Shown: positions 1-64,000 of the stretch, piece by piece | How positions within the stretch are numbered: position 1 is the stretch's first letter | Layout: each line of letters begins with the position of its first letter | NCBI RefSeq assembly: GCF_014206975.1 | Contig: NZ_JACHOU010000001.1 | Location: 248,001-312,000, forward strand | Direction of reading: 5' to 3' | Origin: Aminobacter aganoensis | GTDB lineage: Bacteria > Pseudomonadota > Alphaproteobacteria > Rhizobiales > Rhizobiaceae | Length of the DNA: 64,000 bases | Notes under the pieces: generated by a model | What the model was told of the DNA's origin: nothing | Seen by the model: only the letters and a program-made list of their open reading frames with translations | The model's database searches: none | Program-made: the position numbers and the translations under genes

Positions 1-462
1 CGGGCTCGACTGGCCGAAGTCGGAACCGCGTCCGCCGCCACCGTAGCCGCCGCCACCCTGGCCGCCGCCATAGCCGACCTGGCCGCCACCATAGCCTGCA
101 TCACCGCCCTGGCCGCGTGCGTCGAGCATCTGCAGCTCGCCACGGAATTTCTGCAGCACGATTTCGGTGGTGTAGCGCTCGATGCCGTCCTTTTCCCATT
201 TGCGGGTCTGGAGCTGGCCCTCGATGTAAACCTTCATGCCCTTCTTCAGATATTGCTCGGCGACCTTGGCCAGGTTGTCGTTGAAGATGACGACCTGGTG
301 CCACTCGGTCTTTTCCTTACGCTCGCCCGAGTTCTTGTCGCGCCAGCTTTCCGAGGTCGCGATGCGCAGGTTGACGACCGGCTCGCCCGAATTGAGCCGA
401 CGGATTTCAGGGTCCGCACCCAGATTGCCGACCAGAATGACCTTGTTGACGCTACCTGCCAT
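1..462 (-). CDS. ssb: Single-stranded DNA-binding protein, 3' end cut by window edge
   Basis: Binds and protects single-stranded DNA in replication, recombination and repair. The 154 visible residues open with [19 protein letters not shown] and contain the OB-fold with a WHQVVIF strand and a YIEGQL strand, as in bacterial SSB. After about residue 120 the protein turns into a Gly/Gln/Tyr-rich linker typical of the intrinsically disordered tail. The acidic C-terminal tip that binds partner proteins lies beyond base 1 and is not visible. A perfect LexA box lies 126 bases upstream of the ATG. In rhizobia ssb usually sits divergently beside uvrA; here about 3.5 kb of other genes lie between them. 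Confidence 0.97.
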
Positions 463-587
463 GACACCGCTCCGCGCTCGTCCGAAACCAAATTCCAGGA
501 AAATGTGAGGGCGCACACTAGCCCATTGCACCGTCCGCCCGCGCCCCCTGTGGGCGGAATTCCTCGTGCAGTCCACAAGTCATTTTT

Positions 588-602
588 GTTCCTATTTTGT
601 TC
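588..602. promoter_or_regulatory. SOS (LexA) box upstream of ssb
   Basis: Reads GTTC, seven bases, GTTC, the exact direct-repeat operator known for alphaproteobacterial LexA. It lies 126 bases before the ssb start, so it probably controls ssb. The next gene on the other side is a pseudogene remnant on the minus strand, so no divergent target is evident. Confidence 0.8.
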
Positions 603-725
603 TATAGCGTTTGGCTCGATTTGGCAAGCGGGCCGTGCGGGAAGGAGACCAGCCGCCGTCGATGCCCCGATCGCCCGCCCCTGACCTTGCGGGCAAGCGC
701 GCCGCCCTGGCCCAAGCGTCGCTGG

Positions 726-1020
726 CTATCTCGGGCTCAACGCCCGGCTGCCGCGTGCCAGATATTCGCAGGCCCAGGCCAGGAGGCAGAACACGACCAG
801 CGTCAAAAGCGCCCCAAGGACGACGTCGGAAAAGAAGTGGCGGCCGAATGCGACGCGCAGCATGCTCGCCGTGACGATGATCAACCCGATCGGCAGGATG
901 AGCATCCCCCTGGCCTGCTGCGAGCAGAGCGGCAAGAGACAGGCGAGACAGGCGATGGCGGACGCCTCTCCCGAGACGAAGGAGCAATTTTGCTGGCAGG
1001 CATCTGACGCAGCACTGCAC
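726..1020 (-). pseudogene. C-terminal remnant of a PAP2-family phosphatase
   Basis: The last ~95 codons read as a PAP2 (phosphatidic acid phosphatase/lipid phosphatase) C-terminal half. NCSFVSGEAS matches the second signature motif, and RVAFGRHFFSDVVLG matches the third, with the catalytic His and Asp. Three hydrophobic segments flank these motifs. Upstream of about base 1020 the same frame runs into low-similarity sequence and then the DUF1801 gene, leaving no room for the first signature motif or the N-terminal membrane helices. I therefore call a 5'-truncated gene. The exact breakpoint between 1000 and 1085 is uncertain, and a frameshifted longer copy cannot be ruled out by eye. Confidence 0.65.
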
Positions 1021-1087
1021 GAACTGCCTGCAACCAGTAGACCACCCCTGACGGACCAACGTTCTTGCCGCGCCGCGACCTGCCATT

Positions 1088-1513
1088 CTATGGCCTGAAG
1101 CCGGCTTTCTGCTGGTGATATGTCAGCGCCGCGCGCAGGCAAGATGCGAGAGCAGCCTTCGGAATGGCCGCCTCCGCCGGCACGATCACCGCCCTGTTGC
1201 CTTCGAATTCCAGCTCGCCGCCCACATGCGAGCGGAAGGTCTCGAGAAGCGTCGTATTGCAGTTGAAGAACACCGCGCATTTGCCGGGAAAGGATCTTGC
1301 CACGCCCAGCCTCACGGTCGAGCCGCTGCCGCTGGCCTCCGTCAGGTAAGCCGGCTCGCCCCATTTGAGCGTTTCGGTCAGCGGGCCGACGCCGGCGGTT
1401 TCCGCCGCCACCTCGAAGATCAGGCCGCGGATGTGGAGCAGCCGGGCCTGCACCGCCTCAGGATGGCGCGAAAGCGCCTCGATGATCGTCCTCGGCACGG
1501 GTGGTGGCGCCAT
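1088..1513 (-). CDS. DUF1801-domain protein
   Basis: 141-residue soluble protein. Helical N-terminus (HPEAVQARLLHIRGLIFEVA), a central LKWGEPAYLT segment, and CAVFFNCNTTLLETFR match the DUF1801 (YdhG-like) fold, whose members have no firmly assigned activity but resemble small binding proteins. ATG at 1513 lies 3 bases after the stop of the upstream racemase gene, so the two are almost certainly cotranscribed. Its 3' end abuts the PAP2 remnant, marking a rearrangement junction. Function is not inferable from this context. Confidence 0.8.
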   Translation of the reverse strand: MAPPPVPRTIIEALSRHPEAVQARLLHIRGLIFEVAAETAGVGPLTETLKWGEPAYLTEASGSGSTVRLGVARSFPGKCAVFFNCNTTLLETFRSHVGGELEFEGNRAVIVPAEAAIPKAALASCLRAALTYHQQKAGFRP

Positions 1514-1516
1514 GTG

Positions 1517-2257
1517 TCAGCCCCGATCCTCTTGTGATGCAGATGGCCCGCCGCCAAGCGCCAGGTCGACCGCGGCTTCGGCATGCAGCTTGACCACGTC
1601 ATAGGCAGGCACCGGATAATCCTCCATGGCAAGCAGCAACGGCAGCTCGGTGCAGGCCGAAACCACTGCCCCGGCACCCCGGGCCTGCAGCCCCTTCGCC
1701 AGGTGCAGCAGCACTGCCCTGGACTCCGGCTTCGCCACGCCGAGTGTCAACTCGTCGATGATGATGCGGTGCAACGCCGTGCGCTCGTCCTCAGGCGGCA
1801 CCAGCACCTCGATGCCGAACTGTCTCTCCAGCCTTTCGCCGAAAAAACCCAGCTCCATCGTGTAGCGCGTGCCCAGCAGCCCCACCCGCTTGTGCCCGGC
1901 CGCCTGCAATGTCCGCCCGGCCGGGTCGGCGATGTGCAGAAGCGGGATCCTGATGGCGGCGGCAACCTTGTCGGCAACATAATGCGCCGTCACCGCCGTC
2001 AGCATGGCGAAAGCAGCACCTCCCGCCTCGATATGCCGCGCCGCCGTGATGATCACCTCGGCGACCCGCTCCCACTCCCCCCTGGCGGCAAGGTCGTTCA
2101 ACTCGTCGAAATCGAGCGTGAACATCAGCGACCGCGCATTGTGATGCCCGCCGAGCCGGCGATGCGCGGCCTCGTTGATCAGGCGGTAATAGAGCGCGCT
2201 GGATTCCCAGCTCATGCCCCCGATCAAGCCGATGAGTTGTGTCTGGCGTCCGGCCAC
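1517..2257 (-). CDS. Aspartate/glutamate racemase family protein (YgeA-like)
   Basis: 246 residues, the normal family length. The N-terminus GLIGGMSWESSALYYRLIN and the central HIADPAGR and LLGTRYTME blocks are hallmarks of the YgeA branch, which racemises acidic amino acids without cofactor. The second catalytic motif SACTELP keeps its Cys (residue 202). The first motif reads AMLTAVTAH, placing Thr87 where most racemases have the other catalytic Cys. An unbalanced Thr/Cys pair has been described for the E. coli L-Asp/Glu racemase, where it was linked to one-directional L-to-D activity, so this is probably an active enzyme. Cotranscribed with the DUF1801 gene. Confidence 0.87.
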   Translation of the reverse strand: MAGRQTQLIGLIGGMSWESSALYYRLINEAAHRRLGGHHNARSLMFTLDFDELNDLAARGEWERVAEVIITAARHIEAGGAAFAMLTAVTAHYVADKVAAAIRIPLLHIADPAGRTLQAAGHKRVGLLGTRYTMELGFFGERLERQFGIEVLVPPEDERTALHRIIIDELTLGVAKPESRAVLLHLAKGLQARGAGAVVSACTELPLLLAMEDYPVPAYDVVKLHAEAAVDLALGGGPSASQEDRG

Positions 2258-2547
2258 GTGTCCCCTTCCAAGCCTGCAACTGCCATCGGGCAGAACAATC
2301 TAGTTTTGAGGTCAGCCGAAAACTAAGTCCAACAGCAGGCTGAGACCCCCTCCGTTCGAAAGGTAACTGACGATAACCGTCCGGCGACGGCGAGGCCAGC
2401 GCGGCTTCCAAAGTAAAGGGAGGCAGGATGGGCGTCCAGATAGCCGCCAATTCCCAGTAGTTGTGGGAAGCATCAACGGAGAAGCAGAACATCCTTGCAG
2501 GTATCCGACTGCACACTAGTCTGTCATCACAACAGTGGGCAAAGGAC
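2258..2547. other. Intergenic gap, nothing recognised
   Basis: 290 bases between the divergent racemase and the orphan membrane-protein gene. No coding frame with credible composition, no tRNA and no clear dyad was seen. It must hold the promoters of both flanking genes, but I could not place a convincing -35/-10 pair. Confidence 0.5.
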
Positions 2548-3213
2548 ATGAACCTGCGGAAGATTGCTGATATCGTTGTCCTTATCATCATTGGCTTTTG
2601 CCTTGGTGGCATGTTCTCCGACGTCAGCGCAACCGACCAATACCTCAGCGAATGGCAGACTCTCATTGCTGGCATTCTTGCCGTCGCCGCCGCCGCGTGG
2701 ACCGTTGGTGAAATGCGTCGCAACGACTCCATGCAGCAACAGCGACACGAGGAGTTGATGCTGCTCAATCTACGAGCAGATCGGCTCCGGGCAGAACGAG
2801 CGGCGTTCCCGTATGCCGATAAGTTGGAATATGCTTCCAACATAATCTCCGAGCGAGTAGAACAACTTGGAGCACATAGAGACATCGACATAAATCGCCG
2901 TGTTGCAATCAACATTGCCCAAGCAATGAATTTTATAATCGATTATTTACGCGCTGACGCAATCATTGATGCAAAGCCACTTTTTGGTAGCGCGATGGCC
3001 TTTAGCTTCGAATCTCTCGAAAAGAGAATTGAAATATCTGCGCGCACAACTATCGGCCTATGCGAAACGCTAGCCGAGACCGAAACTGATTTCGGCAAAA
3101 AACTCGAAGAGCACTGGCCTAAAATAGCTCTCAACTCCCTGACGATAGCAAGAAGTTGCAGAGAATTCGCCGTGGAACTGAAACGCCTTGCGGACCACTA
3201 CGGTCCTGATTGA
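2548..3213 (+). CDS. Orphan membrane-anchored helical protein
   Basis: About 221 residues from the ATG at 2548 (AAAGGA lies only 1 base upstream, so the start is uncertain; a TTG at 2461 would add 29 residues). Two hydrophobic helices, roughly residues 5-24 and 35-55, form an N-terminal hairpin. The remaining ~165 residues are charged, helix-forming and rich in Arg/Glu (for example NLRADRLRAERAAF), consistent with a cytosolic helical or coiled-coil domain. I recognise no family. Base composition is visibly richer in A/T than the neighbours, with codons such as ATA and AAT that are rare in this window, suggesting recent acquisition. No partner gene is adjacent. Confidence 0.7.
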   Translation: MNLRKIADIVVLIIIGFCLGGMFSDVSATDQYLSEWQTLIAGILAVAAAAWTVGEMRRNDSMQQQRHEELMLLNLRADRLRAERAAFPYADKLEYASNIISERVEQLGAHRDIDINRRVAINIAQAMNFIIDYLRADAIIDAKPLFGSAMAFSFESLEKRIEISARTTIGLCETLAETETDFGKKLEEHWPKIALNSLTIARSCREFAVELKRLADHYGPD

Positions 3214-3249
3214 TCACTTCACCAGCACTCTTTTGAACGAACCCCGACT

Positions 3250-3289
3250 AAAAAATATGGCCCCGCCGCTCCCAGGAGCGCACGGGGCC
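3250..3289 (-). terminator. Strong rho-independent terminator reading leftward
   Basis: A long stem is formed by GGCCCCG (3259-3265) with CGGGGCC (3283-3289), plus the inner arms CGCTCC and GGAGCG. On the minus strand it is followed by ATATTTTTTAG, a good U-tract. On the plus strand the following bases (TTGTTGT) are weaker. It therefore ends a minus-strand transcript coming from the 3.3-3.7 kb region, and may also serve the convergent gene ending at 3213. Confidence 0.8.
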
Positions 3290-3690
3290 TTGTTGTCGGG
3301 TTGTACCCTTGACTGCCGGGAGTGGTTTACCGGCTTTTCTCTCTCGGACTCATAGTGGCTCGGGGCCACGGATCCGACCATGGTCTCAGATTGTAGGGGA
3401 TCGCCAGATCACGGTTTGCGGGGCGTTTCACAAGGGAAAGCCTGGCACCTGCGCCTGCCGCGGTTCCGTCTTTTTTAGCGGAACCCTTTGGGGCTGTCCG
3501 GTGGAGTCATGCCTAGCTCCTTCGTCAGTTGCGCCAATTGTACACCTGCTGCTCAACTCGCGTGTCTGCGGCGTCTCGCAGACCGACCGTAGCATGGTGA
3601 GGAGCCCTCAAGGAGGCTCGGCCTCAGGCGACTTCAGGAGTTTGCATCCCTGATTCCGCTACGTCAACCACAACATTGTTAGAGGCGAAA
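3290..3690 (-). ncRNA. Candidate structured RNA (no known family)
   Basis: About 400 bases with no credible gene in any frame, followed by the strong leftward terminator. Read on the minus strand it shows several local stems: GGTTCCG/CGGAACC with a 10-base A-rich loop (3463-3486), GTGGC/GCCAC enclosed by TCGGA/TCCGA (near 3344-3377), GCCGG/CCGGC (near 3316-3335), and a GAGGAGCC/GGCT-CCTC stem (near 3598-3624). A tiny 11-codon frame (MTPPDSPKGFR) with a good AAGGAG ribosome site starts near 3511, so a leader peptide or small-peptide gene is an alternative. It does not match tmRNA, RNase P, SRP or 6S RNA features I know. The 5' end is a guess. A degraded gene is also possible. Confidence 0.35.
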
Positions 3691-3733
3691 AATGTGATCG
3701 AAGTCCGGCTTTCGTCCGCCACGTTTCCGGCAT

Positions 3734-3761
3734 GGCTCCTGCCATACCGTTGTCAGGAGCC
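3734..3761. repeat. Inverted repeat beside the uvrA SOS box
   Basis: GGCTCCTG (3734-3741) and CAGGAGCC (3754-3761) are perfect 8-base arms around a 12-base spacer, ending one base before the LexA box. It could be a second operator or a hairpin in a leftward transcript. Confidence 0.45.
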
Positions 3762-3762
3762 C

Positions 3763-3777
3763 GTTCGGCCTTTGTTC
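3763..3777. promoter_or_regulatory. SOS (LexA) box upstream of uvrA
   Basis: GTTC, seven bases, GTTC, exactly the alphaproteobacterial LexA operator, 154 bases before the uvrA start. It supports damage-inducible expression of uvrA. Because ssb has its own copy at 588-602, both genes keep SOS control despite their separation. Confidence 0.82.
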
Positions 3778-3930
3778 TTTTCACTTGCCCCTGCCCGCCA
3801 AAGGCGCTTAAACGCAGGGCGGGGTGTATCGCGCTGCCTCTCGACCGGGCGGCGAAAATACCTACATGAGGGAATGGTCGGGCACACCCGCCACTCCGGG
3901 CAATTCCAGATTTGAGGCGGCGGCGCGGCA

Positions 3931-6852
<2,922 letters not shown>

Positions 6853-6928
6853 CAATCGGCGCGGCGCGCCTTACGGCTTGCGCCAGGGCGAGGTCTCATC
6901 TTGCCTGCCAGCCCAGACGGCGCCGGCC

Positions 6929-7558
6929 TTATGTCGTCTGGGGTCGCCAGGGCTCGTGCTCGTGCGCGAGCCAGACCAGTTCGGGGTCGAGCGCGAGCAC
7001 CCGCAATTGGCCTTCGCTGCGCGGCTCGTCAAGCTCGCCGAACCAGACCGCCACGTCGCCGCCAACGACGACCGGGCGCCCGCCAGTCTCGACCACGACG
7101 ACTTGCATGCCGGCTGTGTGGCCCGGCGCCGGGACAAGCCGGAGCCCGGGAAGCAGCTCGAGTTCGCCGTCGACCGGCACATACTGCACGCCGGGTGCAT
7201 CGACCCACTCACGAATGGGGTATTCGTTCTCATCGCTGTGCGCGTCTTCGAGTTCACGCCGCTGGACGTAGAACGGCTTGCCGGCGAAGAGGTGGTTGCC
7301 GCCGCAATGGTCGGCGTGCAGGTGTGTGTTGATGACGATATCGATGCCGTCGAGGTCGAAGTCCTGCTTGCTCAGTGGATAGAGGCGAGGGTCGAAAGCG
7401 GCGACCACTGCCGGGTGCAGCTCCGTCATGCCGGTGTCGACCAGTATCCGCGCATCGGGATGGTCGATGACGTGCACATAGACCGGCATGCTCTCGCCTT
7501 CGACGCTCAGTTCGGCAACGAGGATTGGCGTGATGGTGATGGAGGCATGGGCGCTCAT
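6929..7558 (-). CDS. MBL-fold metallo-hydrolase (AHL-lactonase-like group)
   Basis: 209-residue metallo-beta-lactamase-fold enzyme. The zinc-binding HxHxDH motif is intact (THLHADHCGG, His79 to His84), followed by His147 in APGHTAGM, Asp168 in GGDV and a C-terminal His (199 or 201). The layout resembles the AttM/AiiB lactonase branch that hydrolyses N-acyl homoserine lactones, but the protein is about 50 residues shorter than characterised lactonases, so substrate assignment stays open. It is convergent with uvrA and stands alone. A perfect palindrome lies about 180 bases upstream of its ATG and may be its operator. Confidence 0.85.
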   Translation of the reverse strand: MSAHASITITPILVAELSVEGESMPVYVHVIDHPDARILVDTGMTELHPAVVAAFDPRLYPLSKQDFDLDGIDIVINTHLHADHCGGNHLFAGKPFYVQRRELEDAHSDENEYPIREWVDAPGVQYVPVDGELELLPGLRLVPAPGHTAGMQVVVVETGGRPVVVGGDVAVWFGELDEPRSEGQLRVLALDPELVWLAHEHEPWRPQTT

Positions 7559-7737
7559 CTTTTCATCTCCTTCGACATTTGCACGCTGCCTGCCAGGCCG
7601 CGCATGTCCGCGATCACCGGCGGGAAAAGAGTGGGCTTGGCGCGCCAGTCATGGTCCATTCCGAACGCGCTTGGCCTGCCACTTTGCTCACGCCGACGCA
7701 AAACTGATTGCATTATAAAACTGGTTTCAGAATAGGA

Positions 7738-7767
7738 TCAAAAATCGCTTTTGCAATCGATTTTTGA
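7738..7767. promoter_or_regulatory. Perfect palindrome in the 7559-7893 gap
   Basis: TCAAAAATCG (7738-7747) and CGATTTTTGA (7758-7767) are perfect 10-base arms with a 10-base spacer. A second dyad overlaps it: GATTGCA at about 7706 and TGCAATC at 7752-7758. The pattern suits a dimeric repressor operator. The only gene downstream within the gap is the minus-strand hydrolase starting at 7558. The rest of this 335-base gap shows no gene. Confidence 0.45.
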
Positions 7768-7893
7768 AGTGCGCATGAACCAGAATCCCCGGCGAGCTCG
7801 ATGCGAGAGGTCGATCGACCGGCATCGCCTTGGCGCGCGAGGAGGCACGATATCGCCGTCGCCGATTCTGGTTGCGCAGCGCCAGGCTCCTGT

Positions 7894-8958
7894 CTACCCC
7901 GCCGTGGCCGCGCGGCGAAACAGCCACAGGCCATATGCGCCTATCAGGCAGGCGATCAGGAACTCGCGAATCTCGGACAATTCGTAGCCATCGGCCATCC
8001 GGTGTCCGCCGAACACGAAGACCAGTTGCGACAGCGGCAAAAGGATCGCCATGGCAAGCCCCGCAACCCGGAACGGCGCCGGCGTCCCCCAAAGGTCGAG
8101 CGCCAGCCTGATACCGATCAGCGTGCCCATGAAGAACCAGAGCTGGTAGGGCACGACGTTCCACTCTTCGAACAGCAACCCGGCCAGCGGCAGGCCGGCG
8201 AGCGCAAACAGCCGTGGCGGAACGAACCCCTCCGCCGTCTTCAGGAGCGGTCCGACATGCGCCGGCCAGGCCATCGGCAGCACGACGAACAACAGGAACG
8301 CAGCCGAGTAATAGGCCGCCTCGAACCGGTAGGTGGCGAAATTGTGCAGGTTCGTTTCGTTCTGGGCGTTGCCTTCGAACATCGGCCCGGCGGTCCAGCC
8401 AACCCAGTGTTGCCCCCACGACATCTCCTCCATCAGGATGAGGAAGACAACCAGGATCAGCGCCGCATGCACGGCCTGGCGCGGCAGACCGAGAACCCGG
8501 GCGCGATCGCCGCGATCGCGCCACGCGGCAGCGCCCAGGGCCGACAATGCAAGCACGAACGCCACTTCGGTCAGGATGCTGAGCACCTGTCCCTCCCGCA
8601 CCGTCTCGTTCAGGATCCTGGGCATCACCGCCACCGTCGCCGTGGCAACCAGCAGGGCAGCGGCCATCAGATACGCCGCCCCGAGCAGCAGCGGCGCCTG
8701 GCCGTCGATCAGCGGCCGTGCCAGGGCCGGCTTCGGCAGCAGTGCCGCAACCAGCAGGAAGGCCGAGACGAATGCCGCGACCGGCCGGACCAGCCCGAAC
8801 ATCGACCAGTCGACGCGATCCTTGGCCAGCAGGTCGCGGTCGTTGATCGCAAGATCATAAGCGACCAGCGAAACTAGAATCGTAGCCGCCGCGGCGATCA
8901 GCCCCATGCGCGCCGGTCCAGCCAAGGAATGAGCTTGCGGTTGCTGCAGCGTCGACAT
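7894..8958 (-). CDS. Multipass membrane protein of unknown function
   Basis: 354 residues with about nine hydrophobic segments spread along the whole chain, for example near residues 17-37, 58-78, 88-110, 123-143 and 160-178, so an integral inner-membrane protein. In the middle it carries EEMSWGQHWVGW followed by NAQNETNLHNF. I recall this Glu-Glu/Trp-Gly-Gln plus Asn-Glu-Asn-Leu-His pattern from other uncharacterised bacterial membrane proteins; conserved polar residues between helices could be a catalytic or metal site, which is inference. It has no operon partner. Start at the ATG with STLQQPQ; an internal ATG about 17 codons later is also possible. Confidence 0.75.
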   Translation of the reverse strand: MSTLQQPQAHSLAGPARMGLIAAAATILVSLVAYDLAINDRDLLAKDRVDWSMFGLVRPVAAFVSAFLLVAALLPKPALARPLIDGQAPLLLGAAYLMAAALLVATATVAVMPRILNETVREGQVLSILTEVAFVLALSALGAAAWRDRGDRARVLGLPRQAVHAALILVVFLILMEEMSWGQHWVGWTAGPMFEGNAQNETNLHNFATYRFEAAYYSAAFLLFVVLPMAWPAHVGPLLKTAEGFVPPRLFALAGLPLAGLLFEEWNVVPYQLWFFMGTLIGIRLALDLWGTPAPFRVAGLAMAILLPLSQLVFVFGGHRMADGYELSEIREFLIACLIGAYGLWLFRRAATAG

Positions 8959-9169
8959 GAACGGCCCGTCATTATGTTTGCGTTTGTATGAGATGTTCTA
9001 GCCGACGACTGTCGAACAAAGTGTAAAGCGGGCTACCGTCGGCGGGCGCGGCCGAACCCTGCCGAGCACGGCTTCATGTCAGTATGGTTCCGGCAGCCCG
9101 CCTTGGCGGCTTTGCCGCTCCGGCCTGTTCGGCTAGAAATGACGCGCAATGACATCAAGGGGTTGAGCG

Positions 9170-9970
9170 ATGAGTGGAAAAATCCGCGCCGGCATGGGCG
9201 GCTGGACGTTCGAGCCCTGGGAAGGCACCTTCTATCCCGACAAGCTGTCCAAGACGAAGCAACTGCAATTTGCCGGCACGCAGGTACCGTCCATAGAGGT
9301 CAACGGCACCTATTACTCCGGCTTCAAGGAACCCACCTTCCTCAAATGGGCAAGCGAGACGCCCGACGATTTCGTCTTCTCGCTCAAGGGCAACCGCTTC
9401 GTCACCAACCGCCGCGTGCTCGCCGAGGCCGGCGAGTCGGTCCAGCGTTTCGTCACCCAAGGCATCGCCGCACTCGGCGAAAAGCTCGGGCCGATCCTGT
9501 GGCAGTTCGCGCCGACCAAGAAGTTCGACGCAGACGATTTCGAGGCATTCCTCGAGCTTTTGCCGGAAAAGCAGGACGGCATCACGCTGCGCCATGCGCT
9601 GGAAGTGCGCAATCCAAGCTTTGCCGTGCCCGAATTCGTCCAGTTGGCGCGCAAGCACAACGTGACGATCGTCTACGCCGACCACGCCACCTACCCGGCA
9701 ATTGCCGACGTCACCGGCGACTTCGTCTATCTCAGGCTGCAGACCGGCAGCGACGAGAATCCCGATTGCTACACGCTGAAGGGATTGGACGAATGGGCCG
9801 CCAGGGCAAAGACCTTCGCCGCCGGCGGCGTGCCGGCCGATCTGCCGCGCGCCGATCCCTCGGCCGAGGCTCCGGTCAAGCCGCGCGACGTGTTCGTCTA
9901 CTTCATCACCGAAGGCAAGGTCCGCGCCCCCTTCGGCGCCATGGCGCTGATGAAGCGGGTCAACGGCTAG
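9170..9970 (+). CDS. DUF72 family protein (YecE-like)
   Basis: 266-residue TIM-barrel-type DUF72 protein. Diagnostic stretches are GMGGWTFEPWEGTFYP at the N-terminus, the SIEVNGTYYSG strand, FVFSLKGNRFVTN, and EVRNPSF near residue 145. AAGGGG lies 8 bases before the ATG. The family is widespread but has no confirmed biochemical role. It is convergent with the tetR gene, and a GC-rich hairpin duplicated at 9977-10042 probably ends both transcripts. Confidence 0.92.
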   Translation: MSGKIRAGMGGWTFEPWEGTFYPDKLSKTKQLQFAGTQVPSIEVNGTYYSGFKEPTFLKWASETPDDFVFSLKGNRFVTNRRVLAEAGESVQRFVTQGIAALGEKLGPILWQFAPTKKFDADDFEAFLELLPEKQDGITLRHALEVRNPSFAVPEFVQLARKHNVTIVYADHATYPAIADVTGDFVYLRLQTGSDENPDCYTLKGLDEWAARAKTFAAGGVPADLPRADPSAEAPVKPRDVFVYFITEGKVRAPFGAMALMKRVNG

Positions 9971-9976
9971 GCGGTC

Positions 9977-10042
9977 AGGCCGCGGGACTGCGGCCTGTCA
10001 GCGCGTCCTAGGCCGCGGGACTGCGGCCTGTCATCGCGTCCC
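9977..10042. repeat. 33-bp tandem duplication at the tetR 3' end
   Basis: Two head-to-tail copies (9977-10009 and 10010-10042) differ at two positions. Each contains AGGCCGC and GCGGCCT arms that can form a hairpin. 33 is a multiple of three, and the tetR stop codon (complement of CTA, 10008-10010) is formed exactly at the junction of the copies. The duplication has therefore set or preserved the end of the protein. It may also act as a shared terminator for the two convergent genes. Confidence 0.8.
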
Positions 10043-10625
10043 AGGCCGCCATGGCGCCGTCGGCGACGGCCAGCAGCGCTTCGCGCCCGACACCGTCGCG
10101 CGCCTGCACCGACATGCCTTGCTGGACGGCAATGATGAAGGCGGCGAGACCGGCTGGGTCGGCCGCCGCCGGCAGTTCGCCCTCTTCGGCCGCCGCCTTC
10201 AGCCGCTCCTCCAGTTGCCGCGCGCCTGCCAACCTGCGGGCGCTCAGGTCGTTGAACACCTCGCGATTGGTCTCGCTGGCATTGAGCGCACCGAGCACGA
10301 TCAGGCAGCCCCTGGGATCGCCGGGCTCGCTGAACGCCCTGGCCGAAGCACGCAGGAAATCGGCGACCGCCTGCTTCACGCTGCCCGGCCTGTTGAAGGC
10401 GCCCCAGATATCGATGCCCTCGGTGGCGCTGTAGAGGTCCACCGCCTCGCGAAACAACGCCTCCTTGCAGCCGAAAGCAGCATAAAGACTGGGCGAATTG
10501 ATGCCCATGGCTGCCGTCAGCTCCGCCAGAGACGCGCCGTCATAGCCCTTCTGCCAGAATAGCAGCATCGCCTGCCGCAATGCCTCATCGCGGTCGAAGC
10601 TGCGCGGACGTCCCTTTCCAGACAT
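10008..10625 (-). CDS. TetR/AcrR family transcriptional regulator
   Basis: 205 residues. The N-terminal helix-turn-helix is clear (RDEALRQAMLLFWQKGYDG then LTAAMGINSPSLYAAFG, residues ~10-52), followed by an effector-binding C-terminal domain with GCLIVLGALNAS, typical of the subgroup that controls neighbouring SDR or reductase genes. The ATG at 10625 was chosen because AGAAAGGA lies 5 bases upstream; an ATG at 10643 is in frame. The gene is divergent from the SDR at 10723, with an inverted-repeat operator candidate between them, so it likely represses that gene and itself. Confidence 0.92.
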   Translation of the reverse strand: MSGKGRPRSFDRDEALRQAMLLFWQKGYDGASLAELTAAMGINSPSLYAAFGCKEALFREAVDLYSATEGIDIWGAFNRPGSVKQAVADFLRASARAFSEPGDPRGCLIVLGALNASETNREVFNDLSARRLAGARQLEERLKAAAEEGELPAAADPAGLAAFIIAVQQGMSVQARDGVGREALLAVADGAMAAWDAMTGRSPAA

Positions 10626-10643
10626 CGAATTCCTTTCTGTCAT

Positions 10644-10703
10644 GACCGATACATAAATCCCTTGACCGCATCGGGCAAGAGTGCAACCAATTATATATCG
10701 GTC
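10644..10703. promoter_or_regulatory. Paired operator half-sites between tetR and the SDR gene
   Basis: GACCGATA (10644-10651) and TATCGGTC (10696-10703) are perfect inverted copies 44 bases apart, one close to each divergent gene. The extended forms (GACCGATACATAAAT and ATTATATATCGGTC) also share A/T-rich flanks. This fits TetR dimers bound at two sites in the shared promoter region. Confidence 0.55.
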
Positions 10704-10722
10704 ACTACAGAAAGATGAAAAC

Positions 10723-11481
10723 ATGTCCTCCACGTCCACCCAAAATCCTCTCCACGGCAAGGTCGCCCTGGTCACCGGCGGCAGCCGCGGCATCGGCGCC
10801 GCCATCGTCCGGCACCTGGCGTCGGCAGGTGCCGATGTCGCGCTGACCTATGCCCGCTCGGCCGAAAAGGCCCTGGACGTCGTTGCCGAAGTCGAGGCTT
10901 CCGGCCGCCGGGCAATCGCGATCCAGGCCGACAATATCGATGCCGAGGCCGTCGAGGCGGCCGTCGCCGAAACGGTCGCGTCGCTCGGCCGGCTCGACAT
11001 CCTGGTCAACAGTGCCGGCATCTGGCACGCCGGCACCATCGACACGGTCACGCTCGCCCAGCTCGACGAGGTCATGTCGGTCAACTTCCGCGCCCCGTTC
11101 GTCGCCGCGCGCGCGGCTGCCGCTGTTATGCCCGAGGGCGGCCGCATCATCTCCATCGGCAGCAATCTCGCCGACCGGGTTCCCTTTGAAGGCATCGGCC
11201 TCTATTCGGCCAGCAAGGCAGCCCTCGTCGGCCTGACCAGGGGGCTGGCACGCGACCTCGGACCGCGCGGCATCACCGTCAATGTCGTTCATCCCGGCTC
11301 GACCGAAACCGACATGAACCCGGCCCACGGCGACGGCGCCGACCACCAGCGCAACCTCATGGCCATCCCGCGCTTCGGCTCCCCCGACGACATCGCCGGC
11401 CTCGTCGCCTGGCTCGCCGGTCCCCAGGGCCGCTTCGTCACCGGCGCCGCACTCACCATCGACGGCGGCACCAACGCCTGA
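10723..11481 (+). CDS. SDR family oxidoreductase
   Basis: 252 residues, a classical short-chain dehydrogenase/reductase. It has the cofactor loop TGGSRGIG (residues 18-25), NSAGIW for the NAG motif, a Ser in ISIGSN and the YSASK active-site pair, and ends in TGAALTIDGGTNA. Arg/Ser around the first strand (TYARSAEKA) suggests NADP(H), by analogy. The ATG at 10723 gives the usual N-terminus; an upstream GTG at 10681 would add 14 unlikely residues. It is divergent from the TetR gene and likely its target. The substrate cannot be told from the sequence. Confidence 0.93.
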   Translation: MSSTSTQNPLHGKVALVTGGSRGIGAAIVRHLASAGADVALTYARSAEKALDVVAEVEASGRRAIAIQADNIDAEAVEAAVAETVASLGRLDILVNSAGIWHAGTIDTVTLAQLDEVMSVNFRAPFVAARAAAAVMPEGGRIISIGSNLADRVPFEGIGLYSASKAALVGLTRGLARDLGPRGITVNVVHPGSTETDMNPAHGDGADHQRNLMAIPRFGSPDDIAGLVAWLAGPQGRFVTGAALTIDGGTNA

Positions 11482-12020
11482 GGTTTTCGGGGCGCGTTTC
11501 GGCGAGACAAGCGGGGAAATGTGTTCCCCACTTGTCTTCGCTGCGACGGCAAGAGCGGTCGCCCTCGTTCTGTGATCGGCAGGTGGCGGTCCCGGAGGGA
11601 TCGCGACACCAAGGATCGGCTCGGCAAAGCTCGCCCCCCAATTTGTCAGGAACCTTGTCAGCAATCCGCGTGGATAGCCGACCTCCTTTTTCCACACCCT
11701 TCCAGACATCCCCTACAATCCATGCCAGTTCCTCCCGCGGGAACGCCGGTCGCGACGGCGGCATGCGGGGAGGAACCGGCGCCTCCGCTCGTGGGCTAAC
11801 GTGGCTCGCGGTCCGGGGAGGTTCCGTCCAAGGGTTCCCCTTCGGGCACTACGGCCCGGGTGCGCTGGACGATGCGCTAGTGGGGGCGCGGGCGAAAATG
11901 CCCTTGCCCCGGAAGCGGAACGGACGGGAACAGAAATCGCCGGCGGGGCGCGGACGTCGCGCCATTACTAAACTATCGGAAGGCACGGCCTCGCGCCCCG
12001 CTTCCCGAACTTTCCTCGTC
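11482..12020. other. Gene-free stretch before the tandem arrays
   Basis: About 540 bases with no frame showing protein-like composition on either strand; the apparent open frames are Arg/Pro/Ala-rich noise. I see no tRNA, transposase remnant or clear terminator. Together with the arrays that follow, it makes a gene-free block of about 950 bases between the SDR gene and the NAD(P)H-hydrate repair gene. Confidence 0.6.
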
Positions 12021-12116
12021 CTGAGCTTGTCGAAGGATGAGCTTGTCGAAGGATGAGCTTGTCGAAGGATGAGCTTGTCGAGGGATGAGCTTGTCTAGGG
12101 ATGAGCTTGTCGAGGG
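12021..12116. repeat. 16-bp tandem array, six copies
   Basis: Six consecutive 16-base units of the form ATGAGCTTGTCGAAGG, the first starting CTGAGC. Later copies drift to GAGGG or TAGGG. The unit is half of a repeat found widely between alphaproteobacterial genes (CCTGAGC-TTGTCGAAGGATG type). The unit is not a multiple of three and lies outside any gene, so it is likely a variable-number locus. Confidence 0.9.
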
Positions 12117-12167
12117 ATGACAATGGCCAGACCGGAAACGGGGCGTGGCGGTGAAGAAACCTGGCTT

Positions 12168-12191
12168 CTTCTCCCCGTTCACGGGGAGAAG
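12168..12191. repeat. Palindromic intergenic repeat element
   Basis: CTTCTCCCCG and CGGGGAGAAG form a perfect 10-base stem around TTCA. It is followed by GTCCCGGCAGGGGGATGAGG, a context I know from many Mesorhizobium-type intergenic repeats. It sits between the two tandem arrays. Confidence 0.75.
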
Positions 12192-12261
12192 GTCCCGGCA
12201 GGGGGATGAGGGGCAGCGCAAAACCTCTACGTCCCGGGCTCAACACCATCTTGGGCACAGC

Positions 12262-12397
12262 CCTCATCCTGAGCCCCTCATCCTGAGCCTAACCGCAACC
12301 CTCATCCTGAGCCTAACCGCAACCCTCATCCTGAGCCTAAGCGCAGCCCTCATCCTGAGCCTAAGCGCAGCCCTCATCCTGAGCCTGTCGAAGGATG
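12262..12397. repeat. 24-bp tandem array, about five and a half copies
   Basis: Units of CCTCATCCTGAGCCTAACCG plus CAAC repeat from 12276; copies three and four carry AAGCGCAGC instead. A partial unit precedes the array. The last copy returns to the canonical form, CCTGAGCCTGTCGAAGGATG. The array expands the left half of the same element whose right half is expanded at 12021-12116. On the plus strand it would read as a Leu/Ser/Ala-rich periodic peptide, which I consider meaningless. Confidence 0.9.
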
Positions 12398-12438
12398 GGA
12401 TGACGGGCACGGCGCGAGCCCCTAAGAGAAGACAAAAG

Positions 12439-13935
12439 TCACCCGCTCAATCCCGCCACCACCTCCCTGAGCGCCAGCGGCAGATCCTCGGCGATGAGCC
12501 CCGGCCCGAAGCGTCGCGCCGCCTCGGCATGCATCCACACGGCAGCGCAGGCCGCCTCGAACGGCGGCATGGACTGCGCCATAAGTGCTGCGACGATGCC
12601 CGACAGCACGTCGCCAGAACCGGCGGTGGCCAGCAGCGGCGTGCCGTTGCTGTTGATCGCGGCGCGCCCGTCGGGTGCGGCGATCACCGTGTCGGGGCCC
12701 TTGTAGACGATGACGGCATTTGCCTTGGCCGCAGCAGCCAGCGCCCGCTCGAGCTTCGACAGCGACGTGTCGGCGGCGATGTCGGAAAACAGCCGGCCGA
12801 ACTCGCCATGATGCGGCGTCAGCACCAGTGCCGGCCCCGACCGCCTACGCGCCTCGAAGAACGCGGCCCGCTGCCGCGCCATCGAAGTGATGCCGTCGGC
12901 ATCGAGCACCAACGCGCCAAAGCGTCCGGATGCATGCCCCATGAGCTCCAGCGCGAAACGGCCGACCTCGGGCTCCGGGCTCAGTCCCGGGCCATGGACC
13001 AGAACGGCGGGCTTGCGCTCGTCGAGGAAGGCAATCGCATCTTCGAGACCGTCGCAACGCCGGAGAATGATCGAGGTGAGATGCGCCGCGTTGGCCGCGA
13101 GCGCAGCCCCCGGCGACAACACCGTCACCGCGCCCGCCCCTGCCCGTGCCGCAGCCATCGCCGACAGCCGCGCCGCCCCGGTGGCCGCGATGCCACCGGA
13201 AAAGACGCCGACATGGCCGCGGCTGTATTTGTGGGCGTCCTTGGCCGGCGACGGGAACAGCGCCCGCCACCATGCCGGATCGTTTTCGCGGCAGCGCGCG
13301 CCTGTGGCCGCGACGGCTGCATCGGAAATGCCGATATCGGCGACAATGATCTCGCCGCAATGCGCCCGCCCGGGAAACAGCAGGTGACCGGGCTTCTTGC
13401 GGGCAAAGGTTACAGTTATCACCGCCTTGAAGGCACCGCCCGGCACCTCGCCCGACCTGCCCGACACGCCGGACGGCAGGTCCACTGCGACCACCGGCAC
13501 GCCGGCCTCGGCAGTCCGCGCCACCGCCGCCAGCACATCGCCGGCAAGCGGCTTGGAAAGCCCAGCGCCGTAGAGCGCATCGACGACGAGCGAACCCGTT
13601 TCGGGCGCGAAGGCGGACAATGGCTCGACCGCGACCGGGCACTCCGCGGCCGCAAGCGCGGCATCGCTGCCGGCGCGCGGCGCCGATGTCGCGAAAAGCC
13701 TGACGGCGCCGCCGCTTTCGCGCAGCAGGCGCGCCACGACATAACCGTCGCCGCCATTGTTGCCCGGCCCGCACAGCACATGGACCGGATGCGCCGATGG
13801 AAACCGGGACAGCACCACATCGGCGATCGCACCCCCGGCCCGCCGCATCAGCCCGACGCCGTCGACCGGACCCGCGCCGATCGTCAGCCGGTCGGCCTCG
13901 GCCATTTCGTCAGGTGTCAGCAGTTCAAACGCCAT
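12439..13935 (-). CDS. nnr: Bifunctional NAD(P)H-hydrate epimerase/dehydratase
   Basis: Repairs damaged NAD(P)H: an N-terminal YjeF-type epimerase interconverts R and S hydrates, and a C-terminal ribokinase-like domain dehydrates the S form using ADP or ATP. Of 498 residues, 1-~205 carry CGPGNNGGDGYVVARLL and VVDALYGAGLSKPL (epimerase). The rest carries HKYSRGHVGVFSGG, VLTPHHGEFGRLF, VVYKGPDT-like AVIVYKGPDTVIAAPDG and TAGSGDVLSGIVAAL (dehydratase). ATG 13935 gives the usual MAFELLTPDEM start; a TTG 11 codons upstream is less likely. It is divergent from glnB, a neighbourhood common in rhizobia. Confidence 0.96.
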   Translation of the reverse strand: MAFELLTPDEMAEADRLTIGAGPVDGVGLMRRAGGAIADVVLSRFPSAHPVHVLCGPGNNGGDGYVVARLLRESGGAVRLFATSAPRAGSDAALAAAECPVAVEPLSAFAPETGSLVVDALYGAGLSKPLAGDVLAAVARTAEAGVPVVAVDLPSGVSGRSGEVPGGAFKAVITVTFARKKPGHLLFPGRAHCGEIIVADIGISDAAVAATGARCRENDPAWWRALFPSPAKDAHKYSRGHVGVFSGGIAATGAARLSAMAAARAGAGAVTVLSPGAALAANAAHLTSIILRRCDGLEDAIAFLDERKPAVLVHGPGLSPEPEVGRFALELMGHASGRFGALVLDADGITSMARQRAAFFEARRRSGPALVLTPHHGEFGRLFSDIAADTSLSKLERALAAAAKANAVIVYKGPDTVIAAPDGRAAINSNGTPLLATAGSGDVLSGIVAALMAQSMPPFEAACAAVWMHAEAARRFGPGLIAEDLPLALREVVAGLSG

Positions 13936-14041
13936 GGCGGTGTCCGCGAGATTCCAGCATCGGCCCAAGAATTAGCACGCCGCCGCGCCCGGCCGAAACA
14001 AGGATGCAGCAATGCGCAACAGGTACAAATTATGAGCATCA

Positions 14042-14058
14042 TGCCGCTTTTTTGTGCA
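14042..14058. promoter_or_regulatory. Candidate NtrC enhancer of glnB-glnA
   Basis: The 17-mer TGCCGCTTTTTTGTGCA has the TGC-N11-GCA frame of NtrC sites and matches 14 of 17 bases of the site upstream of glnII (20569-20585, minus). It lies about 160 bases before the predicted start of transcription, a normal enhancer distance for a sigma-54 promoter. Confidence 0.6.
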
Positions 14059-14185
14059 TAGATTTAAGGCAGAGGACGCTGAAATTTTGGGCGATCTTCG
14101 TGCGACAGGGCAAAACCGGCAGCGGAACCTGCGTTCCGTGGCGGCCACCAGGGCAAACTGGTCACACTTGTCGCAGCCACTAGAC

Positions 14186-14203
14186 TTGGCACGCTTCGTG
14201 CTT
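14186..14203 (+). promoter_or_regulatory. Sigma-54 (-24/-12) promoter of glnB
   Basis: TTGGCACGCTTCGTGCTT has GG at 14188-14189 and GC at 14200-14201, separated by exactly 10 bases, as required for RpoN promoters. Transcription would start near 14213, giving a leader of about 50 bases before the glnB ATG. Confidence 0.75.
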
Positions 14204-14235
14204 GAGATAGGCGCGAGTGGGTGCATTACCCCTGA

Positions 14236-14601
<366 letters not shown>

Positions 14602-14651
14602 CCCTTCGAAATTTCTTCTCGTCCTAACGTCATCAGACAGGGAACCATCAC

Positions 14652-16061
14652 ATGACGACAGCCAAAGACATCATGAAGCAGATCAAGGACAACGACGTTA
14701 AGTTCGTTGACCTGCGCTTCACCGACCCCAAGGGCAAGCTCCACCACGTCACCATGGACATCGCCGAGGTCGAGGAAGACATGTTCGCCGACGGCGTCAT
14801 GTTCGACGGCTCCTCCATCGCCGGCTGGAAGGCGATCAACGAATCCGACATGGTGCTGATGCCCGACATGGACACGGTCCACATGGACCCGTTCTTCGCC
14901 CAGTCGACCATGGTCATCCTGTGCGACATTCTCGATCCGGTTTCGGGCGAGGCCTACAACCGCGACCCGCGCGGCATCGCCAAGAAGGCAGAGGCCTATC
15001 TCAAGGCCGAAGGCATCGGCGACACTGTCTTCGTCGGCCCGGAAGCCGAATTCTTCGTCTTCGACGACGTCAAGTATAAGGCCGACCCCTACAACACCGG
15101 TTTCAAGCTCGATTCGACCGAACTGCCGTCGAACGACGACACCGACTATGAGACCGGCAACCTTGGCCACCGCCCCCGCGTCAAGGGCGGCTATTTCCCG
15201 GTCCCGCCGATCGACAGCTGCCAGGACATGCGCTCCGAAATGCTGACCGTGCTGTCCGAGATGGGCGTGCGCGTCGAAAAGCACCACCACGAGGTGGCTG
15301 CCGCCCAGCACGAACTCGGCATCAAGTTCGACACGCTCGTCCGCAACGCCGACAAGATGCTGATCTACAAGTACGTCGTGCACCAGGTCGCCAATGCCTA
15401 TGGCAAGACGGCCACCTTCATGCCGAAGCCGATCTTCGGCGACAACGGCTCGGGCATGCACGTCCACCTGTCGATCTGGAAGAATGGCAAGCCAACCTTC
15501 GCCGGCAACGAATATGCCGGCCTGTCGGAAAACTGCCTCTATTTCATCGGCGGCGTCATCAAGCACGCCAAGGCGATCAATGCCTTTACCAACCCGCTGA
15601 CCAACTCCTACAAGCGCCTGGTCCCGGGTTATGAGGCACCGGTGCTGCTCGCCTACTCCGCGCGCAACCGCTCGGCCTCCTGCCGCATTCCCTTCGGCAA
15701 CTCGCCGAAGTCCAAGCGCGTCGAGGTCCGCTTCCCCGACCCGGGCGCGAACCCCTACCTCTGCTTCGCCGCGCTGCTGATGGCCGGCCTCGACGGCATC
15801 AAGAACAAGATCCACCCCGGCCAGCCGATGGACAAGGATCTCTATGACCTGCCGGCGAAGGAACTCAAGAAGATCCCGACCGTCTGCGGCAGCTTGCGCG
15901 AAGCGCTCCAGAGCCTCGACAAGGACCGCGGCTTCCTCAAGGCCGGCGGCGTCTTCGACGACGACCAGATCGACAGCTTCATCGAGCTGAAGATGGCCGA
16001 GGTCATGCGCTTCGAAATGACCCCCCATCCGGTCGAGTACGACATGTACTACTCGGTCTAA
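14652..16061 (+). CDS. glnA: Glutamine synthetase type I
   Basis: 469 residues, the normal GSI length; makes glutamine from glutamate, ammonia and ATP as a dodecamer. Seen are [18 protein letters not shown] near the N-terminus, the glutamate/ATP-site stretch [27 protein letters not shown], and the adenylylation site LYDLP with Tyr398, so the enzyme is switched off by GlnE. AGGGAA precedes the ATG by 7 bases. It is the second gene of glnB-glnA and ends in a clear terminator. A second, type II enzyme lies at 19401-20441. Confidence 0.99.
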
Positions 16062-16080
16062 GACCAGAGAAACAAAGAAA

Positions 16081-16109
16081 AAAGCCCCGGAGCGATCCGG
16101 GGCTTTTTT
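16081..16109 (+). terminator. Terminator of glnB-glnA
   Basis: AAAGCCCCGG (16081-16090) pairs with CCGGGGCTTT (16097-16106) around a 6-base loop and is followed by a T-tract. It lies 20 bases after the glnA stop. Confidence 0.92.
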
Positions 16110-16174
16110 GTTTGGCGGGGCAGCAATCCGGTAAATGCCGGACTGCTGCGGAGGATGCGTAGCCGAACGACCCG

Positions 16175-17746
16175 TCAGATGCTTTTAGCGCTCATCTGCT
16201 CGGAGATGTAGTCGGCCTGCCGGATCGCCAGCGCCACGATGGTGAGCGTCGGGTTTTCCGCGCCGCCCGTGGTGAACTGGCTGCCGTCGGAGACGAACAG
16301 GTTCTTGATGTCGTGCGTCTGGCCCCATTTGTTGACCACGCCGTCGGATGCCTTTTCGCTCATCCGGTTGGTGCCCAGATTGTGCGTCGACGGATAGGGC
16401 GGCGTCGGGAACGAACGGGTGGCGCCGACTGCGTCGTACATCGCCATGCCCTGCTTGTAGGCGTGGTTGCGCATGGCGACGTCGTTGGGATGGTCGGTGA
16501 ACCAGACATCCGGGATCGGCATGCCGTATTTGTCCTTCAGTTCGCCATGCAGCTTCACGGCGTTCTGCTCCTGCGGCATGTCTTCGCCGACGATCCACAT
16601 GCCTGCCATCTTGTCGTAGTGGTCGAGCGCGGTGGTGAACGAACGGCCCCAGCCACCGGGATCGAGGAACGCCGCCATGAACGGCAGTCCGAGCGCCAGT
16701 GTTTCGAGCTCGTAGCCGCCGACGAAACCGCGCGACGGGTCGTGCCTGGCTTCATCCCGGACGATGCCGGCCATGGTCGTGCCGCGCCAGAAATGCACGG
16801 GCTTGTCGAAGATGGCGTAGACCGACCCGGTGGTGTGGCGCATGTAGTTCTTGCCCACCTGCCCCGACGAATTCGCCAGCCCGTCCGGAAATTTCGACGA
16901 CGCCGAGTTGAGCAGCAGCCGCGGGCTTTCGATCGAATTGCCGGCGACGCAAACGATGCGCGCCTTCTGGCTCTGGGTCTTGCCGTCCTTGTCTGCATAC
17001 ACGACGCTGGTCACCTTGCCGCTGTCGTCGTGCTCGATCTTGAGCACATGGCTGCTGGGCCTGACCTCCAGCTTGCCCGTCGTCTCGCCCTTGGGGATTT
17101 CGGTATAAAGGGTCGACCACTTGGCCCCCCACTTGCAGCCCTGGAAGCAGAACCCGGTCTGCTGACAGCCCATGCGGCCGTCGCGATCGGCCGAATTGAT
17201 CGCCATCCTGCCGGTGTGGCATTCCTTGTAGCCGAGCTTGTCGGCCCCGGCCTTGAACACCTTGAAATTGTTGTTGCCTGGCAGGCCCTCGATGTCATTG
17301 GTGCGGGTGACACCCATCTTGTCCTCGGCCTTGGCGTAATAAGGCTCGAGATCGGCAAGCGTGATCGGCCAGTCGAGCAGGTTGGCGCCCTCGACCTTGC
17401 CGTAGTTGGTCAGCGTCTTGAATTCATGCTCCTGGAAACGCAGCGACGCGCCGGCCCAGTGCGTGGTCGTGCCGCCGACTGCCTTGACGATCCAGGCCGG
17501 AAGGTTGGGGAAGTCCTTGTGGACCCGCCAGCCGCCGCCGGTCGTGCGGTTGTCCAGCCAGGCAAGCTGGCCGAAGGAGTCCCACTCGTCGTTGATGAAT
17601 TCGTCGTATTCGATGCGCGGGCCGGCTTCGAGAATGACGACGTCGATGCCCTTTTGGGCGAGTTCGTTGCCAAGCGTGCCGCCGCCGGCTCCGGAGCCGA
17701 TGATGACGACGACGCTGTCGTCGTTGAGATCGTAGGGTGCAGGCAT
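16175..17746 (-). CDS. GMC family FAD-dependent oxidoreductase
   Basis: 523 residues. FAD-binding GSGAGGGTLGNEL near residue 17, GGTTTHWAGASLRF, and the C-terminal GMC_oxred_C block ending SDGSQFTTGGAENPTLTIVA place it in the GMC family, in the branch containing the flavoprotein subunit of membrane-bound gluconate 2-dehydrogenase and related sugar/alcohol dehydrogenases. The gene downstream of its promoter (17795-18328) encodes the matching small subunit. No cytochrome c subunit is adjacent, so the electron acceptor is unknown. GGAGGAAAAC precedes the ATG. Substrate is not assignable. Confidence 0.9.
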   Translation of the reverse strand: MPAPYDLNDDSVVVIIGSGAGGGTLGNELAQKGIDVVILEAGPRIEYDEFINDEWDSFGQLAWLDNRTTGGGWRVHKDFPNLPAWIVKAVGGTTTHWAGASLRFQEHEFKTLTNYGKVEGANLLDWPITLADLEPYYAKAEDKMGVTRTNDIEGLPGNNNFKVFKAGADKLGYKECHTGRMAINSADRDGRMGCQQTGFCFQGCKWGAKWSTLYTEIPKGETTGKLEVRPSSHVLKIEHDDSGKVTSVVYADKDGKTQSQKARIVCVAGNSIESPRLLLNSASSKFPDGLANSSGQVGKNYMRHTTGSVYAIFDKPVHFWRGTTMAGIVRDEARHDPSRGFVGGYELETLALGLPFMAAFLDPGGWGRSFTTALDHYDKMAGMWIVGEDMPQEQNAVKLHGELKDKYGMPIPDVWFTDHPNDVAMRNHAYKQGMAMYDAVGATRSFPTPPYPSTHNLGTNRMSEKASDGVVNKWGQTHDIKNLFVSDGSQFTTGGAENPTLTIVALAIRQADYISEQMSAKSI

Positions 17747-17794
17747 GTTTTCCTCCCGGGAATGCTGAAAAGGCTGTTCGCGACAACCGGCCGA

Positions 17795-18328
17795 TCAGAG
17801 CCACTCGATGTCGTCGAAACCGCGCGCGATGTATCCGCCCTTGGAGTAGGACTCGCCCTCGTAACCGAAGATCGGCCACACCTCCTTCTGGTTGTAGAGG
17901 CCGACGACGAGCCCACCGCGGATCGCCTGGAAGAACGGTGTCTCCTCGATCTGCCGGAGGATGGCCACGCGCTCGTCCTCCCAGCCGAGGCCGGTGTAGC
18001 CGCCGGCACCCGACTTCTGGTCGAGGTCGGCGATGCCCTTCTCGATCAATTCCTTGTGCGCCGCATCCTTGCCCGCCTGTTCGTCGTGGCTCTTGATGGC
18101 GATGGCATAGAACTTGTCCGGCACCTGATCGTGCGGATAGATGTCGCGCGCCATCTGGATCAGCGTCGCCAACGTTTCCGGCTTCAGCGCCGTGCTCTCA
18201 AGCCCCCATGCTTCGCCCGTGCTGAGCACGGCCGAGCCGCTGATGATGAGCAGCGCGCCGGCAGCACTGCCACGCTTGAGCAGTTCACGCCGCGACAGGC
18301 CGGACCTGCCTTGATAGATCGTCACCAT
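17795..18328 (-). CDS. Gluconate 2-dehydrogenase subunit 3 family protein
   Basis: 177 residues. It begins with a twin-arginine signal, SRRELLKRG, then a hydrophobic AAGALLIISGSAVLS, so it is exported folded. The body (MARDIYPHDQVPDKFYA, FFQAIRGGLVVGLYNQ, IFGYEGESYSKGGYI) matches the small Tat-exported subunit that chaperones GMC flavoproteins to the periplasm. The ATG at 18328 follows GGGAGGAAATC. It lies 48 bases upstream of the GMC gene and is surely its partner. Confidence 0.9.
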   Translation of the reverse strand: MVTIYQGRSGLSRRELLKRGSAAGALLIISGSAVLSTGEAWGLESTALKPETLATLIQMARDIYPHDQVPDKFYAIAIKSHDEQAGKDAAHKELIEKGIADLDQKSGAGGYTGLGWEDERVAILRQIEETPFFQAIRGGLVVGLYNQKEVWPIFGYEGESYSKGGYIARGFDDIEWL

Positions 18329-18399
18329 GATTTCCTCCCTTGCTTGCGATGCGCCGTCGGCGCTTGGCTGGCGCGGCGCTCTCCCTCGCCGCATATGCT

Positions 18400-18795
18400 T
18401 CACTTGAACCTGCCTCCCCGCTGCAAGACCTCGATCTTGTAGCCGTCGGGGTCTTCGATGAAGAAGAAGCGGGCGAGCGGCTTGCCGCCCGGCGCGAAGT
18501 CGACGATGTCCTTTGGGGTCAGGCCGGCCGCAACCAGCCGCTGGCGCGTGGCGTCCAGGTCGTCCACCGATACTGCAAGGTGGCCGTAGCCGTCGCCCAG
18601 CGCATAGGGCTCGGCCCGACCCTTGTTGACGGTCAGCTCGACCTCGAATTCGGTTTCAGGATTGCTGAGATAGAGAAGGGTGAACGTCTCGAAATCGAGG
18701 CGGTCGGTAACTTCGAGGCCGAAGGCCGTGCGATAGAAGGATACCGAACGCGTCTCGTCGAGCACGCGCACCATGGAATGTATTGCCTTCGCCAT
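18400..18795 (-). CDS. gloA: Lactoylglutathione lyase (glyoxalase I)
   Basis: 131-residue VOC-fold enzyme that converts the methylglyoxal-glutathione adduct to S-lactoylglutathione. The metal-ligand pattern of GloA is preserved: His in IHSMVRVLDETRSVSFY (residue 6), Glu in EFEVELTVNKG, His in GYGHLAVSVDD and Glu in DPDGYKIEVLQ. It is 71 bases upstream of the Tat-exported small subunit on the same strand, so detoxification of reactive carbonyls may be coupled to the periplasmic dehydrogenase; this link is inference. Confidence 0.9.
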   Translation of the reverse strand: MAKAIHSMVRVLDETRSVSFYRTAFGLEVTDRLDFETFTLLYLSNPETEFEVELTVNKGRAEPYALGDGYGHLAVSVDDLDATRQRLVAAGLTPKDIVDFAPGGKPLARFFFIEDPDGYKIEVLQRGGRFK

Positions 18796-18998
18796 TCGTC
18801 CTCCTGGCAGTTGCTTGCCAGGGGATTATGAATCCGTGCAGTTCCAAGTGGTGGCAGCCCGTTACCACGCCCCCGAAGACAGACTTTGCTAGGCACGGAC
18901 GACGTACAGGTTGCGGCAGCGGACGGTTGGGCCGATGATGGGCGTCGAACGCCAGCGCCGGTGCCGAAAACGCCGCGCAAGCCATCGGGAGGATTGAT

Positions 18999-19304
18999 AT
19001 GTGCAGGGTATTTGCCGGACAGGATCCGAAAGGCTATCACCAGATCAACCGGTCGATCAGGATCGCCGGGCATTCGACCAGCATCCAGCTGGAGGCTACC
19101 TTCTGGGACCTGCTCGACGAGATCGCAGCCTCGCAAGGACTGACGACGCCGAAGTTCATTTCCAAGCTTTATGACGAGGCGATCGAGATCAATGGAACGA
19201 TCCCGAACTTCGCATCCATGCTGCGCACCACATGCGCCCTCTATCTGCGCGGCCACAAGCCGGGCGCCGAAGAGATCGAGGCGCTGAAGCGCTACGCGGC
19301 ATAG
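18999..19304 (+). CDS. Ribbon-helix-helix domain protein
   Basis: 101 residues. MCRVFAGQDPKGYHQINRSI, GHSTSIQLEATFWDLLDEIA and FISKLYDEAIE are the marks of the RHH_4 family (PF13467), alphaproteobacterial DNA-binding proteins whose targets are generally unknown. The ATG follows GGGAGGATTGAT. It stands between two gene clusters on the opposite strand and has no operon partner. Confidence 0.88.
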   Translation: MCRVFAGQDPKGYHQINRSIRIAGHSTSIQLEATFWDLLDEIAASQGLTTPKFISKLYDEAIEINGTIPNFASMLRTTCALYLRGHKPGAEEIEALKRYAA

Positions 19305-19347
19305 CCGAGCCTAACTCAGTTCTTGCTACCAGGTCTTGCGACTCGGA

Positions 19348-19380
19348 AGAAGAAACGCCCCGGGCCGAGACCCGGGGCGC
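19348..19380 (-). terminator. Terminator of glnII
   Basis: CGCCCCGGG (19357-19365) pairs with CCCGGGGCG (19372-19380) around a 6-base loop; on the minus strand TTTCTTCTT follows. It lies 20 bases after the glnII stop. Confidence 0.85.
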
Positions 19381-19400
19381 TGTTCGATCTCGCCTAAAAT

Positions 19401-20441
19401 TTAAGCAGCAGCCTTGGTCTCGACGCTGGTCGGCACCGTGCTGATGGTCTTCAGGATCTGCGAGGCGATCTGGTAGGGGTCGCCCTGCGAGTTCGGACGG
19501 CGATCTTCGAGATAGCCGCGATAGCCGTCACGGACGAAGCTGTGGGGGACGCGCACCGAGGCGCCACGGTCGGCAACACCCCAGGTGAAGACGTCGATCG
19601 ACGCCGTCTCGTGCTTGCCGGTCAGGCGCAGGTGGTTGTCGGGGCCGTAGACGGCGATGTGATCTTCGCGGGCCTCGCCGAACGCTTCCATCAGCGCCTC
19701 GAAATAGGCCTTGCCGCCGATTTCGCGCAGGTGAGCCGTCGAGAAGTTGGCGTGCATGCCCGAGCCGTTCCAGTCGGTGTCGCCCAGCGGCTTGCAGTGA
19801 TACTCGATGTCGATGCCGTACTTTTCGGTCAGGCGCTGCAGCAGGTAGCGCGCGATCCACATCTCATCGGCCGCCTTCTTCGAGCCCTTGCCGAAAATCT
19901 GGAATTCCCACTGGCCCTTGGCCACCTCGGCATTGATGCCCTCGTGGTTGATGCCGGCGTCAAGGCAAAGGTCGAGATGCTCCTCGACGATCTGGCGGGC
20001 GATATCGCCGACTGCCTGGTAGCCGACGCCGGTGTAGTACGGACCCTGCGGCGCCGGGAAGCCGGTTTCGGGGAAACCGAGCGGACGGCCGTTCTTGTAG
20101 AAGAAATATTCCTGCTCGAAACCGAACCAGGCGCCCTCGTCGTCAAGGACGGTCGCACGCGTGTTGGACGGGTGCGGGGTGACGCCATCCGGCATCATGA
20201 CTTCGCACATGACGAGCGCGCCGTTCTTGCGGGCCGGATCGGGATAGATTGCGACCGGCTTGAGCACGCAATCGGAGCTCTTGCCTTCGGCCTGCCTGGT
20301 CGAGCTGCCGTCGAAACCCCAGAGCGGAAGCTGCTCGAGCTTCGGGAACTCCGCAAACTCCTTGACCTGGGTCTTGCCGCGGAGATTGGCCGCAGGCGTG
20401 TAACCATCCAGCCAGATGTACTCGAGCTTGTACTTCGTCAT
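19401..20441 (-). CDS. glnII: Glutamine synthetase type II
   Basis: 346 residues, the eukaryotic-like GSII found in rhizobia and actinomycetes; assimilates ammonia under nitrogen limitation and, unlike GSI, is not adenylylated. Seen are MTKYKLEYIWLDGYTPAANL, LPLWGFDGSSTRQAEG, the GPYYTGVG segment, NGSGMHANFSTAHLR and the ASVRVPHSFVRDGYRGYLED C-terminal block. The ATG at 20441 follows GAGAGGATAGC. A perfect -24/-12 promoter and an NtrC-type site lie upstream, so expression should depend on RpoN and NtrC. Confidence 0.98.
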   Translation of the reverse strand: MTKYKLEYIWLDGYTPAANLRGKTQVKEFAEFPKLEQLPLWGFDGSSTRQAEGKSSDCVLKPVAIYPDPARKNGALVMCEVMMPDGVTPHPSNTRATVLDDEGAWFGFEQEYFFYKNGRPLGFPETGFPAPQGPYYTGVGYQAVGDIARQIVEEHLDLCLDAGINHEGINAEVAKGQWEFQIFGKGSKKAADEMWIARYLLQRLTEKYGIDIEYHCKPLGDTDWNGSGMHANFSTAHLREIGGKAYFEALMEAFGEAREDHIAVYGPDNHLRLTGKHETASIDVFTWGVADRGASVRVPHSFVRDGYRGYLEDRRPNSQGDPYQIASQILKTISTVPTSVETKAAA

Positions 20442-20501
20442 GCTATCCTCTCGGTGTCGTGCCTGCCGGCCATTGGCGGCCGGCGTGTCGCAAGAGAAGA
20501 A

Positions 20502-20516
20502 GCAAGCCTCGTGCCA
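20502..20516 (-). promoter_or_regulatory. Sigma-54 (-24/-12) promoter of glnII
   Basis: On the minus strand TGGCACGAGGCTTGC matches the RpoN consensus TGGCAC-N5-TTGC without mismatch. It lies about 60 bases upstream of the glnII ATG. Confidence 0.88.
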
Positions 20517-20568
20517 ACTCGAAAAATGCAGGAACCGCAACGGGGGGAGAGTTCGCGGAAAAAGCCGA

Positions 20569-20585
20569 TGCTCAAAAAACAGGCA
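20569..20585. promoter_or_regulatory. Candidate NtrC enhancer of glnII
   Basis: On the minus strand TGCCTGTTTTTTGAGCA, 14 of 17 bases identical with the site upstream of glnB (14042-14058). It is centred about 85 bases upstream of the predicted transcription start. Confidence 0.6.
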
Positions 20586-20654
20586 AACTAAGGCAGCAGC
20601 GCTGACATTCTGCCCAAGACTCGGGCGCAGCCCGCCCGGCCGGCCAGAACGGGA

Positions 20655-21449
20655 TCAGCCAGCCTTCAACGCCTCGAGCAAAGCCACCGCGGAAACCATG
20701 TCCCGCTTGCGGTTGCTCCGGCGGGCGATGGCCTCGGAATCCTGGCCCCAATGCTCGATCTGCCAGTCTTCGTCGACATGGGCGGCGGCCCACGCCGCCT
20801 CGACATCGAGCTCGCCGGCCTCGACGGCGAGCGCCAGAAGAGCCGAACCGGTCAATGTGGTCATCAGGTGGAGCGCTGCCAGCCGCATCGGTTCGGCACG
20901 CTGCGACAGGTGGATGCCAAGCGCGGCGATGGCAGCGCGCGGCTGCTCGACATGCATGACGCCTTCGGCCAGCACGAAATGCGCGCTCAGCGACGCGCGC
21001 GCCCAATCCAGTACCGGGTCCCATGCCTCGGACTGGCGCTCGACGAGTTTTTCCGGGCTGTCGGCACGGTAGCAAAGCAGATCCGACGACGAGAAGCGCA
21101 AGATGTCCTCGAGCACCGCCTGCGGATCGGTGGCGACCCCGTCGATCGCCGTGTTGACCAGGCGCAGCACCGGCATGGTGAACGGGTCGATGTTGTCGAC
21201 CTGGGCAGCAAATTCGTCGGCCACCAGTTGCGCTGCGGCCTCCGTCGGCAAGGCAAGCAGTGCCCTGCCCGGCGTGCGCACCGGCTTGCCGTCGAGCTGC
21301 ACGGCAAAGCCTTCGTCGACAGCGGCAACCGAAGCGGCTTCGTAGAACCGCTTGGGCAGTTGCCGGCGCATCGTGCTTTGGGCACGGCGGATCGGATCGG
21401 GATCGGACAGCGCGTCGCCAGCTTCAAGGTCGCTCAGGATGTCACGCAT
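20655..21449 (-). CDS. ATP12 family F1-ATPase assembly chaperone
   Basis: 264 residues from the ATG at 21449 (an in-frame TTG 4 codons earlier is possible). RRQLPKRFYEAASVAAVDEG, VQLDGKPVRTPGRALLALPT, DPFTMPVLRLVNTAIDGV and DLLCYRADSPEKLVERQ are the conserved ATP12 blocks. In mitochondria ATP12 binds the F1 alpha subunit during assembly; the alphaproteobacterial homologue is presumed to do the same. It is the last gene of a minus-strand run crcB-rluC-HAD-ATP12, a familiar order in this order of bacteria. Confidence 0.93.
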   Translation of the reverse strand: MRDILSDLEAGDALSDPDPIRRAQSTMRRQLPKRFYEAASVAAVDEGFAVQLDGKPVRTPGRALLALPTEAAAQLVADEFAAQVDNIDPFTMPVLRLVNTAIDGVATDPQAVLEDILRFSSSDLLCYRADSPEKLVERQSEAWDPVLDWARASLSAHFVLAEGVMHVEQPRAAIAALGIHLSQRAEPMRLAALHLMTTLTGSALLALAVEAGELDVEAAWAAAHVDEDWQIEHWGQDSEAIARRSNRKRDMVSAVALLEALKAG

Positions 21450-21478
21450 GGGTTGTTCCAATCAGTCGAAAAGGGCAA

Positions 21479-22159
21479 TCAATCGATGAGGGCGAGCAAA
21501 TCGCCGGGCTTGGCCAAAACGGTCTCGGCACCGGTCGCCAGCAAGCCGTCGCGGCCATGGTAACCCCAGCACACGCCTATCGCGCGGGCGCCGGCACTTC
21601 TGGCCATCTGCATGTCATAGATGGCGTCGCCAACCACGAAAGTCGAGGCCGGATCGATGCCGGTTTCGGCGCAGCATTCCAGCACCATGGCGGGATGCGG
21701 CTTGGAGCGGCAGTCGTCGGCAGTGCGGATGGTCACGAAATGGCGCTCGAAACCATAGGTTTCCATCACACGCTGCACGCCGCGGCGCGACTTGCCGGTG
21801 ACCATGCCGATCAGCACGTCGTCGCGCTGGGCGAGCACGTCGATCAGTTCGGCGATGCCGTCATAGAGCGGCTCATGGAAATTCGAGGGTGCGCGCGAGG
21901 CGATGAAATGCGCCTTGTAGCGCTCGGCCAGGCGGCTGCACTCGGCATCGAGCGGACGTCCGAGCAACGTCGCAATGGCAAGATCGAGCGTCAGCCCGAT
22001 GATGCCCTTGGTCGCCTCCAGTGCCGGCTCGGCAAGGTCAGCCTCGCGAAACGTCGCGACCATGGTGGCGTGGATGAGGTCGGCGCTGTCGACCAGCGTG
22101 CCGTCGCAGTCGAACAGCACCAGCTTCAAGGCGCTGTCGCCGACGGAGCCTGCCGTCAC
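21479..22159 (-). CDS. HAD family hydrolase, phosphoglycolate phosphatase-like
   Basis: 226 residues. Motif I FDCDGTLVDS holds both catalytic Asp residues, motif II Thr lies in GMVTGKSRRG, the motif III Lys in CRSKPHP and motif IV in VVGDAIYDMQMA; a helical cap lies between residues 25 and 95. This is the subfamily of phosphoglycolate and related sugar-phosphate phosphatases. The start overlaps the stop of the pseudouridine synthase gene by 4 bases, indicating translational coupling. The true substrate is unknown. Confidence 0.9.
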   Translation of the reverse strand: MTAGSVGDSALKLVLFDCDGTLVDSADLIHATMVATFREADLAEPALEATKGIIGLTLDLAIATLLGRPLDAECSRLAERYKAHFIASRAPSNFHEPLYDGIAELIDVLAQRDDVLIGMVTGKSRRGVQRVMETYGFERHFVTIRTADDCRSKPHPAMVLECCAETGIDPASTFVVGDAIYDMQMARSAGARAIGVCWGYHGRDGLLATGAETVLAKPGDLLALID

Positions 22160-23139
22160 GCCGGCTCCCCGCTTTCATCGTCGAAGCCGATGAGGTTCCA
22201 GCTCTGGCGCATATGCGGCGGCATCGGCGCGGTGACGTCGATCACGCCATGGTCGGGATGCGGAATGACGATCCGGCGTGCGTGCAGGTGCAGCTTGTTC
22301 TGCAGCCCGCCCGGAAACTCCCAGTTGGTGTCGTGCTCAAAATATTTCGGATCGCCGATGATCGGGCAGCCGATATAGGCGGCGTGCACGCGCAGCTGGT
22401 GGGTGCGGCCGGTATAGGGCTCCATCTCCAGCCAGGTCATGGTCTGGGCGGCCTGCTCCAGCACGCGGTAGTAGGAAACCGCGTGGTCGGCGCCCTTTTC
22501 GCCATGCTTGGCGACGCGCATGCGGTCGCCGTCCGGCGTCTGTTCCTTGACCAGCCAGGTCGAGATCTTGTCTTCGCGCTTCGGCGGCGCGCCCTTGACC
22601 AGGGCCCAGTACGTTTTCTTGGTCTCGCGGGCACGGAAAGCCTCGGCGAGCTTCATCGCCGCCAGACGCGTGCGCGCCACGACCAGCACGCCCGAGGTGT
22701 CGCGGTCGAGCCGGTGGACCAGGCGCGGCTTCTCGCCCTTCTTGTTGCGCCAGGCCTCGAGCATGTCGTCGAGGTGACGCACCACGCCCGAACCGCCCTG
22801 CACGGCAAGGCCGGCCGGCTTGTTGAAGACGAAGACCTTGGAATCCTCGTAGATCAGCATCTTGGCCAGAACGTCGCCATCGTCCTGGTCGCGCATCGTG
22901 CGGGCGGTCAGCGGGCCGTCGTTCTTCTTGTCGACTTCGAGCGGCGGGATGCGGATGACATGTCCCGGCTCGACGCGCGTATCGGCCTTGGCGCGGCCGC
23001 CATTGACGCGGATCTGGCCCGAGCGCAGCAGTTTCTGCAGGTGGCCGAAGCCGAGCCCCGGATAATGGGACTTGAACCAGCGGTCGAGCCTCATGCCCGT
23101 TTCGCCAGCTTCCACCGTGACCTGTTCAACGCCTGCCAT
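22156..23139 (-). CDS. rluC: RluC/RluD family pseudouridine synthase
   Basis: 327 residues; isomerises uridines in 23S rRNA. N-terminal S4 domain (MRLDRWFKSHYPGLGFGHLQ, residues ~17-75), then the catalytic motif HRLDRDTSGVLVVAR with the nucleophilic Asp, and the C-terminal TGRTHQLRVHAAYIGCPIIGD. The S4 domain plus this length suits RluC better than RluA; whether the target is RluC- or RluD-type is less sure. It overlaps the HAD gene by 4 bases and follows crcB. Confidence 0.92.
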   Translation of the reverse strand: MAGVEQVTVEAGETGMRLDRWFKSHYPGLGFGHLQKLLRSGQIRVNGGRAKADTRVEPGHVIRIPPLEVDKKNDGPLTARTMRDQDDGDVLAKMLIYEDSKVFVFNKPAGLAVQGGSGVVRHLDDMLEAWRNKKGEKPRLVHRLDRDTSGVLVVARTRLAAMKLAEAFRARETKKTYWALVKGAPPKREDKISTWLVKEQTPDGDRMRVAKHGEKGADHAVSYYRVLEQAAQTMTWLEMEPYTGRTHQLRVHAAYIGCPIIGDPKYFEHDTNWEFPGGLQNKLHLHARRIVIPHPDHGVIDVTAPMPPHMRQSWNLIGFDDESGEPA

Positions 23140-23174
23140 TGTTCAATTGTCCTTTTCGAAGCGGCCCAATAGCA

Positions 23175-23552
23175 TCAGCCGATGCTTCTTGCGAGCCACA
23201 TTCCCAGGAACAGCGCCAGAATGGCGCATATGACGCTGGCAAATGCATAACCGAAGGCCGGCAAGGTCGATCCGCGCTCCCACAAGGCGGCAAAATCCAG
23301 CGAGAATGCCGAAAAGGTGGTGAAGCCGCCGAGGATGCCGGTGGCCACGAACAGGCGCAACTCGTTCGAGCCGCCGAACCGGCGTGCCAGCAGGCCGACG
23401 AACAGTCCCATGGCAAAAGAGCCCAGCACGTTGATCGCCAGCGTGCCCCAGGGAAAATTAGGCCCGACGAGCCTGAGCGCCAGCAGATTGGCGAGATGAC
23501 GCAGCGCGGCGCCGATGGCGCCGCCGAGTGCAACGAGCGATAGATGAAGCAT
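23175..23552 (-). CDS. crcB: Fluoride channel CrcB/Fluc
   Basis: 125 residues with four hydrophobic helices; a small dual-topology fluoride exporter that works as a dimer. Signature segments are GGAIGAALRHL, WGTLAINVLGSF and TGILGGFTTFSAFSLD, with the pore Asn and Phe residues present. The ATG at 23552 follows AGGA at 7 bases. I looked for a fluoride riboswitch in the divergent mazG-crcB gap and did not see one. First gene of the rluC-HAD-ATP12 run. Confidence 0.93.
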   Translation of the reverse strand: MLHLSLVALGGAIGAALRHLANLLALRLVGPNFPWGTLAINVLGSFAMGLFVGLLARRFGGSNELRLFVATGILGGFTTFSAFSLDFAALWERGSTLPAFGYAFASVICAILALFLGMWLARSIG

Positions 23553-23705
23553 GGGCAGGTCCTGCGCGCAATTGCATGGTCCATAACACAGAACCGCGCC
23601 CAGGCAGGCGCGATGCGCCGGCGCAGCACCGACTAGGCTGTGGACAAGGCAGCTGCGCCGCAAGCCATTGTTGGGCGGGCGGCAGCCGGGCTATAGCATC
23701 GCCCC

Positions 23706-24530
23706 ATGCAACCCTCCAAAGACATCTCCCGCCTGATCGAGATCATGGCTGCCCTGCGCGAGCCGGAAACCGGCTGTCCCTGGGACATCGAGCAGAATTT
23801 CGCGACCATTGCGCCCTATACGATCGAGGAAGCCTACGAGGTCGCCGACGCGATCTCGCGCAACGACATCGACCATCTGAAGGAAGAGCTGGGCGACCTG
23901 TTGCTGCAAGTCGTCTACCACGCCCAGATGGCCGAAGAGGCCGGCGAGTTCGCCTTCGGCGACGTGGTCGATGCCATCACCACCAAGATGATCCGCAGGC
24001 ATCCGCACGTCTTTGGCGACGCCAAGGCGCGCGAGGCGCGTTCGGCCAAGGGCATGTGGGAAAAGATCAAGGCGGAAGAAAAGGCGGAACGGCGTGCCGC
24101 GCGCATCGCCCGCGGGCTCGACCCCGAGGATCACGGCCACGGCTTTCTCGACGGCGTGCCCGTCGCCCTGCCCGCACTGACGCGTGCGCTGAAGCTGCAG
24201 GAAAAAGCGGCCCGCGTCGGCTTCGACTGGGGCGAGGCAGCACCGATCCTCGACAAGATCGAAGAAGAGATCGGCGAATTGCGCGAGGCGATGGCCCAGG
24301 GCGACCAGGCCGCGGTCAAGGACGAGTTCGGCGACATGCTGTTTGCGCTGGTCAATCTCGGCCGCCACCTGCAGCTCGATTCCGAGGCGGCGCTTGCCGG
24401 CACCAACGACAAGTTCCGCAAGCGTTTCCACTATGTCGAAAAATCACTCAACGATGCCGGCCACAGCCTGGAGGCTGCAACGCTCGACGAGATGGAAGCG
24501 CTGTGGCAGCAGGCCAAGACGGCGAAGTAG
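23706..24530 (+). CDS. mazG: Nucleoside triphosphate pyrophosphohydrolase
   Basis: 274 residues, two tandem MazG domains. It hydrolyses (d)NTPs to monophosphates and clears abnormal nucleotides. The first domain has CPWDIEQNFATIAPYTIEEAYE and LKEELGDLLLQVVYHAQMAEE, giving the EExxE and ExxD magnesium sites; the second has FDWGEAAPILDKIEEEIGELRE and DEFGDMLFALVNLGRHL. Length matches E. coli MazG. It is divergent from crcB and monocistronic; there is no mazEF partner nearby. Confidence 0.96.
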   Translation: MQPSKDISRLIEIMAALREPETGCPWDIEQNFATIAPYTIEEAYEVADAISRNDIDHLKEELGDLLLQVVYHAQMAEEAGEFAFGDVVDAITTKMIRRHPHVFGDAKAREARSAKGMWEKIKAEEKAERRAARIARGLDPEDHGHGFLDGVPVALPALTRALKLQEKAARVGFDWGEAAPILDKIEEEIGELREAMAQGDQAAVKDEFGDMLFALVNLGRHLQLDSEAALAGTNDKFRKRFHYVEKSLNDAGHSLEAATLDEMEALWQQAKTAK

Positions 24531-24556
24531 CTAGTTCCTATACCGGGCTCAGCTCG

Positions 24557-24617
24557 GCACCGGCCCCCTCTCCGGTTCGCTGCGCGAACCACCTCTCCCC
24601 TGCTTCGCGGGGGCGAG
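24557..24617. repeat. Intergenic palindromic repeat between mazG and hflX
   Basis: Contains GGTTCGC/GCGAACC (24574-24590, 3-base loop) and CCCC-TGCTTCGC-GGGG, bordered by CCCCTCTCC runs. The composition and layout match a short repeat scattered in rhizobial intergenic regions. It lies between two convergent genes and could also limit read-through. Confidence 0.6.
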
Positions 24618-24635
24618 GAACCCAACATGGCAAGC

Positions 24636-26024
24636 CTAGCGCTTGTTCCTGAGGATTTTGGCCGCGATCTCGTCGCGGGCCGAAGCTGTCGCCTTGAGCG
24701 TCATCGACACGCTGCCGTCGTCATTGTCGGTGCGCGAAACGACGTCGCCATTGCGGTAGAGCCAGTCGATCTGGCCGAGCTGGCTCGGCTCCAGCGTGAC
24801 GTCAATGGATTCGAGCTCGCCCGAAACCCGCTGCTCGATCAGGCCAGTAAGCGCAGGGAGGCCCTCGCCCGTGATTGCTGAAATGGCGATCGGCGGCGTC
24901 TTGCGGCCGTCAACACTGTCGGAAAGCAGCCGCTCGCGATTGCCCTCGTCGAGCTGGTCGATCTTGTTCCAGACCTCGACGACACGGTCGGTATCGGCCG
25001 CATCGACGCCGAGGTCGGACAGGATGCGCTCGACATCGTCGGCCTGGGCCGCGGTATCGGGGTCGGAAATGTCACGCAGGTGGATGACGAGGTCGGCTTC
25101 GACCACCTCTTCCAGCGTCGCCCGGAAGGCCGCGATCAGGTGCGTCGGCAGGTCGGAGATGAAACCGACGGTGTCGGACAGGATGATCGGCGTGCCATGC
25201 GGCAGCCGCACCCGGCGCAGCGTCGGATCGAGCGTCGCAAACAGCATGTTCTCGGCCAACACGGCAGCACCGGTCAGCCGGTTGAACAGCGTCGACTTGC
25301 CGGCGTTGGTGTAGCCGACGATGGCGACCACCGGGAACGGCACCTTGCGGCGCTTGGCACGGTGCAGGTCGCGCGTGCGGACCACCGTCTCAAGCTCCTT
25401 CTTGAGCTTAATGATCTTTTCCTGCAGCGCGCGCCGGTCGGATTCGATCTGGGTTTCGCCGGGACCGCCGAGGAAGCCCGCACCGCCGCGCTGGCGCTCG
25501 AGGTGGGTCCAGCTGCGAACCAGCCGGCCCTTCTGGTAGTTGAGATGGGCAAGCTCGACCTGCAGCGTGCCTTCCTTGGTGCGTGCGCGCCGGCCGAAGA
25601 TTTCGAGGATGAGCCCGGTGCGGTCGAGCACCTTGGCGTTCATCTCTTTTTCGAGGTTGCGCTGCTGCACCGGCGTCAGCGGGTGGTCGACGATGACCAG
25701 CTCAGCGCCGCGCTCCTTCACGATCTCGGCGAACTCCTCGACCTTGCCGGTGCCCAGGAGGGTCGCCGGGCGCGGGTCGTTGAGGGTGACGATCGCGGTG
25801 TGCACGGGTTCGAGATCGATGGCCCGGGTCAGCCCGACGGCCTCGTCGTGGCGGGCCTCGGCCGAACGCTGCAATCGCGGGCGCGCGCTGTCGTCGTCAC
25901 CCTTGGGCTGGCGCGTCAGCACCGGCACGATGACGATCGCGCGCGTCGGAGCTTTGTCGCCCCCTATCGATTCGGGTCCATTGCTGGCACCGGCCTTGGC
26001 GCCGGCGTTCCTGTCGCGTGCCAA
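24636..26024 (-). CDS. hflX: GTPase HflX
   Basis: 462 residues; ribosome-associated GTPase that rescues or splits stalled and stressed ribosomes. N-terminal HflX domain with GTGKVEEFAEIV and LVIDHPLTPVQQRNLEK, a GGPGETQIESDRR linker, then the G domain: G1 GYTNAGKSTLFN, G3 DTVGFISDLP and G4 NKID. It begins with TTG, one base after the hfq stop, with AGGG 7 bases upstream; no better ATG exists in frame. Cotranscription with hfq is the usual arrangement. Confidence 0.95.
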   Translation of the reverse strand: MARDRNAGAKAGASNGPESIGGDKAPTRAIVIVPVLTRQPKGDDDSARPRLQRSAEARHDEAVGLTRAIDLEPVHTAIVTLNDPRPATLLGTGKVEEFAEIVKERGAELVIVDHPLTPVQQRNLEKEMNAKVLDRTGLILEIFGRRARTKEGTLQVELAHLNYQKGRLVRSWTHLERQRGGAGFLGGPGETQIESDRRALQEKIIKLKKELETVVRTRDLHRAKRRKVPFPVVAIVGYTNAGKSTLFNRLTGAAVLAENMLFATLDPTLRRVRLPHGTPIILSDTVGFISDLPTHLIAAFRATLEEVVEADLVIHLRDISDPDTAAQADDVERILSDLGVDAADTDRVVEVWNKIDQLDEGNRERLLSDSVDGRKTPPIAISAITGEGLPALTGLIEQRVSGELESIDVTLEPSQLGQIDWLYRNGDVVSRTDNDDGSVSMTLKATASARDEIAAKILRNKR

Positions 26025-26270
26025 TCAGCCGCCCTGGCTTTCCTCGCCATCGAACATCTGAACCGGCTGGCTCGGCATGATCGTGGAGATGGCATGCTTG
26101 TAGACGAGCTGGGAATGCCCGTCACGGCGCAACAAAACACAGAAATTGTCGAAGGAAGTAACGACCCCGGTCAATTTCACGCCGTTAATGAGGAAAATGG
26201 TGAGTGGGTTTTTGCTCTTGCGAACTGAATTCAGGAAAAGGTCCTGAAGATTCTGCGATCGTTCCGCCAT
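26025..26270 (-). CDS. hfq: RNA chaperone Hfq
   Basis: 81 residues. Sm-fold hexamer that pairs small RNAs with mRNAs. Sm1 contains [27 protein letters not shown] and Sm2 contains [16 protein letters not shown]; the proximal-face motif YKHA and Gln in SQNLQD are intact. Short C-terminal tail, typical of alphaproteobacteria. The ATG at 26270 gives the [10 protein letters not shown] start. Directly precedes hflX. Confidence 0.98.
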
Positions 26271-26408
26271 TGTTTTTTTCTTTCGCCGATCCCTGTCTGC
26301 TGCCAATGCGCCAAATTACCGGGCTCATGTCAAGCGAGCAAACACCCCTTGCCACATCGCGCGGCAAGCTGAACGAGATGAATTTAACCATTTACGCCCA
26401 AGCGGTTA

Positions 26409-27272
26409 TCAGGCTTGGATTTTTTCCGCAACGTCAAAAAAGGCTTCGCGCAGGGAAAGCGCCACCGAGCCGGGGTGTCCATTGGCCACGGGTTGGCCGT
26501 CGATCGCAACAATCGGCATGATCACTGTGGTTGCAGCCGTGATGAACGCTTCGCGCGCTGCCTTGGCTTCCGCGACGGTAAAGCCACGTTCCTCGACCGT
26601 CAGCCCGAGCTTCTCGGCGACCTTGAACAGCGTGGCGCGGGTGATGCCGCGCAGGATGCCATGATCGGCCGGGCGCGTGACCAGGACACCGTCCCTGGTG
26701 ACGATCCAGGCGTTGGTGGCCGCCCCTTCCTTGACCGTGCCGTCCGGATCGACGAACCACGCTTCCTGGGCGCCGGCTTCCTTGGCCTGCTGGCGCGCCA
26801 GCACGTTGGGCAGCAGGCCGACCGACTTGATGTCGACGCGCTCCCAGCGGTTTTCCGGAACGGTGATGACCTTGAGCCCTGCCCCGGCCTTCTTGGCCGC
26901 GGCCACCGGGTCGGTGCGCTTGGCGGTCACCACCAGCGCGGGACGCGTGCCGTTGGCGGGAAATACGTGATCGCGCGGCGCCACCCCACGCGTCACCTGG
27001 AGGTAGACCATGCCGTTGTGGACGCGGTTGCGGCGGATGACCTCGCGCATGACGTGCACGAGCACGGCGCGATTGACCGGCCAGTCGATCCTGAGTTCCG
27101 ACAACGAGCGGTCGAGCCGGTCGAGATGACCGACGCTGTCGACGATGAAGCCGCGCGCCACCTCGCAAACCTCGTAGACACCATCGGCGAACTGATAGCC
27201 GCGATCCTCGATATGCACGGAGGCGTCCGAATGGGCGACGTAACGCCCGTTGACGTAAGCGATGCGCGGCAT
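26409..27272 (-). CDS. dat: D-amino acid aminotransferase
   Basis: 287 residues; PLP fold type IV transaminase that makes D-glutamate or D-alanine. HIEDRGYQFADGVYEV, the PLP-lysine segment DIKSVGLLPNVLARQ and GAATNAWIV are conserved with D-alanine aminotransferases rather than with IlvE. ATG 27272 gives the usual MPRIAYVNG start. It lies between trkA and hfq in the long minus-strand run from dusB, with a 78-base gap to trkA. Confidence 0.92.
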   Translation of the reverse strand: MPRIAYVNGRYVAHSDASVHIEDRGYQFADGVYEVCEVARGFIVDSVGHLDRLDRSLSELRIDWPVNRAVLVHVMREVIRRNRVHNGMVYLQVTRGVAPRDHVFPANGTRPALVVTAKRTDPVAAAKKAGAGLKVITVPENRWERVDIKSVGLLPNVLARQQAKEAGAQEAWFVDPDGTVKEGAATNAWIVTRDGVLVTRPADHGILRGITRATLFKVAEKLGLTVEERGFTVAEAKAAREAFITAATTVIMPIVAIDGQPVANGHPGSVALSLREAFFDVAEKIQA

Positions 27273-27350
27273 GGTTTTGGTGACCCTCGGAGTTTTACGG
27301 AGTTCTAGTCGATCTGCGCCGGGCGGCAATGTTCAAACGGCTGGTCCAGG

Positions 27351-28727
27351 TCAGAAGAATTCGAGGCTGACCCGGAACATCTGCTCGACCTGCTTGACCG
27401 CCTTGTCGAGCGCGAAGATGACGACGCGGTCCTTGGGCTTGATCAGCACCGAACCGCTGGGCTTGACGATCTTGCCGTCGCGATAGATCGCGCCGATGCG
27501 CATGCCATCGGGCAATTCGAGGTCGCGAAGCAGCGTGCCGACCAGCGGCGACGTTTCCAGCGCCTCGGCCTCGATGATTTCGGCGGCGCCACGCTGGATC
27601 GAATGCACCTGGCGTATCCGTCCGCGCCGGACATGCTGGAGAACGCGCGAGATGGTCACCGCACTCGGATTGACATGCGCGTCGATGCCGAGCGGCTTGG
27701 TGAGATCGTGATAGGCCGGATTGTTGATGAGGGCGAGGTTGCCCTTGCAGCCCAGGCGCTTGGCCATCACGGAGGACAGGATGTTGACCTGATCGTTGTT
27801 GGTCAGCGCCACCATCAGGTCGGCATCCTGGATGTCGGCTTCCATCAGCAGTTTCTGGTCGAGCGCGCTGCCGTTGAGCACCACGGTCCGGCGCAGTTCG
27901 TCGGCGACCTTGACCGCCCTGTCGCGGTTCGCCTCGATGATCTTGATCTTGGTCCGGCTCTGGCGCTTCTCGATGGTGCGGGCGACATAGAGGCCGATGT
28001 TGCCGCCGCCGGCGATGACGATGCGCGTCGCTTCCTGCTCTTCATGCCCGAACAGGCCGAGTGTCCGGCGCACCTGTTCCTTGGTCGTCACGACATAGGC
28101 GAGATCGCCCGCCACCAGCTGATCGGCCGAATGCGGGATGAACAGGCGGTTGTTGCGGCTGACGCCGACCACCGTCGAGGGCAGATCGGGGAACAGTTCG
28201 CTGAGCTGGGCCAGCGGCGTGTTGATGACCGGGCAATCCTCCAGGCACTCGATCGCCACCATGATGATGTGGTTGTCGGCGAAGCGCACCACGTCGGTTG
28301 CGCCAGGCAGCGTGATGCGCCGCAGCACCATCTCGCCGACCTCTAGCTCGGGCGAAATGATCACGTCGATCGGCAGGTGCTCGCGCGAAAACAGGTCCTG
28401 GTAATGCGGCTGGAGATAGGCCTGCGAACGGATGCGCGCGACCTTCATCGGCACGTTGAACAGCGCGTGCGCCACCTCGCAGGCAACGATGTTGACCTCG
28501 TCGAACAAGGTCACCGCGATGATCATGTCGGCGTTCTGCGCGCCGGCGGCCTCAAGCACTTCGGGATGTGAGCCGTGGCCGACAAAACCGCGCACGTCGA
28601 GCTGGTCGCGCACGGCATGGATCAGCTCGGGAGCCGTATCGATGATCGAGACGTCGTTCTTTTCCGCCGCCAATCGTTCGGCAATGCCGTAGCCGACCTG
28701 TCCGGCCCCGCAGATGATTACGCGCAT
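27351..28727 (-). CDS. trkA: Trk potassium uptake regulator TrkA
   Basis: 458 residues; cytosolic NAD-binding subunit of the Trk K+ importer. Two tandem RCK units: the first begins MRVIICGAGQVGYGIAERL, the second RIVIAGGGNIGLYVARTIE, each followed by a TrkA-C domain. No trkH/trkG gene is in the window. It follows ntrX by 32 bases. The ntrYX-trkA linkage is conserved in rhizobia, and cotranscription is plausible. Confidence 0.96.
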   Translation of the reverse strand: MRVIICGAGQVGYGIAERLAAEKNDVSIIDTAPELIHAVRDQLDVRGFVGHGSHPEVLEAAGAQNADMIIAVTLFDEVNIVACEVAHALFNVPMKVARIRSQAYLQPHYQDLFSREHLPIDVIISPELEVGEMVLRRITLPGATDVVRFADNHIIMVAIECLEDCPVINTPLAQLSELFPDLPSTVVGVSRNNRLFIPHSADQLVAGDLAYVVTTKEQVRRTLGLFGHEEQEATRIVIAGGGNIGLYVARTIEKRQSRTKIKIIEANRDRAVKVADELRRTVVLNGSALDQKLLMEADIQDADLMVALTNNDQVNILSSVMAKRLGCKGNLALINNPAYHDLTKPLGIDAHVNPSAVTISRVLQHVRRGRIRQVHSIQRGAAEIIEAEALETSPLVGTLLRDLELPDGMRIGAIYRDGKIVKPSGSVLIKPKDRVVIFALDKAVKQVEQMFRVSLEFF

Positions 28728-28759
28728 GCGGGATCTCTATCCTGACTGCCAGCCACAGC

Positions 28760-30121
28760 TTACACGCCCAGCGACTTGAGCTTGCGGTGCAACGCCGACC
28801 GCTCCATGCCGATGAACTCCGCCGTCTTGGAAATGTTGCCGCCGAAGCGGTTGATCTGGGCGATGAGATATTCCTTCTCGAACATCTCGCGCGCCTCGCG
28901 CAGCGGCAGCGCCATGATGTGCTGGTCGGACTGGTTGGGCGCGCGCGGCATGACGTCGCCGATCTCGGACGGCAGCAGGTCGGCGGTGATCGGCGCCTCG
29001 GGATTGTCGCTGCGGGCAAGGATCAGCAGGCGCTCCACGTTGTTGCGCAGCTGGCGCACATTGCCGGGCCAATTGTGGGCCTGGAGAACGGCCAGTGCGT
29101 CATCGCCGATGCGGCGCGGCTTGATGCCGGCCTGCTTGGCCATCTGCTTCATGAAATTGTCGACGAGGTAGGGAATGTCCTCTCGCCGTTCGGCAAGCCC
29201 CGGCACCATGACCGGCACCACCGCCAGGCGATGGTAGAGATCCTCGCGGAAGCGGCCCTCGGCGATCATCGCCTCGAGGTTCTGCGCCGTCGACGAGATG
29301 ATGCGGACGTCGACCTTGACCCGCTTGGTGCCGCCGACGCGCTCGAACTGCTGGTCGACCAGCACGCGCAGGATCTTGTTCTGGGTCTCGCGCGGCATGT
29401 CGGCGATTTCGTCGAGGTAGAGGATACCCTGGTGGGCTTCCTCCAGCGCGCCGACCTTGCGCTCGCCGCCGTTCGATTCGGTGCCGAACAGCTCGATCTC
29501 CATGCGCTCGGGCGTGATGGTGGCGGCGTTCAGCGTCACGAACGGGCCGCTCTTGCGCGCGGAAAGCGCGTGGATGGCCCGCGCCGCCATTTCCTTGCCC
29601 GAGCCGGACGGACCGATGATCATGATGCGGCTGTTGGTCGGCGCGACCCGGTCGATGGTCTGTCGCAACTGGCTCATCGCCGACGACATGCCGATCAGGT
29701 CGTGGGTCTCGCCGCTGCGCATCTTGAGGTCGGAGACCTCGCGCCTGAGCTTCGACGTTTCGAGCGCACGCTCGGCGATCAGGATCAGCCGGTCGGCCTT
29801 GAACGGCTTTTCGATGAAATCATAGGCGCCGCGACGGATCGCCGAAACCGCGGTTTCAATGTTGCCGTGGCCCGAGATCATCACCACGGGCAGGTTGGGA
29901 TGCAGGGTCTTGATCTCGTCGAGCAGCGCCAGCCCGTCGAGCCGCGACCCCTGGAGCCAGATATCGAGGAAAACCAGGCGCGGCGCACGATCCGCGATCG
30001 CGGCAAGCGCACTGTCGGCGTCGAACGCCGTGCGGGTTTCGTGACCTTCGTCGCTCAGGATGCCCGCGACCAGTTCACGGATGTCTTCCTCATCGTCAAC
30101 GATAAGAATATCAGACGCCAT
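28760..30121 (-). CDS. ntrX: Nitrogen regulation response regulator NtrX
   Basis: 453 residues. Receiver domain with phosphoacceptor Asp53 in FLDIWLQ, AAA+ domain with Walker A GPSGSGKEMAARAI and LDEIADMP, and a C-terminal Fis-type helix-turn-helix (NISKTAEFIGMERSALHRKL). The sigma-54 contact loop GAFTGA is missing: ELFGTESNGGERKVGALEE stands in its place, as in other NtrX proteins, so it is unlikely to activate RpoN promoters in the NtrC manner. The start overlaps the end of ntrY by 11 bases. Involved in nitrogen, redox and envelope responses in related bacteria. Confidence 0.97.
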   Translation of the reverse strand: MASDILIVDDEEDIRELVAGILSDEGHETRTAFDADSALAAIADRAPRLVFLDIWLQGSRLDGLALLDEIKTLHPNLPVVMISGHGNIETAVSAIRRGAYDFIEKPFKADRLILIAERALETSKLRREVSDLKMRSGETHDLIGMSSAMSQLRQTIDRVAPTNSRIMIIGPSGSGKEMAARAIHALSARKSGPFVTLNAATITPERMEIELFGTESNGGERKVGALEEAHQGILYLDEIADMPRETQNKILRVLVDQQFERVGGTKRVKVDVRIISSTAQNLEAMIAEGRFREDLYHRLAVVPVMVPGLAERREDIPYLVDNFMKQMAKQAGIKPRRIGDDALAVLQAHNWPGNVRQLRNNVERLLILARSDNPEAPITADLLPSEIGDVMPRAPNQSDQHIMALPLREAREMFEKEYLIAQINRFGGNISKTAEFIGMERSALHRKLKSLGV

Positions 30122-32411
30122 TTCCGACCTTCTCGATTTCTTGGACCTGCACTGCGTCGGCGGCACCCTTGGGTGTTGCCGCCTCTTCGGCTGCCGCAGG
30201 CAGGACCATGCTGATCATCGCGCCGCGCCCGCCATGGAAATCGGCTGGAGCGTCGTGAAGTTCCAATCTTCCGCCGTGGTCCTCGACAATCTTCTTGACG
30301 ATAGCGAGGCCGAGGCCGGTGCCCTTCTCGCGCGTCGTCATATAGGGCTCGAGCAGCCGCTGGCGATGTTCGCGCGGCAGGCCCTTGCCATTGTCGATCA
30401 CGTCGATGCGGATCGAATTGCCGTCGCGCCGCGCCCGGATCTTGATGACCCCGGACTCGCCGGTCTGGCGTTCCGCCGCCTCGATGGCCTCGGCGGCATT
30501 CTTGATGACATTGCCGAACGCCTGGGCCATCAGGCGGCTGTCGAAGGTTCCCTTGAGCGGCCCCGGCGTGATGTCGCGCTCGAAGGCGATGTCGGCCCGG
30601 CTGACCTCGACCAGGAACGACGCCTCGCGCAGCGGTTCGCGAATGTCGATTACCTTCATCTCGGGCTTCGGCATGCGCGCGAAAGCAGAGAACTCGTCGA
30701 CCATGCGGCCGATGTCGCCAACCTGGCGGATGATCGTTTCGGTGCACTGGTCGAAGACCTCGCGATCCTCGGTGATCACCTTGCCGTAGCGGCGGCGGAT
30801 GCGTTCGGCCGAGAGCTGGATCGGTGTCAGCGGGTTCTTGATTTCGTGGGCGATGCGCCGCGCGACGTCGGCCCAGGCCGAGGTGCGCTGGGCGGTGACG
30901 AGATCGGTGATGTCGTCGATGGTCACGACATAGGACGTGTCGTCGGCGTCCATAGCTTCCTTGTCGCCTTCCTCCACCGTCACCTGGACGTTGAAGGTGC
31001 GCTCGGCGCCGGCACGGTAGAACGTCACCTGCTCGCGATAGACGTCCCGTCCCGACTTGCGCCCGATCTCGAAGACGCGGCCGACATGCGGCAGCAGGAT
31101 CGACAGGTTCTGTCCGAGCGAATCCGCGGCGGAGATCGCCAGCATCTCTTCCGCCGACGGGTTGACGATGGTGATGCTGCCATAGGGATCGACGCCGATG
31201 ACACCGGCGGTGACGCCGGCAAGCACCGCCTCGGAAAAGCGGCGGCGTTCGTCGATGACGTCCTTGGCGGTCAGGAGTTCGTTGCGCTGCGACTTGAGCT
31301 CGAGCAGCATGTTGTTGAACGTGCCGCTTAAGGCGCCGACATCGCCGTCCGACAGCCTTACCGGCACCGACACGTCGAGATTGCCGGTGGCGACCTCGTC
31401 GGCAGCGCCGATGAGCTGGCGGATCGGCCGCACCAGCCGGTCGGCGACCGCAATGCCGGTCCAGATCGCCGACAGCACGACGATCAGCGTCAGGCCGAGA
31501 TAGAGCAGCGCAAAGGCGATCTGCGTGGTGCGCCGGCTGGCGCCGAGATCGCGGTACTCCTCGGTGTTCGCGGTGACGATCTGGCGCGCCTTGATGACCT
31601 CGGGGTCGACCAGGCGGATCGTGTAGAGATAGAGCCCTTCGATCTCGCGCAGCTTGATGATGGCGCCGACGATGTTGCGCGTCTTCGGCTCGATCAGGAC
31701 GGGCTTGCCGTCCGCCGCCGATTCGACCGCGACCGGCGGCGGCTCGGGCATGGCGAAATCGGCACCGGTCTTGGCGCTCATGACGAACGAGCCGTCGGGT
31801 CGAATCAGCGCGGCATGGGCGAGCGCGCGCAACTGCGCCTGCCGGCCCATGAATTCGAGGAAGCCGCTGCGGTCGAGGCCGTAGAGGGAGCGCGCATTGT
31901 CGAGGTCGTTGGCCATCGACAAGGTCGTGCTTTGCAGGTTGCGCGCATTCTCCTGGACATAGGCCTCGGCGATCGACAGCGACGAATTGACGATGGTCTT
32001 GGTCCTGATCTCGAACCAGCGGTCGAGGCCGATGTCCAGCGTGATCGACGCAACGATGGCGACCAGCAGCGCCGGCAGCGCCGCCACCAGCGCAAACATG
32101 GTGACGATGCGCACATGGAGGCGCGAGGCCGCCTTGCCGCGCTTGCGCGCCATGGCGATGCGCTGGATCTCGATGACGATCAGGCCGACGAGGATCAGGA
32201 TGAAAACGGCGTTGATGCCGATCAGGGTCAGCGTCGTCGTCGAATCCGGGGTAATCGGCGTGACGCCGACCAGGATGGCGAAGGAGACCGCGGCCGTGAC
32301 CAGGGCAGCGACAATCGCCACCACGCCAGGAAGCGCAAGAAGGCGCCTGCCGTCCTGTGTCCTCTTTGCGGGTTGGTCCGCCACTCCTGCTGATGTTGCC
32401 CGGTTCGCCAT
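30111..32411 (-). CDS. ntrY: Sensor histidine kinase NtrY
   Basis: About 766 residues from the ATG at 32411 (an ATG 11 codons upstream at 32444 is possible; neither has a strong ribosome site). Membrane helices lie near residues 30-50, 60-80, 95-115 and 290-315, enclosing a large extracytoplasmic region. HAMP (RLVRPIRQLIGAADEVATG), PAS, HisKA with His in [19 protein letters not shown] and the ATPase motifs NVIKNAAEAIE, DNGKGLP and TGLGLAIVKKIVEDHGG follow. Partner of NtrX, whose gene it overlaps. A 28-base near-palindrome lies just upstream. Confidence 0.96.
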   Translation of the reverse strand: MANRATSAGVADQPAKRTQDGRRLLALPGVVAIVAALVTAAVSFAILVGVTPITPDSTTTLTLIGINAVFILILVGLIVIEIQRIAMARKRGKAASRLHVRIVTMFALVAALPALLVAIVASITLDIGLDRWFEIRTKTIVNSSLSIAEAYVQENARNLQSTTLSMANDLDNARSLYGLDRSGFLEFMGRQAQLRALAHAALIRPDGSFVMSAKTGADFAMPEPPPVAVESAADGKPVLIEPKTRNIVGAIIKLREIEGLYLYTIRLVDPEVIKARQIVTANTEEYRDLGASRRTTQIAFALLYLGLTLIVVLSAIWTGIAVADRLVRPIRQLIGAADEVATGNLDVSVPVRLSDGDVGALSGTFNNMLLELKSQRNELLTAKDVIDERRRFSEAVLAGVTAGVIGVDPYGSITIVNPSAEEMLAISAADSLGQNLSILLPHVGRVFEIGRKSGRDVYREQVTFYRAGAERTFNVQVTVEEGDKEAMDADDTSYVVTIDDITDLVTAQRTSAWADVARRIAHEIKNPLTPIQLSAERIRRRYGKVITEDREVFDQCTETIIRQVGDIGRMVDEFSAFARMPKPEMKVIDIREPLREASFLVEVSRADIAFERDITPGPLKGTFDSRLMAQAFGNVIKNAAEAIEAAERQTGESGVIKIRARRDGNSIRIDVIDNGKGLPREHRQRLLEPYMTTREKGTGLGLAIVKKIVEDHGGRLELHDAPADFHGGRGAMISMVLPAAAEEAATPKGAADAVQVQEIEKVGNGV

Positions 32412-32431
32412 GCTGCCGTCTAGAAGCCTTT

Positions 32432-32459
32432 CAATGCGTCGCATCTATGCAACGCATTG
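32432..32459. promoter_or_regulatory. Near-perfect 28-bp palindrome upstream of ntrY
   Basis: Arms CAATGCGT (32432-32439) and ACGCATTG (32452-32459) are perfect, and an inner dyad GCAT-CT-ATGC sits symmetrically between them, so 24 of 28 positions are palindromic. It contains CAACGCATTG, a CAA-N4-TTG pattern of the type reported for Brucella NtrX. I infer an autoregulatory site for ntrYX. Confidence 0.55.
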
Positions 32460-32471
32460 TGGCGATTATGC

Positions 32472-32498
32472 AACATTTTCGCCGCGAGCGAAAATGTT
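32472..32498. repeat. 11-bp inverted repeat between ntrC and ntrY
   Basis: AACATTTTCGC (32472-32482) and GCGAAAATGTT (32488-32498) are perfect arms around a 5-base loop. There is no U-tract on the minus strand, so it is either a weak terminator of ntrC or an operator. Confidence 0.5.
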
Positions 32499-32539
32499 TC
32501 GGCAGGCTTTCGACAGATAAGCGTTTCGACTTCCCCTGC

Positions 32540-33993
<1,454 letters not shown>

Positions 33994-33997
<4 letters not shown>

Positions 33998-35136
33998 CGA
34001 TGGTCTCCTTCGCTGACGTCGGTCGAATGCCCGGGCAGTTCCTTCCAGGCAGGCATCAGGATGCGAAAGGTGGTGCCCCGCGGCGTCGAATCGCACTCGA
34101 TCACTCCGCCATGGTCGCCGACGATCTTGGCGACCAGTGCCAGGCCAAGCCCGGAGCCGTTGGGCTTGGTGGTTATGAACGGGTCGAACAGGATCGGCAG
34201 GATGTCCTCGGACACCCCCGGACCATTGTCGTGGACGCAGAATTCGAGCGGCAGCGAGACCCGGTCCTGGGTGCCGGGGATCGACATGCGGATGCCGGGC
34301 CGGAAGGCGGTCGACAGCGTGATTTCGCCGCCCGGCTGGTGACCGATAGCCTCGGCGGCGTTCTTGACCAGGTTGAGGAAGATCTGGACCAGCTGGTCGC
34401 GGTTGGCATAGACCGGAGGCAATGATGGATCATAATCCTCCAGGATCTTGATACCATTGGCAAAACCGTTCTTGGCGATCGCCTTCACATGGTCGAGAAC
34501 GACATGGATGTTGACCGGATAGCGGTCGATGGGACGCTCGTCCGAGAACACCTCCATGCGGTCGACGAGCTTGACGATGCGGTCGGTTTCGTCGGTGATC
34601 AGCCGCGTCAGCGCACGGTCCTCGTCGGACGCCGACAGTTCCAGCAACTGGGCCGCCCCCCTGATTCCGGAGAGCGGGTTCTTGATCTCGTGAGCCAGCA
34701 TCGCGGCGAGCCCGGTAACCGAACGCGCGGCACCGCGATGGGTCATCTGGCGGTCGATCTTGTCGGCCATCGAGCGTTCCTGGAACATCACGACGACTGA
34801 GCCCGGAAGTTCCGACACCGGGGCAACGTAGAGGTCGACCATCTTCTCGACGCCAAGCCGCGGCGACGAAACGTCGACGCGGTATTCGTTGACCGGCGTC
34901 AGGCGTTCGCGCACCTGCTCGACCAGCGTCAGGATCGGGCTGCCGAAAGGCACGAAGCGCGAAAGATCGCTGCGCGCCAGCACGGTGGCGCTGGAGCGGA
35001 AGAAGTCCTCGGCGTCGGCATTGGCGAAGGTGATGAAGTTGTCGGGGCCGATCATGATGACCGGGCGCCGGATCGTGTCGAGGACGATCTGCGCGGCATC
35101 CGCCGGATCTGCTGCCGGAGCCGGGTTGAACTTCAT
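33994..35136 (-). CDS. ntrB: Sensor histidine kinase NtrB
   Basis: 380 residues, soluble, no membrane helices, as expected for the PII-controlled kinase/phosphatase of NtrC. N-terminal PAS domain (residues ~15-125), HisKA with His149 in [21 protein letters not shown], and the ATPase domain with [19 protein letters not shown] and [19 protein letters not shown]. It overlaps ntrC (ATGA) and dusB (4 bases), so the three are translationally coupled. Confidence 0.98.
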
Positions 35137-36161
35137 GCCGCGTTCCTTTCCGGAAAAATCTCGCCAAACGACACCAGCGCTTCGCGCAGCGACGCCACCA
35201 CCTGGGCAGGATCGAATGAGGTGAGGACGCCACGGCGCAAATCGTCAGGCACGCCGGATGCGTGGCGGTCGAGATACCAGCCGAGATGCTTGCGCGCCTG
35301 GCGCAGGCCGCTCTCGGTGCCGTAGAGCGCCAGCATGTCCTCGTAGTGGGCCACGGCATAGTCGGCCATTTCGGCCGGGCTTTGCGGAACGCCCGCGGCC
35401 TTCGTACCGCCCGCTGCGGCCGCGATCATGCCCGCCGTCCACGGCGCGCCATAATGCGAGCGCCCCGCCATCACGGCGTCGGCACCGGATTGCTCCAGAA
35501 TCCCGGCGGCGTCCTCCGGCGTTTCGACGTCGCCATTGGCGACCACCGGGATGCTCACCGCCTCCTTGACGCGGGCGATCGCCCGCCAGTCGGCCTTGCC
35601 TTTGTAGAACTGGCAGCGCGTGCGGCCGTGAACGGTGACCATCGAAACACCGGCCTGTTCGGCGCGGCGCGCCAACTCCGGCGCGTTGAGCACGTCGTCG
35701 TCCCAGCCAAGCCGCATCTTCAGCGTCACCGGCACGTCGATGGTTTCGACCACCGCATCGATCAGCGTCAGGGCAAAGTCGAGGTCTCGCATCAGCGCCG
35801 AGCCGGCATAGCCGCCGGTCACCTTCTTGGCCGGGCAGCCCATATTGATATCGATTACATCGGCACCCTCGCCAACGGCGATACGGGCGGCCTCAGCCAT
35901 ATGCGCGGCCTCGCGGCCGGCAAGCTGGACCATGTGCACGGGCAAGCCCGAATGGCGGATGCGGAAACCGCTGGAACCGCGGCCCTTGGCAAGTTCGCCA
36001 CTGGCGACCATCTCGGACACCACGAGACCGGCACCATGGGCATGGGCGCGCGTGCGAAAAGCCTCGTCGGTGACGCCCGACATCGGGGCGAGAAACACCC
36101 GATTGCGGATCGTGACGCCACCGATGCAAAGCGGCTCGCCGAGTTTTGAAAGCTTATCCAT
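35133..36161 (-). CDS. dusB: tRNA dihydrouridine synthase DusB (NifR3)
   Basis: 342 residues from the ATG at 36161. FMN enzyme that reduces uridine in t[38 protein letters not shown] with the catalytic Cys, [18 protein letters not shown] and [14 protein letters not shown] are diagnostic. Upstream in-frame starts at 36206 (ATG) and 36224 (TTG) exist; 36161 is chosen because it aligns with family N-termini (DKLSKLGEP), although no good ribosome site precedes it. First gene of dusB-ntrB-ntrC, the rhizobial nifR3-ntrBC operon. Confidence 0.95.
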
Positions 36162-36224
36162 GCACAAAAACAAAGCACCATTCGCCTTTGCACAATGAGT
36201 AGCCATGATCAGCTCATTGTGCAA
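36161..36224. promoter_or_regulatory. Candidate NtrC autoregulatory region of dusB-ntrBC
   Basis: TGCTTTGTTTTTGTGCA (minus, 36161-36177) matches the proposed glnB NtrC site at 13 of 17 bases and overlaps the chosen start. Just upstream, TTGCACAATGAG (36188-36199) and CTCATTGTGCAA (36213-36224) form a perfect 12-base inverted repeat around 13 bases. Several rhizobia are known to repress this operon through NtrC itself; this arrangement would allow it. If sites cover the promoter, the true translation start may differ from 36161. Confidence 0.45.
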
Positions 36225-36301
36225 CTGCGAAATGACAGCCGAATGCGGCGCTTTCTGGATTCTACTGGCCTTCCGCAGACCTCGCGGCTAAGCCTCTGCA
36301 C

Positions 36302-37525
36302 ATGAATGCAGAAGTCTCCTCCCGCCATTTGAGTTCGAAGGTCGCGGTCGTCATCGTGGCGGCCGGGCGCGGCGAACGCGCCGGCCAGGCCGACGGCCCC
36401 AAGCAGTATCGCAGCATCGGCGGCAAGGCCGTCATCTGGCACACGCTGAAAGCGTTTCTCGACCATCCGCGCATCGGCGCGGTGGCCGTCGCCATCCATG
36501 CCGACGACGCCGGATTGTTCACGGCCGCCGCCGGCGAATTCGCCGCGCGCGTCACCACCGTTGTCGGCGGTGCCACGCGCCAGGATTCGACGCGCCTTGC
36601 CCTTCTCGCCTTGCAAGATGCCAAGCCAGGCGCAGTGCTCATCCATGACGGCGTCCGGCCCTTCATCGGCTCTGAGGTGATCGACCGCACGATCGAGGGC
36701 ATCGACGCCGGGCACGGCTCGCTGCCATCGCTGCCGGTCTCCGACACGCTGAAGAAGGAGGCATCCGACCGCACCGTGGCGGAAACCGTGCCGCGCGCCG
36801 GCCTGCATTCGGCACAGACGCCGCAGGGTTTCCCGTTCGAGCCGATCCTGGCCGCCCACCAGCGTGCGTACGAGGCCGGGCGCAGCGACTTCACCGACGA
36901 TTCGGCGATCGCCGAATGGGCCGGCATCCCCGTGCGGCTGGTGCTTGGCTCGCCCGACAACATCAAACTTACCTGGGCAAAGGACATCGCCATGGCCGAC
37001 CAGCGCCTCTCCGGCCAGACACCGAGCTTTCCCGACGTGCGCACCGGCAACGGCTACGACGTGCATTCCTTCGAAGCCGGCGACCATGTCTGGCTGTGCG
37101 GCATCAAGATTCCGCATAGCAAAAAGCTGAACGGCCATTCCGACGCCGATGTCGGCCTGCACGCGCTGACCGACGCGCTGCTGGCCACCTGTGGCGCCGG
37201 CGACATCGGCACCCACTTCCCGCCCTCGGACCCGCAGTGGAAGGGCGCCGCTTCGCGCCAGTTCGTCGAGCACGCCGCAAAGATCGTGCGCGCCCGCGGC
37301 GGGCGTATCGCCAATGCCGACATCACCCTGATCTGCGAGGCGCCGCGCGTCGGTCCGCACAGGGAGGCAATGACGGCGGAACTGGCCGACATGCTGCGCA
37401 TCGCGCCGGAGCGCGTGTCGATCAAGGCCACCACCAACGAGAAGCTCGGTTTCGTCGGCCGCGAGGAAGGCATCGCTGCGATCGCGACCGCAAGCGTGGT
37501 CTATCCCGGGGAACTGCCGGAATGA
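36302..37525 (+). CDS. ispDF: Bifunctional IspD/IspF enzyme of the MEP pathway
   Basis: 407 residues with two fused activities of isoprenoid precursor synthesis. Residues 1-~235 form the IspD cytidylyltransferase ([40 protein letters not shown]). Residues ~245-407 form the IspF cyclodiphosphate synthase ([19 protein letters not shown] with the metal Asp/His pair, [30 protein letters not shown]). The fusion is typical of alphaproteobacteria. Divergent from dusB; its stop overlaps the next start (ATGA). Confidence 0.97.
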
Positions 37526-38028
37526 GCGACATCGGCGCCCTCGCCTCGGCCTTGCTGGAAGCCTGCGAGGCGCATGGCACGATGATGGCCACCGCCGAAA
37601 GCTGCACCGGCGGCATGATCATCGCGGCGCTGACCGACATCGCCGGTTCCTCGGCGGTCGTCGACCGTGGCTTCATCACCTATTCCAACGACGCCAAGAT
37701 GGAGATGCTCGGCGTCTCCGAAGCGACGCTCAGGGCGCATGGCGCGGTCTCGCGCGAAACAGCACTCGAAATGGCGGCTGGCGCCCTTGCCCATTCGCGT
37801 GGAGGCCTGGCGCTGGCGGTGACCGGCGTTGCCGGTCCCGGCGGCGGTTCGGCCGAAAAGCCGGTCGGGCTGGTCTGGTTCGGCGTTGCCAGGACGGGCG
37901 CACCGGCAGAAGCAGAATTCCGCCTGTTCGAAGACAAGGGCCGTGACTTCATCCGCCGCGAGACGGTCAGGACGGCGCTGGGATTGGGCCTGCGCGCCGT
38001 GGATCAGACCGGATTCGCCGGTCCGTAG
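37522..38028 (+). CDS. CinA C-terminal-type nicotinamide-nucleotide amidase
   Basis: 168 residues, the stand-alone C-terminal CinA domain (PncC/YdeJ-like), which deamidates NMN back to nicotinic acid mononucleotide. The catalytic Ser lies in [14 protein letters not shown], with [21 protein letters not shown] and [22 protein letters not shown] following. Translationally coupled to ispDF by ATGA overlap. Its last 25 bases overlap the convergent COQ10-like gene. Confidence 0.92.
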
Positions 38029-38465
38029 ATCACGTCGGCGCGCTTTTCGAAGGCTTCGGCGAACATGCGGAAGGCGCGGTCGAACATCGTGCCCATCAGC
38101 GCGCCCAGGATGCGGCTCTTGAATTCGTAGTCGATGAAGAACTCGACGTCCGAGCCGCCGCCTGCCGCCGCCACGAATTTCCACTCGTTGGTGAGGTAGC
38201 GGAACGGGCCATCGAGATACTTGACGTCGATGGTGTTGGCCTCGGGCGTCAGCAGCACCTGGGTGGTGAAGGTCTCGCGGATGGCCTTGTAGCCAACGGT
38301 CATGTCAGCGACGAGGATTTCACGGCCGTCGCGCTCGCGGCGCGAGCGCACGTTCAGCGCTTCGCACAGCGGCAGGAATTCCGGATATTTTTCCACGTCG
38401 GCCACGAGCGCGTACATTTCTTCCGGCGAGTGGCTGACCCGGCGCGTGGTTTCGAACTTCGGCAT
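38004..38465 (-). CDS. COQ10/RatA-like START-domain protein
   Basis: 153-residue START-like (polyketide cyclase) protein. RRVSHSPEEMYALVADVEKYPEFLPLCEA, VADMTVGYKAIRETFTTQV and FFIDYEFKSRILG match the COQ10/RatA family. In alphaproteobacteria it is normally regarded as a coenzyme Q-binding protein; RatA-type ribosome inhibition is a less likely reading because no RatB gene is adjacent. It lies 15 bases after lipA and its 3' end overlaps the cinA-type gene by 25 bases. Confidence 0.88.
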   Translation of the reverse strand: MPKFETTRRVSHSPEEMYALVADVEKYPEFLPLCEALNVRSRRERDGREILVADMTVGYKAIRETFTTQVLLTPEANTIDVKYLDGPFRYLTNEWKFVAAAGGGSDVEFFIDYEFKSRILGALMGTMFDRAFRMFAEAFEKRADVIYGPANPV

Positions 38466-38480
38466 GTTGGCCCGGGCGCG

Positions 38481-39443
38481 TCAGGCCGACTTGGCGAGAC
38501 GCGCTTCGCGGGCAGCACGCAGCTTGGCGAAATCGTCGCCGGCATGGTGCGACGAGCGCGTCAGCGGGCTGGACGCGACAAGCAGGAAGCCTTTCGACTT
38601 GCCGACGGTGGCGTAGGACTCGAATTCGTCCGGCGTCACGAACTTCTTGACCGGATGATGCTTCTTCGTCGGCTGCAGGTACTGGCCGATGGTCATGAAG
38701 TCGACATTGGCGGTACGCAGGTCGTCCATCAGCTGCAGCACCTCGTGGCGCTCCTCGCCGAGGCCGACCATGATGCCGGACTTGGTGAAGATTGACGGAT
38801 CGATCTCCTTGACCCGCTGCAGCAGGCGGATCGAGTGGAAGTAACGGGCACCGGGACGCACCGTCAGGTAATTCGACGGCACCGTCTCGAGATTGTGGTT
38901 GAAGACATCCGGCTTGGCGGCGACGACGATCTCCAATGCGCCTTCCTTGCGCAGGAAGTCCGGCGTCAGGATCTCGATGGTCGTCTGCGGCGTCAGCCTG
39001 CGGATGGCATGGATCACGTCGGCGAAATGCTGCGCGCCGCCGTCGGCCAGATCGTCACGGTCGACCGAGGTGATGACGACGTGGGTCAGGCCCATCTGGG
39101 CAACAGCCTTGGCGACGCTTTCGGGCTCTTTGGCGTCGACGGCGGTCGGGATGCCCGTCGCGACATTGCAGAAGGCGCAGGCGCGGGTGCAGATCTCGCC
39201 CAGGATCATGAAGGTGGCGTGCTTCTTTTCCCAGCACTCGCCGATGTTGGGGCAGCCGGCTTCTTCGCAGACGGTCACCAGCTTGTGCGACTTCACGATC
39301 TCGCGCGTTTCCTGGTAGCCGCGCGAAACCGGCGCCTTGACGCGGATCCAGTCCGGCTTGCGCAGGACCTCCTGGTCGGGCCGGTGGGCCTTTTCGGGGT
39401 GCCGCGCGCGCGGACGGTCTTTGAGATCGAGAACGGTGACCAT
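38481..39443 (-). CDS. lipA: Lipoyl synthase
   Basis: 320 residues; radical-SAM enzyme that inserts two sulfurs into octanoyl chains on lipoyl domains. The auxiliary cluster is seen in [13 protein letters not shown] and the radical-SAM cluster in [13 protein letters not shown], with the C-terminal Ser in [13 protein letters not shown]. The ATG follows AGGAAG at 5 bases. It fits its surroundings: lpd and pdhABC, whose lipoyl domains are its substrates, lie immediately upstream. Confidence 0.98.
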
Positions 39444-39452
39444 CAGTTCTTC

Positions 39453-39737
39453 CTATCGTGGCCGCGCCGATTGCGAACGGCCGAAAATCCAGAGCAAGAT
39501 CAGGGCGCCGGCGATGGCGACGATGAGATTGCCCATGAACCCGTAATAATTGATGCCGAGCAACCCCACCAGAGTGCCGCCGACAAAGGAGCCGGCGATG
39601 CCGACGAGAATGTTCGTCAGAAAGCCGTGGTCGCGGTTCATCGTCCGCTCGGCGACGTAGCCGGCAAGAAAACCGATGAGCAGCATGCCGAAAAATCCGA
39701 CACCGGGCATGCCGAGAATTCCGTAGCTCTGCTCCAT
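39453..39737 (-). CDS. GlsB/YeaQ/YmgE family membrane protein
   Basis: 94 residues, almost entirely hydrophobic and glycine-rich (GFFGMLLIGFLAGYVAERTM, LTNILVGIAGSFVGGTLVGL, LIVAIAGALILLWIFGR), forming three helices as in the transglycosylase-associated/GlsB stress proteins. Function of the family is poorly known; members are often induced by envelope or acid stress. It lies 9 bases upstream of lipA and could share its transcript. Confidence 0.9.
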   Translation of the reverse strand: MEQSYGILGMPGVGFFGMLLIGFLAGYVAERTMNRDHGFLTNILVGIAGSFVGGTLVGLLGINYYGFMGNLIVAIAGALILLWIFGRSQSARPR

Positions 39738-39819
39738 CGCTCCTCTCCCGCCAACCGTTGGCCTTCAGTGCATATAGTGGCAATCGGCGCGCTGCGAAAG
39801 GCGCGCCGATGCACGGGCG

Positions 39820-41265
39820 TCATGCGTTGAGCGCGCGCCCATAGGCGTCGAGCACACTTTCCTTCATCGTTTCCGAGATCGTCGGATGCGGGAAGATGGT
39901 GTGCATCAGCTCTTCCTCGGTGGTTTCCAGGTTCATCGCGACGACAAAACCCTGGATCAGCTCGGTGACTTCAGCGCCGACGAGATGCGCGCCGAGCAGC
40001 TGGCCGGTCTTCTTGTCGAAGATGGTCTTGACCATGCCCTGGTCCTCGCCCAGCGCGATCGCCTTGCCGTTGGCGACGAAGGGGAAGCGGCCGATGCGGA
40101 TGTCCTTGCCCTCGGCCTTGGCCCTGGCTTCGGTCAGGCCGACGGAGGCGACCTGCGGGTTGCAGTAGGTGCAGCCAGGGATCTTGAGCTTGTCCATCGG
40201 ATGAACGTTGGGCAGGCCGGCGATCTTTTCGACGCAGATGACCGCCTCGTGCTCGGCCTTGTGCGCCAGCATCGGGGGACCTGCGACGTCGCCGATGGCG
40301 TAGACGCCCGGCACGTTGGTCTTGCCATAGCCGTCGATGACGATGCAGCCGCGGTCGGTCTTCACGCCCAGCGCTTCGAGGCCGATGTTTTCGATGTTGC
40401 CCTGGACGCCGACGGCCGAGATCATGCGGTCGGCGGTGATCTTCTCGACCTTGCCGTCCTTCATCTCGACATGGGCGGTGATCGAGTTGGCGCCCTTCTC
40501 GACCTTGGTCACCTTGGCTTCGAGATGGATCTTCATGCCCTGCTTGTCGAACTGCTTCTTGGCGAAGGCAGAGATTTCGGCATCCTCGACCGGCATGACG
40601 GCGGGCATCACCTCGACGACAGTGACGTCGACGCCCATCGTGCGGTAGAACGAGGCGAACTCGATGCCGATGGCGCCCGAGCCCATGACCAGCAGCGACT
40701 TCGGCATCTCCGGCGGCACCATCGCCTCGAAATAGGTCCAGATCAGCTTGCCATCCGGCTCGATGCCGGGCAGCGCGCGCGGACGGGCGCCGGTGGCGAC
40801 GATGATGTGCTTGGCTGAGTAGGTGCCCTCGCCCAGCGTGTTCTTGGGCAGCGGCGCCTGCGGCTCCATCGGCTTCTTCGACGACTTGGAGACGACGATC
40901 TGGCCGGGCTTCGTAAGCTTGGCCTCGCCCCAGATGACGTCGACCTTGTTCTTCTTCATCAGGAAGCCGACGCCGCCATTCATGCGCTGGGCAATGCCGC
41001 GCGACCGGTCGACGATGGCCTTGAGATCGGGCGAGATCGAGCCTTCGAGCTTCAGGCCGTAGTTCTTGGCGTGCTCGGCCAGATGCATGACCTCGGCCGA
41101 ACGCAGCAGCGCCTTGGTCGGGATGCAGCCCCAGTTCGAGCAGATGCCGGCAAGGTGCTCGCGCTCGACGACAGCGGTCTTGAGACCGAGCTGGGCAGCG
41201 CGGATCGCCGCGATATAGCCGCCGGGACCGGAGCCTATGATGATGACGTCGTAATTGTCAGCCAT
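39820..41265 (-). CDS. lpd: Dihydrolipoyl dehydrogenase
   Basis: 481 residues; E3 of the pyruvate dehydrogenase complex, reoxidising dihydrolipoamide with NAD+. FAD loop IIIGSGPGGYIAAIRAAQLG, redox pair Cys42 and Cys47 in ICSNWGCIPTKALL, the NAD loop in VMGSGAIGIEFASFY, and the C-terminal catalytic HPTISE are all present. AGAGG lies 8 bases before the ATG. It follows the pdhABC cluster, interrupted by two small genes. Confidence 0.97.
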   Translation of the reverse strand: MADNYDVIIIGSGPGGYIAAIRAAQLGLKTAVVEREHLAGICSNWGCIPTKALLRSAEVMHLAEHAKNYGLKLEGSISPDLKAIVDRSRGIAQRMNGGVGFLMKKNKVDVIWGEAKLTKPGQIVVSKSSKKPMEPQAPLPKNTLGEGTYSAKHIIVATGARPRALPGIEPDGKLIWTYFEAMVPPEMPKSLLVMGSGAIGIEFASFYRTMGVDVTVVEVMPAVMPVEDAEISAFAKKQFDKQGMKIHLEAKVTKVEKGANSITAHVEMKDGKVEKITADRMISAVGVQGNIENIGLEALGVKTDRGCIVIDGYGKTNVPGVYAIGDVAGPPMLAHKAEHEAVICVEKIAGLPNVHPMDKLKIPGCTYCNPQVASVGLTEARAKAEGKDIRIGRFPFVANGKAIALGEDQGMVKTIFDKKTGQLLGAHLVGAEVTELIQGFVVAMNLETTEEELMHTIFPHPTISETMKESVLDAYGRALNA

Positions 41266-41280
41266 GAGTGTGCCTCTTGT

Positions 41281-41862
41281 TCAGATCGCGCTGCGCGTGA
41301 GCAGCACCCAGTCGTGTTTCTTGCTGTAGGTGTCGGTCGATACGGAAGGCTGGCGCGCGATTTCCTCGAACCCATGGGACCCATAGAGCCCGAGCGCCAC
41401 CTCGTTGTCGCTTTCGGTGATCAGGCTGACCGCACGGCCGGCGGCGCGCGAAAGTTCGTGGGCGACAAGATGGCGGCCAATGCCGCGGCCGCGGTGGTGG
41501 CGGTAGACGCCGACGCTGTCGATGAACCAGTTTCCGACGACCTGTTTCTGCAGGGCGAGGATCGGCTCGAACACCGGATGAGGCGCCACTTCGTCGGCGA
41601 ACGAAGGGTCGACCAGATGGCCGATCACGACACCAGCAATTTCGCTGTCCACTTCGGCCAGGCTGGCATCCTTCCAGCCGGCGCGTTCGTCGTCGTGGCG
41701 CATCTGGTTGCGGCCATGTTCGAGCGCGGTCTGCGTCGTGCCGTCGAGCACGGCGCCATACCAGAGCCAGGACGCCAACCCATGCGACGACAGGTCGACC
41801 AGGATCGCCAGCTCCGCTGCGTCGCGCCTTTCGGCGCGGCGTATGGTGACGGCGCCGCCCAA
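41281..41862 (-). CDS. GNAT family N-acetyltransferase
   Basis: 193 residues. The acetyl-CoA loop is clear in HHRGRGIGRHLVAHELSRAAG, followed by LITESDNEVALGLYGSHGFEEI, the standard GNAT ending. The substrate is unknown. The only plausible start is TTG at 41862, with GGAG 7 bases upstream inside the end of the SGNH hydrolase gene, so the two are coupled. Both sit between pdhC and lpd. Confidence 0.85.
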   Translation of the reverse strand: MGGAVTIRRAERRDAAELAILVDLSSHGLASWLWYGAVLDGTTQTALEHGRNQMRHDDERAGWKDASLAEVDSEIAGVVIGHLVDPSFADEVAPHPVFEPILALQKQVVGNWFIDSVGVYRHHRGRGIGRHLVAHELSRAAGRAVSLITESDNEVALGLYGSHGFEEIARQPSVSTDTYSKKHDWVLLTRSAI

Positions 41863-41863
41863 A

Positions 41864-42502
41864 TCAGAGCTCCAACATCACGCGCACGACGGGCGCGAGC
41901 GCCTTGCCGATGGCGCGGGTGTTTTCGGCGTCGAGATGCACGCCGTCGAGCGGCGTGGTGACGGCAACCGAGCCGGCATCGAAGAAGCCACAACCGACCT
42001 CGTCGGCGAGAGCCGCATAGAGCGGCGCAAGCTTGTGCGAAGCCTTGTCGCCGCCGGCGAACGTGTCCTTGTACTCGGCATTTTCGGTGCGGCTGACGGC
42101 AGGCGGCGAAACCAGGAGAATTTCAGGTGCGGGATAGTCCATGCCATGGTCGTAGGACCTGACGATCGACACCAGCCGCGCCATGCCCTGCCTGGCGGCA
42201 AGCGGGTTGCCGTGGATCCACGGCTTCATGTCGTTGGAGCCAAGCATGATGACGACGACGTCGAGCGGCGTATGGCTGCCAAGGATCGTCGGCAGCATGC
42301 GCGCCCCGTTGCGGTCGGCAGCGGCAAGATGATCGTCGAAGGCGGTGGTACGGCCGTTGAGACCCTCGGCGACGACGTTGACGCCCTCGCCCAGTTCCCG
42401 CTGCAGAACGCTCGGCCAGCGGTCTTCGAAGGCGTGCCGGCCGGGACCGGCGGCGTCATAGCCCCAGGTCAGCGAGTCGCCGTAGCAAAGAACTGACTTC
42501 AT
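41864..42502 (-). CDS. SGNH/GDSL family hydrolase
   Basis: 212 residues. The block I nucleophile Ser9 lies in CYGDSLTWGYD, block II Gly in EGLNGRTT, block III Asn in IMLGSNDMK and block V Asp/His in DGVHLDAENT, so the catalytic set is complete. Resembles cytosolic arylesterases of this fold; there is no signal peptide. Follows pdhC on the same strand and is coupled to the GNAT gene. Confidence 0.9.
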   Translation of the reverse strand: MKSVLCYGDSLTWGYDAAGPGRHAFEDRWPSVLQRELGEGVNVVAEGLNGRTTAFDDHLAAADRNGARMLPTILGSHTPLDVVVIMLGSNDMKPWIHGNPLAARQGMARLVSIVRSYDHGMDYPAPEILLVSPPAVSRTENAEYKDTFAGGDKASHKLAPLYAALADEVGCGFFDAGSVAVTTPLDGVHLDAENTRAIGKALAPVVRVMLEL

Positions 42503-42546
42503 GAAAGGGTCCTCTTTCCCTGCCCCTTCGGCCCCTGGAGGCGGAT

Positions 42547-42570
42547 GCCCTCCTCGCGGACGAGGAGGGC
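42547..42570. repeat. Hairpin after pdhC
   Basis: GCCCTCCTCG (42547-42556) and CGAGGAGGGC (42561-42570) form a perfect 10-base stem with a 4-base CGGA loop, between the SGNH gene start and the pdhC stop. No U-tract follows on the minus strand; it may stabilise the pdh mRNA 3' end or attenuate read-through. Confidence 0.55.
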
Positions 42571-42577
42571 GAAAGCC

Positions 42578-43948
42578 TTACACCAGCATGCCCATCGGGT
42601 TTTCGATGAGGCGCTTGAAGGCGGCGAGCAGTTCGGCGCCGAGCGCGCCATCGACGGCGCGGTGGTCGGTCGACAGCGTCACCGACATCACATTGGCGAT
42701 CTTGATCTCGCCATTCTTGACGACGGCCCGCTGCTCGCCCGCGCCGACCGCCAGGATGGTGGCGTGCGGCGGGTTGATGACGGCGGAGAAGTCCTTGATG
42801 CCGAACATGCCGAGGTTGGAGACCGCGCTCGTGCCGCCCTGGTATTCCTCGGGCTTGAGCTTGCGGTTGCGGGCCCTGCCGGCAAGGTCCTTCATTTCAT
42901 TGGAAATGACGGACAGCGTCTTGATGTCGGCCTGGCGGATGATCGGGGTGATCAGGCCGCCCGGGATCGACACGGCGACGCCGACGTCGGCGTGCTTGTG
43001 CTTGACCATGGCCTGGTCGGTCCACGACACATTGGCATCCGGCACGGCCTTGAGGGCCAGCGCCATTCCCTTGATGATCATGTCGTTGACCGACAGCTTG
43101 TAGGCCGGAACCTCGCCCTTTTCGGTCTTCACGGTCGGGGCAGCGGCGTTGAGCTGGGCGCGGAGCGCCAGCAGCGCATCGATGTCGCAGTCGAGCGTGA
43201 GGTAGAAATGCGGGATGGTGCTCTTGGCCTCGACAAGACGGCGCGCGATCGTCTTGCGCATGTTGTCGTGCGGGATGAGCTCGTAGCTGCCCTCTTCGAA
43301 CAGCTTGAGAACCTGGTCGTCCGACATGCCCTTGGCGGCGGGCGCCGCAGCCGCAGCACCGGCAGGAGCCTTGGCGGCGGGGGCAGCCTTGGCGCCGCCA
43401 CCCGAGATCGCAGCCTCGACATCGGCCTTGACGACACGGCCATGCGGGCCGGTGCCGGTTACGGCCGCAAGGTCGATGCCGGAATCCTTGGCGATGCGAC
43501 GGGCGAGCGGCGACGCGAAGGAGCGGCCCTCGCTGGAGGTTGCGGCCCCGTTGGTGGCAGCCGGCTTTGCAGCCGGAGCGGCGGCGACCGGAGCCGATGC
43601 GGCGGCAGGAGCCTCCGCCTTCGGAGCCTCTGCCTTGGGCGCCTCAGCCTTGGGGGCTGCGGCAGGCGCGCCGTTGCCGCCCTTGGCAGCGGCCGACGCA
43701 TCCTCGCCTTCGGCGGCGAGGATGGCGATCAGCGCGTTGACCTTGACGCCTTCGGTGCCGGCCGGGACGACGAGCTTGGCGACGGTGCCTTCATCGACGG
43801 CTTCGACTTCCATCGTCGCCTTGTCGGTTTCGATCTCGGCGATCACGTCGCCGGGCGCAACCTTGTCGCCTTCCTTGACCAGCCACTTGGCCAGATTGCC
43901 CTCTTCCATCGTCGGCGAAAGGGCAGGCATGGTGATATTGATCGGCAT
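42578..43948 (-). CDS. pdhC: Pyruvate dehydrogenase E2, dihydrolipoamide acetyltransferase
   Basis: 456 residues. N-terminal lipoyl domain with Lys43 in [11 protein letters not shown], an Ala/Pro-rich swinging linker (~85-135), the E1/E3-binding domain (FASPLARRIAKDSGIDLAAV, ~140-180), and a C-terminal catalytic domain ending with the active-site motif DHRAVDG. GGGAGG precedes the ATG. Third gene of pdhA-pdhB-pdhC; transfers acetyl from lipoate to CoA. Confidence 0.98.
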   Translation of the reverse strand: MPINITMPALSPTMEEGNLAKWLVKEGDKVAPGDVIAEIETDKATMEVEAVDEGTVAKLVVPAGTEGVKVNALIAILAAEGEDASAAAKGGNGAPAAAPKAEAPKAEAPKAEAPAAASAPVAAAPAAKPAATNGAATSSEGRSFASPLARRIAKDSGIDLAAVTGTGPHGRVVKADVEAAISGGGAKAAPAAKAPAGAAAAAPAAKGMSDDQVLKLFEEGSYELIPHDNMRKTIARRLVEAKSTIPHFYLTLDCDIDALLALRAQLNAAAPTVKTEKGEVPAYKLSVNDMIIKGMALALKAVPDANVSWTDQAMVKHKHADVGVAVSIPGGLITPIIRQADIKTLSVISNEMKDLAGRARNRKLKPEEYQGGTSAVSNLGMFGIKDFSAVINPPHATILAVGAGEQRAVVKNGEIKIANVMSVTLSTDHRAVDGALGAELLAAFKRLIENPMGMLV

Positions 43949-43966
43949 GATGACCTCCCGCCCGTG

Positions 43967-45355
43967 TCAGCGATACGTGACTGCTTTGACCGCCTCGACC
44001 ACCTCGGCCACGTTGGGCAGAGCCAGCTTTTCGAGATTGGCGGCGTAGGGCATCGGCACGTCCTTGCCGGCGATGGTGATGACGGGCGCATCGAGATGGT
44101 CGAAGGCGCGCTGCGACACCTGGTTGGCAACGAAATCGCCGACCGATGACTGCGGGAAGCCTTCCTCGACCACGACCAGGCGGTTGGTCTTCTTGACCGA
44201 CGCGATGATGGTGTCGAAGTCGAGCGGACGGATGGTCCTGAGATCGATGATCTCGGCGTCGATGCCCATAGCGGCGAGCTCGGCCTCGGCCTTGATCGCG
44301 TAGGTCATGCCAATGCCGAACGAGACGATGGTGACGTCCTTGCCCGGCTTGTGGATGCGCGCCTTACCGATCGGCAGCACGAAATCATCCATCTTCGGCA
44401 CATCGAAATGGTGGCCGTAGAGGATTTCGTTCTCGAGGAAGATGACCGGGTTGGGGTCGCGGATGGCCGCCTTGAGCAGGCCCTTGGCGTCGGCTGCCGA
44501 GTACGGCATCACCACCTTGAGGCCCGGAATGTGGCTGTACCACGCCGCATAGCACTGCGAGTGCTGGGCAGCGACGCGGGCAGCAGCGCCGCTCGGTCCA
44601 CGGAAGACGATCGGCGCGCCCATCTGGCCGCCCGACATGTAGAGCGTCTTAGCGGCCGAGTTGACGATCTGGTCGATCGCCTGCATGGCGAAGTTGAAGG
44701 TCATGAATTCGACGATCGGCTTGAGGCCGGCCATCGCCGCACCGACGCCGACGCCGGCGAACCCATGCTCGGTGATCGGCGTGTCGACGACGCGGCGCGG
44801 ACCGAACTCCTGCAGCAGGCCTTGCGTGATCTTGTAGGCGCCCTGGTACTCGGCAACTTCCTCACCCATGACGAAGACGTCGGCGTCACGGCGCATTTCC
44901 TCGGCCATGGCGTCGCGCAATGCTTCGCGCACAGTCATCGACACCATCTCGGTGCCGGCCGGAATGTCCGGATCGGCAGCGACTTCGGTCCTGGGCGCTG
45001 CGGCGACAGGTGCGGCAGCCTCGCTCTTGGCGGGAGCCGGCGCGGCGGCTGGGGCAGCAGCCTTGGCCGGCGCTTCTTCACCCGCACCCTCGGCTGCCCT
45101 GGTCATGTCTTCGCCATCGGCGGCAAGCACGGCGATCAGCGCATTGACCTTGACGCCCTCGGTGCCGGCGGGAACCACGATCCGGGCGAGCGTGCCCTCA
45201 TCGACGGCTTCGACTTCCATGGTCGCCTTGTCGGTTTCGATTTCGGCGATGACGTCGCCGGCGACGACCTTGTCGCCTTCGTTCTTCAGCCACTTGGACA
45301 GATTGCCCTCTTCCATCGTCGGCGAGAGCGCAGGCATGAGAATTTCGATCGGCAT
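43967..45355 (-). CDS. pdhB: Pyruvate dehydrogenase E1 beta with N-terminal lipoyl domain
   Basis: 462 residues, about 130 longer than ordinary E1 beta because residues 1-~80 form a lipoyl domain nearly identical to that of pdhC (Lys43 in [11 protein letters not shown]), joined by an Ala/Pro-rich linker. The catalytic part starts near residue 135 with [15 protein letters not shown] and includes [29 protein letters not shown] and [18 protein letters not shown] lipoylated E1 beta is a known alphaproteobacterial trait. It follows pdhA closely, with GGGAGG before the ATG. Confidence 0.98.
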
Positions 45356-45369
45356 GTTCGCGCCCTCCC

Positions 45370-46413
45370 TTAGATCAAGATGTCGGTCCAGAGCTCGGAA
45401 GCATCCGGCTCGGGATCGGTCTGAGCAAAGTCTGCGGCGTCAGCCACAATGTCGCGAACATCCTTGTCGACGGCCTTGAGGTCGTCCTCGCTCGCCCACT
45501 TCTTGGCGATCAGGCGCGCCTTGACCTGTTCGATCGGGTCGTGCTCGGAGCGCATCTTCTGCACTTCGTCCTTCGACCGGTACTTTGCCGGATCGGACAT
45601 CGAGTGACCGCGATAACGGTAGGTCTCCATCTCGAGGATGATCGGGCCGTTGCCCGAACGGCACCATTCAGTGGCGAGATCGCCGGCGGCCTTGACCGCG
45701 CGCACGTCCATGCCGTCAACCTTGATGCCCGGAATCTTGAAGGAAACGCCGCGCTGCGAGAAATCGGTCTCGGCCGAAGCACGCGTTACGGCGGTGCCCA
45801 TGGCGTAGCGGTTGTTTTCGATGACGTAGATCACCGGCAGCTTCCACAACGCGGCCATGTTGAAGCTCTCGTAGACCTGGCCCTGGTTGGCCGCGCCGTC
45901 GCCGAAATAGGTGACGCTGACATTGGGGTTCTCGCGGTAGCGATTGGCGAAAGCCAGACCCGTGCCGAGCGACACCTGGGCGCCAACGATGCCGTGGCCG
46001 CCGTAGAAATGCTTTTCCTTGGAGAACATGTGCATGGAGCCGCCCTTGCCTTTCGACAAGCCGCCCCGGCGTCCGGTCAACTCGGCCATGACGCCGCGTG
46101 CCGAAAGCCCCATCGCCAGCATGTGGCCGTGATCGCGATAGGCAGTGATCATCTGGTCGCCTTCGATCAGCGACATCTGCAGGCCGGTGACGACCGCTTC
46201 CTGGCCGATATAGAGGTGGCAGAAGCCGCCGATGAAGCCCATGCCGTAGAGCTGGCCGGCCTTTTCCTCGAAGCGGCGGATGAGCAGCATCTCGCGATAG
46301 GCGTTGAGATCCTGGTCCTTGGTAAACTCGACCGGCTTGGGTGTTACCGGTGCTGATGGGGATTTTGAATCGGATTTGGCTTTGGCAGGCGCTTTTTTGG
46401 CGGCGGTGGCCAT
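45370..46413 (-). CDS. pdhA: Pyruvate dehydrogenase E1 alpha
   Basis: 347 residues. Thiamin-diphosphate motif [20 protein letters not shown] to VIYVIENN, the [18 protein letters not shown] segment and the loop [20 protein letters not shown] are intact. The first ~30 residues are an Ala/Lys/Pro-rich extension. It decarboxylates pyruvate together with E1 beta. First gene of the pdh cluster; an inverted repeat lies 60-90 bases upstream. Confidence 0.98.
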
Positions 46414-46472
46414 GCATCACTCCCTAGTGGCGTCTCTTTGCGGACATTGAGGAGATCATGCATTTGTCTCTC

Positions 46473-46503
46473 CTCTCCATGACCAAAACGCTAGCATGGA
46501 GAG
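46473..46503. promoter_or_regulatory. Inverted repeat upstream of pdhA
   Basis: CTCTCCATG (46473-46481) and CATGGAGAG (46495-46503) are perfect 9-base arms with a 13-base spacer, in the 175-base gap between ftsB and pdhA. Possible operator for pdh expression; the regulator is unknown. Confidence 0.4.
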
Positions 46504-46588
46504 TGACGCGGCGCCATGCGGAAAAATGCATAGCAGGCATGCGGTTAAGCGCCTAAAAACGTTGAATTTCTTCTTGATTAACCGAGAC

Positions 46589-46918
46589 TCAGTTAATCGC
46601 CTGCGCGGATGGGCGCATGATGGTCAGCTCGTCTGCATGGGACATATTGAGCGCGTTGCGCGCCTGCTCGTCAAGCATGTCCTTCTCCAGCGAGCCGTCA
46701 TGCAGCATCTGCACGCGGCGCTCGACATCCATGCGCTGCGCCCGAACGCTGTCGAGCCGGGCCTGCAGTTCGACGGCCTGGGCCTCGAGCCGGTACTTGG
46801 AATAGATGCCGAATTCGCCGTGATAAGCGTGGAAGCCGAAGTAGGACAGAAACATCACCGCCAGCGCCGGGACGATCAGGCGCCCGGATTTCGTCTGCTT
46901 GTGCTGGCGTGTCCACAT
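46589..46918 (-). CDS. ftsB: FtsB/DivIC family cell-division protein
   Basis: 109 residues. A single membrane helix (LIVPALAVMFLSYFGFHAYHG, residues ~14-34) is followed by a coiled coil (AQAVELQARLDSVRAQR, ~45-75) and a short LEKDMLDEQARNALNMSH tail, the layout of septum-formation initiator FtsB. Its place downstream of eno matches the eno-ftsB order found in many proteobacteria. Confidence 0.9.
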   Translation of the reverse strand: MWTRQHKQTKSGRLIVPALAVMFLSYFGFHAYHGEFGIYSKYRLEAQAVELQARLDSVRAQRMDVERRVQMLHDGSLEKDMLDEQARNALNMSHADELTIMRPSAQAIN

Positions 46919-46995
46919 GGTCCGAACCTCTCTCAGGTTCTTGTCGCTCGATTGTGCTTAATGGACGGTTACGGTCGGCCTGCCGGGCCGTCGCC

Positions 46996-47027
46996 AAAAA
47001 TAAAAAAGGCGGGAAACATCCCGCCTT
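46996..47027 (-). terminator. Terminator of eno
   Basis: AAGGCGGGA (47006-47014) pairs with TCCCGCCTT (47019-47027) around AACA-type loop; on the minus strand TTTTTTATTTTT follows. It lies just after the eno stop, so ftsB probably has its own promoter. Confidence 0.9.
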
Positions 47028-47052
47028 CTTCAGTTCGTCAATCGTGAAGCAC

Positions 47053-48387
<1,335 letters not shown>

Positions 48388-48559
48388 TTAGCCAAAGATC
48401 TGGAAAAGGCAATCGCGGGCGGCCAAATATCACGCTGCGTCAGCCGCCGGATTCACTTTAGACAAAACGCTGTCATGATAATTCATCCCAACGGGCAGGC
48501 ATCGCCCAAACTTTCGGGTAAACTATCCGCGCGCGGGGCGAAACAGAGGGAGTTTCGCC

Positions 48560-48682
48560 ATGTCCGAGTTAAGTGGTATCCTGAGTTTGTTCTTCATCGC
48601 CGCAGCATTCCTGACCTCATGCGACAGTCAACCGCCCCCTCAGGGCACGTCGCAGGTGCGGATCGTTCCGACGGCAAGGTAG
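48560..48682 (+). CDS. Small lipoprotein, 40 residues
   Basis: MSELSGILSLFFIAAAFLTS then Cys21: a short charged start, a hydrophobic core and the lipobox LTSC, the hallmark of a lipoprotein signal. The mature part would be only 20 residues (CDSQPPPQGTSQVRIVPTAR). GAGGGAG lies 7 bases before the ATG and a strong terminator follows 15 bases after the stop, which argues for a real monocistronic gene. Function unknown; it resembles other tiny alphaproteobacterial lipoproteins in layout only. Confidence 0.65.
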   Translation: MSELSGILSLFFIAAAFLTSCDSQPPPQGTSQVRIVPTAR

Positions 48683-48696
48683 AAGCCGGCATCAAC

Positions 48697-48726
48697 GAAA
48701 AAGCCCCGCTCGTGCGGGGCTTTTTT
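48697..48726. terminator. Bidirectional terminator
   Basis: AAGCCCCGC (48701-48709) pairs with GCGGGGCTT (48714-48722) around TCGT, with TTTTTT on the plus side and a T-rich stretch on the minus side. It serves the small lipoprotein gene and the convergent PRC-barrel gene. Confidence 0.9.
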
Positions 48727-48734
48727 GCTTCGGG

Positions 48735-49100
48735 TCAATGCCAATAGGGCTCGACGCGATAGTGCTGGAATGAGGCATCGCGCACCGACTGGCCATCGTC
48801 CTCGGTCAGTTCGTTGACCGAATAGGACGGAGCGGCCTTCAGCTGCTCGGTGGAGAACGGGACGACATAGCCGCCGCGGCTCTTGTCATAGTCCAGCGTG
48901 GACCACGGAATGGCGTGATAGCGCTCGCCGATGCCGAGGAAGCCGCCGAAGCCGATGACGGCGAACATGATGCCGTTGGACGTCTTGTCGAGCATGACAT
49001 CCTCGATCGAGCCGATGCTCTCGCCGGCGGTGTTGTAGACCTTGGTGCCGATGACCCGCGACGCGGGAATGGCTTCGGTATGACCAGTGACAGTCGTCAT
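48735..49100 (-). CDS. PRC-barrel domain protein
   Basis: 121 residues. ASRVIGTKVYNTAGESIGSI followed by VMLDKTSNGIMFAVIGFGGF and AIPWSTLDYD is the PRC-barrel fold, first seen in the photosynthetic reaction-centre H subunit and in RimM. Stand-alone soluble members like this one are common in rhizobia and of unknown role. Monocistronic, convergent with the small lipoprotein gene. Confidence 0.9.
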   Translation of the reverse strand: MTTVTGHTEAIPASRVIGTKVYNTAGESIGSIEDVMLDKTSNGIMFAVIGFGGFLGIGERYHAIPWSTLDYDKSRGGYVVPFSTEQLKAAPSYSVNELTEDDGQSVRDASFQHYRVEPYWH

Positions 49101-49188
49101 GATCCTGCTCCTCGTTGGTTGGTGGATGCAGGACTAACGGTCCCCCGAAGCGGAGGTTCCAAATTTTCCGCGCCGAGCCAGCCGATCC

Positions 49189-49392
49189 TCAGTCTGTGAG
49201 GATGAAGGTCACCTTCATGTTGACCCGGTAGGCGGTGATCTTGCCGTTCTCGACGACCACCTTCTGGTCCTGGATCCAGGCGCCCTCGACGTTCTTCAGC
49301 GTCATCGACGCACGGGAGATGCCCTGCTCGATCGCATCCTGAAAGCTCTTGGTCGACGACGAGGTGATTTCCGTAACGCGGGCAACAGACAT
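49189..49392 (-). CDS. Dodecin
   Basis: 67 residues, the right size for dodecin, a 12-mer that stores flavin. VTEITSSSTKSFQDAIEQGI and NVEGAWIQDQKVVVENGKI contain the conserved Trp that stacks on the flavin, and the chain ends YRVNMKVTFILTD. GGAGGAATTAC precedes the ATG. Stands alone between the PRC-barrel gene and kdsA. Confidence 0.92.
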   Translation of the reverse strand: MSVARVTEITSSSTKSFQDAIEQGISRASMTLKNVEGAWIQDQKVVVENGKITAYRVNMKVTFILTD

Positions 49393-49489
49393 GTAATTCC
49401 TCCGGCCGATACGCTCAGTCACGGAGGAAAGCCTACGCCGGGCGCAAGCCCGGCTCAAGCAGGAGTTGCAGGCGCCCGTTGCCCGGGCG

Positions 49490-50323
49490 TCAGCCCTTGG
49501 CGACCCGGTCGAAGGCCATCAGCCTTTCCAGCAGGGCCGGCATGTCCTTGAAGGGGACCATGTTGGGGCCATCCGACGAGGTCGAATTGTCGGGGTCTTC
49601 ATGCGTCTCGATGAACACGCCGGCGACGCCGACGGCAACGGCGGCACGCGCCAGGGTCTCGACGAAACGGCGCTCGCCGCCCGAGGTCGCACCCTGCCCG
49701 CCCGGCTGCTGCACCGAATGGGTGGCGTCGAAGATCACGGGCGCGCCGATGTCGGCCATGATCGGCAGCGCACGCATGTCGGAGACCAGCGTGTTGTAGC
49801 CGAAGGAGGCGCCACGCTCGGTGACGAGAACGTTGGGATTGCCCGAGCCGGTGACCTTGGCGACGACGTTCTTCATGTCCCAGGGCGCCAGGAACTGGCC
49901 CTTCTTGACGTTGACGACCTTGCCGGTCCTGGCCGCAGCGATGAGCAGGTCGGTCTGGCGGCTGAGGAAGGCCGGGATCTGCAGCACGTCGACCACTTCG
50001 CCGACGATGGCGCACTGCTCTTCGGTGTGGACATCGGTAAGCACGGTGACGCCCAGTTCCTTGCGCAGGTCGGAGAAAGCAGGCAACGCCGCGTCGAGGC
50101 CGGCGCCGCGGGTGCTCGACAGCGAGCTGCGGTTGGCCTTGTCGAAGCTCGACTTGTAGACGAAGCCGATGCCGAGCTTCTGCGTCAGCTCCTTGAGCTT
50201 GCCGGCCATGTCGAAGGCGTGCTGGCGCGATTCGAACTGGCAGGGACCGGCGATCAGCGACAGCGGCGCGTCATTGGCGAACAGGGTCTTGCCGACCGTC
50301 ACATTTGCATTCGGCTTGGTCAT
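49490..50323 (-). CDS. kdsA: KDO-8-phosphate synthase
   Basis: 277 residues; condenses PEP with arabinose 5-phosphate to make the KDO of lipopolysaccharide. [42 protein letters not shown] and [13 protein letters not shown] are diagnostic. GAGGAAAAG lies before the ATG, which overlaps the upstream glyoxalase-like gene by 4 bases. Uses PEP made by enolase nearby. Confidence 0.98.
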
Positions 50324-51183
50324 GACTTTTCCTCGAAAATGAAGGCGGCACCCTGCCCCGGCGCTGGCGGAATCACCAGCCTTTGCCCGCTTAGATCGTG
50401 CGCGATGCCGTTGCGTACAAGAAGCGCTCTCGCCGCAGCGAGATCGCCGACGGCGAAAACGATGGCGTCGAGCTGGATATGCTTGCGACCGGCCGAGGCG
50501 CGGACCATCACATCGGCATTGGCGAGCGGAACCTTGGCCCCGCCGGAGGCGACGCCTGCAAAGCTGCGCGCGACCATCGCCAGGAAGGCAGCGGCCGAAG
50601 CGGCATCGCCGGCCCGCGCCTCGACGGCAACCACGCGGCTGGCGCCGTTGGCATGGGCCTGCAGGGCGCTGCGGTCCACATTCGGCGCATTGGCGCGCTC
50701 ACAGGCGAAGAAGAACGCATCGCCGGCATTCGAGGGCTCGGCGGCAAAGGCGAGCCGGAACGACGCGACGTCGGCGAGGCCGCCGGCATCGACGAAAGGC
50801 CGCGAGAAATCGAGGCGCGGGCCGGCCGACACGCCCGCCTCGACATAGCGGCGGTGGTCGGCGTCGGCGTCGTCTGAGGCGAAGACGACCGCGGAAAAGC
50901 CGTCGTCGCCGTGGGCGGCGCGGAACGAACGGTCGCGCGCCACGAACACGTTGCCCGCGGCAACTGCCTGGTCGGCAGCCGCGACATCGCCCACCGCCAA
51001 TGGCTCGAGGAAGGTACCGTCGGCCAGATAGATGCAGCAGTTGACGGTGCCGAAGGGATGGATGCCCTGGGGCGCAGCCGTGAAGCCGAGCGAGGTCAGC
51101 CTCTCGCGAGCGACGGCGAGGCTTGGGGTCGGCAGGACCACATGGTCGAGAGCCCGAGGCCCACTCTGGAGGGTTTTGGTCAT
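50320..51183 (-). CDS. Glyoxalase-like VOC domain protein
   Basis: 287 residues. [40 protein letters not shown] and [13 protein letters not shown] match the glyoxalase-like domain (PF13468 type), with a second, more diverged VOC-like half near 165-280. The catalytic function is unknown. It overlaps kdsA by 4 bases and is presumably cotranscribed with it. Confidence 0.83.
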
Positions 51184-51231
51184 CGGCCTGCGCTGTGCCT
51201 CAAATCAGCGATTTTCGCAAGACGAAGCGCC

Positions 51232-51774
51232 TCAAAGCCCGGAAACCATGTCGCCGAGGCGCCGCACGGTGTTCCAGTTGCGTGATGTGCCGATGCCGCC
51301 GGCCCGCTTGGGCGTCAGCACGCCGAGCAGCCGCGACGTGCCGGCGCTGCGCGAAAAATGCAGCCAGATGTCGCCGTTGACGACGGCCAGCTTCTCGTCG
51401 GCGGCGACATAGGGCCGAAGCCGCTCGATGACGTCAGGTGCCACCGGCTGACGCATCACCCGAACCGCCACCTGATCCGGCTCGCGCTCCGCCTCCTCAG
51501 GAAACGGATTGGCGCCAACCAGCTTGCTCCAGGCACCGGCGTCACGGACGATGATGTCGACATGCTTGCCGAACTTCTGGGCGAACGCCGCCTCGAGGTC
51601 GCGTTCAAGGTCGGGAATCGGCTTGTCAGCCTCGAAGACCAGGTTTCCCGTCGCAACCAGCGTGCGCGGGTTTTCGAGGCCGAGGCCAACGGCCATGTCG
51701 CGCAGGTCGGACATGACGACGCGCCGGCCAGGTCCGAGCACGATGCTGTAGAGGAGCGCGACGTAGGTGGTCAT
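51232..51774 (-). CDS. DUF1697 domain protein
   Basis: 180 residues from ATG 51774. TYVALLYSIVLGPGRRVVMS, LENPRTLVATGNLVFEAD, VIVRDAGAWSKLVGANPFP and the ending TSRNWNTVRRLGDM match DUF1697, a widespread small family with no known activity. Lies between pyrG and the glyoxalase-like gene on the same strand. Confidence 0.9.
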   Translation of the reverse strand: MTTYVALLYSIVLGPGRRVVMSDLRDMAVGLGLENPRTLVATGNLVFEADKPIPDLERDLEAAFAQKFGKHVDIIVRDAGAWSKLVGANPFPEEAEREPDQVAVRVMRQPVAPDVIERLRPYVAADEKLAVVNGDIWLHFSRSAGTSRLLGVLTPKRAGGIGTSRNWNTVRRLGDMVSGL

Positions 51775-51837
51775 GCGCGGTGCAGCCACTGGAAAGATTT
51801 GCGCGCCGGCGAGTTCACGGCGGCGCGCATGGAAAAA

Positions 51838-53466
51838 TCAGACGAGCCGGCTCTGTTCGACCGCGGCTTCGATGAAGCTGGCGAACAGCGGGTGCGGTTC
51901 CAGCGGACGGCTCTTCAGCTCCGGATGGTACTGGACGCCGATGAACCAGGGATGGTCGGGATATTCGACCGTCTCGGGCAGCACGCCGTCCGGCGACATG
52001 CCGGCAAAGACCAGGCCGCACTCTTCGAGCCGGTCCTTGTAGTCGATGTTGACCTCGTAGCGGTGGCGGTGACGCTCGGAGATGTCGGTGTCGCCATAGA
52101 TATCGGCGATCTTCGAGCCCTCGGACAGCTTGGCGTCGAACGCGCCGAGGCGCATGGTGCCGCCAAGGTCGCCGGAGGCCCGGCGCTTCTCCAGCATGTT
52201 GCCCTTGAGCCATTCGGTCATCAGGCCGACGACCGGCTCCTTGGTCGCACCGAACTCGGTCGACGAGGCATTGTCGATGCCGGCCAACGAACGAGCCGCC
52301 TCGATGCAGGCCATCTGCATGCCGAAGCAGATGCCGAAATACGGCACCTTGCGCTCGCGCGCGAACTTGGCTGCCAGGATCTTGCCTTCCGAGCCGCGCT
52401 CGCCGAAGCCGCCGGGCACCAGGATGCCGTGGACCTTTTCCAGGAACGGTGCCGGGTCTTCCTTCTCGAAGACCTCGCTCTCGATCCAGTCGAGCTTGAC
52501 CTTGACGTTGTTGGCGAGGCCGCCATGCGACAGCGCCTCGATCAGCGACTTGTAGGCATCCTTGAGGCCGGTGTACTTGCCGACCACGGCGATGGTGACT
52601 TCGCCTTCGGGATTGTGGATCAGCTGCGAGACGTTCTGCCAGGCGTCGAGACGCGGCTTGGGCGCCGGGTCGATGCCGAAGGCGGCCAGCACTTCCGAAT
52701 CCAGGCCTTCCTTATGGTAGGCCAGCGGCACGTCGTAGATGTGGCCGACGTCGAGCGCCTGGATGACCGCCGATTCGCGCACGTTGCAGAACAGCGACAG
52801 CTTGCGGCGCTCTTCCTTGGGAATGTCGCGGTCGGCGCGGACCAGGAGGATGTCCGGGGCGATGCCGATCGAGCGCAGTTCCTTGACCGAATGCTGGGTC
52901 GGCTTGGTCTTGAGCTCGCCCGCCGTCGGAATGTAAGGCATCAAGGTCAGGTGGACGTAGACCGCGTTGTTGCGCGGAAGGTCGTTGCCAAGCTGGCGGA
53001 TCGCCTCGAGGAACGGCATCGCCTCGATGTCGCCGACGGTGCCGCCGATCTCGCAGAGTACGAAGTCGTACTCGTCATTGCCGTCGAGGATGAAGTTCTT
53101 GATCTCGTCGGTGACGTGCGGAATGACCTGCACTGTCGCGCCGAGGTAGTCGCCGCGCCGCTCGCGTTCGATGATGTTCTTGTAGATGCGGCCGGTGGTG
53201 ATGTTGTCGCTCTGGTTCGCCGAACGCCCGGTGAAGCGCTCGTAGTGACCGAGATCGAGGTCGGTTTCCGCACCGTCGTCGGTCACGAACACCTCACCAT
53301 GCTGGTAAGGCGACATCGTTCCCGGGTCGACATTGAGGTACGGATCGAGCTTGCGGATGCGCACGCGATATCCGCGTGCCTGCAGAAGAGCCCCTAGGGC
53401 CGCTGCGGCTATGCCTTTTCCAAGGGAAGAGACCACGCCGCCGGTAATGAAAACATATCGCGCCAT
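51838..53466 (-). CDS. pyrG: CTP synthase
   Basis: 542 residues; converts UTP to CTP with glutamine. N-terminal synthetase domain: [20 protein letters not shown] with the ATP loop, [20 protein letters not shown]-terminal class I glutaminase: [12 protein letters not shown], nucleophile Cys in [10 protein letters not shown], and the His-Glu pair in [19 protein letters not shown] 53466 gives the universal [10 protein letters not shown] start. Its neighbourhood with kdsA and eno is common in alphaproteobacteria. Confidence 0.99.
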
Positions 53467-53573
53467 GGGATTCATCGCTTAACGCGGCCAAATCGATTCC
53501 GCCAGAGAAAAATCCGCCGCGTCGGACTTTTCCCTATCTGGCTGTTCAGTCTTGCTGCCGAGTAGACACGCAA

Positions 53574-53600
53574 ACAAAAAGGCCGGCGGTCAGGCCGGCC
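53574..53600 (-). terminator. Terminator of the L,D-transpeptidase gene
   Basis: GGCCGGC (53581-53587) pairs with GCCGGCC (53594-53600) around 6 bases; on the minus strand TTTTTGTTTG follows, 26 bases after the stop codon. Confidence 0.88.
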
Positions 53601-53625
53601 CGGATATCAGCGTCTTGTGGACGCC

Positions 53626-54720
53626 TTACATGACGATGACTTCAGAGCCCATCTTCACGCGATTGTAGAGGTCCATGACATGGTCGTTGACCATCCGGAA
53701 GCAACCGTTCGAAGAATTCGTGCCGATCGTCTGCGGCTGGTTGGTACCATGGATACGGATATGGGTATCCTTCTTGCCCTGGTAAAGGTAGATGGCGCGC
53801 GCGCCGAGCGGATTTTCCGGCCCGCCGTTCATGCCGTCCTTGTACTGGCCGTATTTCTTGGGCTCGCGCTCCTGCATGTCCTTGGTCGGAATCCAGCGTG
53901 GCCATTCCTGCTTGTCGCCGATGGTGGCCTTGCCCTTGAACTCCAGGCCCTCGCGGCCGACCGCGATGGCATAGCGGCGCGCGGTCGAGGATGATTCGAT
54001 CAGATAAAGGTAGCGGGAGCCGGTATCGACCACGATCTGGCCGCGCTCATAGCCCGAGAACGACACTTCCTGCGGCTCGAAATCGGACTTCACCTTGAAC
54101 TGCTTCTTGGCCTGCTTGGCCTGCAGCACCGCATCGAGCGCGCGCGTCTGCGGCAGCATAGACTGCTGGGGCGCACTGCCGCCGAAGATACCCGCCAGCA
54201 GGCCGGTCTGGCGCGGACGCTCCTTGCTCTCGCTGCGCAACTCACCGTTGTTGCCGGTGGCAGCGATTTCCATGGCGTCGGGCGTCAGTGGCTCGATCGG
54301 CTTGGTGACGTCCAGCGGCTGGAGATTGCGCTTGGGCGCTGGCTCTGCAGCGGCGACCTGGGTCGTCGCCTTCTCGGCCTTCTTGAGGCGGGCGACTTCA
54401 CGTGCCTTCTCGGCCTTTTCCTTGGCCGCCGCCCGCATCGCCAGCTTCTTGGCTTCGAGCATCTTCAGGCGCGCGACTTCCCTGTCGGCCTTGATCTTGG
54501 CCTCGAGGTCCTTGATCCGGACCAGGTCCTCGTCGGTCGGCTTCTTCTTTTTCTTCAACAGCTTAAGCTCGGCGGCATCGCTCTTGGCGGCGACCGCGAC
54601 GATGTCGCTCGCAGCCCCGGGCTGCGGCGGAACAGCCGTGCCGGCCGAAGTGGCGGCAAAGGCCGTCGAACTCATGAGAGAGGCGCAAATTCCAGCAAGT
54701 AGGATGCGGCGGAGCTGCAT
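53626..54720 (-). CDS. L,D-transpeptidase (YkuD domain)
   Basis: 364 residues. Signal peptide QLRRILLAGICASLMSSTAFA at the N-terminus, then a long Ala/Lys/Glu-rich coiled-coil region (~45-120, with a KKKKK run), a Pro-containing linker, and a C-terminal YkuD domain with IRIHGTNQPQTIG and SNGCFRM, holding the catalytic His and Cys. It makes 3-3 cross-links or attaches proteins to peptidoglycan in the periplasm; L,D-cross-links dominate in rhizobia. The charged coil may position the enzyme away from the membrane. Confidence 0.93.
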   Translation of the reverse strand: MQLRRILLAGICASLMSSTAFAATSAGTAVPPQPGAASDIVAVAAKSDAAELKLLKKKKKPTDEDLVRIKDLEAKIKADREVARLKMLEAKKLAMRAAAKEKAEKAREVARLKKAEKATTQVAAAEPAPKRNLQPLDVTKPIEPLTPDAMEIAATGNNGELRSESKERPRQTGLLAGIFGGSAPQQSMLPQTRALDAVLQAKQAKKQFKVKSDFEPQEVSFSGYERGQIVVDTGSRYLYLIESSSTARRYAIAVGREGLEFKGKATIGDKQEWPRWIPTKDMQEREPKKYGQYKDGMNGGPENPLGARAIYLYQGKKDTHIRIHGTNQPQTIGTNSSNGCFRMVNDHVMDLYNRVKMGSEVIVM

Positions 54721-54936
54721 GGCGAAGGATCCCGAACGTTCAACGCAAATCTTTGCGCGACAACGCGCGGTGCCCCAAGGCGCCCCCGCCGATATGCCGC
54801 AGCCCAAGCTATAATCGATTAGCCGGAGACGCCTCAAGTGAGGCGCCCCCGGCTGGATGTGCGAATTCAGGTGATCATTGCTGCATTTGCCGCGACTGTG
54901 TTCAAACAACAACAGGTTGCGGCAAGCAGGCCAGAT

Positions 54937-55416
54937 TTAGTTCGGAACCTGCGGCGTGACAGGCGCAGCAGGCGTGCCCGCAGCAGGCTGCTCGGTGGTG
55001 CCCGAAGCCGCCGGTGCGGCAGGCGCTGCCGGCTGTTCGGCGGTCGGAGCCGCAGGAGCCGTCGTGCCCGAGGCAGGTGCCGCCGGTGCAGGCGCCGGAG
55101 TCGAGCCGCCGAGCTGGTCGAGAATGCCCTGGCCGCTGCCGCTCGGAGCGCCGCTCTGGGTCGCCGGAGCGCGGTCGAGGATGTCGATCGGCTTCTCGCC
55201 GTAGCGCGCGATGATCGACAGCGTCAGCGACGTGACAAAGAAGACCGTCGCCAGGATTGCCGTGGCGCGGGTGAGCGCGTTGGCAGCACCACGCGCCGTC
55301 ATGAAGCCCGAACCGCCGCCGATGCCGAGGCCGCCACCTTCCGAGCGCTGCAGGAGCACCACACCGACGAGGGCGAGCACGACCATCAGGTGAATGACGA
55401 TAACGACGGTTTCCAT
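54937..55416 (-). CDS. secG: Preprotein translocase subunit SecG
   Basis: 159 residues. Two membrane helices (VVIVIHLMVVLALVGVVLL and ATAILATVFFVTSLTLSII) around the conserved loop LLQRSEGGGLGIGGGSGFM, as in SecG. The ~75-residue tail is an Ala/Pro/Thr-rich extension typical of alphaproteobacteria and absent from E. coli SecG. AGGAAG lies 6 bases before the ATG at 55416. Downstream of tpiA. Confidence 0.95.
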   Translation of the reverse strand: METVVIVIHLMVVLALVGVVLLQRSEGGGLGIGGGSGFMTARGAANALTRATAILATVFFVTSLTLSIIARYGEKPIDILDRAPATQSGAPSGSGQGILDQLGGSTPAPAPAAPASGTTAPAAPTAEQPAAPAAPAASGTTEQPAAGTPAAPVTPQVPN

Positions 55417-55573
55417 TGCGCTTCCTGAGATCTTTCCTGACGGGGATTGGCCGCGCGCCGCAGCGCCCGGCATTCCGGAGGCGGCTCAATACAATGCTTT
55501 CTAGGCATTTCCAAGCCCGCCCGCGGAATATGGGGTGACACGTTGCCTTTGCAACGGCCGCCCCGGGGCTGAA

Positions 55574-56338
55574 TCAGAGCTTGCGGTAGGACTCGGCGAT
55601 GCCGAGGAAGTCCACCGCCTTGAGGCTGGCACCGCCGACGAGCGCGCCGTCGACATTGGCAACCGCCAGCAGTTCGCCGGCATTGGACGGCTTGACCGAA
55701 CCGCCATAGAGAATGCGCATCTTGCCCGCCGCCTCGCCGAGCTTCTCGGCAAGCCGCGCGCGAATATGCGCGTGGGCTTCGGCGACATCGGCAACGGTCG
55801 GCGTCAGGCCGGTCCCGATGGCCCAGACGGGTTCGTAGGCAATGACGGCATTGGAAGGCGTGGCCGTGCCCGGGACGGAACCGTCGATCTGGCGCGACAG
55901 TACCGACAGCGTGGCGCCTGCCTCGCGTTCGGCATGGGTCTCGCCGATGCAGATGACGGCCACGAGCCCTGCCCGCCAAGCGGCTTCCGCCTTGGCGTGG
56001 ACGACCACGTCGCTTTCGCCATGGTCGGTGCGCCGCTCGGAATGGCCGACGATGACGTGGCTGGCGCCGGCGTCCTTCAGCATCTCGGCCGAGACGTCGC
56101 CGGTATGGGCACCGGTTTCCTTGGCGTGGCAATCCTGCCCGCCGGCCTTGACCGGCGTGCGGTGAAGGATTTCGGCAGCCCGCGACAAAAGCGTAGCCGG
56201 AACGCACAGCAGCGCCTCGGTCTCGGCATCGAGGCCAGTCATGAAGCCGCCGGCAATGCTGCGCAATTCGTTGAGCGAGGCGCTGGTGCCGTTCATTTTC
56301 CAGTTGCCTGCGACGAGTGGGCGAATTCCTGGCGTCAT
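55574..56338 (-). CDS. tpiA: Triosephosphate isomerase
   Basis: 254 residues; interconverts dihydroxyacetone phosphate and glyceraldehyde 3-phosphate. VAGNWKMNG with the catalytic Lys, VIVGHSERR with His, [11 protein letters not shown] with the catalytic Glu and the phosphate-binding [11 protein letters not shown] are intact. GAGGAAC precedes the ATG. Divergent from ppiD. Confidence 0.99.
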
Positions 56339-56484
56339 GTGCTTGTTCCTCGAAATCGATGTTCGCTGGGGCAACCTCACTACCAAAAACAAGCCACAAA
56401 GCAATCGACACTGGCGGCGAAGGGCGCTATTGCGCTTCGTTCATGCAGGCGCATGTGAAAATGCGCGTATACGGGATCTGATAC

Positions 56485-58383
56485 ATGCTCGAAACGATGC
56501 GAAGTGCTGCGGGAACCTGGGTAGCTAAGCTTCTGCTTCTGCTGCTCGTCGTAAGCTTCGCCGTGTGGGGCATTTCCGGCTCAATGCTCGGCGGCGTCGG
56601 CGGCGACAAGGTCGTCACCGCCGGTGGAACCTCGGTCTCGGGGGTCGAATACCGCCTCGCCTACGATCGCCAGGTCAACGTCATGTCGCAGCAGTTCGGC
56701 CAGCGCCTGACCCGCGAGCAGGCCACCGCCCTCGGCATCGACAACCAGGTCGCCTCCCAGCTCGTCGCCGGCGCCGTGCTCGACGAACAGGCGCGCAAGC
56801 TCGGCCTGGGGCTGTCCAAGGACAGCCTCGCCCAGCTGACCTGGGACGATCCTGCCTTCCAGAACGCCAGCGGCCAGTTCGACCGCCAGGCTTTCGAATA
56901 CATCCTGCGCCAGATCGGCATGCGCCCCGAAGACTATCTGAAGAACCGCGCCCAGGTGGCGGTCCGCCAGCAGATCGTCGAGGCCATCTCCGACGGGATG
57001 AAGGCTCCCGACACGTTCCTGCGTGCCGTCGCGCTCTATCGCGGCGAAGACCGCACCATCGATTACCTGCCGCTGCCGAAGTCGCTTGTCGAACCGATCG
57101 CGGCGCCTGCCGACGACGTTCTCAAAGCATGGTTCGAGGAAAACAAGAAAAACTACGCCGCACCCGAATACCGCAAGCTGAGCTACGTCAAGCTCGAGCC
57201 CGAGGACATCATGGATCTCGGCTCGATCACCGACGAGCAGGTGCGCCAGGACTACGACAAGAACAAGTCCCATTTCACGACAGCCGAAACGCGCAAGATC
57301 GACCAGCTGGTGTTCCCGAGCGCCGACGCCGCCAAGGCTGCGTCCGATGCGATCAAGGCCGGCACCGCGTTCGACAAGATCGTCGCCGACCAGGGCAAGA
57401 CGGCCGCCGACGTCGCCCTCGGCACGCTGTCCAAGGACACCATTGCCGACAAGGCCGTTGCCGAGGCGGCTTTCGCGCTGCAGGCAAGCCAGGTCAGCGA
57501 CGTGGTCCAGGGTTCGTTCGGACCGGTGCTGGTCCGCGTCAGCGAGATCGCGCCTGAAGCGGTGAAATCGCTCGACGAGGTCAAGGATCAGATCCGCAAG
57601 GATCTCGCCCTTGCCGAGGCCAACCGCATCCTGCTCGACGTGCACGATTCCTACGAGGATGCACGCGCCGGCGGCGAATCGATGCGCGCCACCGCCGACA
57701 AGCTCAAGCTCAAGGTGGTGACGATCGAAGCCATCGACCGCGCCGGCCAGCTGCCCGACGGCACCGTCGTCAACACGCTTCCCGACTCACGCAACCTGAT
57801 CCAGGCACTGTTCGAGGCTGAAGCTGCCATCGAGAACCCGCCGCTCAACATCGGCACCAACGGTTTCGTTTTCTACGAAGTGGACGGCATCACGCCGGCC
57901 CGCGACCGCGCCCTCGACGAAGTTCGGGAGAAGGTCGTGGCGGACTGGACCGCAGCCGAAGCGACCAAGCGCCTCAGGGACAAGGCAACGGAACTTGAAA
58001 AGCGCCTCAAGGATGGCGCCGCGATGGACGTGATCGCGGGTGAGCTCAAGCTCGAGAAGCAGACCAAACGCGGTCTCAAGCGCGAAGCCGACGACGCCGA
58101 TTTCGGCCGCGAGGGCGCTGCCGCGATGTTTGCCATGGGCGAAGGCGGCACCGGCGTTATCGCAGCACCGGCCGGCGACGCACAGATCCTGTTCAAGGTC
58201 GTCGAAGTGTTCGAGCCGGCCGGCGCCGACGCAAGCGCCGTGCCCGAGGACGCGCAGAAGACCTTCGCTTCCGGCATGTCCGACGATCTGCTCGACCAGC
58301 TGGTGGCGCAGCTGCAGGGCGAGTACAAGGCCACCATCGACCAGGCTGCGATCGCCCGCGCGATCGCAGTGACGCCGCAATGA
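56485..58383 (+). CDS. ppiD: PpiD-type peptidyl-prolyl isomerase/periplasmic chaperone
   Basis: 632 residues. One N-terminal membrane anchor ([19 protein letters not shown], ~13-32), a SurA-N-like chaperone domain (~50-170), and a parvulin-type domain (~235-360, [20 protein letters not shown] and the [16 protein letters not shown] segment), followed by a long C-terminal region. Membrane-tethered folding helper acting near the Sec exit. It overlaps trpD by 4 bases (ATGA), an arrangement common in rhizobia. Confidence 0.93.
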
Positions 58384-59390
58384 GCGCACTCAAGCCCCAC
58401 ATCGCCAAGGTCGCCAGCGGCACCGCCCTCACCTTCGAGGAAGCGCGCGAGGCCTTCGACATCATAATGTCGGGCGAAGCGACGCCGGGGCAGATCGGCG
58501 GCTTCCTGATGGCGTTGCGCGTGCGCGGCGAGACGGTCAGCGAAATCTCCGGCGCCGTTGCCACCATGCGCGACAAGATGCTTCGCGTCGACGCCCCGGC
58601 TGACGCCATCGACATCGTCGGCACCGGCGGCGACGGCTCGCACAGCGTCAACATCTCGACCGCCTCGGCCTTCGTCATCGCCGGCGCCGGCGTGCCGGTC
58701 GCCAAGCACGGCAACCGCGGCCTGTCCTCGCTGACGGGCGCCGCCGACGTCCTGACCGCGCTCGGCGTCAACATCGACCTGCCGCCCGAAGCGATCGGCC
58801 GCTGCATCCACGAGGCCGGCGTCGGCTTCATGTTCGCGCCTGCCCATCACCCGGCGATGAAGCATGTCGGCGCAACGCGCGTCGAACTCGGCACCCGCAC
58901 GATCTTCAACCTGCTCGGGCCGCTCTCCAATCCAGCCGGCGTCGACCGCCAGCTGGTCGGCGTGTTCTCGCCCGAGTGGATCGTGCCGGTTGCCGAGACG
59001 TTGAAGGAGCTCGGTGCCAAGTCGACCTGGGTCGTCCATGGCGACGGGTATGACGAGATCACCACGACGGGCGAAACCCATGTCGCGGCACTCGCCGACG
59101 GCGCCATCAGCACCTTCACCCTGACGCCCGAACAGGTCGGCCTCGCCAGGCACACCCGCGAAGAGCTGCGCGGCGGCGATTCCGCATACAATGCAGCCGC
59201 CCTGCGCCGCGTGCTCGAAGGCACTGCAGGCGCCTATCGCGACACGGTGCTGATGAATGCCGGTGCCGGCCTGGTTGTCGCCGACAAGGTGGCGACCATC
59301 GGCGAAGGCGTGAAGCTCGCGGCGGATGCGATCGACAGCGGTCGTGCTCTCGCCGTGCTCCAGCGCCTCGTCGGCGTCTCGAACGGATAA
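58380..59390 (+). CDS. trpD: Anthranilate phosphoribosyltransferase
   Basis: 336 residues; second step of tryptophan synthesis from chorismate. [22 protein letters not shown] contains the PRPP-binding glycine loop, and [20 protein letters not shown] and [13 protein letters not shown] are typical. Translationally coupled to ppiD and 4 bases before trpC. Confidence 0.98.
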
Positions 59391-59394
59391 AGAC

Positions 59395-60207
59395 ATGGCC
59401 GACATCCTGCGCCAAATCGAAGCCTACAAGCGCGACGAGATCGCCGCCGCCAAGACATTGCTGCCGCTCGCCGAGATCAAGGCCAAGGCGCGCGACGTGG
59501 CCGCGCCGCGCGGTTTCCTTGCCGCCCTGGAAGCAAAGCGCAGCGACGGCCGCTTCGGCCTGATTGCCGAGATCAAGAAGGCGAGCCCGTCCAAGGGCCT
59601 GATCCGCGCCGACTTCGACCCGCCGTCATTGGCCCGGGCCTATGCCGAGGGCGGCGCCGCCTGCCTGTCGGTGCTGACCGACACGCCGTCCTTCCAGGGC
59701 GCGCCCGAATTCCTGATGGCTGCTCGCCAAGCCTGCGCCCTGCCGGCGCTGCGCAAGGACTTCATGTTCGAGCCCTACCAAGTGTACGAGGCCCGCGCCT
59801 GGGGTGCCGACGCCATCCTCATCATCATGGCAAGCCTGTCCGACGACGATGCCCGCCGGCTCGAAGACACCGCCTTCGAACTCGGCATGGACGCACTGGT
59901 CGAGGTGCACGACGAGCAAGAGACCGAGCGCGCGCTGAAGCTCACGTCGCGCCTGCTCGGCGTCAACAACCGCAACCTCAGGACCTTCGAGGTCAGTCTC
60001 ACCACGTCCGAACGGCTGGCACCCATGGTGCCGACGGACCGGCTGCTTGTCGGCGAAAGCGGCATCTTCACGCATGACGATTGCCTGCGCCTGGAAAAAT
60101 CCGGCATCGGCAGCTTCCTCGTCGGCGAAAGCCTGATGCGGCAGGCCGACGTGGCGGCAGCCACGCGGGAGTTGCTCGACGGCATTCCGCAGACGGCCGG
60201 TGCCTGA
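59395..60207 (+). CDS. trpC: Indole-3-glycerol phosphate synthase
   Basis: 270 residues, TIM barrel. The catalytic Glu/Lys region [63 protein letters not shown] and [11 protein letters not shown] are intact. Monofunctional (no fused TrpF). The ATG is 4 bases after the trpD stop. Confidence 0.98.
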
Positions 60208-60208
60208 C

Positions 60209-60691
60209 ATGGCGGCCACCCTCACCCACATCGGCGCATCCGGCGAAGCCAACATGGTCGACGTCGGCGACAAGGCCGAGACGACGCGCACGGCCATCGC
60301 CGAAGGCTCGATTGCGATGCGTCCCGAAACGCTTGCCCTGATCCTGTCGGGCAATGCCAAGAAGGGCGACGTGCTGGGGACGGCGCGTATTGCCGGCATC
60401 ATGGCGGCCAAGCGCACGCACGAACTCATCCCGCTCTGCCATCCGCTGCTGTTGACCAAGGTTTCGGTCGAGATCGAGCCCGACGAGGCCCTGCCCGGCC
60501 TTCGCGTCACGGCCCTTGCCCGCGTCAGCGGCAAGACCGGCGTCGAGATGGAGGCGCTGACGGCGGCTTCCGTCGCCTGCCTGACCATCTACGATATGGC
60601 CAAGGCCGCCGACCGCGGCATGGTGATTTCCGGCATCCGCCTGGTCGAGAAGACCGGCGGCAAGTCGGGCGACTACAGGGCAGGCGAATAG
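60209..60691 (+). CDS. moaC: Cyclic pyranopterin monophosphate synthase
   Basis: 160 residues; forms cyclic pyranopterin monophosphate in molybdenum cofactor synthesis. [40 protein letters not shown] and [20 protein letters not shown] are the signature blocks. ATG 60209 follows the trpC stop by one base; a GTG 3 codons earlier also exists. Links the trp genes to moeA in one operon. Confidence 0.97.
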
Positions 60692-60693
60692 CC

Positions 60694-61899
60694 ATGGCTT
60701 TGCTTCCGGTTTCCGAAGCGCTGGCGCGCCTCCTCGACGGCGCTCAACCGAGCGGTTCTGAAACGGTCGGCCTGCGGGAAGCGGCGGGCCGTGTCCTTGC
60801 CGCACCCTTGCATGCCCTGCGCACGCAGCCGCCCTTCGCTGCCTCGGCGATGGATGGCTATGCCGTTCGCGCCGACGACATAGCATCGCTGCCGGCAAGG
60901 CTGTCGGTCATCGGCGAGGCTCCGGCAGGCAGGCAGTTCACCGGAACGCTGGCGCCAGGCCAGGCGGTGCGCATCTTCACCGGCGCTCCCGTGCCCGAGG
61001 GCGCCGACACCGTCGTCATCCAGGAAAACGTGCGCGACCTCGGCAATGGCGAGATCGAGGTCGTGGAGCCGACGGCGCCGGGCCGCAACATCCGCGCCAA
61101 GGGCCTGGACTTCCGGCAGGGCGACCTGATCCTCGACGCCGGGCGCGTGCTCGATCCGGCAGGCCTGTCTCTCATTGCCGCGGCCAATCATCCCGAATTG
61201 CAGGTCGCCAAGGCGCCGCTGATCGCGATCATCGCCACCGGCGACGAACTTCTGCCGCCCGGCAGCAACCCCGGCCCCGGCCAGATCATTGCCTCCAACG
61301 CCTATGGTGTCGCCGCCATCGCCGAATCCGTCGGCGCGCGCGTGCTCGACCTCGGCATAGCACCGGACCGCACCGATGCGATCGCGACCCTCGTCGGCAA
61401 GGCGCTCGATGCGCAGGCGGACGTCATCGTCACGCTTGGCGGCGCGTCCGTCGGCGACCACGACCTGGTGCACCGCGTGCTGACCGGGCTCGGCATGGAT
61501 CTCGATTTCTGGAAGATCGCCATGCGCCCCGGCAAGCCGCTGATGTTCGGCCGCCTCGGCAAGACGCGCTGCATCGGACTGCCCGGAAATCCCGTCGCCA
61601 GCCTGATCTGCGCGCACATCTTCCTCAAGCCGCTGCTGGCAACTCTTGGCGGGCGGCCCTATTCGCCTGACATTCGCACTGGCATCCTCGACGCCGCGAT
61701 GACCGCCAACGACCTGCGTCAGGACTTCGTCCGCGCCCTCGCGCGCGAAACCGCCGACGGCCTTGTCGTGACGCCCTACACCATCCAGGATTCGTCGATG
61801 CTGCGCACGCTGGCGGACGCCAACTGCGCGATCATGCGCGCCCCCTTCGCACCGGCTGCCGAACGTGGCAACCCGTGCCGCGTGCTGATGCTGCGCTGA
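60694..61899 (+). CDS. moeA: Molybdopterin molybdenumtransferase
   Basis: 401 residues; inserts molybdate into adenylated molybdopterin. FAASAMDGYAVRADD, FTGAPVPEGADTVVIQE, ATGDELLPPGSNPGPGQI and GLPGNPVASLICAHIF are the standard MoeA motifs, in three domains. Starts 2 bases after moaC. lexA follows after about 100 bases with its own SOS-controlled promoter. Confidence 0.98.
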   Translation: MALLPVSEALARLLDGAQPSGSETVGLREAAGRVLAAPLHALRTQPPFAASAMDGYAVRADDIASLPARLSVIGEAPAGRQFTGTLAPGQAVRIFTGAPVPEGADTVVIQENVRDLGNGEIEVVEPTAPGRNIRAKGLDFRQGDLILDAGRVLDPAGLSLIAAANHPELQVAKAPLIAIIATGDELLPPGSNPGPGQIIASNAYGVAAIAESVGARVLDLGIAPDRTDAIATLVGKALDAQADVIVTLGGASVGDHDLVHRVLTGLGMDLDFWKIAMRPGKPLMFGRLGKTRCIGLPGNPVASLICAHIFLKPLLATLGGRPYSPDIRTGILDAAMTANDLRQDFVRALARETADGLVVTPYTIQDSSMLRTLADANCAIMRAPFAPAAERGNPCRVLMLR

Positions 61900-61937
61900 G
61901 CATACCCAACCCCCTTCACGAAATATAAACAGTTGCG

Positions 61938-61952
61938 GAACACAACTGGAAC
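61938..61952. promoter_or_regulatory. SOS (LexA) box 1 upstream of lexA
   Basis: GAAC, seven bases, GAAC: the exact reverse complement form of GTTC-N7-GTTC, 52 bases before the lexA start. Indicates autorepression. Confidence 0.82.
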
Positions 61953-61963
61953 AGATAGTGTTT

Positions 61964-61978
61964 GTTCTGGGTTTGTTT
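61964..61978. promoter_or_regulatory. SOS box 2 upstream of lexA, one mismatch
   Basis: GTTC, seven bases, GTTT, one base off consensus, only 11 bases downstream of box 1 and on the opposite strand orientation. Together they would form a double operator close to the lexA start. Confidence 0.55.
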
Positions 61979-62003
61979 TTCTTCTGATTCCTCGGGGGTG
62001 ACC

Positions 62004-62720
62004 ATGCTGACGCGCAAGCAACACGAGCTTCTGCTGTTCATTCATGAGCGGTTGAAGGAAGCGGGCATTCCGCCATCCTTCGACGAAATGAAGGAAGCGC
62101 TGGATCTCGCCTCCAAATCCGGCATCCACCGCTTGATCACTGCGCTCGAGGAACGTGGCTTCATCCGCCGCCTGCCCAACCGGGCACGCGCGCTGGAAGT
62201 GTTGCGACTGCCCGATTCGATCGCACCCGGCCTCAATGCGGCGCGAAAATTCTCGCCGAGCGTCATCGAGGGCAGCCTTGGCCGCAAGCCCGAGCCATCG
62301 CGATCGTTCTCGGCCGGCAATGACGACGATGTCGCTGCTGCCGTCACCATCCCGGTCATGGGGCGCATCGCCGCCGGCGTGCCGATCGACGCGATCCAGC
62401 ACAAGACCCATTCCATTTCGGTGCCGCCGGACATGATCATGGGCGGCGAGCATTATGCCCTCGAGGTCAAGGGCGACTCGATGATCGAGGCCGGCATCTT
62501 CGATGGCGATACGGTCGTCATCCGCAGTTCCAACATCGCCAACCCGGGCGAGATCATCGTCGCACTGGTCGACGACGAGGAAGCGACGCTCAAGCGCTTC
62601 CGTCGCAAGGGCGCCTCGATCGCCCTGGAAGCCGCCAATCCGGCCTATGAAACCCGCATCTTCGGACCTGACCGGGTCAAGGTTCAGGGCAAGCTCGTCG
62701 GGCTGATCCGCCGGTACTAA
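62004..62720 (+). CDS. lexA: SOS repressor LexA
   Basis: 238 residues. N-terminal winged helix ([20 protein letters not shown] to [19 protein letters not shown]), then the self-cleavage site Ala124-Gly125 in [10 protein letters not shown] and the catalytic dyad Ser159 ([10 protein letters not shown]) and Lys197 (EATLKRF). All residues for RecA-stimulated autocleavage are in place. The ATG at 62004 gives the family N-terminus. Two SOS boxes lie just upstream; ssb and uvrA elsewhere in the window carry the same operator. Confidence 0.99.
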
Positions 62721-62755
62721 TCCCTGCAGGCAACTTGGCGCGCATAGCGCACGGC

Positions 62756-64000
62756 CTATCGGGCTGGCGATGCCGGCTCTGATGCGCCCGGGCGCCTGCT
62801 GTCTTGCCGATAGGGCGGCAGTCCCCTCGCCTCGCGCGAGAATGCCCGCTGCGCGTGCCAGGGTCGGTATGGCGTGGCCACGGCGTGGCGGATCTCGACA
62901 TCCTGGCGCGCGCCGTCCTGGGCAGGCCTCAAGAATATCGCCGCGCTTCCCAGGCGAGCCAACGCGCGGCTGGTGAGCACGACAACAGCAGCGTTGCCGC
63001 ACGGATTGCGTGCCGTGGCGTCGTTCACGACGACAAGGTTGGCGATGCCGCAGGCTCGCCTGGCGGCTGCCGCGTTTTCCGCATGGGCCAGGTGCATGCC
63101 CGAGGGGTGCTCGATGAGACACAGCCCGTCGGTGCAGGAAAAGGCCGCATCACCGCCGGGCCGGCCCGAACCGCCCTGGCCGATGTTCTGCTTCGGGTTT
63201 GTAGCGCTTGCCGGGGCGACGCGCGCGGGGCCGATCAGGTCTTCCGACACCAGGGCACGTTTCCAATTGTCGACGGTGAACTGGTTTGGCCGGGTCCGAT
63301 TGACGGCAAGCTTGCCTTCGCCAACCGGCACGCCCACCAGGCGCGCATCCTCCGAGACGAACGCGTCGGGCGCTTCCGCCTTCATCAGCAGCAGCAGAGC
63401 CAAGGTCGCAACCGGCAGCGCCGACAGTCGCAGCCAGGTCGTCGCCATCGAGGCGATGACCAGCGCCAAGGTGACGAGGACGACCGAATGGGTCGACACC
63501 AGCCCGACCGCATCGACGGGCGAGCGCTCGGAGAACCATGTCGCCAGCGCGATCATGGCCGTCAGGCCGGCCCCCATGGTGTCAAGGAAGATGCCGTCGA
63601 GGCGCAACGGCATGAACAGGCCGGCGAGCACGGCAAACGGCATGACCAGCACCGAGACGATCGGCATCACCGCCAGGTTGGCGACAAGGCTGAGCGGCGA
63701 GATGCGCTGGAAATGCCAGGCGCCGAAGACGCTGGTGGCAAGCCCGGCGATCAGCGACGTCGCGACGAGCCCGGCCGCAACGGTCACCAGCCAGCGCCAC
63801 AGCTTGAACGGCAACGACCGCTGGACTGCCGGCTGCGCCTGTTGCTCGCGCCGTTCGGACCACCAGGCATAGGCACCGACAAGTGCCGCTGTCGCTGCAA
63901 ACGACATCTGGAAGCTCGGGCCGACCACCTCGTGCGGCGAAATCACGATGACGACGATGGCCGAGATCGCCAGATTGCGCATGGTCAAGGCAGCCCGGTC
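62756..64000 (-). CDS. comEC: ComEC/Rec2-like competence channel protein, 5' part outside window
   Basis: 415 C-terminal codons are visible; the frame stays open through base 64000. SPHEVVGPSFQMSFAATAAL and the following hydrophobic helices (VTVAAGLVATSLIAGLATSV, SLVANLAVMPIVSVLVMPFA) match the Competence domain that forms the DNA channel. The ~190-residue soluble tail shows no HxHxDH motif, so the metallo-beta-lactamase-like tail is degenerate, as I recall for other rhizobial members. Convergent with lexA with 35 bases between stops. Confidence 0.9.
   Translation of the reverse strand, partial: DRAALTMRNLAISAIVVIVISPHEVVGPSFQMSFAATAALVGAYAWWSERREQQAQPAVQRSLPFKLWRWLVTVAAGLVATSLIAGLATSVFGAWHFQRISPLSLVANLAVMPIVSVLVMPFAVLAGLFMPLRLDGIFLDTMGAGLTAMIALATWFSERSPVDAVGLVSTHSVVLVTLALVIASMATTWLRLSALPVATLALLLLMKAEAPDAFVSEDARLVGVPVGEGKLAVNRTRPNQFTVDNWKRALVSEDLIGPARVAPASATNPKQNIGQGGSGRPGGDAAFSCTDGLCLIEHPSGMHLAHAENAAAARRACGIANLVVVNDATARNPCGNAAVVVLTSRALARLGSAAIFLRPAQDGARQDVEIRHAVATPYRPWHAQRAFSREARGLPPYRQDSRRPGASEPASPAR

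Follow-up and report, generated by a model that had tools for sequence, protein, structure and literature searches.

The minus strand between an orphan gene and uvrA, in the window analysed here (the whole 64,000-nt stretch of Aminobacter aganoensis DNA), appears to carry a stand-alone gene of about 380 nt for a structured RNA with its own predicted promoter and terminator. Both the predicted fold of this RNA and the putative initiation of translation on M-x-P-P-[D/E/N], the start of a very short open reading frame within it, are well supported by comparison of related genomes, and the diproline motif, which lies beside a hairpin, is among the best-conserved stretches of the RNA. The reading that we favour, to which we would give a little less than an even chance, is that of a new RNA family, judged against Rfam 15, whose fold or fate would depend on ribosome pausing at the early diproline motif. 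An earlier note on this DNA had proposed a structured RNA or a leader-peptide transcript, and both halves of that proposal hold jointly, in the form of covarying helices and a codon-conserved short frame. Thus, the structured RNA and the short translated frame are supported, whereas the word "leader" is doubtful, since the downstream gene is not conserved. The parts of the unit and its uvrA side are the following:

3931 to 6852, plus strand: open reading frame that we take to be uvrA, the divergent conserved neighbour
3763 to 3777, plus strand: GTTC-N7-GTTC box, presumably LexA-like, on the uvrA side of the intergenic region and overlapping the likely uvrA promoter
3689 to 3700, minus strand: conserved box CGATCACATTTT, about 21 nt upstream of the -35-like hexamer
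3662 to 3667, minus strand: -35-like hexamer TTGACG, also kept in the cross-genus alignment
3639 to 3644, minus strand: -10-like hexamer CAAACT (cross-genus consensus CAGACT), giving TTGACG-N17-CAAACT in the window
3250 to 3632, minus strand: predicted RNA gene of about 380 nt, its ends predicted from promoter and terminator, kept in 10/10 genomes of the genus
3563 to 3584, minus strand: H1, hairpin of the 5' untranslated region with loop region GCGAGACGCCGC, from its loop motif and covariation
3517 to 3522, minus strand: Shine-Dalgarno sequence AAGGAG, 6 nt 5' of the ATG
3475 to 3510, minus strand: short open reading frame MTPPDSPKGFR plus stop, 11 codons, ATG at 3510, its conserved portion being M-x-P-P-[D/E/N]
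3462 to 3485, minus strand: H2, GGTTCCG/CGGAACC hairpin, overlapping the end of the frame and beginning at its nt 26
3383 to 3394, minus strand: unpaired conserved motif ACAATCTGAGAC, with the cross-genus form ACAATCAGAGAC
3344 to 3377, minus strand: H4, two-part helix TCGGAT..ATCCGA plus inner stem, from covariation
3315 to 3334, minus strand: H5, GCCGG..CCGGC hairpin, from covariation
3298 to 3308, minus strand: H6, small GGGTACAACCC hairpin, from sequence and predicted fold
3250 to 3291, minus strand: intrinsic terminator, strong hairpin and T-run ATATTTTTT, from sequence and fold

The elements singled out in the earlier note were recovered. The minus-strand terminator hairpin lies at 3291-3250, the local stems GGTTCCG/CGGAACC, nested TCGGA...TCCGA and GCCGG/CCGGC are present as described and correspond to H2, H4 and H5, and the 11-codon frame placed near 3511 starts with the ATG at 3510, preceded by AAGGAG at 3522-3517. 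A terminator scan of positions 1-9000 gave 10 sites versus 7.1 expected. The length of the predicted RNA was 379-386 nt in the 8 loci, out of 12 tried, in which both ends could be called, and the minimal open reading frame begins about 120 nt from the predicted RNA start. The absence of a credible protein gene, also claimed there, was borne out: none of the six open reading frames scanned in the stretch had a credible Pfam match (best E 0.21, below the cut-off), and relatives show single-base insertions and deletions, so that a protein gene on either strand was rejected. Likewise, homologues revealed neither a decayed protein gene nor an Rfam family. The failure to match tmRNA, RNase P, SRP or 6S RNA agrees with the search suggested at the time, as no Rfam 15 family matched anywhere in the window at gathering thresholds (the best hit within 2500-4500 had E 3, far below threshold) and no match with E<=0.1 was found in ten relatives; the tmRNA of this genome is a separate locus.

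The 531-base minus-strand stretch was present in 10/10 Aminobacter genomes, with 84-89% identity in the nine others, and beyond Aminobacter only one further match was detected among 61 genomes, namely a core of 55 bases surrounding the frame, in a different genus. A 24-base core pattern, allowing up to three mismatches, identified the element in 63 of 297 family genomes and 30 of 109 genera, with none for the reversed control. Because these first loci came from a DNA pattern, the frame was tested separately with a covariance model (R1) of 85 positions that covers the 3' domain alone and begins about 90-110 nt past the ATG. R1 gave 69 matches in the 297 family genomes, 68 of them credible; a match in G250 (E 6.7e-4), coding-looking by eye and lacking a frame, uvrA and ssb in the DNA retrieved, was attributed to chance and excluded from the counts. 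Altogether, 81 of the 297 sampled genomes were positive by pattern or 3'-domain model. In one genus (g97), most likely Mesorhizobium, the RNA was present in 144 of 146 genomes. The region upstream of uvrA was also inspected in 79 pattern-negative family genomes, each from a different genus, although some few of the genera have matches in other species: an M-x-P-P frame occurred within 900 nt in 17 and was absent in 62, and in 55 of the latter ssb begins 197-436 nt from uvrA. Among 397 genomes of the order, the RNA was detected only in the family Rhizobiaceae, save for one marginal match (L186, model E 3.3e-4), judged to be chance because neither a frame nor uvrA lies nearby. No homologue was found in phages or plasmids by blastn at E<=1e-5.

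All 68 credible R1 loci carry an M-x-P-P frame upstream of the modelled domain, reading PPD in 64, PPE in 2 and PPN in 2 (G071 and G091, both MTPPN). Fifty of these loci had already been found by the pattern and 6 by the scan upstream of uvrA, whereas 12 were new. A ribosome-binding site (GGAG, AGGA or GAGG within 14 nt 5') was detected by script in 66 of the 68 and by eye in the other two. In 40 distinct sequences, 39 of 160 third-position cells of codons 2-5 were off consensus versus 5 of 320 first- and second-position cells, a comparison in which the positions of Pro-Pro-G.. were fixed by the demand of the script, which only the two PPN loci fail; all five first- and second-position changes fall in codon 2, altered in 5/40 distinct sequences. 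Past residue 6 neither sequence nor length is retained, the frame ranging from 6 to 39 aa. These third-position changes, together with the lack of retention after residue 6, suggest that the translated start is kept for its pause motif and not for the peptide made. Pairing with the Shine-Dalgarno sequence was rejected as the main reason for the conservation of codons 2-3, as CTCC is present in only 37 of 70 distinct sequences. The motif found in 68/68 model loci, PPD, PPE or PPN, is of the pausing kind: all three are listed among pauses in the available text of PMC4140641, where, for E. coli, PPD and PPN occur only among the pausing PPX motifs, and PPQ and PPK in both sets.

The reverse relation is looser: at E<=0.001, R1 failed to match 13 of the 63 loci given by the pattern, as well as 11 of the 17 frames from the upstream scan, the 3' domain being either diverged or missing there. 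Four frames without R1 match read PPK or PPQ (L092, L097, L099 and L120). Very short frames of 5-8 residues, such as MTPPDRFS, MSPPDYA and MSPPD, were observed in L017-L020 (genus g84), L089 and L108; except for L018, these loci have no match to the 3'-domain model and perhaps represent a minimal form of the element.

The earlier note had also called for a search for covarying stems, and covariation was found in three separate regions. Single-sequence folding gave a modest z of -2.2. In the 3' domain (H4, inner stem and H5), 49 cells had changed on both sides in 43 sequences, versus a shuffled mean of 10.9; the corresponding values were 43 versus 10.6 for H2 (63 sequences) and 30 versus 9.5 for H1 (34 distinct sequences), and in each case 0/500 shuffles reached the observed number. 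Weaker measures discriminated less: the number of pairs with both-sided change was equalled by 34/500 shuffles for H2 and 119/500 for H1, and the number of further pair types in the 3' domain by 12/500. These shuffles ignore relatedness, which is retained when partners are slid by 1-3 columns, and such sliding reduced every covariation measure. The outer helix of H4 is 100% paired in the 43 sequences, with both-sided changes at 3 of 6 pairs, and H5 is paired in 91.6% of cells, with both-sided change at 4 of 5 pairs. The rows were chosen, 76 representatives being reduced to 52 in the 3'-domain alignment and to 43 in the final one, and the unguided consensus of the 52-row alignment already yields H4 and H5, 12 of whose 13 pairs show both-sided changes; the H2 alignment comprises 63 of the 76 representatives. 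As for H1, its loop motif is recognisable in 47 of 83 loci; since this motif also served to choose the rows, selection fixes the three inner pairs, and the stem is tested by the four outer ones alone. Relative to the frame, H2 starts at nt 25 or 26 in 70 of the 81 distinct sequences. By the toeprint rule, a ribosome with Pro4 in the P site covers the mRNA to about nt 25, which would place H2 at the leading edge of a ribosome paused at Pro4.

The signals of an independent transcription unit recur across relatives. In a set of 83 loci (24 of them without R1 match and 5, from other Aminobacter, outside the sample searched with R1), TTGACN-N16..18-NANNNT was found in 76, with a spacer of 17 in 61, versus 1/83 after shuffling, and a terminator-like site lies at +170..+320 from the ATG in 66, versus 8/83 after shuffling. 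Thus, the independent transcription expected of a dual-function small RNA is indicated comparatively, by a promoter-like pair and a terminator-like site. The upstream box reads GATCACA in 49/83 loci and GATCAC in 61/83, with 0 for the reverse-letter control. The location of the box CGATCACATTTT in the window, upstream of the RNA promoter, would suit the binding of an activator.

The genes around the element are conserved on one side only. A UvrA homologue lies divergently upstream in 72 of 78 rows (some genomes appearing twice) and in 12/12 newly found frame loci. The six pattern loci with no UvrA in the fetched DNA are L030, L032, L063, L067, L069 and L070, four of which have ssb downstream. 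GAAC-N7-GAAC was found in 60 of the 78 loci, and because the LexA-like box recurs in this way uvrA is probably under SOS control here. Control of the RNA promoter by LexA was considered and discarded: the box lies about 95 nt upstream of the -35, which makes it no obvious operator of this promoter, and it more likely belongs to uvrA. On the downstream side, 54/83 loci have ssb on the same strand, at a distance of 353-1297 nt, and the DNA fetched for the remaining 29 showed no ssb; a Clp protease gene (PF00574) lies downstream, on the opposite strand, in 15 of the 16 g97 genomes examined; and in the window the RNA is followed by an opposite-strand orphan gene and then an Asp/Glu racemase gene. 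Since the downstream genes vary, the RNA looks like a stand-alone unit, independent of ssb and no leader of it. The orphan gene between racemase and RNA (2461-3213, plus strand) encodes an N-terminal hydrophobic stretch and has only sub-threshold Pfam matches (DUF7437, SdpI). L013 (IMGVR_UViG_2914426642_000001) is a 20-kb contig in a viral collection that encodes a full-length UvrA relative with 69% identity, being either phage-borne or host DNA.

Other readings of the unit have to be weighed against a fold or fate set by pausing. It may be a dual-function base-pairing small RNA, in which the 3' domain acts on mRNAs in trans and the frame only sets RNA stability or start-site occupancy, with pausing as an incidental feature. 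We regard this as unlikely, even if the own promoter and terminator, the lack of a fixed downstream gene and the conserved unpaired motif would all suit such an RNA. However, the coding part PP[D/E/N] ranks with the best-conserved stretches of the RNA and its amino acids are retained, and a recurring antisense target of the unpaired motif was not found in 14 genomes: the 11-nt complement of CAATCAGAGAC gave 14 sites, of which 11 were the locus of the RNA itself and the other 3 were mutually unrelated. That the peptide is itself the product, as a small effector or signal, seems decidedly improbable; the amino-acid conservation of M-x-P-P-[D/E] argues for it, but only about five residues are kept in a length of 6-39 aa, and such coding similarity as exists further on (EPRQA-like ends) falls on the 3' strand of H2 and beyond.

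A leader-peptide attenuator, in which pausing or drop-off on the frame governs terminator read-through into a downstream gene, originally ssb, would account for the terminator 3' of the frame, for the same-strand ssb in 54/83 loci and for the early Pro/acidic motif (M-x-P-P-[D/E/N] in 68/68 model loci, acidic in 66), and mgtL offers a precedent in the available text of PMC11282234. Its weakness is the target: a conserved same-strand gene is absent, the next gene in the window being on the opposite strand; the distance to ssb reaches 1297 nt, and 29/83 loci showed no ssb in the DNA fetched; in g97 the RNA is kept in 144/146 genomes, yet the Clp protease gene is on the opposite strand in 15/16; and no alternative antiterminator was identified. 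We thus hold attenuation to be distinctly unlikely. Conserved regulatory DNA of uvrA, or an unrecognised known RNA, with no functional minus-strand transcript, is scarcely credible: the LexA-like box nearby in 60/78 loci fits it, but the helix covariation, the codon pattern, the minus-strand promoter-terminator pair and the lack of an Rfam match do not.

Under the favoured reading, that of an RNA dependent on pausing, a mechanism can be outlined. A ribosome initiating at AAGGAG would make Met-x-Pro-Pro and pause before Asp, Glu or Asn, stopping just short of H2. In this paused state, H2 and the 3' domain (ACAAUCAGAGAC, H4 and H5) would be formed and the ribosome-binding region covered. Relief of the pause by EF-P, and possibly EttA, would let the ribosome enter H2, and the RNA would then change its fold, stability or partner. 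The RNA may thereby report the efficiency with which early diproline pauses are relieved, with action in trans suggested by the lack of a conserved downstream gene. A trans-acting translation sensor of this kind, that is, a free-standing RNA that catches a ribosome on a five-codon diproline pause beside a hairpin, and in which EF-P/EttA state or ribosome supply sets fold and activity without involvement of a downstream gene, is a tentative proposal that we consider on balance doubtful. To our knowledge, pausing frames mostly precede the gene that they control. If true, a free-standing RNA with a pause motif beside a hairpin would represent a different use of ribosome pausing.

Partial precedents exist. 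In MgtL, the mgtA leader peptide of enterobacteria, according to the available text of PMC11282234, EPDP is an early destabilising motif, translation of the Pro/acidic leader frame controls RNA conformation and mgtA transcription, and EttA acts on MgtL, whose translation alters RNA conformation. The two are alike in their very short frame with prolines and an acidic residue within the first five codons; however, MgtL precedes mgtA and controls Rho-dependent termination, whereas the RNA described here has an intrinsic terminator and no conserved downstream gene. The cyanobacterial yfr6/Downstream-peptide RNAs, of about 250 nt, were first predicted to be noncoding, and their short frame is supported by synonymous changes (PMC2864571, available text); they belong to another phylum and their conserved RNA part is the 5' untranslated region, whereas here conserved structure flanks the frame on both sides. 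Alpha_tmRNA (RF01849) is likewise structured, has a comparable length and contains an internal frame, but the frame found here has its own Shine-Dalgarno sequence and start codon. For the Rhizobiales-1 motif, the table of Weinberg et al. (2010; PMC2864571) gives no Rfam accession. In the literature, mostly outside subscription papers and without supplements, no description of the frame or of a uvrA-ssb RNA in these bacteria was found, and the words "uvrA" and "ssb" are absent from the main text of the rhizobial small RNA papers PMC2245857, PMC2573895 and PMC3927594.

One published transcript may well be the same RNA gene, judging from its map position and strand. MH_s13 of Mesorhizobium huakuii 7653R is an unannotated 366-nt RNA-seq transcript of unknown function at 2051956-2052321 (+), in a genome with RNase P at 3136500 (-) and speF at 4347901 (-) (PMC5596092, available passages). 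Among 14 g97 genomes, five (G247, G690, G753, G757 and G795) have RNase P and speF on one strand and the RNA on the other, at a distance of 0.79-1.10 Mb from RNase P; in the remaining nine, all three share a strand. MH_s13, 1.08 Mb from RNase P, fits the opposite-strand layout, and its left neighbour (-) would fit uvrA, whereas its right neighbour (+) does not fit the Clp protease gene, both neighbours being given in that source as locus tags only. No open reading frame is described for MH_s13 in section 5/Table 1 or the available passages of PMC5596092. Two further transcripts of the same source, MH_s25 and MH_s39, were compared by strand and size and dismissed on map position.

The element offers a compact testable object, consisting of five codons and one hairpin, that is missing from Rfam and is found in a group including nitrogen-fixing bacteria. 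The hosts of the Aminobacter-Mesorhizobium group are soil and root bacteria.
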